From positions 25,718,125 to 25,782,124 of the forward strand of contig NC_084599.1 of assembly GCF_033807715.1 (NCBI RefSeq): a stretch of DNA of 64,000 bases, in the 5' to 3' direction. This document shows, in pieces, positions 1-64,000 of the stretch; the first letter of the stretch is position 1; every line of letters starts with the position of its first letter. The notes under the pieces are model-generated. The model made no database searches and was not told where the DNA came from. It saw only the letters and a list, made by a program, of their open reading frames with translations. The DNA comes from Cololabis saira (taxonomy: Eukaryota > Chordata > Actinopteri > Beloniformes > Belonidae). The position numbers and the translations under genes are program-made.

Positions 1-3000
1 GAACGATAATAACTCTGGTCTGAAGGAGATATGGATGAAAAATACACTAACTGCATTAACTTCAATAGAACCAAAGTGATTCAAAAGCAGCATGTCTGCA
101 AACACTTGAAGCATAGAGTAAAGCAGAAAGAAAAAAACTGACGTAGACAACCTGCAAACTGACGAAGACCAAAGGAAACCTCAGAGTATTTGAGTGAAGT
201 AGCTTAAATCTGATGTGAAATCAAAAGAGACAACAAGCAGAATGCAGAAAGGCAGTAAAGCCACGTAAGGTGCTGACAGTGAACCAACTTCAACATAAAA
301 CAGAGATAATGTAGCTGGGGTATAAAACAAGGACGTGCAATAATCAGGGTTTAAACTGACAGAAAGAAACAAGGAGAAAACAAAACAGGTGGAACACAAC
401 AGGAAGTTTAGTTGTATGCATAGATCCTGGTAATGTAGTGACTTAGAGGAGTCCTGTTTTCAGTTCTTTCTTTAGTCAACAAATGTTGACATATTGAGTA
501 TCATTTCAGAGAAACAATGCCTTTCTTTGTCATTCCCTCCTGGAGCTGTTTGGGTGTAAACATTAATCCGGTTGCCACATCCCATTCATCTATTAACTTC
601 CGCTTATAATGGTTCTAGTCACGGGGACAGCAGTCTGAGTGGAGAAACCCCCCCCCCTCTCCTGAGCCACTTCCTCCTGCTCCTCCAGGAAGACACAGTT
701 CCCATGTGAAATGTAATCTCTCCAGGAAGTATGTCCTGGGTGTACCTCAAGTCCCTCTCCTGGTTGGATATGCTCATCAGATCCTAGATCAAATTAAAAG
801 AAGCTAAAACTGAAGGAGCAATGGACATGCGCATGTCCTCATCGTTTGAGAGGTCGAGTGGAAAAACTTCAAATCAGTTCTAAGATCAGCCCTCTTGAAG
901 ACATGTGATGAGTGTCTCCTCAAGAGGGGTTTGGATGGGTATTTATCCAACAGGAAAAAGGCCATTATCAGTCATATCATGCGTCTTGTTCGTAACACCT
1001 TAAAACATCTGACACCAGCTGCCATGGCTGCAATAACCTTTGACCCCTGGGAGAGATCAGTAGAGGAGATAGAAAGTAGTTGGTCACCCATCTGCTCGGC
1101 CAGAGGCTGTGCCTCTGTGCTTGTGTTGTATAGGGAGTGGGGGGTTGGGGGTCTCAAATGAGGCGGTCTTCGGAGGCATGCGCTCCACCCATCTGTGGAA
1201 TTACATCTACATCACCACTGAGGAAGACTGCAACGCGTGGACGTCACACACATGCAAATTCTCCCTGAGACAAAGCCACACCCACACTTTCTGACATGAA
1301 CAACCTCGTATAATGTGGGTATGCAAATTGCCATGACACACTTTGGACACACACATGCAAAGGTAACTTTACATACACCCTGAGGACTCTGAGGGTGGAG
1401 GGTTGGTTACGGATTTGAATAGCGATGATGTGGCCTCGAGGGCTCACGTTGGCATAGCAGAGAGAGAGAACTGAAGCCCTGCTTCAGAAGTTTGTGGTCT
1501 TATTTGTTCGCATCAGTGGATTTTATTTGGTTGGCTAATAATTTAGCAAACAGAAGACATTTGAAATAAAATGTCTCAGATTCAAAACCTACATAAACAT
1601 CTTGCAAATGACTAAGTTACATATAACGTACACAGTGATGTATGAGCTAAAAGCACCACCTCTGCGCTTCGGTTCCTCTTCTGTGAAGCGCTGCCTTCCA
1701 TGTTGTTTCCTGTTTCTCCTTCGGTTTGTCGACCCTCGTTTCCTCTTGCTCTCTTCGTAAAAGTCCATGAGGAATCCTGATTTATTTTAGTTAAATCTGA
1801 TTTTTTTTACAAAAAGTAAATTAAAACATTTATGTAACTCATATCATTGGGAATTTTAATATTTTACTCAGCAGGGAACATTGGTGTAATTTAAATATAC
1901 AATTCTACCCTTCTCAGAAGCACATTGCTGTTGTTCTACAGCGTATGATACTGTACACCCAGACCTACACTCAGCAGTAGAGGGGGTATGTTAATATACA
2001 GACTGGGTATAAAGCCCCACTGTTCTGCACACATGAATAGACATGATTCATAGAGAAAGAAGAAGTGAGCCTTGGTCTGGATGGATGTGTTCGGGCTCTG
2101 ATCGCTCGTCCGTTTCAGAATCCCTGTCGTTGCTCTCATCATGAGTTTAATCTCGCACAGGAATTGTTCATTTTTGTAACTTCTACATTATAGAGACGCT
2201 TGAAGTCTACAATAAGTGGGGCTTGAAGACGTTCCCAAATCTGGGTTTAATTAAAAAAATAAATAAATGCATATATGATGAATAGTGATGTAAATACAGT
2301 TGGTTGGAGTAATATCGATCATAACTGGAGAAGTGTGTATTTAAACACATTTTGAAATCCTCCTTATGACAATTAAAACAGTAAAATAAAAGTATAATTG
2401 AAGTACCTTGAACTGTATACACGCCAGAGGTATGTCCATAACTTATCATGTGAATATGGTGTATAAACTTGATATATTTAGTAGCACATTGTCATTCTTT
2501 TTAGCTATAAAACGCTCACGACTATGACATTTCTGCTCTTCATAAGCATCACTCTCTAGTTTCTGTAGGTGGTGCTGTTATCTGTGTCTTCACACTGCCT
2601 GCTTCCTCAAATATTCATTAGAAAACTGTTTAAAAGAGACAAACCACACCATGGCTTCTTGGAATAATTTATTGCATTTGATGGGTAAAAAAAAAAAAAA
2701 GTGCTCAGGAGCTCAGCAACTGTTGGGATCGTATGGAAAATCTTCTGGTATGCATCCCTTCATAAATTTCAGGCCCGTAACACATTTCAAGATACATAGG
2801 ACATAAGGGCATTTAGAAATAATAACGAGACAATTGATTGAAACCACTGTCAGAAGCACTACAATATGAATATTCACAAATTTCCCTGTAAACTGTCCTG
2901 AAAAGAATATAGGTAACCATTTCCATCAGCATCGCTGCAGTCGGCATTTCGGATTAAATGTTTAAGGTTTCTGTGAGATTTTTGGAAGAAAAAGATGCTG

Positions 3001-3043
3001 CGGGCTCCAGAGCAAAGATGAAAATGTTTCTCAGCATTAAGTC

Positions 3044-3046
<3 letters not shown>
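1..3046. other. Intergenic sequence, no gene recognised
   Basis: No exon, RNA gene or transposon with clear ends was recognised here. A short open frame at 895-1161 (+) has no ATG near its start and no domain I know. The sequence is AT-rich, with homopolymer runs such as the A run near 2687-2700. Confidence 0.5.

Positions 3047-3090
<44 letters not shown>
3047..3090. repeat. (AT)22 microsatellite
   Basis: This is an uninterrupted run of 22 AT units in an intergenic stretch. Confidence 0.97.
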
Positions 3091-9711
<6,621 letters not shown>

Positions 9712-9790
9712 GATCAGAAATCAGAATTCGGTTTATTGCCAAGTACATTACTGGACATACAAAGAATTTGTTTTGCCGTAGTTGGTGCAA
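9712..9790 (-). repeat. Retroelement 3' end remnant
   Basis: On the minus strand the segment reads through a short conserved-looking stretch ending in CAATAAACCGAATTC. This resembles the 3' tails of a common class of fish non-LTR elements that read 'cagctttattggccaagta' in the other direction. Family assignment is from memory and only approximate. Confidence 0.45.
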
Positions 9791-10734
9791 CAGATTTTTC
9801 TAAATATGGAGATATGGAACAGTAGGCTAAGTTTATCAGACGAGAGCTTGAATTATTATGACCAACAGTTAATAATATTTACAGAGGTTCAAAAGCAGCG
9901 AATAATATTTGTGTACGTGTTCATATGCATATGTGCATTTGTGTGTGATTATAGTAGTGAATAAAAAAATGGACTGTTACAGTATGTGTATTTCTCTTTT
10001 GGTCTATAATTTAGAGAACTAAATGAAGGTAAATCCACTGTGTCATGGTCTCAGCTTTCTGATCAGCGGGCCTGACACTACAACTCCCAGCATTCCTCAG
10101 TTCTCAACCTCATGGACTGCACCTGGGCGCTCATCATCCCCCTCTTCCTCTCACCTGTTGTCCTGCCTACTAATACCCTGCACAATCCCCAGCTCCTCAT
10201 ACAGAGTTGTTTGGTCCAAATTTCCTATGATCGTCACCCTACACCTATTTACTTGCGTCTGCCTGCGACTTTATGCACCGTTTTTTTTATTAAATCCTTT
10301 GTTAGTCACTCTGCACTTGTGTCTGCCTGCTACAGTATTTTAAGAACTTGACACATTGTTACCATAATGTTGGAATATTTTTTTTTTTCCAAAAAGATTT
10401 CTCTTTTTATTTACAATCATTTTATAAGACATTGTAAAAATGCTTTATTCCTGCAACAGTGTAATAACAAAATTCATGTCTAGGGTAAGATATATTTCTT
10501 TTTCTGAAATGAATTGCTTGGGCTCTGATACATCTGTATCAGATTTAAGCAAGTGTGCAGGAAAAGAACTGTAGTGGTTCATATATTTTTTTAAAGACAC
10601 AAGTGGGATGAAGTTCCCCTTCAGCTGGAGGGTAAAACCACAGGTGTTAAGGACAGATCAACATGGTTTAAGAAGCCGTTCAGATGTTGAACGCCAGGAT
10701 AAACTCTTGTGGTTAAGTGATGTCCCTGCACCCC
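9791..10734. other. Intergenic sequence, no gene recognised
   Basis: Two overlapping open frames lie at 10023-10351 (+) in pyrimidine-rich sequence. They read in two registers of the same stretch without a known domain, so I do not call a gene. Confidence 0.4.
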
Positions 10735-11084
10735 CTCTCGGAGGCTGAGGTCCCTGGACCAGAACTTACTGAACTTACCTCTTACCTTTCGAGGCTGTTG
10801 CTCCGCGGTTCTGGAATAAACTTCCCCTCTCCTTAAGTTCCTAGGACTCTGTTGATGGTTTTAAGAGTAATCTCAAAACCCACTTGTTCCTCTAAGTGTT
10901 TTAACTACAGCAGATTAGGCTTTGTTTTATGACCATCGTGTTATTTTACTTTTAATCTTATTCCTTCCTGTGACTGTAATTTTCTGTTTTCCATTTATTT
11001 TTTATTGTATTTGTATTTTTATTGTTCTTTTGTGAAGCACTTTGCGACATCTGTCTTTGACAGGTGCTTTATAATTAAACTTTT
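10735..11084 (+). mobile_element. L2/Rex1-type LINE 3' end, decayed
   Basis: The left part carries a broken version of the C-terminal region typical of L2-type LINE proteins (an AxLxWNxLPxxLR-like stretch, then a KSxLKTHLF-like stretch), with frameshifts. It is followed by a T-rich 3' UTR. The end carries the usual LINE tail: GTGAAGCACTTTGCGAC, then GGTGCTTTATAATTAAA. The tail merges directly into the ACTC microsatellite, as expected if tail repeats seeded it. Family name is inferred from remembered L2/Maui tails. Confidence 0.75.
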
Positions 11085-11208
11085 ACTCACTCACTCACTC
11101 ACTCACTCACTCACTCACTCACTCACTCACTCACTCACTCACTCACTCACTCACTCACTCACTCACTCACTCACTCACTCACTCACTCACTCACTCACTC
11201 ACTCACTC
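11085..11208. repeat. (ACTC)31 microsatellite
   Basis: These are 31 perfect ACTC units at the 3' end of the LINE remnant. The open frame of repeated LTHS residues across it is an artefact. Confidence 0.97.
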
Positions 11209-12593
11209 ATTTATGTAGAGAAAAGGATCCTCACAGCTTAACAAGCAAACAAGGAGGATAAACTAAATTCTACAATCTATCTGAGCAAAGATACATTTAT
11301 TTTTCGAAAAAATATATTCTTAAAAGATTTTCTTTTCCAAAGAAAGAAGAATACTGCAATCAGAGCAGGCAAATGTCTATTTTCTACTAGAAAAAAAAGC
11401 TATTTTCGTTATAAGTGTCATCTATTGTTAAACTCTGTCACCATACTTGTTAAATATGGCCCAGAGTGTGAAATAAATAAATAAACCCTTGTAGTGTCTT
11501 TTTCACTTGCGTTTGATCATATCCACCACAGCTACATAACCATGCAGAGCCAGAGTTGATCTATTTATTTGTTTAGTCAAACCAGCTTGTATTGAGTTAT
11601 GCGTAAAATACCACTGGATTGTAGTATTCTCATTATTTTGAAAAGATATTAACGACAATTTGGGACTTGTGTATTTTTATTTAGTCTTTTTGAGTTTGCT
11701 GCATCACATGCATAGGCATTGCTGTACAGCACACTGAAGAGGTGAAAACACTGGTGATTCTTATCCAAAGCCTCCCCTTTGTGCAGCATTCAGTCCATGG
11801 AAGAGGAGCTGGCAGAGCCTGGCAGGCTGGTGCAGATGACAAAATTGACATTGCACAGGTCTTGCACAAGGGAGGGCATGAAAGTGGTGACTACTCTGTT
11901 AGGGAATGCACCTTGCTTTGTATGCAAATGAACATGGTTGTGTATAAACCTGAAGGTTTTAGTTGAGTAACGTTCTGCAGTTTTTTGGAAGCGATTAATT
12001 AACTTACTTTGCCAAAATGGCAGTGATTAAGTTATTCACAGAGTCAAGTTTGAAATCAAAAAGCGCTAACGTTATCTGATTCCATGAAACTCTATTAAGA
12101 TTTGCCAACGAATGCCTTGAAATATTTAACATGTCTTTGCTTGTAAGTTTAAAAGAACACATTTTGCACAATCAAATGTTTATGAAATGATTCACTGTGA
12201 CACCTGCTTGTATGTTAATATGCACCATAAGTGTCAGTTAATGAAACAGAAACAGAACATGTATGTAAAACAATCATGGAGATGATAAAATGTAGTGGGG
12301 TTGAATCAGTAGACCGTCCGCATATTTTCTGGATTAATTTACACCAAGTTTTAGATATAAATATATTATGTGTGGTAACTGAAAAATATTCTTCCCATGG
12401 ACTGTTTCTGAGAAGATTCACTAGCAATTGAAATACGATGAACATGCATGTTGTGACAGAGAAGTGTTGTCTCCAAGAACATCACACCTAAACTCTCATC
12501 CTTTGCCACGAGTTGTGCACATTTGGAATTAACACATTTGGGAAACTAAATAAAGCTGTAACTTCAACAGCATATACGCAGTAGCTATTGAGA
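11209..12593. other. Intergenic sequence, no gene recognised
   Basis: AT-rich sequence without a recognisable exon or bounded element. Short open frames on both strands around 11681-11966 and 12215-12445 overlap each other antisense and have no domain. Confidence 0.45.
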
Positions 12594-13160
12594 TTTTTTT
12601 TTTTTTTTTTTTTAAACCACTTACTTTTATTAGCAGCCAGACACCAAGAAGTAAATGGTCTGGGTTAAAACTGACAAGCCAAGTGTTTTTTCTGCGGAAC
12701 TGCAGCCCAGTAAACCTGAAACCGTGCACAAGGTTCATGAACATATTTCATCATTTCACCTTCAGGCTGCTCACGTTGAACTGAACCAAGCCCTTGTACC
12801 CTTTTCTCCGGGGGATCCCTTTTTTTAGCAAGTGCTGAATGATGTTTGGTCAGTGTGTTTGTTAACCGTCCACACTGGAACCCCACAAGGCCTCGGTAAA
12901 GGCCAGAGTTCTCATGGGTTGAGTTGCTGAAAGTGACCGCTGTCCAAACCTCCTCGTCCCCGAAATACGGACGGCACAACGCCTGTGTTGTAATCGAGGT
13001 GGAACATTGAAAGTGGACCCAGCGTGTTGCACTGTGACGTGCCGCAGCACAGCCTGGTAGTCTTCGTCCTCAGACCCGAGCAAATAAACATGACCAGCTA
13101 CACAAACACTTAGGCTGGGGCCAGCAAAAAACCCACGCGCACTGCTAAAGGGGGGCATCT
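12594..13160 (-). pseudogene. Probable processed retrocopy, parent unknown
   Basis: Read on the minus strand, this stretch is GC-richer than its surroundings and has open frames of about 100 codons in two registers (13158-12862 and 12979-12665). It then runs into CTAATAAAAG (an AATAAA polyadenylation signal), about 10 nt, and an A tract of about 20. This is the layout of a reverse-transcribed mRNA or another poly(A) retroelement. Neither frame matches a protein I can name. The overlap of the two frames suggests one ancestral frame broken by a frameshift. It could instead be the 3' UTR of a retrocopied mRNA, or a SINE-like element. Confidence 0.45.
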
Positions 13161-15463
13161 AAGTATAGATAGGTTGATGGGCCTGATATTGCAAAATGTT
13201 TTTTTGTTTTTTTTTTGATAGGGAGTTTCAGAGAGCTAAACTGTGAATGTACTGTTTGGCTGATAAAAACGTCTCGCCTCAATACAATTTATGGACCAAA
13301 GCTGCCAGAGACGTGTGCCTAACATTACAAATGGTACATTTGCATGACAGAATTTGAAACGCTTTCTATGCTGCTCATCCTCACACTGACAAATTTCAAT
13401 TATCAAACAACACAGCCTTTAGAAGAGAGGCTTTAAGTAATTTTCAACAGTTCTAATCTTACAACGTAATGCAAAGTTTACGTCAAGGAAACCACACTCG
13501 TTTGACATCTTATCAGGCCTTTTACGACATGTTTATCCCACTCCTGAAAGCCAGGTCATGTTATGTTTCCCATCTCGTCCATCCTATCCGAAGAGGGCAT
13601 GAGATTGTTTTTGTCACACAGACCTTGTGAGCTGACATCCGGATATTATGTAACCATGTAATTTAATGATTAGTGAGTTGTGGCACAGGAAAAGTACAGT
13701 CAAGTTATTTTCCTAATCACCGTTTAAAAAAAACAAAACAAGAAAATGTTTTGTTGTCTTGGAGTTTCTTCTTTAATTACACAGCTTTTATAGAGGCAAT
13801 AAAGACAGAAGTTGGATGTGATGTGAGGTAGGCGGCTTGATTGTGTGGAGTCTCTGGACCTGATAAAGTGTCCTTGTGATGCGTTCAAATGTTGCCTGCT
13901 CTAAGTGCTGTAATCTGTAAACCCCTGTCCAGCCACATTTTGCAGTGTTTACATTCAACAGAGAGCTTAAAATGTTATTTTTAATAATATGGAAAAGCAA
14001 ATGTATCAGTTTACTAAAGTAAACTGTACTTTACTTACAGTTGTGTGTGTCTTTTACAGTATACCAATGACAGCAACCAGGCTGTAATAGCAGATATAGT
14101 CTGTTATAAAATATGTTCTTTAATTTATAAAGGATTTGAAATGAAGCAAAGTAAAAGACTTAGGTATTTTACTTTGTAAAGATTAATGGATAAAATAGCT
14201 GTTGATCGTTTAAAAAGAACAACAACACATAAATGGATTGTACACCTTTTTTCTGAGGACTTTACAGAACGGACTGTTCCTTTTCTGCAGTCCAAATAGA
14301 TGCCACTCAAACTTAGGTCACCATCATGACCCATTTCTTTTTCTTTGCATCATGTGCTGATCTTGTGACAAACTGTCCAGCAACTACTGTAAGCATAAGC
14401 CTTTTATTTTCTTTACTGCTACACTAACCTCTGGTCATCTGAGTCACTATCAGGGTAAAAGGCCCTTAATAAAAGAGTGTTTCTAAAACAAAATCTTATA
14501 AATTATTTACTTTGGGGTCTAAAAAGGGAAGGGAAGAAGGGAACAAAATCAGTGGAAAACTTTTTTTTCTTTTTTTTTTTACCCAAAATGCTTGGACTGA
14601 TTTAATGATGGTGGGGAGTTATAAATTTAAACCTTGGCGTTATTTTGATCTTACGGTCACATGGGAGCTGAGTCACTGAGGTTACAGTACATGAATTAAG
14701 GTGTGAATTGTGAAATCATCTCAGCTGCTCGTGCATGAGGAGATTAATACAAGGTTCATATAAGTGATACGTGTCACAACCCTGGTCCATTCTCTTCCTT
14801 CACTTTTATTACAAGATATGTAGAATTTGCCCTCAAAACAGTTAATTTGAGTTGTCAGACGCCTAACGCACCAAAAACTATGGTTAACGTGATGTGAGTG
14901 AATACTCACTGAGTGACAGAGGGGGAGTAAGCTAATACACAGTCAGTCTTAAAGGCAAGTCAAACTGGACTTATGAAGATCAACCCAGAAAAAAAAAACT
15001 GGGGGCGTCTCTATTTTTAAAGAAAACAGCACTTTCTTGTCAAATATGTTGGTCTTTATGAGTACCGTATAATAATTTTCCAGAATTAAATACCCCAAAT
15101 GGTGGAATACAGTAATGTCAAAAGTATATTTTATTCTAATTGTTGAATAGAATCTTATGTAAAGGCCAGGATAACCATGAGCCATAACATCCTGCCTTCT
15201 TCAGTATCACTTATCATGCATTTTATATTATGGATGTTTGTTTGTGTAACAGTGTGACCTTCTTTCTGCTGGGTTTGTTGTTCCTGAAAAAGCAACATCT
15301 AAATGTAACAGATGCACAGTAACATATTATAGTGAAAACAAAGCGTTGCCATCATTTATCAGGGAAACAACACCTTTCACCTTGCATCTGGCAAAGCAGT
15401 CCATTTAGTTTATTTAATATTTAGACTGGTCTTTTAGACTATCTGAAACAGTGCCTCTTTTTT
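13161..15463. other. Intergenic sequence, no gene recognised
   Basis: AT-rich with several T and A runs. No exon, RNA gene or transposon end was recognised. Confidence 0.45.
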
Positions 15464-15800
15464 GTTGTTTAAGCAGAAAGTTATTTACAGGATGAGTTTT
15501 CTCCCCTAAAATATAGCCCTGTAAATTAAATACAAATAAGTGAAGACATTGCTTGCTTAAATACATCAAAAGATTACAAGTTTTTTTTTTTTTTAAATTA
15601 GCCTTCTATCTTAAATTTACAAAAATAAATAAAAATAAATAAAAACCAACACTTTTATACAATTTTTTTTTTTATTGATAAAGATTTTTTTTTATTGATA
15701 ACTGGTTGAATGTGAATGTCAATTTTTAAGTCTGAGATGAATCATCATTAACATAAAATAAAACCGACCAAAGCCAAAAACTATATGGGGCGTGACACAA

Positions 15801-15812
15801 CCGGAAGTGACG
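15801..15812 (+). promoter_or_regulatory. ETS/CRE-like motif, copy A
   Basis: CCGGAAGTGACG combines an ETS (GABPA-type) core with a CRE half-site, preceded by GGGGCGTGAC. The same block recurs in copy B at 19442-19453, close to the tsc22d2 promoter. Binding is inferred from motif alone. Confidence 0.4.
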
Positions 15813-16085
15813 AAGGTAGCATTTTTAAGTTTCGGGTACATAAACGCATAGACATATATACTAGACGCCTCACGACATGCTGGAACGTAATCCAGCGTCA
15901 CCGCCATATTGGATGGGTCTCCTCACTCCAGGCTAAATTAACTACACTGGAGTTACAGAGTGCCAGCACACACAAGAAGCTGCAAAACAGTTCTTTTTCA
16001 AGGGTTTTAGCTGCCCAGCCCCAGTTCAAGCCTAACAGGGTAGTATAAGACCCTGGAATGACCTGGATTTATTTTTATAGATATA

Positions 16086-16448
16086 CAGGACTGTCTCAGA
16101 AAATTAAAATATTGTAAGTTCTTTATTTTCTGTAATGCAATTAAAAAAACAAAAATGTCATACATTCTGGATTCATTACAAATCAACTGAAATATTGCAA
16201 GCCTTTTATTATTTTAATATTGCTGATTATGGTTTACAATTTAAGATTAAGATTCCCAGAATATTCTAATTGTTTGAGAAAGGATATTTGAGTTTTCTTA
16301 AGCTGTAAGCCATGATCAGCAATATTAAAATAATAAAAGGCTTGCAATATTTCAGTTGATTTGTAATGAATCCAGAATATATGACATTTTTGCATTACAG
16401 AAAATAAAGGACTTTATTACAATATTCTAATTTTCTGAGACAGTCCTG
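16086..16448. mobile_element. Mariner-like MITE with TA target duplication
   Basis: The ends are CAGGACTGTCTCAGAAAATT and its inverted complement AATTTTCTGAGACAGTCCTG, flanked by TA on both sides. Almost the whole element folds on itself: a segment with GCAATATTTCAGTTGATTTG recurs inverted. It has no coding capacity. The TA duplication and long TIRs fit a Tc1/mariner-derived MITE, and similar elements are widespread in fish. Confidence 0.85.
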
Positions 16449-16877
16449 TAATTATTGAGGGCAATAAGAGAAAAAAAAAAGATTTACAATAACAATAGAA
16501 ATATCAATATTTTCCCCTTTTTTTAACTTTTCAAAACAATAATTAAATAAAAAAAAAATATTAATAAGAAAGAAAGAAAAAATAAATACATATAAATAAA
16601 TAAATACAACAACACACCCCTCTCCCATTCAAATAAATTCAAATGAACAATCAAACTTGTTTCTTTATTAAAATATAAAATTAATTAATTTATACATTTA
16701 TCAATATGCCATACCATATGTCTTTGTTAGAGCATAATACAAAGTCTTTCAGCATAAAAGTACGTATTTTTAATGTGTAACAGCGTCCTGTATCATAACT
16801 AAATCTCGAAGAGTTATGGATGATTGTATTCGGGGATAAAATCTTCCTCAGTAGAAATAAATGCACTGGGGACCCAT

Positions 16878-16890
16878 CCAAGATGGCGGC
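16878..16890 (+). promoter_or_regulatory. YY1-like motif carried by transposon
   Basis: CCAAGATGGCGGC matches the YY1 consensus and lies near the right end of the 15847-16955 element. Whether it is active is unknown. Confidence 0.35.
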
Positions 16891-17336
16891 CGCGCTGAAC
16901 GTCAGCTCCAATAGGCAGCGTCAGTCTATGAGGCGTCTACGTATATATGTCTATGCATAAACGTACTTTAGTTATTGCTTTTTTTTAAATGGAAGTTTGA
17001 AGTCTTTAAAAAGTCTTATAAAATAAACGTATAGTGTGCAATTTTCTTTCAAATATATGTTTTTGAAAATAGTTTGTTTAAGCAGAAAGTTATTTACAGG
17101 ATGAGTTTTCTCCCCTAAAATGTAGCCCTGTAAATTAAACACAAAAAGTGAAGCCTGCTTAAATACCTCAAAAGATTACAATTTTTTTTCTATTTTTAAA
17201 TTAACCTTCTATCTTAAATGTACAAAAAAATAAAATTAAACCAACAGGAGAGCCATTTATATTTATCACGTATTTTAAAAAAAAAAAACAAGAAGAATTT
17301 TTAAAATTGATAACTGGTTGAATGTGAATTCAACCA

Positions 17337-17735
17337 GTGTCCTTACAGCTACGTTACAAACACCAGGAAACTGGACCATATCACACCGGTCAAGAAATCG
17401 CTACACTGGCTTCCAGTGAGTCAAAGGATAGAGTTTAAAATCTTACTGCTGGTCTACAAAGCACTGTCTGGTCTTGGACCAAAATACATGGTTGATCTGT
17501 TAGTTCCCTATGAAGCTCCCAGACCCCTGAGGTTCATCTGGATCTAGTTTGTTGTTTGTCCCAAGAACCAGAACCAAGCAAGGTGAGGCAGCGTTCAGTT
17601 ATTCTGCTCCTCACCTGTGGAACAAACTTCCCTTAGACCTGAGGTCTGCTCCAACTGTAGATCCTTTAAATCAGGCCTAAAAACATTACTGTTTACAGAA
17701 GCGTACTCTTAAATTAAATACTTACTTGCTGTACT
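17337..17735 (+). mobile_element. L2/Rex1-type LINE C-terminal fragment (5' part)
   Basis: One frame reads KLDHITPVKKSLHWLPV, then QRIEFKILLLVYKAL and GLGPKYMVDLLVPYE before a stop. This is the characteristic region downstream of the reverse transcriptase in L2/Rex1-type LINEs. Later pieces include an AxLWNKLP-like stretch and a LKTLLFTEAY-like end, broken by frameshifts. It is 5' truncated, and its 3' UTR is split by the foldback insertion at 17753-18444. Confidence 0.85.
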
Positions 17736-17752
17736 CTACTGCCCTTATTTTT

Positions 17753-18444
17753 GGTGACATTTGAAAAAAATAAAATAATGCGTGGCCACGCATTAATAAC
17801 TTGTGGCCACCCATTAATAACTCGTGGCCACGAGTAAATATCTAGTGGCCACGAGATAATCAATGCGTGGCCACGAGATAATGCGTGGCCACGCATTATG
17901 TATCTCGTGCCCACGCATTATTTTACTCGTGGATGGCATTATAACCTACTGTCTGGACTTCGTGGATGCAACTTCCTTGGTGGGATGGTTATTCATCATT
18001 AATAATCAGGGGTGCACACAAGCCGGGACTCGAGGGCCAGTCTACTGCACGTTTTAGATGTTTCCCTGCCTCAACACAACCCTGATAGACAAGGCTGTGT
18101 CACCAACAGAGTTGTGTAAACCTTGATGACATGTTGATGACGACCAGTGATTAGAATCAGGTGTGTTGAAGACAGGGAAACATCTAAAACATGCAGTAGA
18201 CTAGCCCTGGAGTCCCGGCTTGTGTGCACCCCTGTTAATAACGGTAATTATAGTCTATTTATAGAGCAAGAGTATTGTCATGGCGAGTGTAGTAATAACA
18301 TGTGACATTTGAAAAAAATAAAATAATGCGTGGCCACGCATTAATAACTCGTGGCCACGCATTAATTATCTCGTGGCCACGAGTTATTAATGCGTGGCCA
18401 CGCATTATTTTATTTTTTTGAAATGTCACCAGAGGGGCTCCATA
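17753..18444. mobile_element. GTGGCCAC foldback element with 17-bp flanking repeat
   Basis: The insertion is bounded by the identical 17-bp CTACTGCCCTTATTTTT at 17736-17752 and 18445-18461, inside the LINE 3' UTR. The ends are inverted (GGTGACATTT at the left; AAATGTCACC at the right, followed by 14 extra bases). The body is packed with the palindromes GCGTGGCCACGC and TCGTGGCCACGA. A self-contained inverted repeat (18302-18430) forms the right third, and a partial copy (17753-17935) the left. A hAT MITE has inserted between them. A 17-bp duplication is long for a cut-and-paste element, so the mechanism is unclear. Confidence 0.75.
18007..18234. mobile_element. hAT-type MITE
   Basis: The left end is CAGGGGTGCACACAAGCC and the right end its near-perfect inverse, GGCTTGTGTGCACCCCTG. 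The flanks are 8-bp duplications, TTAATAAT and TTAATAAC. Arms carry inverted copies of a segment with GTTTTAGATGTTTCCCTG. There is no coding capacity. TIR start CAGGGG and 8-bp duplication are diagnostic of hAT. Confidence 0.88.
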
Positions 18445-18461
18445 CTACTGCCCTTATTTTT

Positions 18462-18718
18462 AACAGCTTGTGCTTTTTATTATTTTACTTCTTTTCTTAT
18501 CATTTTATTTCATTTATTCGTTATTTAAGCGTACTCTTAAATTAGAAACCTGTGCTTTTATTATTTTACCTTCTTTTCTCATAATTTTATTTCATTTTAT
18601 TTGCTATTTACTGTCTAATTATGTCTTGCCGCTTTTAATGTCGATAAAAAGCACTTTGAATCACCTTGTGTTGAATTGTGCTATATAAATAAATTTGCCT
18701 TGCCTTGCCTTGCCTTGA
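18462..18718 (+). mobile_element. L2-type LINE 3' UTR and tail (3' part)
   Basis: This is the continuation of the LINE interrupted by the foldback element. It holds an imperfect internal duplication of about 75 bp. It ends in the usual tail AAAAGCACTTTG, TTGTGCTATATAAATAAA and then four to five GCCTT units. Confidence 0.8.
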
Positions 18719-18737
18719 ATTAATATGTTGTCTTTGT

Positions 18738-19382
<645 letters not shown>

Positions 19383-19441
19383 AATATGTTGTCTTTGTCG
19401 ATTTTTAAGTCTGAGATGAATGAAGAATGGGGCGTGACAAA

Positions 19442-19453
19442 ACCGGAAGTGAC
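19442..19453 (+). promoter_or_regulatory. ETS/CRE-like motif, copy B
   Basis: CCGGAAGTGACG, preceded by GGGGCGTGAC, lies about 200 bp upstream of the likely start region of tsc22d2. It is the copy of the duplicated module next to the promoter. ETS and CREB/ATF factors are the expected binders by motif. Confidence 0.5.
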
Positions 19454-19599
19454 GACGGCAGCATTTTTAACTTTTGATTACATAAACGTACTTTAGTTAT
19501 TGCTTTTTTTAAATTGAAGTTCAAACTCTTTAAAATACCGTATAAAAGAAACACATAGCGTGTAATTTCTTTTAAATATATATATTTTTAAACTAGTTC

Positions 19600-19783
19600 G
19601 ACCCCCTGTCCCATGATGCATTGCGCTCTTGCCATCTTGTGGCGTTAGCTGCGTTAGCCGCTCCTAGAGCTAGGGACGGTTCTGTCAGTTAGCTGCCAGC
19701 AGCGGCGGCCAAAAGTGAGCAGTTCACACGACGAGGGAGGAGAACTTCACCGGCTTCAAGGCGTTTTCTCTTCCTCCCGCTGG
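19600..19783 (+). promoter_or_regulatory. tsc22d2: tsc22d2 core promoter and start region
   Basis: Sequence turns abruptly from AT-rich repeat to CpG-containing, GC-rich DNA at about 19600. It includes GCCATCTTG at 19631-19639 (a YY1 site on the minus strand) and GCAGCGGCGGCC further on. No TATA box is evident, so a dispersed CpG-type start is likely. The exact start cannot be read from sequence. Confidence 0.55.
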
Positions 19784-19885
19784 ATGATACGGTGTTTTTG
19801 TTTAAAAAGAGCTGCCTGGTCTGTTTACATCACGATGTTGGCCATGCGTGTACAGAGACGGGAGAAACTAGCCCACAGCAGCTAA
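19784..19885 (+). other. Upstream ORF 1 in tsc22d2 5' UTR (33 codons)
   Basis: An ATG at 19784 opens a frame of 33 codons closing at TAA 19883-19885, with two further in-frame ATGs. It lies upstream of and separate from the main ATG at 20198. If transcribed it could lower translation of the long isoform. Confidence 0.45.
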
Positions 19886-20079
19886 CTTGGCTCACTGGGG
19901 AGAAATACATCCCAGAGTTTGGGGAGAAGGGCCCGCCTCACTACAGTACCGGTGGCAGCGACTTTGACAGCTTTTCCTGGCCGGGACAGAACGGTTTTTG
20001 CTGGATTTAGACTGGAGCAGGGCTGGGAGTCTCTGTTCTTAAGCTTTTATTTCTGGGACTGGACTGAAAGAGGAACGGT

Positions 20080-20130
20080 ATGGAAATGTACTGTGACGGT
20101 ACGTGTCTCTGTCTCATCCTTCAACTGTGA
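20080..20130 (+). other. Upstream ORF 2 in tsc22d2 5' UTR (16 codons)
   Basis: An ATG at 20080 starts 16 codons ending at TGA 20128-20130, 67 nt before the main ATG. GGTATGG is a moderate initiation context. Confidence 0.45.
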
Positions 20131-20197
20131 ATTGCTTCGCAAAAACTTTCAGAGCGTTTGGTTTTGAGCAGAGGGACTTCACCCTGAAACAGGCAAC

Positions 20198-21753
20198 ATG
20201 TCGGAAATGCCTGCTGGGAAGAAGAAAAGTCGTTTCCAGATCACGAGTGTAACGCAGGCTCAGGTGGCGGTGGCCAACATCCCCGACGACACCGAGAGCC
20301 AGGACGACCCCGACGAGTCTCGGACGGAGGATGTGTCATCGGAGATATTTGACGTTTCTCGGGTGGAGCTGGGCGTGTGTGACAGGAGCTCGTCGGAGGA
20401 GACGCTAGAGTCCCAGGAGCCCGCCACGGGTCCCGTCAACGGGGGACTGCCCTATAAAAGTTCAGCTGCTGGTCGTGTGACCCCTCATACTGCAGGGGCC
20501 GGTGTGCCTGTGCCTGTAGCTGCAGCTCAGCCCTTTGTTTCCAGCTCCAACACCGCTGTCTCCACCGCCGCGGCTCCCACGGCCCCCAGCACTAGTTGTA
20601 GTTCTCGTTTCAGGGTCATTAAACTTGACCACGGTACTGGAGAGCCCTTCAGAAGGGGCCGGTGGACATGTACTGAGTTTTATGAGAGAGATTCAGATTC
20701 AAATATCAATCGGACTGTGGACACCATAAAGCCAGCTGCGACTATTGATCACAGTATAGACAGAGACAGTGGGTTAGGGGCCACTAATAATTCTGTTATC
20801 ACTAGCAGTACCTTTTCTGCACAGGCTTTGGAGAACACCGTAGAGAGTGGCTTTTCTGTCTCTGTGGGGCACCCCGCCCACTCTAACCCTCCAGATTCTC
20901 TGCAGCAAGGCTACAGCTTGCCCCCTCAGATAGGGAGTGGAGGAAGTGCCTTCCAGTCCACAGGTTATACAACTACAGCATCACAGCAACCAAAACAGGC
21001 CCAGGTCAATAAGCAGCCCGTTACTCCCCAAGCTTTCCTGTCTAATAGTCTAAATGGTGTGCACCAAGCTGTCTTGCAGCAGAAGTCATCCATTATACCT
21101 CCTGCCACACAGGCCCAGCAGTTTGCCTATGCTGCTCATCCTACTGCCTCTTCTAGCCATCCAGACTATCATCAGCAACACTTTGGCTCAAGCACTCAGA
21201 CCATGACATCCTCCTCTGCAGGGGGTTCAGGCGGCCATGTATCCTCGCCTCAAATTGTCCCTGCTGGCCAAGGAACACAGGGACAGGGTGGTGAAGCAGG
21301 CTCAGCCCAGGGTCTCACAGTACAAGGGGGAAATCCACAGGCCATGGTCCCCAGCCTTCCAGGAAATGCACACCAGCACCCTGTCAGCCAGGCCCAGCCT
21401 TCGGGAGGATTAGTTGTCTCCCCGGGATCATCCATCATCACCACCGCCACCACCATCCTTTCCCAGATCGGTGGCCAGAGTGTGCCTGCCACAGTGCCCA
21501 GTGCAAACAGCATCCCTTCAAGTGGGGCAAGTCCGGTGCCTGGCACAGGGGGACAAATCCTGCTCCACAGAGGAGCCATCACAGGTCTTCAGGCAGAAGA
21601 TTTCAGGCAGAAAACCGATTCCCCATCACAGCATAATGCTGGCCCTGGGAAAGATGGTGTAAAGCCTTCCATAAGCGAGGGCTTTGGTTTGGCCACTCCT
21701 GTCGTCAACAACCTGTTCAACATCCAAATTACCATGGATGTAGATGAAGACAG
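20198..21753 (+). CDS. tsc22d2: TSC22 domain family protein 2, long isoform, exon 1
   Basis: This exon encodes residues 1-518 of the long isoform and two bases of codon 519. The start ATG (GCAACATGT) gives [18 protein letters not shown], matching the conserved N-terminus of TSC22D2. Conserved blocks are RFQI at 12-15; the acidic [20 protein letters not shown] (36-55); SSSEETLES (64-72); and [12 protein letters not shown] followed by [14 protein letters not shown] (about 135-165). The remainder is a low-complexity Gln/Ser/Pro/Gly-rich, probably disordered region. RFQI and RFRV fit the RFx[V/I] motif bound by the CCT domains of SPAK/OSR1-type kinases; long TSC22 proteins are reported to work with NRBP1 and WNK signalling. 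The exon ends with ACCATGGATGTAGATGAAGACAG, then the donor GTAAGAG. Reading through gives AGG TAA, so the unspliced frame stops at once. The C-terminal [10 protein letters not shown] is typical of the family just before the TSC box exons. Confidence 0.96.
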
Positions 21754-24700
21754 GTAAGAGGTTATCATCTAAATCTATCTTCTTTTCCTTTTGTTACAGT
21801 CATATTGCCACTACTGCTTTTTATTTCTAATTATGTGCAATCAGTAAAGCAAATGGCAAAGTGGTTATTTCATCCTGGCTCTATTATGGTGGGACAAAAA
21901 AAATCATGTGTAGTTATGATAGACTGACAGAGGTAGGAAGAATGCAGCTGGAAGTCTGCCCTCATACTAAACATTCTTGTTTCATTCTGCAGCGGTGTGG
22001 TCATTACTCAACACTGTGGAGAACGCCTCTCCCTTCAGCAGTGCCCACACAAAGCATGTTCAGACTAAAACTATTTGGTTTCTCTCAGAGGACATTAAAG
22101 CCCATGTCCTTGCTTTTGTTTTAAACATAAAATTATTTTTAAAATTTTTATTCGAGTATGGAAGTGGAAGTAGACAGGAGGAAATGTCTGCTTTGGTCAT
22201 TTGAATTAATAATTATTCACTTTGGCAGCCCAGAGAACACTACATAATATCTATGTTAGAGACAGCCACAGTTATCTACATCAACCATCCGTTCAGTCGT
22301 AGATTGTGTTTGCAGTCCAAGGTGTTCATATTTGGATAGGTTAAAACTCAGACAGTAGCTATTTTTTTTGTTGTTGCTGAGAAGGGAATAACTCTCCAAA
22401 CATGAGGCTGTTTTCTATTTTCTGCTCCATTTAGGATAGACAGTTGGCATACTTGCACTGGGCAGTTTTCCCAGTCTCCTGACTTTAAACCTTATAAATA
22501 CCAGACTTGCCTATAGTCCTCTCCTAATGTACACAGTCTATTTTAGTCTGTCAAATGCCCACACAGAGCTCGAGCTGAAATGTTGCCACACTCGGGCAGC
22601 CAGCGATGGTGCTGGAGAGGTGATGTTTGGCCAAGAATAACCTAGTTGAGAGCTGGCGTCCGCACACGTGCAAAGTCTGTCTTGTATTTATGTGGGCCTC
22701 AGTGTTTATCAGTGTGCTCTACTCTGTGCTTGTTATGAATGATGCGGGTAGAGTCTGTTTACGTATTTTAGGAGGCTGAGTCCAGATTTTAATGGTCGCC
22801 AGGCCAGATACTTATGAACCTAATTATTGTTTACAAAGAGCATTTATCACAGCAGTATCAGTTTGGAGCATGGGTTGTTAATGAGTCGCGCGCAGAAATG
22901 ACATGTAATGACCCTAATTTTGTGACAGGAACAACTAGTGCCCATTTCTTTGTCATTTTTCTATGGAAGTGTTTTGCGTGTGTCTTTGCGGTTATACAGA
23001 TTTAGTGGTTGTATTTGAGAACTAAAACTTTTCTGGCAATAAGACAGGAACTGTAAGGGTGATACAGAAGAAATACAGACTGAGCACATGCATACTTAAA
23101 ACACACACACAACTGTAGACTGAGTCAGCAGGATGCTGACTGCCTTCTACCCTGGAGAGCTGTCCCATATGCACCTCAAGTCAAAAGCATGCAGAACTGA
23201 TAAAGCCCCATACTTTTTAAATGAGCTAAAGGACTATTGCTATTGTGTTGTCTTTTACTTTTCCACTTAGATCTTGGGTAGAGGGTACATTCTGTAAACT
23301 TAAAATTGATTTATGCTTCTGCATTCCAACATAGTTTTATATAAATCACAACTATGCCATAGTTGGCATTTATTATTATGCATTGTTGTCTGCGTTACTT
23401 TGTGGTGTGGGTTTTGTAGGGAAATAAAACACTGGAAATGCTCAACCATTTTGGCCAGTACGTGACCAATTTCTCCCTCGTAACGCTAATTAGCCCAAGT
23501 TTGAGGGGGTCTGGATGCAAACTTCCCCACTGTGGGGTCTGTTACAGTACACACTCTACACTCCTGACATCTTGACTGTTAGACCTATGAAATATATGCA
23601 AAATAAAAAGTAAAAACATTTCAGACCCAAAAAATAATATACAAAATCAAAGCACATAGGCTCATCTGTATTACTCAACATTACATAATAAGTTATAATG
23701 GACTGGTAAATTACTGCTGCTGAATGAGCGCAGTTAAAAGGAAAAGCGTTTGGCTCTGATAGGGAGAAAGTAGGAGTATTGGGTTTTTGAAAATGTGGCT
23801 TCAGGAGCATATTTCGGCTCTTCTCTACAGACAAGACTTTAAAAAGGCCACCAGAATTTGGGCATGAGTTATTGTGCTTGTTAACAGCAGATGGTGTCAC
23901 CCTGGATACTTTGCTGTGGTGGAACATCTCGCATTCCAGATGTTGAACTGTTGGCTGTAAGTTTCCATCCATGCTGTCTAAGGAGAAAGTTAATTTAAGC
24001 CGTTTCTCAATATTCACACTCGTTTCTACTTGTTTTCTTGGGTACTTGTGAAATGTCATCCGTCATAGCAGGACTACTGTTCCAATTCAGAGTCTGGATC
24101 TAGCCTGTTTTATTGAGGACGCATCCAGACTTCTGTAGGCATCTGATGCCCAACTATGCCAGAATATATGCAAGTAGAAGTAATAGAGAAGAAGAAAGGG
24201 GGACAAAATGAAAATTGTTGAGTGTAGCTTTAAGATATTTCATGCAAGAATATAGCTTTTGTAATTTCAAACTTGTTGGTTAATGATTTAGAGCCAATTA
24301 AAACACTTTCTTCAAGTAATGCAGCTGAATACAAAAGCTTAAAACCTGTTTAAAGCAAGCCGGGTAAAGTAATGGTTATAAACACTTTGGCCAGACGAGA
24401 GCAAGGTCTGTTCTCAGTTGTATTACATTGTATTATGTTTTCCTATATCTTAAAATGGCTGGATTTCAAAGTGTGTTGTCTCTTTGTCAATTGGCTGCTG
24501 TAGTCTAAACTAAAAAGGTTCAGTTGTTCAGGACATCAACTGGGTTTTAGTAGCATATTTACCATAACTGATAGGGCACTCAAATACTGCACATCAGGTT
24601 AGTGCATTGTCATTAAAATTATGGTCTTAATCAATGTATGATATCGATAAAATGCTGATTGAACTGTTTGTGGAGAAATAAACCTAAACTATTTTCATAA

Positions 24701-25885
24701 ACAAACATTTGAGGTTTTTGTTTTGTTTTCTTTTTCAGATAAAAGCTCAAAAGTTAGTGTCTGAATTTGTCCTGGCAGAAAGTGCTTGTTTTAGGACATT
24801 GGCTAGACTTTTAAAACATTCCATCTTTCATGTATATGTACTGATATTACACATTTCATGCATTTTTTTTTCTTCTAATGACTAAATTCACATGTCCTTG
24901 TATGGTAGTACACCTCAAAACTACTTTTGGAGTAGAAGGTGGTAGGAGTAGAAGTTGGCAGTCGGAAGTGTAATTTTAGCTATAGTGAGCTGTAATTAAA
25001 ATGCCTCGTAAAACCATAAATTTCTAGTAAATGTATTGGAGGATATTTAAAAATAATATTACAAAGAACACATGCCAACATGACAGGACATATTTTTTTT
25101 AAACTTTCTCCCCTTGGCAAACATGCATTGTTTTGAGTATGAGCTCAGCTTCACTGAAGAATCTGTTCCAAGTTTCATTGTTCTGTTATGAATTAGTGCA
25201 CATCGCAAAAGTGGAACAATGCTTTGTAGGGGTGGAGTTGTAAGATGGCCATGATTTCCCCTCAGCTTGGAATGGTTATCAGCCTGGAATGGTTAGCCTC
25301 TGTGCTTAGCACACCCCATCTTTGCCAAGTAATGTGATGAAGCTGCCCCTGGGACAAATTGATTTCCTTCAGTGGGAGCATTTGGCCTTCACATTAATTT
25401 ATTTTCCCTTGACAAACCTCCCACAGCCTCAGTGTCTCAATGAGTAATGGTTATTATTTATCAATAATTGGATTTTCTTGAGCATACTGATAGTGGCGGC
25501 TGAGCAATCCAAAAGGATACAAAGCATTTTAAAAGTAACTCTGTTGACATATTTGTGTTTAATCAAATGCTGATTAGGAGAGTGGAACGTTACCATAAAA
25601 CAGATAATACTCTTGAAAGTACAAATGTAAACACATAATTTATTACAACTTGTGCTGAAAAGATTCATGATATAGTAATGACAAAGAAAAAAATGAGGAA
25701 CCTATTTCCATGTTGAATCACCCTGATCTTTTAATCAAGGTAATGCGTAGAAAAACAAAGCTTTTCTTTGGTTTATTTGTAAATGTATATTTTGCGATGT
25801 GCCCTCCATTTATTACCTCAAACTCGAGCTTTGATTAATTAGATCTAGACATTGTAAATACTCTCTGCTTTCAGGTATTTTTGCT

Positions 25886-26371
25886 CAGTGCTTGAAAACA
25901 GCTGTCATTAAGCCACTTTTCAAAAGGAACAGTCTAGACTGCTCACTTATCGGCAGCTACAGGCCCGTATCAAACCTACTCTCTCTTAGTAAAGAAAAAG
26001 TAGAAAAAGCTGTTTTTCAACAGCTATATAACATCCTGACTCTAAATTACTGTTTTGAAGTTTTCCAGCCAGGTTTCCAGCCGGATCACAGCACTGAGAC
26101 AGTTCTAGTAAACGTCCTTAATGACATCCGCTCCAATACGAATAGTGGCAACATTTTAGTTTTGGTCTTACTAGATCACAGTGCTGCATTCGACACGGTC
26201 GTCCATGACATCTTGATACACCGATTGAATAATTGGGTGGGACTTTCTGCCACAGCACTTGCCTTGTTGGAGTCCTATCTACAACACAAGGACTATTTTA
26301 TGTCTTTAGGAAACTACAAATCAGAGCTAACAAAAATTACATGTGGAGTTCCTCAAGTATCAATACTGGCG
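25886..26371 (+). pseudogene. LINE reverse transcriptase fragment
   Basis: The frame reads KTAVIKPLF, then YRPVSNLLSL, QPGFQPDHSTETVL, the motif-A-like VLLDHSAAFDTVVHDIL and the motif-B-like GVPQVS. These are reverse transcriptase blocks of L2/Rex1-type non-LTR elements. The usual GVPQGS has become GVPQVS, and the catalytic YxDD block and everything after it is missing. It also lacks the N-terminal endonuclease. It is a dead fragment inside the tsc22d2 intron. Confidence 0.88.
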
Positions 26372-26925
26372 ACAAAATCAATTCCATTGCTTTATTTTCT
26401 ATTGGACTGTACTTGACGTGACGTGGCACGCCGTTTTGAGCGGATTATTTGTCGGACGCCCTGCTTTATTTTCTTCCTGTCGCTCGCGTTGAAAGCCGGT
26501 TGAAAGCGCTGTAGGAAACGGTCATGGATGAGGAACGGCTGATCCAGTTAGTTGAAATGAGAAGTTATCTCTATGATACCTCCTCATTTCACTAGAAAAA
26601 CCTCAATAAAGTGGCAGCTGGCTGGAGGGAGATGGACAGAGAGTGTCCGATGTCACGCAGTGCGAAGCGATAGTCGGACGGTCGCATGCTGTTACACGCT
26701 TTTATAGTTGTGGCCGTGGTTTGCATTTTGGTTACGTAAAGAAAATGCGCAGTATCTGAATGACTCGTAGAAGCCACATCACACTGGATGGCTCATCCAG
26801 CTGTACAGACACTGCAGAATTTGGTTGCTTTCCTCCTCCTCTGAGTTGGCAGGCTGAGGGGAGACCACTTTATATATGTTAGAGCAAGAAAAAAACATGT
26901 TTTTCATGATCGGTCCCCTTTAACT
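26372..26925 (+). mobile_element. PIF/Harbinger-like remnant with MADF-like start
   Basis: An ATG at 26524 opens MDEERLIQLVEMRSYLYD, then a stop at 26593 in place of one codon, then KNLNKVAAGWREMDREC and a stop at 26671. The spacing of LI-LVE, LYD, N-K-W-E resembles a MADF domain, as found in the second (DNA-binding) protein of PIF/Harbinger transposons. The right edge carries CATGTTTTTCATGAT and GGTCCCCTTTAA, a plausible TIR. No matching left end was found, so the element is truncated or merged with the LINE fragment. Confidence 0.5.
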
Positions 26926-29900
26926 AATCTTTGAGCTCTTGTATCTTAGTCTGCTGTCTGCCTGTCACTTTTGGTTATTTTACTTGCGGCTCTTTCATTG
27001 ACTCACTTTTTTCCTGTGGCATTTTTCTTTGACTAAAATGCAAATCCACCACACTGACAAGGAAGAGCAACTAATCAGTCTGAGTTTAGCTTGTCCGGTG
27101 CTGTTGCAGCATGTGAAATTCATGCTTAGTTGATAATAAGGTAGATAGCAAGTGCCCGTGTGTGCACCTCTAAACTTATTTTTTATTTCATCAATTGCAC
27201 TGCTTATTTATAACAACAATCTTTTCTTCTGAATATTTACGTATTAAAAAAAAATCACTAAACTGATTAGTAAACTGTTCAAATCCACATTTCCAAAAAA
27301 TACATATTGTCAAAGTAGCCAAAATATCAAAATTCTCAACTAAGTTATGTCCACTGGTGACCAAACAAGCTGTCGATATAGCGTTGAGATTGATTTTCTA
27401 TTACCGTAAGTAATCAGTTCAGATACTGGTAATTATAAATCAAGTTTTGCGGATTTTGACTTCATGGAAAAAAATCTGTCCTTTTATTATCCAAAATGGC
27501 AAAACTTATGAAACTGATCACTGTATCCCCATTTATACACTAGATGAATATTGTATGTTGTGATTTAGGGGTAATAAAACTCGGGAAAGTGTGTAAAAGT
27601 TATTGCTTCCAGGCTTTATGGATGTTTGGACCAAAGGTCATGCGAAAGGTTCTCGCTGTCCATCAGAAAATCGTGAAAGTCCTGTCCGTATTTATTACCT
27701 GTCATTTTATTTCACATTTTATATACAAAAATTATTTAATAGTATTTAATTTTTTAGAAAAGAACAGGTTTTCCTCTTTTACGTTCATTAATCTAAAATG
27801 TAGATGTATGAAGAGAGGGACTGTAAACTGAGGTGATCTCAGCTTGCCTGCTGTAGAGCAGCTTGAAGTCAAGCCTTCTGATCTTCCTAAAGTTGATGTT
27901 GGCTTGTACATTAAAAAACACTGAGGGAGGCTGCAGCATAGGCAACTGTTATCTGGTTTTCCATCTTTGCCTCGGACATGTGGCTTAGATGTGTTTCTGA
28001 AGCTTGACCCCACACTGCTGCAGTACTGGAGATTGGAATAACCAGCACCACCTCAGCCAGTGCTTTAAACTCAGGGAATGATCATAACAAGACTCAAATG
28101 TGGTATTATAAAATCACAATTTTGCAAGCACTCATCTCCCCGGGAGAAAGTCCTTCAACATGTGGTCCCTTGAGACCAAGGACAACAAGAGCGCCCCCTC
28201 AAGCCCATAGCTCTTTAACATGATGCCAGGATCGAGGTAACAGGGTGCATGTAGGGTGGTCAGGTCAGGAATGATGCCCACATGAGCGTAAGTAATGGCA
28301 AGTTAATAGAACATGTGTTCCCTTTCTGGACAGGAGGTCTACTGCAGGTGTTCTACTGCATGCGTTGGTGGTGTTGTAAATAACAACATACGGGTGCAAC
28401 ACCCAACATATTTTGATCTTCATAATGAGGAATTGTGTGGATAAGATGACCCCGGGTTTGAACTAAACACCATGTACTCAGAAGTATGTTGACTTCAAGC
28501 AGATAAAAAGACTGCCGCTCTTATCAGTAAGTCAATTAACTTGGGGCAACAAAGGAAGTTAAACAAGCTGCCAAATGTGAAGATCTCCTTCAGGCTTGTC
28601 AGATAGATGGCATGTGATGGTACATAAATAAAATTGAATCTGGGCAAAAGCTTTATGAGTTGTTGAGTTATTCATCTTCATGTGCCTCTGTAGCAGCTGT
28701 GACTTAGGAAGTATCTTGATCGGGAGGGTTCCCTGGGTCTTTGCTGACAATGTTGAGTTTCGACATGTTGTTTTACCAGCACATGAGTTGTGGCTGTCTT
28801 GAAGATTTGTAGGATCAATTCATTTATATTTTGCTCGAGGTTATTCAGCTTTTTCAAAGCATCTCTGTGCAGTGCAGGGAGATGATGCGTCATCATAATT
28901 CATACTATAAGCAGAGGTTTAGTTACAAGATTCCCACAGTGTGACATTTGCTTTTGCCATCGCACTATGCCATCATTTGGAGCAGATACAGAGCCTTTTT
29001 GTTCACGTTTTGGGGTCGGGTTGTAGTGAACTTTCTTGTCCTCTTGATGTCAATATTTTTCGGTCCTGACTGATAAAGGTTTTCTTGGTCTATCTGTATG
29101 TTTAATGACTAACTTTTTTTTGTGCGAATTCTTTCACTTTTGTAGTCTTTAAGCAGTCTCTACATATATAGTACTATCTTTTTTTGTTGTTGTAATTCTT
29201 ATGCGTAAAGTAGAGTAGTGATTATGACCCAGAGAGGCTGCTGATGGCAGAAGCCCATCACACTCAGCCATTTTCAAGTTTCCTTTAACTTCAAAACTTT
29301 ATTTCATAAAACCGGTGTTTGATGTCATGTGCTTTTCTCTTATTTTTCTTTCCTTTTTTAACACATTTGAGTGCCAAATTTACCTGGGCTGTGGTGTAGA
29401 CCATGTAACACAATGTCTGTTATGAGAGCTTTGACTCCTGTCATGTCAGAAATCAGTGTTGCCTTCAATGATTTTGTTGTACTTAATGACCGCTTTAAGT
29501 TGAAAGTTTTTGCTCAAATCACTAAGGCAATTTTTCAGACAAATTCGTTACTTCTTAAATACATACCGGTAAGCTTATTTTCTTCCAATAAATATGAATT
29601 ATGATAATGTCTAAAAATGTTTGTCTTTTAAAAAAGGTTTGAACGAAGTGCGTTGTTGCAGAGTGCACATTTGTATCTGGTGCTTTTCATGATGCAAACT
29701 AAATTCCTGCTGCCTCATCGTGTCTTGTAAATGACCAAAAACAGGGGTCATATTTTGACACTGCATTGGTGCGCCTTGTTCTAAAATATATCTGCACTGG
29801 TAGACAGAAAGAGGGCGAAAATTGTGACTAAATGGTTATAGTGTGGAACCAGGTCCACACCAGCGCCGTCTGTTGGCCTGGTCCACTGAGCCTGCCCCTC

Positions 29901-29952
29901 TGTCTTCCTCCCTCAACTGTGCCTGTTCTCTTTTTTCTTTCTTTCTTGTAAC

Positions 29953-30010
29953 GTAGTCGTGATCATAGTCTTCTCCCTACAGTTTCGTGACCATAGTCTT
30001 CTCCCTACAG
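29953..30010. repeat. Direct duplication of about 28 bp
   Basis: GTGATCATAGTCTTCTCCC TACAGTTTC is followed directly by the same sequence with one T to C change. Each copy holds a CTCCCTACAG that resembles a splice acceptor, but no open exon follows. Confidence 0.7.
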
Positions 30011-33000
30011 TTTCCAAACTGCTACAGAAGTATTTTTGTCTTTTTTTTTTTTAAGTGACAAAGAGAGCTGTTCTTTAATCAAAAGGCTTTGGCTTGTATT
30101 TGGGCTTTGATGGAAGTTTAAGGGTTGAGCAATCACCAGTAGATTCGACTGTTAATAATTATGTCTCCTGGAACTGCCCTCATTCTTGCTCTCCAACTAA
30201 TTTGTCAGTTTTTTCCCCAAAATACAACACTGCTTTCTAGTAGCTTTTACAACATTTTTACTTTTTTTATAAGAGACAAGTGTTTGAGTGCAAAACAGCC
30301 TTTTTAAAAATGAAAAATAAAATCTTTCCCTCGTTTTCACAAAGGGGCCATTGATGTAAGGCTGTGTGGTTGAATAAGTTAGAATAGCTGGACCCACCCT
30401 ATTATCTCAGCAACATGTAGTCAGGGGATCACTTCAAATTAGAGTGACTCTGTCAAAGCAAGTAAACAACTGTGCTCCTGGTGGGCTACAATAGCTAACT
30501 CAGTTTGTGTTGGAAACATGGCAATTGAATCAGTTGCAGATGATGTTGCAGGCTGTTCCAAGAATGAGAACAGTGTTTGCAAGAAAAAAAAAAAGGGCTC
30601 AGTACAGAACAAGTTAGACCCCTCTTTTGAGCGATTACAGAACGTGAAGTATGCACCAGCTCATTTCCAAGGACGCTTTCTGAGCAAAGGGATAATCTGT
30701 TAACAGGTCCTTGTTACCAGTCTGTGCTGGCTGCTTGTAGGAGGGCGGTGTAATGTTCTAGTAAATATGAAGTTACTGTGCTTTGGGATGAAAAGCTTTT
30801 CCTCCTTTGCCAGCATTTAATCATGTTTTAGCAAAATGATTATTAGTTTCACTTAAACATTTACAAACTGGACTAATGCATTCATTGATGAGGATAATTA
30901 GTGGTGGTTCTGTCTTCATCCTGCTCCAGGATTAGCTTAATGCAACTTGGGCATTTTCTCCAAATAAATACCAGTAAACCAAATTCAAATAGAAACAGCC
31001 AATGAAGACTTGAAAAGTGTCTCAATAATGTATTTATGATGAATATAATTTGCTGAGTAGTCATTCAAAAAAAAAAAAAAATTAAAAAAGAGATGTTGCA
31101 AGGATCCTATTAATTGTTTAATTTCTGGATGAAGCTTGTGGAACTCCATCTGAGACTTAAAGTTCCCCATCTTCTTTTAGTTGTGGCTGACAGTGCTCTG
31201 AAGTTTGAGAGGGGAATTTCTATAAAAGGAAAAAAATAAAAGGAAATTCACCTTCTGCTTAGACTTAAATCACATTGATCTTACTGGCATTAAAACAATC
31301 GTCTATCTTTAATGGAGCTTTTTTTTGGCAACCGAGGTGCTTCAAAGTCTTCTTCCTCAATTTATCTCTCGTTTAGACTCTTTATGTTCATTTACTGTAA
31401 AGTCAGATATTCTGATGCAAAAAAAAGGGAAGTGGAAAAGAGAAAAGGTCTTCAAAGGCTATTAATGGACTGTTTCAGTGCAAGAGTTGAAGTTTAAGGC
31501 CACATTTTACGACAAACACTGCAGAGCAGACGCATGTCAGTATTTACCTTTCATTGTTTTTTTCTTTCTTGCTCTCATAAATATTAGCCATCATGGATTT
31601 TCAGTATGGTTGAAAAAGATATCTCTGAAAAGTTGAAGGGAAAGAAGAGATTAAAATCCTATGAGGTTTATACAGTGGTGTGGTGATTCAGCAATGCTGG
31701 CACAATGCACTTTTTTGTAGAGCAGCAGATTAACGCTGACCACAGATCAGAGCTTCGTCATTAGGAACAGACGGGAGTCGACTTCAAGTCTGAGAGATAA
31801 AACTGTCCTTTGCTCTAAACAAGCTAACCTGTTCCTGCGAAGAAAAAGAAAAGAAGAATGTGGAGCTGTGTGTCTCCGTGGTTTCCCGGAGTGAGAAACA
31901 AGGCTTAAACAACAAGGTTTCAGTGCCCAGGGCCTCCCGGAGCTTTAAGATGTCAGCATTGTGAGTAATGAGGATGTGTGGAAAGCACAGCAGGCAGCTG
32001 CACTTGAGTCATCCATCCCCTGTGCTCTTGCCCGCTTTCATTGGGCCTACTCAACTGATCAAGCTCACGAGTGCCTGTGATTCTTCATCCGCTCTCCTGT
32101 GCTGCATATGTAGACTGTGGTTTGATAATGTTGCACTGATGGAGTAGTTGAAGAGTCTTGATTGAGGAGCAAAGGCTTATATATAATAAAATCCAAACCA
32201 ATGTCGGGGGTCATTGATTCTGTGGGACAACAGAAAATCTGTGCGTGCGTGCGCACATTTTCAGTTGAGAACGTACAAGGTTTCTATGAACCACAGTTTC
32301 CGTGTTGACTTTGTCGTCTTTCATATTCAGTCAAAGACTTCCTCTGTTGCCTTCTTCCTCTTCTGTCTGTCAAGTTAAGGTTCGTCTCAAGTTCTTCCTA
32401 TCAGCAATGAGCCACAGTCTGCCCCTGCACACACTCCGGAGTCTTACAATGAGCAGTTTTTTTTTACAAGGAAACGGACGTGAGTCATTGGGGTTTTGAT
32501 TGAGTGATAGGTTATTCACTAGTTTCAAATTCTGGTGTTGAACAGATGGCAACCTTAGATTTTCATTTGATCACATCAGATTTGTCATCGGTGGCTAAGT
32601 TCATCATCTTCATTGAATGAGGACAACCAGCTGTTGGTCCATCATTTATTTTAAATAACTTTATTAAGTGTTCATTCTGTTAACTCTTTGTAACAAAATG
32701 TTCACAAAAGCAGTTCACTGGACTTCCTCAGGAAAAAATACTGAGGAACAAAAACTTGAGCTGTTGTTTTGATGATCACATGCTTTTTACTCATTAATTA
32801 GCAGCCATGGCACTGTTTCTGTAGTCTTGCAGCATTTGAGAAGCAAGTAACAGATGTTTGATAAGTTGACCTCCTGGTCAGCATGTTGGTGGGGTGGGAT
32901 GCCTGCTTCGTACTGATCTTTTACACTGTCATGCCTCTGTACTTTTCATCTGAGTCAGCTTCTATCTTTAACATGTTAAAATATTTCAGCCACATTCCTA

Positions 33001-34486
33001 TCTCCTGTAGAGATGGGAAACATGACCACAGCTGAAAGACACGCTTATGCTTGACAAATACTGTACAATTGACAAAGTATATTCATTTGTAGTTCTTCAC
33101 CAAACTACTCCGAATACTTTTTTTCTCTCTCTTTTTTTTTAATTGCTTTATTTGTTTCCTGCTTCAACGCTCTTTCGTTCTGTCCCTCTGCCACTCCCAC
33201 TTTTGGCCCAAAATAAGGTCAGCCAAAAAGACTCCATGCCAAACAATGGAAAAAATTCGGCCACCACTTCCTGTGCTGTCAGTGAATGTACACCACCAAG
33301 CGGACAGCAGCTGTGATCAGGAGGGGCAGCATATCGGCATTACTGAACTCCTCTCTGAAAGGTTGATTTCATGGATGGAGGGATATGACCCAAGATGAGT
33401 TTTCATAGGTTTTGGCCTTGTGGCTTGGCTAAAAGCTGTTTTTGCAAAACACCAAAAATCATTCTCCCTCCTGAAAACTATGTAAAGCATTTACCATATT
33501 TCCTATGATGCTGAGGCCTTTATTTTTATCAACTTCTTCAGGTCTCCATCAGAGGCATATCTTTATTAAAGATGGGCCTTTATTCTTAGGTTAAATTTTT
33601 ATTTGCATGATGTCATATTTTTCAACAGTATACTTTACTTTGATGCCTCCACTGCAATCTGAAACAGTAAACAGTTCCATATTTATTGACCTATATCTGC
33701 TGTTGTTTGCAGTAAACTATCTTGTGTAATACATTTTTTTTATTTTTTTTCCCCCCAAATTGCTGGAAGTTTTTCTGGTTCCTTTCAAAGACCAACAAAA
33801 GGAAGCTATACTTTGACTCTCTGTGGTAGATTAATATCAGGGAAGGTTTACCCCAGGGCAGTAATGCCCTAAAGACACACCCAGAGCACACAAGTGCTTG
33901 GTATGTTGAAGGAGTTGACTGAGATTTGTCACAGGAGTATGCACATGCTTCCGATCTACACGACTGACTGTTAAACAAAGGCCTCTGATCAAAGTGTTTT
34001 AAAACAGTAACATGGAAACGTGTATTATAAAGTGAAGTTTTTTTTTCGCCCACCATTATTGTTGATATATTTTTTTGAGTTTTAATAGGTCACAATTGTC
34101 TAGCCAATGTCTGCTAAAAATAACACCCCCTGCACCCAGTCTCTAAATATTTTGTTCCCCTGGTTGTTGCATCTATAAATTTAAGGTTCAATTAACACGC
34201 AATTTTCCTTAATCTAAAATAGTAACATTCTTATGCTCTAAAGCCTCACGCAGTGAAGTATTATCTCTTCCTTGTCTTTCAAATGCATACTAACATTACA
34301 TCGATCACTCCTCCTTTAATGTACAGCCACTGTAAATTAGCATGGAAGTAAACCTTTTTTGGTTGCAGGATTTGACATCCTACTGCACATCCTCCTGCAA
34401 ACAATGACAAAGATCAGGTCTTGCTAATGTATTATTGAAATGATAAGAAAAGGGACAGTCGAAGGTGAATTTTAGCAGCAGCTGGC

Positions 34487-34832
34487 TTTTATTTTATTTA
34501 TTTATTTATTTATTGGCTTTGTCTCGAACACAACAAAACCCAATCAAATTAAAAGCATCAGAATAAAAAAAAATATAAAAATAAAAGCAAAACAATTTAA
34601 CAGTCTCATTCAAAAATAAAACACACAGCAAAACAATGTGTTCGAGAGGGAACAGGAGGAAGCAGAACGCTTATTTAGTCCTGTCCCTTCCTCACAATAT
34701 CATATATAAACTATAAAATTTAAATAAAATTAAAAGAAAAGAAAAAGAAGAAAAGAAAAGAAAGGAAAAAACAAAATAACAAAAAATAAATAAATACAAC
34801 ACAAACAACCAATAAGCAATATCAGTAATTAT
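34487..34832 (-). repeat. Non-LTR retroelement 3' end with (AAAT)n tail
   Basis: Read on the minus strand, a T-rich 3' UTR-like stretch with GAGGAAGGGACAGGACTAAA and CTCGAACACATTG leads to CCAATAAATAAATAAA repeats at 34516-34487. This is the layout of a LINE end. No protein remnant was seen, so the family is not assigned. Confidence 0.55.
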
Positions 34833-36082
34833 AATCATAATTGAACCGGTCTCCTCAATATCCTAAATTCCAGAGTCCATCTCCCCGTCACCTCTACACT
34901 GTTGCAGCTTTATTAAGTAGATGCTGCAACAGATTTGACCACAGTCTTTTTTCATTGAGTGGTAGACAGGAAAAGAGCAGCACGTTAACTGAAAACATAG
35001 CGGATGTGAGTAAGACAGGAAGCACAGAGGCATTCTGTAGCTTTTTATGTAATGATGTGTTTGAAGAAAAAAGTAATTAAACAAATGTATCAAAAAAAAT
35101 CCTTGTTGGAAGCTTGCCCCTGCCTTCCGCATTGTTTTTTTTTTTGTTTGTTTGTGTATATCTTTGCTCATGCTGTATGTCCTCTTTGGTCGCCTCGCCT
35201 GGCTACGTAACTCGCAGGCAAAGTCACTGGCATGTGACAGGTCGGTGCTGTTGGAGAGCATCTGACGAGCCTTGACAGAAACAGACCTGCTTGCCAGTAT
35301 GGCAGAGTTCACTAGGGCAACGTCACGCTTCAGGAACCAATTCTACACTTTATTTAACCGGTGAAACACATGAACTTGATCCCTGCAAAGTGAAATTGAG
35401 CATAAATGGTGGCTTTGTAGCTTAAAGCTGATACCAGTCTTGCCATCCGGCTGACTCAGCTGCCCTGATTGTGATTATACTGACTCATCGGCATTCATGG
35501 TAACAATTATGTGTAACTCGAGTTGAAATTAACTCCCTCTGCTTCCGAGAATACTCATATCAGTGTGACATATTTTCATGTATCTTTCAAACGTTACATG
35601 TTTGCCAGTCTTTCCTGAGGTGTTGCAGCCTGCCTTTTTAAATAGCTTAGGTCTGAGCTGTGATCTTATTTACTGAGATTTTCTCAGTTTAGTCACAGAT
35701 GCCCCAACAAACTCCTCTTTTATTTCTTTCATACTGTGGCTTACTATAAGAGAGTGGGTAGGGTTGTGCTGTCAGTGGGGGTTGGGTGCACTGCTGGGAC
35801 TTCGCCTGAGTTGGGTATGGCTGCGGGCTTTGCCCCATGCACAGTCATGTCCATGTTTGCCATTGAGCTTTTTCCTCTCTCCCACAGCCTCTGCTAATCA
35901 TTATGATAACTCAGTACTTTGCTGGTCACATCTCATCTCACCGACTATTTTAGTCAGCACTGTGTCTCAGCCCAAAAAAACACCCAAATTTAACTTTTAT
36001 TCATTCTCACTCAGTAACATGCATGTGGACTTCACTTGCTTGGTATCACTCATTTAGTCCATGTTTCCTGGTCTTATGCAGT

Positions 36083-37120
36083 CAGTATGCTTACATGCAT
36101 TAAGAGAAAGTCGAATTATCGCCTTAGTCTGACTGATATTGACATTTTAAAAGCCATTCAATTCATACACCTTAGTTGGGCTGTAGTCAAACCGAACTGG
36201 AGTTCTTGAAAGAGTCAGATAATGCGGTTCTAAGTCAAGCTATTCGGCATGTATACGGACACCATTTAACTAAACTGTTGACTGGCCTGGGACTCCCCGT
36301 TCCAGAAGAGACGAGACCGCAGAAACGGGAATAACAACACATGACAGCAACACAGTAGCATAAGAAGACGTTCCGTGCATCTTACATGTAACACAATCAG
36401 GCTTAGTATGTACGGAATGTACAGAGCTGCTGCATCATTGGCCTCCACATCTTTATGTGCTGTCGTCTTTCTACGTCTGCTTCAAATCTGCTGCGATTGT
36501 TTTCTAATTGTTCCAACTAACTGGAAGAATGCCAATCGAAAAGGGTGTGTAGCGCCACTTAAGGCTGAGTTCTGCGTCAATGACGCTGTGGTACGTGTCG
36601 ACGCGTACCCTACGCTGTCACTGACGCGTACCTCCCAAAAATTGTAACTACGCGTTGAGGCGACGCAGACCAGACGCAGACGAGAGGGCTGTGATTGGTT
36701 CGCTTGGTAGCAACGCATTTCCGGTTTCCGGTTTGAAGCAGTCGTGAACTTTCAGCGCTCTTTTCATCGTGTATGTGTGTTTTTTTTTGTTTTGTTTTGT
36801 TTTTTTGCACACTTTGATTCACTATGACCGGAAAAAGTTGGATAAACCATTCAGGAAAAGATTGCGAATTAGCGGTCACGGGGGGTACTGCACCGCGGCG
36901 AAATGGAGTGACTGAGAAGTCCGAAGGGTTCACGACGGCGTCACGGTGACGGCGTCGATTTGACCAGAACCATAACTCAGGGTTTAGCGTCGCGGAGTCG
37001 AACGCACCTCACTCAATCTGATTTTCTTCCCGCGCACCCGGATTTCGTGGAAACATCAGTTAAATTCTTAGCTCAATTATTGCCAGTAGCCCGATTTTAG
37101 ATGTGCATGTAACCGTACTG
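36083..37120. mobile_element. Possible TIR element with nested MITE
   Basis: The left end CAGTATGCTTACATGCA and the right end TGCATGTAACCGTACTG are imperfect inverted repeats (15 of 17 pair). I could not find a convincing target duplication. A Harbinger-like MITE lies inside. Confidence 0.42.
36562..36983. mobile_element. CG-rich MITE of the AGGCTGA family, long member
   Basis: It starts with AGGCTGAGTTCTGCGTC and ends with CAGAACCATAACTCAGG, inverted relative to each other, with TTA flanks. It holds many CGT/ACG units such as GACGCGTACC. It is longer than the other members (48561, 53718, 59087) and includes a T/G-rich stretch and a short broken open frame. TTA/TAA duplications suggest PIF/Harbinger. 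Confidence 0.65.
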
Positions 37121-38432
37121 AATGTATCATAGAAAAAGCTAGGAATATTCATTGTTACCTTTTGTAGAATCTTTGGAGCTCCAAAAAAAATGGTATTTAA
37201 GCCAGTCTAAGGGATTCTTAGTTTTGTTTGGGCAAATCTTTTAAAACATATACTTGTGTAATAATTTCTAGGATATTGTTTCATTGAGTACATCCACATA
37301 AATGCAATTTCCTTTGAGAATGTGTCACTTTTTGCTGTAAATATACGTAACGTTCATTGTAGTGTTTCTTTTTAGAGACTTTTTGAAAGGAGACATTTTT
37401 GAAAAGGCCCCAACTATATTTCAGTCTGAAAACTGCATTATGTGCTTACAGTATATGGAAGAACAGAAACTGATTTTGTTAAAAACAATGACGTATATAA
37501 AATCCTTGATTATATAATTAGTCAACTTATTAGAACTTATTATAGCTCTCTGAATTGTTGCTGATTGTTTGATAGTTTAAGCCGGTGTGGGCAATAACAG
37601 TTTGTTGCACGATAAAGATGATGGTGCTGAAAAAAAGGTAAAGGAAAAAAAAGAAGAGTGATGGCTGCATGTGACAGCCTTCTCTATTTGAACTTTCAGG
37701 TTTCATTCTTTATCTTTCCACAGCAGAGCAGCACATTTAAGAGCAGCTTACACCTCATATTGTTCCACATTTTGCTCAGAATCCCCCCAAATTGGCATTA
37801 AAACACTGTTTCAATTAGTAGACGTGTTTATCAAGCACCAACAGGCAACATTTGCCGAAGTATGCTCAAGTTTTTAGTGTCCTGCAACTTCGACTTACAC
37901 GTAGATCATTTTAATAAACTATAATGTACTAGATGCATAGAAAAACAATTTTTTTTAAATTTATTTACTTATTCTATTCCAGTTTGTAGCGCAAACACTG
38001 AAATCAGTTCACCTTATTTATCTGTGAATCACATGAATAAAATTACAATAATTTATAATGAAGTAGCAGTGGGTGCAAGCAACAGGGGATTCAGGATGTG
38101 TGACTCATCAGCATTCAACATTTAACTCACTCTACCTCTGCTCATTTTTTCTAGTTGGCTTTGCTCCTGCAACGTGAAATGTGCTAGCTTGCCAGGTGCC
38201 AACAAAACAAGGGGTTTTGGCTGGCTGACAGAGCATAGGTCATAGCTACTTTCTTGAAGTATGTTGTTTGTGAGATCTTTAAACATGCATTGTCTAAATA
38301 CCTCACCAGTGCTTCAGGAAACTCAAAGGTCCTGCGCTGCTGCTGTGAGGTGTGGCAGAGATAAATCTGTCAAGGGCTCAGATTTGGAAGCTGACAATAA
38401 ATCCTGCTTGGCAGTCTTTGCTACAGTATTGG
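37121..38432. other. tsc22d2 intron sequence, nothing recognised
   Basis: AT-rich intron sequence. No exon, RNA gene or bounded mobile element was seen. Confidence 0.5.
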
Positions 38433-38440
38433 ATGGTTAA

Positions 38441-39456
38441 TAGGGGTGTAACAATATATCGTGCCACGAAATTTCGCGATACAAAAATGTCACAATACGT
38501 GTCGTGGAGGTGACAAAGTGTATCGCGATATTGGGTTATTAATATTAATCTATTGTGTTGACTAGAAACGCGCATCCGACCGCGACCGCGGCCAGACCGC
38601 GCGGACCAAAATCTTCCTCCGCTCAGCAGAAACTAGTCCCGTTTTGCAGTCCCGTTTTGAGGTCTGAACCTTTACTTATGTAAGTCTGGTGTAGAGTTAA
38701 GCCTTACCTTATTAAATTAAACCTTTTTGGGGTGGTGAGTAGGATAAACACGGAGACAACTTCTGCTAAGTTCCAGTGTACTTCAATGTCCCTCAAAAGC
38801 GTAGGATTTTAGAACATCAACACAGATCTAGTGCTGTATCACTCCGCCCAATCTAAAACAGCCTAATCACTACAGATAAACTGACTAGTGTCATTATTGT
38901 CCTTGATTTACAGAATATAAAGAATATATTTATAAAATAATGAACCCTGAATTAACAAAATAACCTTCTTAACAAAAATAAATCTCCTCTTACACTTATA
39001 AGGTGAGCATTAATCAATCTTTTTTATGATGTAAAATTGTATGTATTTATTTACTTGTATTTATTTATTTAATTTAAGTTGTTAAATTTCTGGAAAAGAA
39101 AAAAGTCAAATCATACATGAAAGAAACTATTCAGTTTGTGGCAAAATATTTGTACTTGTATGAAACTGAAGATGCATAATGCAAACCTGACATTTACTTT
39201 TAGTTCAGTTTGTGGAAAATGGTTGGCCTGGCTTTCTCTTTAAAACTTAAACAGTTATAAAGAATTACAAACTGTAACAATAGGGCAAATGCACAGCATT
39301 ATTTTGTATTTTGTGTCTTTCAAATAAAAGACAATTTCCTCATGACTACCTCATTCAAGGTTGTTAAAAAATACTGCTATAATATCGTATCGTTATCGTG
39401 ACCTCAATATCGTGTATCGTACCGTATCGTGAGATTAGTGTATCGTTACACCCCTA
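38441..39456. mobile_element. Non-autonomous hAT element
   Basis: The left end TAGGGGTGTAACAATA and right end TATCGTTACACCCCTA are inverted. The perfect 8-bp duplication ATGGTTAA flanks both sides (38433-38440 and 39457-39464). Subterminal zones are rich in ATCGTG/CGATA repeats, typical of hAT ends. No transposase is recognised in the 1016 bp. Confidence 0.9.
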
Positions 39457-40311
39457 ATGGTTAACCACTCTTTGGTAGCTTTGGAAAGAAATTCCTTTCC
39501 TCGTCGGCTTTTGTTTTTGGTCCGGTATATAGTGCCACCATCCAGTTTATGATTTTTGTAGACCACCCTGTTCTCGATGTGGGACAAGTCTTAAATCTAC
39601 TGACGGAAGAAATGGGAACTTGAACCCATTGTTCATGTGCACAAGTTGTATTTATGTGTGTTTCTATTACCCTGCTGGGTCTCTTTTTCTATATAATGAC
39701 AGAATGTTTATATTTCCCAAAACAGTATATAGTTGCCATTGAATTGTATTCTTATTTTGTTATTCTTTTGTTGTTGTTGGTAGTAAAGGAAATGCATTGG
39801 ATTTCATTTGGCATTTGAAACATTTAAGCACTTAAAAGACAAGTAGTGAATGTAAAAGGATCAAAAAGTTAAGCCACATATAAACTATAGACAGAGGGCC
39901 TAAATAAGGCTAAGTGGCACATCAAACAATATTGATCTAGTTAAGTTTTTGTTTCAGGGAGAAAAAAAATCCTGAATTACAAAATCCAGATTCCTGCTTT
40001 CTCTGGCACCTCTGAACAAATACATGCTGCACCAGCCACTAAAGACGATGAAGTAACGCTAAAGACAGGTAGTCATGGTAGAACAGAGAGGTGTAAATTT
40101 TTGAAATCTTTGAAGTTGAACAGGACGTTCTAAACGTAACATTTCTCAACATTCTCTTGGAACTAAATGTTAGCATGACAAACCTGTCGTTGCCACAGCA
40201 GTTCATGGTTGTTACTCCAGAAACCAAAGCAAACGGTGACTAATCAGGTTTTAAGAACTGGCAAACCTTTCAAATGATCATTGTTTTAAGTAATATTACT
40301 TGTCTACAGTG

Positions 40312-40345
40312 CTTTATTGGCTTTTAGGCGAAAAAGCCAATAAAG
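40312..40345. repeat. Perfect short hairpin, 14-bp stem
   Basis: CTTTATTGGCTTTT pairs perfectly with AAAAGCCAATAAAG across a 6-nt loop. It lies about 500 bp upstream of the cassette exon. Confidence 0.85.
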
Positions 40346-40732
40346 TAAAACATCTTCAGTGCAAAGTAAATTAAACATGTCTTTGTACAGGTGTCAAATG
40401 GGTTGTTTGTGCTTTTTTACATTTGGACATCAAGGTTCAATATTTGCAGTCAGACTGTTATTAATATCATATATCAACATTTACAGAACTGGTGATATGT
40501 ATCTGATGTGGCTCGTAACTTGATCTACTCGGTGGTTTGAATTTTATTGGGGTATCTGGTCAGAGTAAGTCAGTACGGATGTTATCACATCACAGAGCAA
40601 AAGCTTTGGTGGTCACAGTTGTTGCACTTGGCCTTGCTACGGCATGCCGTTTCTGAATAGAGCAGATGTTATGGACTGTGTCACCATTTCCCTTGATCTG
40701 TCACTGTGGTTTAGGATCTTCCTTTGCTCTCT

Positions 40733-40847
40733 TTTTCTCAATCTCTCCTCTTTCTCAATCTCTCCTCTTCCTCTCTCCCAGTGTCTGTGCTTCCCTTTCT
40801 TTATTCATGTTTCTTCTGTCTCTGTTTCCTCCCTCATAATAATGCAG
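40733..40847 (+). promoter_or_regulatory. Duplicated polypyrimidine tract of the cassette exon
   Basis: TTTCTCAATCTCTCCTC occurs twice in tandem, followed by CT-rich sequence leading to TAATAATGCAG. UCUC and CUCUCU elements of this type are bound by PTB-family repressors, so the arrangement suggests regulated inclusion of the 72-nt exon. Function is inferred. Confidence 0.5.
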
Positions 40848-40919
40848 GAACCCATCCACCGCTTTCTACCAGGCTTTCCGGCCTAGCAGATTACGGGGGT
40901 CAAAGCCCATCAATGATAG
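40848..40919 (+). CDS. tsc22d2: tsc22d2 cassette exon (24 codons)
   Basis: The exon sits between the acceptor ATAATGCAG and the donor GTATGAG. It is 72 nt long, so skipping or using it preserves frame. Joined to the two bases left by exon 1 (AG), it reads RNPSTAFYQAFRPSRL followed by RGSKPIND, with no stop. It leaves AG, which the next exon completes to a Ser codon. Inclusion gives a 652-aa long isoform, skipping 628 aa. A strong polypyrimidine tract precedes it. From memory, vertebrate TSC22D2 has a similar 24-residue segment just before the TSC box; an alignment would settle it. Confidence 0.82.
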
Positions 40920-42466
40920 GTATGAGCGTGGTTGTGTTTACACGTGTCTGTATGAGGCCTGGACTGGCTGGCTAAACCAGAGCCTGCACCGCTTCAGCCT
41001 GTGCACCGAGCAGAAAAATGTCTATCTTCAGTAAAAATGAAGCGAAAAAAGGGAGTTATACAAGTTTGTTTGAAATAAACCCATCAATAACCATTTAATG
41101 ACATATTGTAATCAGTTTTTCAATCAACTTGGTTTTGAAAGAGTTTTAAAAGAGTATCATTAGATAAGTTTCAGTTCAATTATTAAATTACTGGAGGATA
41201 GTTGACATTATTTGCATTTAAATTCTGATTTCATTGAAGTTCCTTTTTGGCCACAGCTGCAAAGTTTTATAGATTTATTAATTTTAACGTTTTCATTATT
41301 CTTTTAAAGTTCTTCAGCACTTTTGTGATGGATAGGCTTAGGTTTAGAATATTTCACATTAATTTCTAATCTTTAAAAAAAAAAAATGTAATTAACACCA
41401 GGAGAAATAAAAGATTGAAAGTACTGGGGCGTTTTATGCGTTTAAACATGAAGGAGATCAAATCCATTTTAAAACGAATGGAAAAGTGCTGTTTTATGGT
41501 TGCCAAATAAATGCCTTGTCAAGCTGGACATTTCAGCAGGTGCGAGTGTGTAAAGCCTGTGGAAAGCCACTGGAGGTGGCGTCAGGTTGCGCTTCGGGAC
41601 CCTCTGAATTGGCCTGTAGCTTTGACACCATCAGTATCTGCAGTTTGCAAGTCACGAGGATCTGGTGCTCAGGTCCCCCCTCCTCCTCCGCGTATGTGGC
41701 AAAGTTCAGGAGGGTTTTAGCTTTGCAAATATCAGATCACACTGAAGCAGCATGACAGAGGCTCCGTTGGGTTATGTCATCTGCTCTGAAGACTGTCGTG
41801 TGTATGTGTGTGTGTTCAGATTAACTTATTTATTAACAACTTGGATTTGTTGATCTGGAGAATTGTTTGTAAAATTAATTTAGTTCCCTAAAAGAAATAA
41901 GCGTGAGAGCCAGAGCTGCACTTACTAACCTGCAATGACTGGTGTTGCGTTCAGCGCTTTGAGGTAGATAGAATTTAACCTTACAAGCTAATTTAAAGGA
42001 GTGTTTATTGTGAATACTATCTTCACTAAAGTTTTATCGTGAATGTTGAACATGTATTTACTCTAAGCTATGGTACTTTTATAGCATATTACATGTTTTA
42101 AAAAGCATTTTTGCATTTGGGCTTCTGTACTTTCAGATATTGGGTCAAATCTTTTAGATGTTTTATTTGCATTCCTATAATTATCTGAAAGTGTTTTCAC
42201 CATATACAGATCACATTGGGGGGAACAAAATCAATTGAAACACTGAAGAAAAAACACAGATACTTCTTTACTTCTGGTTTTTACAGCCAAATCTCAGATT
42301 CAGTGTACCTCTGTTTTGATTTTACATTGGAGAAGGAAAAATAAACTTTAATAAAAACTCATGTCATTATTCATTTACGACATTTTAGGGAAATTTGAGG
42401 GATTTGTATAGTTACCATTAGTTACCATTTCCTTACAATCTGGATTCCTGCATTGCCGCACTGAGA
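40920..42466. other. tsc22d2 intron sequence, nothing bounded
   Basis: An 89-codon open frame at 41486-41755 (+) carries a CKACGKPL stretch but lacks convincing exon signals in a matching phase. No mobile element with ends was recognised. Confidence 0.45.
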
Positions 42467-43690
42467 GAGATTATTCACAAATGGAAAACATTCAAAACAC
42501 CTGCCAATCTTCTCATGAGTGGGTTTTCAAGCAAGTTCACCCTAAAGTCAGATGTTGCAATGCTCAAAAAGTTGAAAAAATGTCAATCAAAAGTTGTATC
42601 TCAGACCTTGCCCACGCATCCATGGGTATTTTTTTTGACACACTTGGATCTTTTGGGACAGATGGACAGGCTTATCCTCCCACCACAGTTCTGAAAATAT
42701 TTACTCCCATATGGAAACGCAACCAGCACAACATAGGCTTCTACAGTGATGGTTAATTGTATAAACGCAGTGGACAGGTGATGCACACTTGTCTTACATT
42801 TTTCCAACCCACCGTCTTGAAAGTCCACAGGCCATTTTCTGGCGTGAGGGCTCTCTCTCCCCCAGCATGCCAAATACTTTAGTTTCCAACTTTTCTGACA
42901 GCACCCTACAGGTGGTCTTATTACAGTTGTCTTATCAATGCAATGGAAAAAGGAGCTCACTCAAAGACAGCAGAGAAATTTACAACCATCTAATTTCCCA
43001 AACTGTTCCCACCATCTACAAGTCAAATTTGCATCTTGTTCAAAACTGGATTGCAACATGTTGGAACAAGTAGTAGATTAAGTTGTTAAGTTGTGACCTA
43101 CATGTTGTGACCTACATATTCAACCTATCTGACCTACATTTTCTGTTCCTCATTATAGTTTACAAAGAACTTAACATTCATGCAGAAACACGTCAGAAGT
43201 AATTTGGTTAGCACGAGCACTACTTTGACGGTGCTTCACGTGTCCGTGTCAACACAGGGGAGATAAGTACATATTCTAACATCAGACCTGCAGTGCAGTC
43301 TGACATAGCGAACATGTTTCTGCACAAACATTTTATGCCATCTGTCAAGCATAGTGATAGAGGTGTTATTATTTGGGCTTGTGTTGCTTCCACAGGACCG
43401 GGACACCTTGAAATCATGAACTTAATAACAAAGTCGTTTGTATACAAAAGTGCTCTAGAATCAAATGTCAGTCCTTCTCTCGAGCAGTAAACTTGGGTCG
43501 ACATTGAGTTTAATGATAGTGCAACACTCCCAAGCAGATGGCAAATCTACAACAGAATGACTGAAAAAGAAAATAATCAAAGTGTTACGCTAGTCAAAAG
43601 TCTAGACCTCAACCTAATTGAAATGCTATGGAAAGCTCTTAAGAAAACTGCAAAAATAAAGGCCCACATATCGCAGTGAACTGACACAGC
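42467..43690 (+). pseudogene. Tc1-type transposase, broken and interrupted
   Basis: 42467-42610 encodes a decayed helix-turn-helix part (EIIHKWKTFKTPANLLMS, then SKFTLKSDVAMLKK) in the order of Tc1 transposases. From about 43320 the catalytic half resumes with MPSVKHSDRGVIIWACVAS and GPGHLEIM. After a stop at 43488-43490 and a frame change come ND, as in the usual QDNDPKH, and LDLNLIEMLWKALKK, where the catalytic Glu is kept. About 700 bp between these parts does not read as Tc1 and may be a later insertion. No terminal repeats were identified. Confidence 0.75.
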
Positions 43691-46600
43691 ATTGTAAATA
43701 AGTGGACGAGACTTCCTACGTAAAAATATAAGACTGATACGATCTTCAAAAAAAATGACAAACCTAAGTTATTTCTGTTAAAAGTACAGTTAGGATGCTG
43801 ACACGTATCTCCCACCTGTACACATAAGGTCATGATTCAGTGGATAAAGTGGTTACTGGATTAGGAGTAAAGGAAATTAGTTCATTAAAAGAAAATCTTC
43901 TTTACTATATAATGATGGTAGATTTATTAAATGTTGATATTTGATCTATCGGATTTTGTTTGGGTGGTATTGTTAAGATTACCTGTTGAGTAACTTCAGC
44001 AGTATGAGGAAGAAATAATTGCCGATTGTGGTTTTATTTTTTATTGGAAGATAAATAGTCTTGTGTTCCCATTAGTCACTGACCGTTTTTGTTCCCATGT
44101 GCTCACCTATTGAAGCTGCAAAAAAAGGCGTACAACCATTGGAGTAGGTGGATTTTCTATTCAAGTGCTTTGCATTGAATCCTTCGCTTGTTTTGACATG
44201 AACTGATGTGAACCTCTCTGCAAAGACCTCTGAAAGTACAGGGATTAAGGCATCTGCAAGTAAATTAGTGTGCTTTTAATTTGGAGTTTTTCTTGGAAAG
44301 TCAAACTGAGGATAACAGTTTAACCTGTGACTGGTGACCCTGTGATGGCCAAGTTTTTGATTGAAGTTGATCCCAAAATCTAATTTAAATCCAAGTGCTT
44401 GAAATAACTTGGTCCCAAGAAATGAACTTCAAGGGGAAGTGTTTATTTGTTCCAGTGGTTCTCCATTTAATACCAAGGCTTTTATTTCACATATGAAATC
44501 AAATGCATAATTGCAATTAAACAAGTCACTACATGGTATGTTTACGCGCCGGTCCTTTGTCAATGCTACAGTGATTCTGTATAAATCAACAACTGATAAA
44601 TTGCACTGCCATGAGTATATCATGTTGAACTTTAGGTCTGCCCGGATAAGATGTTGAAGTTTACATAACATTAAAAAACAGTAGCAGTTGAGCAAGTGTG
44701 TGCCTTCCCTGCTGGCAAAGGAATCGGCAACTCTGTTTGTTGTTCATCCAGCTCTTGTTTGCCTTTTGGCTCTCTAACAGTGCAGATTTATTCAAAACTA
44801 TTCGACTAACTGCAGGTAAACCTGAGGGAGATGCCTCATTCTTCTTCCCTTTGTCTAGAGCCAGCTCTCCTGCAAGGTTGGGCTTGTTGAAACTGAATTG
44901 GGTATTGCTCACAAACAGTTTTAGGCCATAAAAGAGCATTCCTGAAAAATCAATCATGTCTTAATCATCCCAGGAGGAAAATTGCTGTTGCATTTTAAAT
45001 GATAATATAATGAGAATAATTGGGCATAATTATTCTATAATGAGTAATTTGAAATGGTTTAAAGAGGATGAATTAATGATCCTTAGTGCAGTAAACCTGA
45101 GGAAGCCTCTGATTGTTAATTACTGTGTAGTGATGTCCTTTACATTGTGCAATTAAGTAGACTTTCTTCTTGAAAGGTTTGTTTAGTTTCTCTGAGTCAC
45201 TGGCTGTGATACGTCAGATAAAATTGTTCTCTCTGCAACAGGTGTATAGATGAGATGCACCATCTTGGTGCAAAACATTGAAGGACCTAAGTGCCCTTTA
45301 AGAAAGATTTGGGAAACATGTGAAAGCTCAGTTGTGCTGGGATTTTTGTCATCTGCAGGAATTAGTGTAACGATTTTCTGCTACATAGTGAGAATCAAAA
45401 TATGCGTGCCTGTTATTCTTCACAATGCCACATCTGCTGCAGCTGCACAAGCTTAACTAAGAGACAAAACTGTAAAAAGCTTGTGGAACAATTACTTATG
45501 AAAACAGTTTTTAAAATCTTTTGAAGCAGTGGTTTCTTTGTGCTCAAGATATTATGTTTTTTTTCTCAGTGGAGATGGATGGAGAGATGTGCATAAAATC
45601 GAAACTGTTTACTCAAGCAAGCAAACTCCAATACTAATGGATCGTTAAAGGTTTTTAGTTTATGCTGAAGATGAAATAGCTACCCTGTAAATGAGTTCTC
45701 ATGGATATTTTAGTCTTTTTGAATTGAATCCGAGATTTAGACGTAAAAACATACCTGAAACCCAGAAGTAAAGGACTAACCTTTATGTTTTGTTGTACTT
45801 CTGCTTTTTAGTATTTAACTAAGTGTTCTCCAAAACTGTTAACAGCACCATTGTTGAAGGGAAATTACATGCGTTGTGTGAATAATATGGACAAAAATGA
45901 AATGCAGATAACTCATCACATGCAGTACCGACATGACTGCAGGAATATGTTTGACTCATTGAACATAACCCCAATTTTTTTTTATTTGAACCCAAATGAT
46001 GTCAATGTAAATCATTCATCCTTTTCTCTTGCTGTTTGTGTTTTAACAATGTTAGATATTTAATATTATTTACATTTATTTATATCATAGTATATTATTG
46101 TTTAAGTATTTTAAAGAAAACACTTAACTCTGTTTTAAGCTTGCATAAAATTTGAAAATGCAAATTTTGACAGTGTAGTATTTCTTCCCTAAATTCTCCA
46201 AACTTTATATGCATTTTTTGAAAAAACACTTAGTGTACTAGGATGGACATACCAAAGCTTGTTGTTGCTGATTTGATCTCAGACAGTTCTGCTTAAATCT
46301 CTTCTCGGTAACAGTTCATCTCCCAGCAGCAAAGAGGAATTTACTTTAGCTTAACTAGATTGCCAGTTACATTTTTAACATTTGTAAACATTTCAGGGGG
46401 CTGCTTCAGGTCTCCTCAATGGATTTATTGTAAGGCTCTGATTTGACCAAAGTAAAGCAGCAACAGTGCTTTTACTGCTCCGAGTAACTTTATGATTCTC
46501 TACAATAAAGAAGAGACAGGTTTATATTTGCTTTGAGCTCACCTCATCAGGAGCCGCATGCTTTGCCTTGCAGCATTATTTGATCCAGACCGCGTCTGTG

Positions 46601-48387
46601 GCCACTGTTTATGACACAGAAACAAACATTCATTATGTAGGCGAGGAGCAAAGTTAAACACGGAGAAGTTGAAGTTTCTCTCTCAATGTCCTAACTGGAT
46701 AAAATGGTTCCTTTATCAACTTGCTTTTATTCTTGTTCTTTTTTTTCTTTCTTTTTTCTCTCAAGTCTCTCATAAACCATCAACAGTTTATTCTGTTAAG
46801 ACTTTTATTTTCCTCTTTCCTTGGCATAGGCTCACGTGGAGTCACCTTCTCTTCATACAAAACCATACCCACACTCAAGCACACATTCTAATTATTAACA
46901 GACGGAGACGTTCTTGGTGGACCCAGCCCATTTATATTTTATTTTTTGCAGGGTCGTACTGTTCAGTGAGAGCACAGTTTTGTAGGGATTACTCAGCGAT
47001 CGCGTAGAACACTCCCTCCAGCAAAAACTGCTCTAACTGCCAGGCTTTGATAGATGAGCCACAGCTTAACGTGCTGCAGAGTTAACAAGCCTTTTTAGAC
47101 ACAGAGAGGAATGGATGGTTGTCGATCTTCAAGCATCAAAGACTTTTCCATTTACTGAACAGACCACATGTCTCAATGACAGTACTGTCCTGAATGGTGG
47201 AAATGTTTCCACTCAGTCAGTTTTATCTGGAAAAGTTAACTTAGTACGCATGGACTGTTTTCAGCATGGTCTTGCTCAAATATAGTTAAGCACATTCAGA
47301 ACAAGGAGATGCCTTATACAAACGTGGGCATTTATTGCATACCATTAAAAAATAAATAAATTAGGGCAAAGAAAACATGCACTGGTCTAGAAGATAGTCA
47401 GACTGCGTACATGATCACTCCCACAGTGGATGATAACACATAGCCAAAATAAGTATTTAACCTTAGGCTCAAAGGGGTTACAACAAGGGATGGGCTATTT
47501 AAGCAAATTTAATTTCTGAAGTCTAATGACTAATTATTTGAACATTTTTCATAGAATATCCACTCCCCTCATTACCATCCCCCAAACACACACGTGTGCT
47601 TTTCATAGTTATCTATATTTTCCTATGCTTTTCTTTTCTGATGCAATGACATCATTGGTATAGCTCAAAGGTTTATCAGTAGAACAGCTAGTTCTTTTGT
47701 TTCATTAGTGAAAAATGTGCCCTGACCTTTAATTTAGTGATGGGAATGTCTCAGTTACATCCCTAAAACTCGTGAGAAGCTCAGACTTTTTTCCCGCAGA
47801 ACAAAATTAATTTCGTCTGTGAACTTCATGTGTTTTTGCCTCAGATCCCTGAAGGATGCTGTGTACGCAACTACTGCTGACATCTGGGGGGTTCACTCAA
47901 ACAGCTTTGGTGATTTACTGCCACCTTTGAGGGAGTTGTAACCAGAGTTGGTTAACATAGAGTACTCGCATAAACTTATTTTTTTTATTATCATTTTATG
48001 ACTATTCAAACGTTTGGAAATCATAGCCCAGCAATAGTTGCAACTAGTATTGCTGTCAGAGTTAACAGTAATGTCTCCAGAGTATTATAAAGTATCAAAA
48101 TGCTAGAACATTTGTGTATACATTTTTAAGAAGGCAGAGCAAGTCCACATTTAGCATGTTTATTTTAGAACATCCCATGAGATAAGTTGTTCTTTATTTA
48201 GTTTAGTTGGTTAATTGAATAAGGGTTGCAGCCCTAAACTCAACTTTGATTCTTCCAGCAGCAACTAATTGTGATTATGTATAAGTTCTGTTCTGCAAAG
48301 TACCCAATTGTGAATAACATTCTTGCTTTTTTTTTTTTTTTTTTTTAATTTTAAGCTCACATCCAAGCCACAGAGACAAATGTGGAC
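43691..48387. other. tsc22d2 intron sequence, nothing firmly recognised
   Basis: AT-rich intron. Near 48220 a TTGCAGCCCTAA end resembles hAT termini, but no partner or target duplication was found. Open frames of up to 112 codons have no domain. Confidence 0.45.
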
Positions 48388-48390
48388 TAA

Positions 48391-49080
48391 GGCCACGTTT
48401 ACACGTAGCCGGGTATTTACAAAAACGGATATTTTCCCCTCTACGTTTTCAAAAAAATCCTCGTTTACACGGACCCGCATGAAAACGCTCTTAACGTCAT
48501 GCTAGCCAATCAGAATCCTGGAAAAACATCAACAAATGACACGTGTGTAACTTCCAGTTAAGGCTGATTTATGGTTCCGCGTTACATTAACGCAGAGCCT
48601 ACGGCGTAGGGTACGCGGCGACGCGCAGGTACCTTGCGCGTCGCCGCGTACCGTACGCCGTCGATTTAACGCGGAACCATAATTCAGGCTTCATGCTGCT
48701 GGCTGACGCGCTCACAGGCTTGAATGAGCAGGAGGCTGGACGGGGGGGGGAGAGTTACTTTTAAGTGTGACTTTAGAATATTAAACAGGTAAAATACAAG
48801 AAAATATTGACGGTGGCCAAACTAATTGTAAACACAGGTCGCACACATGACGCTGGTGAGTTTCTGGTGCATAATGTGACGTTCTGAAGCTTAAATCTCC
48901 GTTTTCCTCCGTTTAGACGCAAACGGGAAAACGGAGTTTTTGAAAATCTCCACTTTGGCCGGAGTTTTCAGAAATGATCGTTTTTGGTGACTTTGACCGC
49001 CGTTTCCGTGTAAACGAACGGCCAAAACGCATGAAAACGCCTCCGTTTTTGTAAATACCCGGCTACGTGTAAACGGGGCC
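48391..49080. mobile_element. PIF/Harbinger-like non-autonomous element
   Basis: Left end GGCCACGTTTACACGTAGCC and right end GGCTACGTGTAAACGGGGCC are inverted, with one mismatch over 30 bp when extended to the GGGTATTTAC segment. TAA flanks both sides (48388-48390 and 49081-49083). Subterminal AAAACGG/CCGTTTT units repeat. A smaller MITE is nested inside. The 3-bp TAA duplication fits PIF/Harbinger. Confidence 0.85.
48561..48690. mobile_element. CG-rich MITE of the AGGCTGA family, nested
   Basis: AGGCTGATTTATGGTTCCGC at the left matches the inverse of GCGGAACCATAATTCAGGCT at the right with few mismatches. The middle is an inverted pair around GTACGCGGCGACGCGC. Flanks are TTA and TCA. It sits inside the 48391-49080 element. 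Confidence 0.85.
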
Positions 49081-49083
49081 TAA

Positions 49084-51386
49084 GACATGCATCAGGCCTT
49101 TTGACATTTATGTGACCCCGTACTCCAGAGAGGATAAGTCCTTGATCCTGTGATAAGTACTCTGCTGAATACAGAGGCTCGTTAACGGTCAGGATTCTCC
49201 ATTAAAGCCTGAACAGTAATTCTTTTACTGTTAACACATTCCAGTGGGGTCTTAATGCAGATTAAAGCAAACAAGTGGCATTGGGCCCCAGTCATTCGGG
49301 CAAAAGGAGAAAAAAAGTGATATTTGATATCTAGGCACATGACGTGTGCTTTAAGCCTTGAGGACCCCTGGCTTGTACACTCACCCCTTCCAGGTTAACA
49401 TAAGGAACTTGATCTTATGTTGCACTTCATCATTTCTGCGTCTGAGCTGTCTATTTCAGCCCCTAATCTAGTTTAAAATAACATAGTCTACATAAATCTC
49501 TTAAATTAACGGTCAAAGATAGTTTATCCACAGTCTGAAACATACAGATCTTATCCTTTCTGGTATGAAATCCTTAAGGGACTTTGTCTGATTCACATGC
49601 TCCCTCTCATCCGGTCGTCCATTAATATGTCCAATGAGGTTGTCCATCTTAGGAGAGGACTGGCTTGTTGCCCTGCAATATGTCACCTCAGGGCATAGAC
49701 TCTATAAGGGGCTGCCTGTATATGCGTCTGGTGATTACGCAACAGGCAAGGGTGTATCCTTTCGCCTGTTTACGAGGAAGCTCGGTGGCAGCAGACACAC
49801 CTGCGCATGACTTTGATTTAGCACTGGAAAAATAAAACCTCCCTGAAGTCTGCCTCATTTTGTTTAGTCTGCATTGTCAGTTTGGACCGCTCTTCATGTC
49901 GACAGCACATCCCGTCAGTGCGGTGTCACCCAGCACGTTCAGAGACCCTTATTACCAGACGTCAAGCATCCTGCAATTGTCACCTTTCTTTCAACCTATA
50001 CAGTGCAATAGAATTAATGGTTTTTAAAAGATCCGAGCTGCTGTTCAAAAACTGTGAAGGCTTCTCTGTTTTGATCAAGGTTCAGTTGATTGATTAATAT
50101 ACTTTAATGTGTCTTTAAATAATTTTGCAGTTCAACAGGAGCTTTATTTTTGTGTAAAAAGGACAATTGTTTCCTTGCTACAGCTTCTCATATGTGATTG
50201 TGCCACACATCTTAGAACTTGTTTGGATAGGTCAGTGTGTGAATAAATGCTGTTCTTTTATTTATTTAAATGTGTGGAAGGTGAAATCCCATTAAGGTTT
50301 ATGTAACAGTTTTCTAAAGTATGAGGATTTCAAAACATTCCCACTTCTTTGAATCCAAGTTAATTTTGTTTACCGGCTGTTTCTCAGAAAAGCACATGTG
50401 AATGATTTGACGAGATGGTTACAATGAAGGGCTACTAGACCTTCTGCACATAACACACTTTTGCAAAAACATTTTTTTTTCCTTTTCCCTCTCAGGGGCA
50501 CTGATCCCTGGTTCAGCAGTTGGATGTTTAGAGGCTGGCTTGGTTTGTTCCTGGATCATTAGGTGTTTGACCGTTCTCTAGAAGTTAAATGGAGAAGATT
50601 AGTTTCACTTCAGAGCCTTGAATATCAGTCGATCAGCTTTACAGCAGAACATGGATCATCTAGTTTTTTTATTTTTCAAGACTAAAGCCAAAGATTCTCT
50701 TGGTTCCAGTCTCTCAAAATTGCTGTTTAATTTATGTAATAATAATAACCATGGCAATGATGGTGATAATAGACTTGATTTAAAGAAATGATCATTATTA
50801 AATTGGCTTTTAATCGAGTTAAATATATAGAGTACTGGGAATTCATGGGACATGTAATGAGACTTCAGACTGTCTTCATTAAATGGAAACTCCCAGTCGA
50901 TATATGGCCTAACCATGACCTCAATAAGGGAAGACATGACTAATTGTTGTTGCTTAAAGCTGTTTTCATTATTTGAGCTTTGTGTCACATCCAGTCGGAG
51001 CCTTTACTGACACCATCTGGTGTAGTAGGTGAACTGCACCGCTTAAATCAGACTTAATGATCCGGGTTAAAGCTGATCATTTGCATCTGAAAGATAATTA
51101 TCAACAAGCATTGTCATCTGTTGTTGCAGTCTCAATCCTGCAGCTATTGTTTTGAAACAGACATGGGGAGAAAGAGAGAGGGATGGTGGATTTATCACTG
51201 TAAGCCTGAAGTCTTACTTTATTCAGCTGCTATCCCCCGCGGTGAGTGTTTGTGTGCTTTTGGTGAAGAGGACGTATGCTAGTGCATCTGGGCCTTGATG
51301 GAGAACACATTGGACTGATAAACTCAGAGACATTTAAGAAAAAGATGTGTCTTAATTGAGTTGGACAGAATTTTGAGAGGAAGGAA
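49084..51386. other. tsc22d2 intron sequence, nothing recognised
   Basis: 49590-49900 is more GC-balanced than its surroundings and could be conserved sequence. No exon or bounded element was seen. Confidence 0.4.
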
Positions 51387-52364
51387 TTGTATGAGACGAA
51401 AGGGAGATATGGTCGATATCGTTCACAAACACTTTGTGGTTACAGGAACTCACAGCCACTTAATGGTGAGGAGCTGCGTGTTGCCACAGCCCGATGGGAG
51501 CTCTGTCACAGATGTCTGGGTTCGGGTGTCTGGGCCCGGAGTCGGAGGTGTCCTGAACTGGAATGTGCTGCGTTGTTATCCTGGAGATTTTGTTGGGGAG
51601 GGCGGACAAGCGCATGTGTACGCTGCTGCAAGTCTGCAGGGAAGGTCTACGAGGAGGTTAACACAGCAAGCTCCCCTTATGTAAACCACCACATGTCTTC
51701 CGCCTTGAATAAAATGTACAATTCCTTGTGTTTTCCTTGGAACTCTGAAGGGCGACAGCTATTTTATTTTTTGATCCACTTAACATTTAATGCAACTCCT
51801 CCTGCTCGGATCTCTGGTGCTCAATCGGCTAATCTGATTCAACCTGCATACTGCTTGGTCTTTTTTTTTTCCTTTTTCTTCTTGATAAAAATCACATTCC
51901 AGTTGAAGCTTGTGGACATTCTTGTCTTGCACCAACCCAGATGTGTAGATGTCCAGTTCAAAGGAGCAATATCTTATTTTCTGGCATTGCTTATCAGGAT
52001 TAATGCCACACATCTGAGCCAGATGCTTGTTTTGGAAGGTTGCTCTGTTACCCCACTGTCATTTCATCGCTTTGGTATTGCCACGCTCTACATCGTTTCC
52101 TTACTGATGTTGAAATATATTTTTAGCTGCTGGATAAATCAACAAGGATGCAGGAATGCAGGGAAATTAGCTGGAATTTCAGAAGCTTGCCTCACATCAC
52201 ATGTTTTGGTTGTTGCTTTGCCACAGGAGGAAAAAAAAATAATGAGAGAAGGGGAGGGCTCTGCCTTTAAGCCTTTAGTCATTTTATCTGATTCAAATTC
52301 TTTTCTTCCCCGAATACATAAATATTTACGACGGAGTATTAGGGCCAAACTAAGACAAAAATAA
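51387..52364 (+). other. Long intronic open frame, unknown
   Basis: A frame without stops runs 325 codons on the sense strand of the intron. It begins at a TTG; the first in-frame ATG after that is at 51693, leaving 223 codons. The last residues lie inside a transposon end. The middle encodes hydrophobic stretches (FFFSFFFLIKITF) produced by a T run. No family is recognised, and there is no Kozak or splice support. The length is unusual for non-coding DNA but I favour chance. Confidence 0.2.
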
Positions 52365-52927
52365 TTATAGGAAATTACGAGAATAAAGTCATAATATAAT
52401 GAGAATAAAGTCGTAAAATTACGAGAATAAAGTCATAATGTTGCGAGAATAAAGTCGTAATAGAATAAAGTCGTAATATTATGAGAATAATCTCGTAATA
52501 TTATGAGAATAAAGTCATAATATTACGAGAATAATGTCGTAACATTACGAGAATAAAGTCGTAACATTACGAGAATAAAATCGTAATTTATGAGAATAAA
52601 GTCGTAATATTACGAGAATAAAGTCGTAATTTATGAGAACTCTAACAGGAAGAGCAGTCTTCTCCCTGTGTTAAAATGAGGAATATTTAGCATCTTGTGA
52701 TGTTATATTTATAATATATTTAATATTACGACTTTATTCTCGTAATATTATGACTTTATTCTTGTAATATTACGACTTTATTCTCAAAATATTACGACTT
52801 TATTCTGGTAATATTATGTCTTTATTCTCGTAATTTTACGACTTTATTCTCATATTATTATGAATTTATTCTCGTAATTTCCATTTTTTTTTGTCTTAGT
52901 TTGGCCCTAATACTCCGTCGTAAATAT
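52321..52927. mobile_element. Inverted-repeat element with internal minisatellite
   Basis: The ends AATATTTACGACGGAGTATT and AATACTCCGTCGTAAATATT are perfect inverses, and the repeat continues through AGGGCCAAACTAAGAC. Inside, about a dozen units of a GAGAATAAAGTCGTAATATT-type repeat run in one direction (52375-52640), and the inverse units fill 52723-52880. The whole is a 600-bp imperfect palindrome. Flanking AAATATT is itself part of the palindrome, so the target duplication cannot be resolved. Confidence 0.85.
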
Positions 52928-53280
52928 TAGTTATGTCAATGTGAGCAATACAAATTATGATCTCATAAAAGCTCAATTCAGAAGCTTTATTATGATTTTT
53001 TGGCGTTTTACAATCCAACACAGTTGAGTTGCTTTTCCTTAGATTCGACATTTAAAGGTAAAACGTGAGGAAAAACGTGAGGAAGTGATACTGTAAATCC
53101 CTAACACAGAAACCACTTTGCCCGTACATGCAGAGCACCGGCTTCGTTTTTAATTAACACAGATCCTTTCGATAAGTAGTTTTGTGCCTCTGGAGGTTTT
53201 TTTTCTTTTTTTTTTTCTCTGTGGCACATGTTGCTGGTGAATAAGTTACTGCTGAAAGAGGCTTTCCTGGAGTAAATGAA

Positions 53281-53440
53281 GTGCAGGAGGAGGAGAAACT
53301 CCGCCCTCTCCCTGGACGCACCACGTGATCGGCGGGGTTTTAAGAAACACTCCACTCGTACTGCAAAGGAGAGTCGACCGGTGTTTGTCAGAGGAGGACT
53401 AGTCTTATCAGGAAAAAGAAACAACTTCTAATATCCAAAC
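53281..53440 (+). promoter_or_regulatory. tsc22d2: Alternative promoter of the short tsc22d2 isoform
   Basis: The 160 bp before the short-isoform ATG are GC-rich compared with the flanking intron. They contain CCGCCC, an E-box CACGTG at 53322-53327, and GGCGGGG followed by TTTTAAGAAA. Short TSC22-family isoforms are generally driven by internal promoters with their own first exon. The start site and inducers cannot be read here. Confidence 0.6.
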
Positions 53441-53535
53441 ATGCGCTGCAAAATGAGCTACAGTCTTCCTTGCTCCCCGTTACACTCGCCGCCGCATTCA
53501 GGCCGGCTGGTGTCCTACAGATCCAGATGTTGCAG
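53441..53535 (+). CDS. tsc22d2: tsc22d2 short isoform, alternative first exon
   Basis: An ATG at 53441 (CAAACATGC) opens 31 codons, MRCKMSYSLPCSPLHSPPHS then GRLVSYRSRCC, plus two bases (AG). The donor TGCAG/GTAAAG follows. The exon ends in the same phase as exon 1, so joining to the exon at 55040 again gives Ser and continues ASGASVVAIDNK. The product is 141 aa, in the range of the short TSC22 proteins, with a unique Ser/Pro/Cys-rich N-terminus and the complete TSC box and zipper. It lacks the kinase-binding RFx[V/I] motifs of the long form, so the two isoforms should differ in partners. Confidence 0.85.
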
Positions 53536-53717
53536 GTAAAGGCTGATTTATGTGCCCACCGCGAGATAACTAACTAAATTTGTTTATTTTTTTTTTTACT
53601 TTTAATGCCGTTTTAAAAACAACTTTTACACATGTTCTTCTTTTAACTCGCTATCTCTCCGGTGTGCGATCGTTTCTGCACATGGTTGAAATCTGCTCCG
53701 TGACCATTTGCTGTTAA

Positions 53718-53859
53718 AGGCTGATTTGTGGTTCCGCGTTAAATCGACGCAGAGTTACGGCGTAGGTTACGCGGCGACACGCACCGTACGGTGCGCGTCG
53801 CAGCGTACCCTACGCCGTAACCCTACGGCGTAGGTTCTGCGTCAATAATAATTCAGGCT
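53718..53859. mobile_element. CG-rich MITE of the AGGCTGA family
   Basis: Starts AGGCTGATTTGTGGTTCCGC and ends AATAATAATTCAGGCT, with TAA on both sides (53715-53717 and 53860-53862). The middle has inverted ACGGCGTAGG/CCTACGCCGT units. It lies 180 bp downstream of the short-isoform exon. Confidence 0.82.
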
Positions 53860-55039
53860 TAACACTCCGTCTCCAGCGATGCTTCACACATTTTTCCAGC
53901 AGCTGTTTGTGATGAAGACCACACTGTTGTCTCTGGTTGTGGCAAAGGGCCTGTTTTGGCTCAAACGGGGCATCTGTTTAGCGTGTGTTTATAATGACAC
54001 CCCCCACACGTGAAGCGGTACGTGCGCTCCAGCACGGACGATGTAAATATAGGATGCAGATCTACATGGTGCTTAGCTTATGTTTTCTAAAACCACATTC
54101 TATGTGCTGATATTTTCATTATTGGACCAACAGGTCATAATACAGATGCTTTTATTTATCTTGGACTTTTTGGTCAATAATTCCTTTCAACTTATTCAGC
54201 TTATTCCATATTACTGCCCGGCCCCTTTTGTTTTTCTTTTCTCAGATTTAGAGACATCTAATTAATTTTATATCCCTTTCATTGTGTGTTCTTATTAAAT
54301 TGATTACATTTAAACTCTAAATTGAATTATCGGAGGCTATTTGCACATCACGTTCCCTCTCTGGGCTTCAGGTCAGGGGCTCGTTCTAGTGGCTTGAAAC
54401 TCTTTGGCTCTGTGTCACGGCTGGACCACAGTGGTGCTTGTGCAACACTGTTTGGCAGAACAATAATAATAATTAGCTTCTTATGTCTTTACACTGTGAT
54501 GACAACAGCAAAATGTGGCTTACGTGTGTTGGATGAGGATTTGAGGATTGGCCAAGAAGGTGAAACCTCATGTTATAAACCTTTTTGTTGCTGCCTTTAA
54601 GCAGGAAGGCAGATGGAAAACCAGTTGTTGCATTTCTCTAAAAATGCAACAACTGCGCAAAGAGTATAAGTGAATGTTTGGTATTCTGTCGAAACATAAT
54701 AAATACGTCTTTACCAGGAAAGAGAAACCGAGTTTAGTGATGTCAGCTGTGTGGCACCAGCCCCATCTGGAACACATTCTCCTGCCTTAAACTTACCTAC
54801 AAGCACGCAGGATTATTGTACTCATTCTTTAGGGTTAGGGTATACCCTGTGGACTGATAATATGTACATCAGAAAATGCCTCATCTCTGAAGTTCTTATG
54901 ACAGTTCTTATGAAGTTCTTATGTATCATGTCGTGTTTTCTATATTTGGCATTTAGTGAATGCTTGAGAATTGATATCGTCCTAATGCATGCAGTGTCGG
55001 AAAGATGAGTATCTTATTTCTTGCTCTTTCTGTCCACAG
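53860..55039. other. tsc22d2 intron before the common exon
   Basis: Apart from a perfect hairpin at 54622-54655, no exon or mobile element is recognised. The 3' end has a good polypyrimidine tract (TTGCTCTTTCTGTCCACAG) for the acceptor at 55038-55039. Confidence 0.6.
54622..54655. repeat. Perfect short hairpin, 14-bp stem
   Basis: CAGTTGTTGCATTT pairs with AAATGCAACAACTG across a 6-nt loop, in the intron upstream of the common exon. Confidence 0.85.
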
Positions 55040-55091
55040 TGCATCTGGTGCCAGCGTTGTCGCCATCGATAACAAGATTGAGCAGGCCATG
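55040..55091 (+). CDS. tsc22d2: tsc22d2 common exon (start of the TSC box)
   Basis: 52 nt between acceptor TGTCCACAG and donor GTAAGT. It completes the split Ser codon and encodes ASGASVVAIDNKIEQAM, residues 520-536 of the 628-aa form (33-49 of the short form). This sequence is almost invariant across TSC22 proteins and begins the TSC box. The exon is used by all predicted isoforms and ends in phase 0. Confidence 0.97.
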
Positions 55092-55398
55092 GTAAGTTTT
55101 CCATACACTCGACAAGATCCAGTAGAGGAACAAAGAAAAAAGAAAAGCAATGTTGTTTACTGTTGCTTGTGCCATTTGATTTAGCAGATGATCCCCTGGG
55201 GGAAACATTTACAGTATCCACCTCAGTTCTAAGATTGTATCTAAAAACAAAAACAAATAACCACTTCAAGCCTTCATATGACTTTTTTCTGATTTTTTTT
55301 TTTTTTTTTTTTTTTTCCCCTCCTTTGAAGAAACTTTTCTTAAATGCTTCATCTTCATGCCCTAATTCTAGTTTTGCCTCCCTTGTTGTCTTTGACAG
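55092..55398 (+). other. Last tsc22d2 intron (307 bp)
   Basis: A GT-AG intron with a T run of about 25 at 55290-55317, 80 bp before the acceptor TTGACAG. No other feature is seen. Confidence 0.85.
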
Positions 55399-55677
55399 GA
55401 CTTGGTGAAGAGCCACCTGATGTATGCTGTGCGGGAAGAGGTGGAGGTGCTGAAGGAGCAGATCAAGGAACTATACGAGAGAAACTTTGTGCTGGAGCGC
55501 GAGAATGCAGTGCTGAAGTCATTAGCCAACTCGGAGCAGCTCAACCACCTGTCCAGTCAGCTCACCAGCCCGTTGGCGCCACTGCAGCAACACCTGCACA
55601 TCACAAACGCCCCCTCTCTGGTTCACCACGAGGGGAGTCAGGGCGTCCCCCATCAGCCAAATATCACCTCAGCATGA
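55399..55677 (+). CDS. tsc22d2: tsc22d2 terminal coding exon (leucine zipper)
   Basis: The exon encodes [20 protein letters not shown], then [20 protein letters not shown] and a Ser/Gln/His-rich tail ending PNITSA and TGA (55675-55677). Leucines at 554, 561, 568 and 575 of the 628-aa form make a heptad zipper; the conserved Asn (565) lies inside it. TSC22 proteins homo- and heterodimerise through this zipper; it lacks a classical basic region, so direct DNA binding is doubtful. The ERN-LERENALLKSL style and the NITSA-type end fit TSC22D2 better than TSC22D1, D3 or D4. A Tyr follows the second heptad Leu, where relatives usually have Ile or Val. The exon is shared by all isoforms. Confidence 0.96.
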
Positions 55678-57680
55678 ACCCCCTTCCCTTTTTACTTGCA
55701 AACACACACCTCCCATGGACAGGAGCGGAAGATCCTGTTAGTAAAAACAACTACTATGACGTCCCCTTAACCCCATAAAGCAAAAAGGCTTGGCTTTGCT
55801 CTGTGTGCTCCATTCGAATACAAGTCGTCAACAGCAACAACAATGTCTTTGTTTGTCACCAAGAGCCATTATTTAGTGTGTGCACATCGCAGTCACTGGG
55901 CCTTTACTCTAAGACATTTACCAGCCCTTTAAAAGTCTTACTCTGGTCCGGTTGTTGGCTGCAAGTGAAGGAGAAAAAAAAAAAAGTCGGAGCAGGGGAG
56001 CCTGTGCACACTGTTAAAAACTGAATGTTGTACTAAAGAGCCTAAAGCCTAAGAGCCTAAAGAGCTCGATTTGTCGGGACAAAGAGTGGTGGAAGACGTC
56101 GTTGAAACCCTGTGAAGGACCTCCATGGTGACGAGAGTCCTGTTGAAACATCCAGCAGGGACTGTCCTCCCCTCGTCCACACCCCCCGCATCACTCCAGG
56201 GCTGGAGGAGGCCAGAGTGCAGAGCTGAAGGTGGGATAGAGGAACCATCCTCCTGAGCGGAGGACGCCGCCAGCGGGTGCCTCAGTTTGAGTGGAGTGAG
56301 ACGACCGTCTCGCTTCTTATATGCTGCATCAAAAGCTTGTGTTTTCTCAGAGCCACCGTACTTTGACATGAATCATAGTTTTCATTAGTTCAGTTTTAGT
56401 ATTTGCATTTATTTATTTCAGGGCTGCTATTTTCAAATGTAAATGAACAATGTCACAGAGATGCTTAATAAAAACAGACAAAAAATGTTTTTTTTTCTGT
56501 CTTTTTTTTTTTGTCTTTTAAAATCTGTCAGGTATAAAATTTGCTCATTTCTTGCAACAGGTAGATGTCAAGTAGGCAATAAGTTCTGCAAAAGAAATTC
56601 TCATGAACTAGTGCTAACACTAAAGCTGAGCTTTCATTAGGTGAAATCCAGGTTGAATGTATATTTTGTAAAGTATTAAGAGTGGAGGGTTTGTACTAGA
56701 GAACACCTGTTAAGATATGGAATATGTGATGGGATGTTTCGATAAAGAAAACTATTAATTTACTTTTTCTAGACTTTGTCAAAATGAAAGATAGAAATGA
56801 ATTTAGGGGTTTGGTTGGGCGGAGGGATGAAAAGCTGTGAAAATTGTTTGAATTACTTTATAACCAAAGACTCAAAGTTGTATTTTTTTTTTTTCATTTT
56901 TAAATGCACACATTTTTTTTCTACTATCTCCTTCCCTATAAATATTTTTTTTTGTTTGTTTGTTGCTGTTATGCATGTCCTGCATGATCTGTAACCAGAC
57001 CACTTTCTTACTTTGTTTTTATCCAGCACTCTTTATTTTTCTGTGAAGTTGTCAAGTCTGTGAATGATTGAAAGAGGATTTATGAACATGAAAGGGAACA
57101 GTAAGCGGAGAGGGTGGAGTACGTGGTTAAAGCAAGAAATAAAGAAAATGGGAATGGTTTTGTCGGAGTGAAGGAAAAGAGGCGGAATCTTTATTCATGA
57201 AAATGCTGTTTGAAATTTTAGATGCAGAAAAGGGGGATGTTACCTTGAACACTTTGCTAAACGGCATTTGGTTTTCACTTGTAATGTGCAAAACAATAGA
57301 AACTATTTAACATTTCATATTTTAAATCCCATTCAGTTGTTTGAGGGTATTATGGGCTGTTTGTCACATCATTGTGCCTCTTGTACCGATCCCTGCGGAT
57401 GTCGGGCGACTCGGTTTCTTTCTCCGTGGCTTGGAACCAAACCAAACTGCTTGTTAATTGTACAATCAAACATCTTTTAGTTCATTTTTCTTTTCTTTTT
57501 TCAAATTGGTTTCTTTTCCTTTTTCTTTCATTTGAAGGAGAAGCCGTGTACATGCCAAATGTACTGTATGAAAGTGATCACTGAGCCTTGGAGAAAATAT
57601 CTTAACAAATGCCCTTGTAATGTGCTGTTGAGATGATTTTAGTTTTCAGTCAGAAATAAATAACTGTTTTATTATGAGTA
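55678..57680 (+). other. tsc22d2: tsc22d2 3' UTR
   Basis: About 2 kb of non-coding sequence follow the stop, with possible early polyadenylation signals at 56467 and 57138 (AATAAA) and many T-rich stretches. No other gene begins here. The end is inferred from the AATAAA at 57655 followed by GT-rich sequence. Confidence 0.7.
57655..57660 (+). terminator. Likely main polyadenylation signal of tsc22d2
   Basis: AATAAA is followed within 30 nt by TTTTATTATGAG and TTTTCTCCATGTGTC, a plausible downstream T/GT-rich element. It is the last such signal before repeat-rich intergenic sequence. Confidence 0.6.
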
Positions 57681-57962
57681 TTTTCTCCATGTGTCTTCAT
57701 CTCCCTCCCTCCACACACTCCTGCCTATCCTGGAAAATCAGTCGACGTGATCAAACTCCTGTAAACAAACATAAACCAACTAACATTTTCAGTTTGTTAC
57801 ACACCGTTTGACCTGTAGTCAGTGTTGGCATCCATTCATTTTTATATTTATTTTCTTCAGCCCTGATTATTCTCATCTGAAACCGTCACCAAAGTAAACA
57901 GAAACACAAGTGAGCATTGAAAAACCTGCCGCAGGTCACGAAAGCATGACATGGGCAAGCCA

Positions 57963-58095
57963 TTCAATTCAACTTTTATTTATATAGCGTCTATTACAAT
58001 ACAAGTTGCCCTTAGGTGCATGAACATGGAACATGACCCGATCCATGCAGGTGAAGTTTTCAGTTCATAACCGTCAGTGGGAGGGGCAACTTTCT
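57963..58095 (-). repeat. Retroelement tail (GAATT-type)
   Basis: On the minus strand this reads TAATAGACGCTATATAAATAAA, then AGTTGAATTGAATG, the same tail as the plus-strand copy at 62495-62722. It is a truncated member of that family. Confidence 0.7.
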
Positions 58096-58320
58096 TTTTG
58101 GCTAAGAGTTTGAATAATAGGAAAAATTATCATAAAAAAGACAATGTGTGCACGGTATACTTTAAGGTGTAAATATGGAGATGTTAGCATCTATTTAAAA
58201 TGTAAAGAAAAGGGTAGATGTAGTTCCTCTGATATATTTATTTTCATTAACGTTTAATTCGAAGGTTCTAAATTGAGAGTAAAGTCTTGAGTTTAACAGC
58301 TATAACCATTCAGGTACTCT

Positions 58321-58358
58321 GGTTAGTACTACCTTGCCTCTGCAAGGTAGTACTAACC
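58321..58358. repeat. Perfect short hairpin, 17-bp stem
   Basis: GGTTAGTACTACCTTGC pairs perfectly with GCAAGGTAGTACTAACC across a CTCT loop, about 660 bp past the polyadenylation signal. A GTAC pair lies just outside the stem. Confidence 0.88.
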
Positions 58359-59086
58359 TTTGGTACAGCTGAGTGAAAATGTAGTTTTTTTTTTAGTTTT
58401 TTTTTTTTTAAGACCGCTATACTATACTTTAATTTAATTCCAATGTGTTTCTCAGACTGCTGTCTCTCATTTACATATCTCAAAATTTTGAAACACAATT
58501 ACAGTGCAAAAACTGAAATGTAAATATATTTAAATACAGAAACAGAATAAAGTGCAAACTAAACTAAGAATGAAAATAAACATTTATGCCAAAATAAATA
58601 ATACTTTAAAAGCCCCAACTGATTCAAAATACTGCAGTGATTAGAGACTGAACAGGAGAGATAAGGTTTCTCAGATTTGAACCTTTAGTTTCCACATGGG
58701 AACCAGGGCTTTCCGCTCTCAGCCTCCTCTCCCATGGTTCCAGACCCCAGAGAGAGACACCATCCCTCCCTTAGGATTAGTCTCCAAACCTTCCTCTTTG
58801 ATTAATCTTTTAGTTAGTCCTGACTCAGGGGATCAGAGCTGAGTTCTGCTGTAGGCACTAGCGGAGCAGGCGGGGGGGCAGGGGGGGCGGCCGCCCCGGG
58901 CCCACTGCTCCGGGGGGGCCCACTCCGAAGAGGAAAAAAAAAAAAAGTGTTCTGAATAAAATAAGGAAAGTTGGACTGTATAAAACTTGTGTTCATAAGG
59001 ATACAGTTGTTTAAAAAATAAAAAGTCCCTTCTCCCCGTGTGTGTCTCCCTGTCATGCACGGTTTCGCAGACGCATGTTGTCCGTT

Positions 59087-59180
59087 TAGGGCTGATTTAT
59101 GGTCCCGCGTTACACCAACGCAGAGCCTACGGCGTAGGGTGCGCGTCGTCGCGTACCCTACGCCGTAGTAATGCGTCGAT
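59087..59180. mobile_element. Truncated CG-rich MITE of the AGGCTGA family
   Basis: The left end GGGCTGATTTATGGTCCCGC and the core CCTACGGCGTAGGGTGCGCG match the family, but the right terminal repeat is lost. It is nested in the hAT element. Confidence 0.7.
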
Positions 59181-60310
59181 CCAGTTGTCGCATCAGAGCC
59201 TTAAACTCATGCTGAGTTTCAGCAGCTGAAGTTGATTAAAAACTCTCTCCGGGCTGCATGGATGAGACCAGACAATCAAACCTCACCTTGCTCTCAATCC
59301 AGAGGGACATCGCCGTTGATGAGAGCAAGTTTATTGTGACCAAAAAGACGAGTCATTAAGAAATCCACTGCTGCGGTTGAGGTTGCCAGATCTGACAGGT
59401 TCCTTCCCAAATGCAACGTAAAACCCACAGAAAAAATGAAAAACCAGCCCGAATCTTTCATTCTCTGTTAAAACTATAAATTATTAAATGCGTAATACAT
59501 TTCATCTTCACATTACTAAATACCCTAAAAAAAAGTTCAGGCTCCAAACAAAAACTACAATAAAATTGAGTAGATTAAAGCAAATATATTATCAGTGAGT
59601 TTATTGTGTAAGTTTCTACTTTTCTCTGCCATAATGGAAACTTTTTTTGTTAATAATTTCTCATAAATATTCAGTAAAAACCAGGAAAAGCAGCCCAAAT
59701 AAAAATTTTTCAGCTCAATTGGGCTGAAACCTGCCGGACCTGGCAACACAGATTTAGAACATCCGCAGGAGATTCTCCTCAAAACGATTAAATAAACTCT
59801 TTAATGAATAAAATGAAGACCCTTGGATTGAGATTTAAGACAAATGAAGACATTTAAATGCCTTATTTTAGCAAAAATGGAATTTGAGACTTTTTAAGGA
59901 TGATGCTGCACGGATGAGGCCAGACTATCTCTCAATCGAGAGGGACTTTGCCGTTGATAAGAGCAAAGTGATTGAAAGGTTTGCGGCGATGAAGAACCGG
60001 CTGATGGTTTGGAAATAGTTCGGATTTGAACCAGTTTTAATATTAAAGTTTTTGCATTTTGGATCGTTCAATGTGCTACCCCAGATGGAAATATGTTTTG
60101 TTGTGGTTTTCTGCCCAACCCTGGATGAAACCATCATCGGTAAGCTGTCATAACATTAATTATCTATGATAACATTGTCATAATGCTGAATATATGGCCT
60201 TTCCTATATTTTTTTGTTACTGTTTGACCACCGTGTCTGATTGTGTTAAATACATGTCGTCGTCGTGCAGGTTGAACACGTGTGTCTGAATTGTGCTACT
60301 CCGCGAATCC

Positions 60311-60538
60311 GACATCTATGGCTAAAAAGATGAAAACATAGCCTTAAAAATAAAAATATCCCCACGATAAGTCATAATTATGAGATAAAAAGTCGAAATT
60401 ATAAGATAGAAAGTCGAAATTATGACTTTTTATGTCATAATTATGACTTACCGTGGGGATATTTTTATTTTTAAGGCTAAGATTTCATCTTATTTTTTTC
60501 TTTTACTGGCGGAAATTAGCTTCCATAGACATCACTGG
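60311..60538. repeat. Imperfect palindrome with AAGTCATAATTATG arms
   Basis: AGCCTTAAAAATAAAAATAT and its inverse frame arms with repeated AAAAAGTCGAAATTAT and ATAATTATGACTT units. Weaker pairing extends outward to ACATCTATGG / CCATAGACAT. It may be a separate MITE inside the hAT element. No target duplication is clear. Confidence 0.65.
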
Positions 60539-60810
60539 ATGTCATTTGATTTTTATCTCCAGTTTGATACCTATATCTTTAAGTCTGCATTAGGCTTATA
60601 ATTAGGTTTGGCATAATAAGTGGCAAAATCCATGGTGCTAGAACCTCATGTGATGGTTCTGACCGCCTGCTGTGGTTGTGTGTCAGAGACGCTGATCTGT
60701 GGCATTCTTTTATCGATTATGTTTTAACGGGGATGTCTAGGCCACAAGGGCCCATCTAGAATGCTTCGCCCCCCCTAGGCTGGGACCCCTGCTCCGCCCC
60801 TGGCTGTAGG

Positions 60811-61955
60811 GTTTAGTAGTTTAAGTATTTTATTTTTCTACTATTGCCACAAATTGCTTGTACAGGTGGAATTGCTGGCTTTCTTTTCATAGAGTATGTC
60901 AACGTGACTTATTTGCCCTGAACTGGCCCCATAAAAATACAATTGAACTGGAATGAATTAGCTCCAGTGAACTCTGACGTCACACTATTTCAACAGTCAT
61001 TTATTTACGGGCTATTTTCCTCAGAAGTAGTAGGAGATAACGCTCCGTTGCCATCTAGTTGTTTAAAAGCAGGGAGTCTTCCATGAAGGAAGTTGCTCTT
61101 TGCTTCAGTTGGAAATGAGTCAAAACAATCCGCTTATTCGAAGGAAAAAGGTCAAATGACACCTGAGCAACGTGACTTTCGTGCACGATCCCAAATCGTC
61201 GGGCGTCTGTCTGCTCTTCGCTTCAAGCATGAATTCACATCAAGTCAAAACTTGTAAAACAGGTAGTTCATATCAAAGCAATATTAACAGGATGGGCCAT
61301 TACATTCAATGTCATTGTGTTTGTTTTTTTCTTTTGACATATATTTGAGTTCTCTCCATGAGTCAACTGTCCTGGGAGTTTAAACTTTGCTCTTATGAGG
61401 ACGTGAAATCCGTCGCAGCTTTGTGTCATTTTAATGTAACGAAACAGCCATTTGTCTTCAGGCTGGAGGCACTTTAGTCGTAAATGGGTTTTATGAAGCA
61501 TCTTTTTATAATAAATCTTGCCTGAGCTTCGTGCATAAAACACGTGTCTTCTGCTGGTCGCCTGAAACTGTTGGCATCGCTCCCGCCTCGACCCTGAACG
61601 TGCTTGGGCTCATTTCCCGAGGTGCCGCTGTTAAACCTCTGCCGACATGTGAGCTCTGTTTGCTCGAGGCAGTCATGTGTCTTCCACTCAAGCGGTGAAT
61701 GTCATATTTGCTTTTCACTAAACACGAAACATGTCACCCACAGCAACTCAGAGATGAAAGGATATTTGGCACAGGTATTCAGAGCAACCTGCAGGACAAG
61801 ACTAAAACAGTTTGTCTCAAACGTGGCTTTGTTGTAGATATGCTGCTATAGACATACGCTGCAGGGGGACTCCAACATGACCCTCCTTTCCTTTTCTCAG
61901 AATAGTTATTAGTATCTCAGAACCGTCCCTGTTCTCCACTGTTCTTGTAGTTCAC
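60811..61955. other. Intergenic sequence, no gene recognised
   Basis: No exon, RNA gene or bounded element was seen in this stretch. Confidence 0.45.
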
Positions 61956-62165
61956 GGGTAGGGAACCCTGGTCCTCGAGACCAGGGTTCTGCCACAGTCC
62001 TGCATGTTTTAGAAGTTTGCTGTCTGCAGCACACCATGCCACAAATGACTGTGTCATTATCAGACTTGTGCAGACCTGAATGATGAAGTGATGACAACCT
62101 TTAATTATAATCAGGTGTGTTGGTGCAAGGCAGCATCTAACACGTGCAGGACTGTGGTTCGCTGG
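61956..62165. mobile_element. hAT-type MITE remnant
   Basis: The left part AACCCTGGTCCTCGAG and CCTGCATGTTTTAGA, and the right part AATCAGGTGTGTTGG and CATCTAACACGTGCAGGAC, match the arms of the 18007-18234 MITE family. The terminal repeats are eroded. A GAACCCTGGTC/GACCAGGGTTC hairpin sits at the left end. Confidence 0.6.
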
Positions 62166-62494
62166 TCTGCTCACTCCTTTTCTCTTCTATGCATGTTTGC
62201 AGACCAGAGCTTCAGGAGCTGCATGCTGTCCTGCAGTCCCCCCTCTGATCATCCCACTGCTGCTTCCACCTGTCTGTATGGATGTCTGGTGGAAGCCTGC
62301 TGACATCCTGACCTGCAGCCCCCCCCCCCCCTTCTGACCACCTCCGTGTCTGCGGTCTACATCTGTTTATGTAGTCATCCTTGTAGTGCACCAGTTAACC
62401 ATTGTGTCTGTGTCTCTCGTTTCTCTGTTATTCATTCTCTCTGTCTGTTTCCTCTTTTCCAGCCCTGCCCAGCCCAGGGTTCCCCTTATGATCC

Positions 62495-62722
62495 AGGCCC
62501 TGCTCAAGGTTTCTTCTCTATTAAAGGGGAGTTTTTCCCTGCCACTGTTTGGCTTCAGGTTTTTCTCCCACTAGGGAAGTTTTTACCGGCCATTGTTTAT
62601 GTTATGTTCATATAATAATTGCTCGGGGGTCATGTTCTGGGTCACTGGAAAGCGCCCAGAGACAACTTCTGTTGTAATAGACGCTATATAAATAAAATTG
62701 AATTGGACTGAATTGAATTGCA
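62495..62722 (+). repeat. Fish retroelement 3' end with GAATT tail
   Basis: The segment contains GGCCCTGCTCAAGGTTTCTT, AAAGGGGAGTTTTTCCCTGC, ACGCTATATAAATAAAAT and then TTGAATTGGACTGAATTGAA. This order is common in fish genomes. I assign it to a LINE- or SINE-type element without a firm family. Confidence 0.75.
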
Positions 62723-63436
62723 AATCATTTATGCATTTTTGATTACCTTATTCACTCTCTCATGTGGTATTATCACTCAGTTCATGTTTGCTTGTTGACA
62801 CAATTGAACTCCCAAGTTTTTAAGAGGCTCCTTTTGCCATAATAAAACATCCTTGAAAAACAGTTTCCCAAGAAAGATGTAGAATCTCGATGTGCACTGG
62901 ACACCACGGATGAATGCATTTTTTTAAGAACACAAAACTGCTGTAAAAGACAAAGTGGGATCTGAGCGAGAAGAAATTGTGAATGTCTGAGAAATTCGGG
63001 CCTGCAAGTGTTGAATTTGCTATTTCTCTTGGACGTGGGAAACACCAGCTTCATCTGAAGGCTGGTTCTGTGTTTCCAGGTGCTGTCATGTGAATCTAGT
63101 ATCTTTTTTTTTTTTTTTTTACAGTCACATGCAATTTGATCAGGTATCATTTAGGTCAAATGAATTGTAGAAGAATTCTTCAACTAATCTTTTTTTCAAG
63201 CCATGTCCACGCCGGCTTTTGGATTGGTTTCAATTTCCATAAGTTCTTTTTCCTTCCCTGTTTCTCTGAATTCCATTTAAAACTCTGTTCAGATAGTTTG
63301 CCAGGAAGCTAATTTGATCAAATTTTGCGTTATATAACATAAACTCAAGAGACTTATGAGAACCGAGACTTCTGTTTACAGATTGTGTATGACCTTAGTG
63401 TACTTTTTAAACTAAATTCATTTAAATTCCATTTAA
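62723..63436. other. Intergenic sequence, no gene recognised
   Basis: It contains a T run at about 63103-63120 and no recognisable gene. Confidence 0.45.
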
Positions 63437-63625
63437 TTTTATGAACATAGCACCAAATTACTGATGCCAACTCACGACATGAGGGTCAGACCCGGCAGTT
63501 CTCTCCAAGAAGGAACTCACTGAGTTAAACTCCCCTTTATCAGGAAAAACCTTCCAGCGGAATCAACCTCAGGCAGTACGGCCATCTGCACGGACCAAGT
63601 GGGGTGAGGGGACGATATTAAAGAA
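63437..63625 (-). repeat. Fish retroelement 3' end remnant, minus strand
   Basis: On the minus strand it reads TTTTTCCTGATAAAGGGGAG, then GAACTGCCGGGTCTGACCCTC, similar in order to the plus-strand element at 62495-62722 but without its tail. Confidence 0.55.
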
Positions 63626-64000
63626 CATTACGGAGTTAAAACAACAACAATAACAGACCTGTGGCTATTTTATCTCCAAAATGCTTCTTTAAGGACATAA
63701 GTAAATTTCTTTTTAGATTGCATCTTTGTACTGCATCTCATTCCTCGTATCAGATACATGCCAGCAATGAAAAAAATAACAATACAAATCAGTATGAATA
63801 ATACCCCAAGGATCATGGCTCAAATCCATGAGCCAAATCTGAACCAGAATTGTATCTTGCTCAAACTCATCACATATGGTACACAGTTGGCCCAAATGTG
63901 GCTAAACACAGCCAAATGTGCCGACAGTCAGCCTCAGTTAACCTGATTCTGTTGGCTGCTGACAGCATAAGAGAGCAAACTGCAAAAGTAACACAAGGCC
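63626..64000. other. Window end, nothing recognised
   Basis: Short overlapping antisense frames (63713-63946) carry no domain. I see no gene. Confidence 0.45.

What the first reader, a model, noticed from the sequence alone, without database searches (positions are those of the whole stretch)
40848..40919. In-frame 72-nt cassette exon hidden in a 33-kb tsc22d2 intron
The exon has AG and GT borders, is exactly 24 codons, is open in the only phase exon 1 leaves, and ends in that same phase. It inserts RNPSTAFYQAF... directly before the TSC box. It would change the linker between the regulatory half and the dimerisation domain.
Basis: partly seen in the sequence, partly recalled or inferred. Interest (0 to 1): 0.75.

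Follow-up and report, generated by a model that had tools for sequence, protein, structure and literature searches.

The report
Conserved cassette exon of TSC22D2
The 72-base stretch is a real optional exon of the fish tsc22d2 gene, shared by vertebrates from sharks to primates and already present in many annotated proteins, although the one protein model seen for this fish skips it.

Summary
40848-40919 is 72 nt with AG/GT borders and keeps phase between exons 20198-21753 and 55040-55091. Its 24 residues sit at the same place in TSC22D2 proteins of sharks, teleosts, reptiles, birds, marsupials and placentals. A profile from tetrapod and shark copies alone picks this stretch out of the window's six frames (35.6 bits; next 8.7). 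Pelmatolapia mariae has models with and without it. The skipping form is identical over 628/628 residues to a Cololabis saira (Pacific saury) model, the only saury protein among the names shown. So the exon is real and very probably optional, but known: it is missing from this species' model. Its first 11 residues (RNPSTAFYQAF) are nearly fixed and weakly predicted as a short helix; the rest drifts. I infer a small binding motif rather than mere spacer. Weak splice sites and a CU-rich upstream tract fit regulated skipping. Extra: 53441-53535 is the first coding exon of a short isoform that bypasses the cassette. No RNA evidence was available.

The parts
20198..21753 (+). Coding part of the long first exon of tsc22d2 (from ATG to the donor)
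   Evidence: with the shared exons it gives 628 aa, 628/628 identical to P0013
40718..40847 (+). CU-rich tract and weak acceptor before the cassette; possible regulatory site (inference)
   Evidence: five UCUCU, the only cluster so dense in the intron; 87% pyrimidine over 40718-40835; acceptor score 1.8 against 8.2 and 9.3 for the other two
40848..40919 (+). The 72-nt cassette exon, 24 residues from R (split codon) to D
   Evidence: homology; found once in the own genome by DNA
53441..53535 (+). Coding part of the first exon of a short tsc22d2 isoform, inside the same intron, downstream of the cassette
   Evidence: 31 proteins match its first 50 residues at E <= 0.001
55040..55091 (+). Shared 52-nt exon (SASGASVVAIDNKIEQAM)
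55399..55677 (+). Coding part of the last exon (TSC22 domain and C-terminus, to the stop)
   Evidence: PF01166 on P0013 residues 536-591

Best explanation
This is the conserved vertebrate TSC22D2 cassette exon. Including or skipping it makes two long proteins (652 and 628 aa) that share the N-terminal half and the C-terminal TSC22 dimerisation helix and differ by 24 residues placed just before that helix. Shown: sequence, phase, conservation, and gene models of both kinds in other fishes. Inferred: its weak splice sites and the CU-rich tract allow cell-dependent skipping. Inferred, less sure: the nearly fixed part RNPSTAFYQAF is a short partner-binding helix that splicing adds or removes, and the variable remainder is flexible linker.
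For: Exon map and phase; 91 of 120 listed homologues carry it and 28 skip it; the 76 further proteins carry it too (that query covered the cassette, so the set is biased to it); models with and without it in Pelmatolapia mariae, P0002 and P0033; tetrapod-and-shark profile finds it at E 1.2e-9; 24 of 24 residues equal to Oreochromis aureus P0001; weak splice sites and the CU tract; short helix predicted at 518-525 of P0001.
Against: No RNA reads: inclusion in this species is not shown, and the only saury model among the names shown skips it. Most relatives are computed gene models. The predicted helix has low confidence (block means 61 and 62). No binding partner is known to me, and none appeared in the passages read. 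No RBFOX site (TGCATG) in the scanned 40348-41500, and PTB binding at UCUCU is recalled, not tested.
Confidence: 0.9

Rival explanations
1. The exon is real, but its residues are only spacer: it lengthens the disordered stretch before the dimerisation helix and binds nothing.
For: 13 of its 24 residues drift (3-6 of 13 identical between the window and the tetrapod, shark, gar and tarpon copies), its length varies, and most of the protein is predicted disordered.
Against: The first 11 residues are nearly fixed from sharks to primates, which a mere spacer would not need, and they are the only helix of four or more residues predicted before the TSC22 helix.
Confidence: 0.3
2. In some transcripts the cassette starts a last exon: splicing at its donor fails, the intron is read and polyadenylated, and a long protein without the TSC22 domain is made.
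For: Bird models P0190, P0191, P0192 and P0195 carry the cassette, run on past it or join differently at its donor, and end without the TSC22 domain. In the window the frame stays open 38 codons past the cassette and AATAAA lies at 41074.
Against: Beyond RYE, which overlaps the donor, the run-on shows little likeness between birds and this fish (by eye). No model of this kind was seen among the 120 listed.
Confidence: 0.05
3. The exon is a relic in saury: conserved in other fishes but no longer spliced in here.
For: The saury model skips it and both splice sites are weak.
Against: Frame, AG/GT borders and all 24 residues equal to P0001 of tilapia are intact. Many other fish models also skip it, as expected of an optional exon.
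Confidence: 0.04
4. Chance: an AG...GT stretch that happens to be open in the right phase.
For: 36 stretches of 72 nt in the intron meet those rules.
Against: Profile match E 1.2e-9 with the next best at 8.7 bits and 20 shuffles at most 12.6.
Confidence: 0.005

Closest known systems
Long TSC22D2 isoforms of mammals (Swiss-Prot O75157 as cited in PMC2253523; human protein of 780 residues in PMC12266122)
   Same: Primate and rodent models carry a 24-residue segment at the same place; the 11-residue core of P0141 (chimpanzee, 780 aa) and P0136 (mouse species) equals the window's. PMC2253523 says that two very similar long human isoforms are known (passages).
   Different: The other 13 residues agree at only 3-4 positions. 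That the human pair differs by this exon is inference plus recollection (780 and 756 aa); no call confirmed it.
tsc22d2 cassette of other percomorph fishes (for example P0001, P0003, P0008)
   Same: 23-24 of 24 residues equal in P0001 and P0003, same place.
   Different: The exon is in their models; the saury model P0013 lacks it.
Second teleost form, 'TSC22 domain family protein 2-like' (for example P0025, P0034, P0044)
   Same: Same core at the same place.
   Different: 25 residues and another tail; probably the duplicate from the teleost genome doubling (inference). The saury copy was not located, because that search did not complete.
Short TSC22D isoforms made from separate first exons
   Same: The window has such a start at 53441 for tsc22d2.
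   Different: They bypass both exon 1 and the cassette, so the cassette can alter only long forms.

Membership tests
TSC22D2 gene (TSC-22/dip/bun family) | C-terminal TSC22 domain | tested here: met
   PF01166 on P0013, which equals the window's skipping product: E 5.5e-25
TSC22D2 gene (TSC-22/dip/bun family) | Long N-terminal half matching TSC22D2 rather than another TSC22D gene | tested here: met
   628/628 identity to a model named TSC22D2-like; the relatives align over the whole length. No tree with the TSC22D1 and TSC22D4 genes was built.
Conserved vertebrate TSC22D2 cassette exon | Homologous residues at the same place between exon 1 and the SASG exon | tested here: met
Conserved vertebrate TSC22D2 cassette exon | Phase-preserving: in frame with and without it | tested here: met
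   652 and 628 aa, both open
Conserved vertebrate TSC22D2 cassette exon | Included and skipped forms both exist for one gene | tested here: met
   Models only: Pelmatolapia mariae P0002 and P0033, on contigs of equal length
Conserved vertebrate TSC22D2 cassette exon | Inclusion and skipping seen in RNA of this species | not testable with these tools
   No RNA reads are held
PTB-regulated exon | CU-rich tract next to a weak acceptor | tested here: met
PTB-regulated exon | Inclusion changes when PTB is removed | not testable with these tools
   Needs an experiment

The most novel reading that the evidence does not exclude
The cassette is a splice-controlled docking motif: RNPSxAFYxAF forms a short helix that binds a partner (possibly within the WNK-NRBP1 complexes), so vertebrate cells switch TSC22D2 between two signalling forms without touching its dimer helix.
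Probability: 0.35. Interest if true: 0.45.

Novelty: already known. Interest (0 to 1): 0.2.

Why it matters
It corrects one species' protein model. It also points to a nearly fixed 11-residue segment, switched by splicing, in a protein now tied to cell-volume control; none of the passages that I read discusses its function. That makes a small, testable question rather than a new system.

Tried and rejected
Sequence-only proof was rejected as insufficient: 36 equally open 72-nt stretches exist. RBFOX sites (TGCATG): none in 40348-41500. Rfam families at gathering score (0) and tRNAs (0) in the window: nothing. A terminal-exon role in fish was considered and rated low. Three other long open stretches had no Pfam match.

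Literature: searched TSC22D2 with splice, exon, alternative splicing, exon skipping, isoform, osmotic, cassette exon, skipped exon, PTBP1, MBNL, RBFOX and alternatively spliced; one search searched OSTF1, TSC22D and tilapia. Of eight papers I saw passages only; none of those passages describes this exon's function. The library lacks most subscription papers, among them the mouse TSC22 splicing paper of Fiol and others (not held; known to me here only from reference lists). PMC7881162 mentions an unspecified TSC22D2 splice variant in glioblastoma lines; I cannot tell which.

Slips mended: one search placed the 52-nt exon one base too far right, which gave a wrong tail; corrected. Searches took the last exon two bases past the stop, without effect on the protein. 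One search ended with an error after printing the results cited; the percentile part was rerun. One search scored the donor of the short first exon one base off; that number is not used. One search had a wrong length class (24 instead of 25 with the preceding D), so its 24-aa entropy row is empty; its other counts stand, for 89 of the 91 cassette-bearing proteins then held.

Full report
The exon. 40848-40919 reads ...taatgcag/GAACCC...GATAG/gtatgagc.... Exon 1 ends at 21753 in ...GACAG/gtaaga; the next shared exon is 55040-55091 and the last coding exon 55399-55677. Skipping gives 628 aa and inclusion 652 aa, both open (the lengths printed there count the stop). The skipping product is identical at 628 of 628 residues to P0013, 'TSC22 domain family protein 2-like [Cololabis saira]', so the window is almost certainly Pacific saury, a beloniform fish. 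It is the only saury protein among the names shown (names are cut short there, and many proteins found were not listed). The cassette's DNA was found once in the own genome.

Chance. Length, phase and borders alone are not enough: 36 stretches of 72 nt in the 33,286-bp intron meet them, and 1,450 of 30-210 nt. The cassette ranks first of the 36 and 12th of the 1,450 by a rough splice score. Homology settles it. A profile made from 21 distinct cassettes of tetrapods and cartilaginous fishes only (27 proteins that I chose from the lists) finds the window's exon at 35.6 bits, E 1.2e-9; the next best stretch of the window has 8.7 bits, and the best of 20 mononucleotide-shuffled windows 12.6.

Relatives. 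Of the 120 proteins listed (of 1,884 found), 91 contain the cassette, 28 join exon 1 directly to the SASG exon, and one (P0042) has another insert. The 76 further proteins (120 listed of 356; the query covered the cassette, so this set is biased to it) all contain it. Carriers include great white shark, smooth-hound and stingray, gar, tarpon, eel, tilapia, lizards, a snake, many birds, marsupials, rodents, carnivores, cetaceans and primates (names). Pelmatolapia mariae has a model with it (P0002, isoform X2) and one without (P0033, isoform X3), both listed with a longest contig of 42,111,825 bases. These are mostly computed gene models; I saw no reads.

Already known. The chimpanzee model of 780 aa contains the cassette (P0141). 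PMC12266122 (passages) works with human TSC22D2 of 780 residues, and PMC2253523 (passages) says that two very similar long human isoforms are known. That the human pair differs by this exon is my inference, in line with my recollection of isoforms of 780 and 756 aa, which no call confirmed.

What the residues do. The first 11 are nearly fixed: over the 21 distinct 11-residue cores among the 167 cassette-bearing proteins of 227 held, R1, N2, P3 and F7 never vary, and S4, Y8 and F11 differ in 1, 2 and 1 of the 21. The pattern used there requires RNP and F or A at position 7; but accounts for all 120 listed proteins as carriers, skippers or P0042, so no other core was left out in that set. The other 13 residues are equal to the window's at 3-5 of 13 positions in the tetrapods, sharks and gar compared and 6 in tarpon. 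The cassette's length is 24 residues in 50, 25 in 33, 21 in 5 and 30 in 1 of the 89 measured (which counts one more because it includes the preceding D or E). AlphaFold2 of P0001 with 45 aligned sequences predicts a short helix at 518-525, inside this core (R516-F526), in blocks of mean pLDDT 61 and 62, 17 residues before the long helix 543-600; the whole model has mean pLDDT 47.1, so this is a weak hint. A fixed core, a weak helix and a drifting tail suggest a binding motif plus linker. This is inference; the partner is unknown.

Splicing. Acceptor and donor of the cassette score 1.8 and 1.7, against 8.2 and 9.3 for the two other acceptors and 6.9 and 5.8 for the two other donors of the long transcript (rough scores from remembered frequencies). 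The tract 40718-40835 is 87% pyrimidine, and 40718-40847 holds five UCUCU, the only cluster so dense in the intron. UCUCU is, from recall, the kind of site that PTB proteins bind. Weak sites plus such a tract are common in regulated exons (established knowledge); regulation here is inferred.

Setting. Long TSC22D forms act with NRBP1 and WNK kinases and short forms oppose them (PMC12266109, abstract and passages); [quoted passage not shown] The window also holds the start of a short form: 53441-53535 codes for MRCKMSYSLPCSPLHSPPHSGRLVSYRSRCC and leaves the same phase; joined to the last two exons it gives 141 aa. 31 proteins match its first 50 residues at E <= 0.001; 26 bear names, all of ray-finned fishes, and 5 have none. 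The cassette lies upstream of that start and so can change only the long forms.

Limits. No RNA evidence; paralogous genes in the own genome could not be searched, since ten requests were unanswered. Verdict: real and correctly read, already known, modest interest.

Noticed in passing
53441-53535 (+), upstream 53330-53440: First coding exon of a short tsc22d2 isoform inside the same intron; 31 proteins match it. A TTTTAAGAA stretch lies about 100 bases before the ATG. Models P0020 and P0042 splice this exon into long proteins, perhaps wrongly.
   Followed up: partly
40920-41079 (+) and bird proteins P0190, P0191, P0192, P0195: Bird TSC22D2 models run past the cassette donor or join differently there and end without the TSC22 domain; a Colobus model (P0196) runs past it and then rejoins the TSC22 domain. 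In the window the frame stays open 38 codons past the cassette and an AATAAA lies at 41074.
   Followed up: partly
25835-26413 (+): Broken reverse-transcriptase stretch (PF00078, E 2e-10), probably from a LINE-type element, in the tsc22d2 intron.
   Followed up: no
P0007 (Astatotilapia calliptera): Model with six extra residues (RQELKH) between the cassette and the SASG exon; no counterpart found by eye next to the window's cassette donor or the 55040 acceptor.
   Followed up: no
51360-52361 (+): Stop-free frame of 334 codons inside the intron, without a Pfam match at E 0.01; possibly chance.
   Followed up: partly
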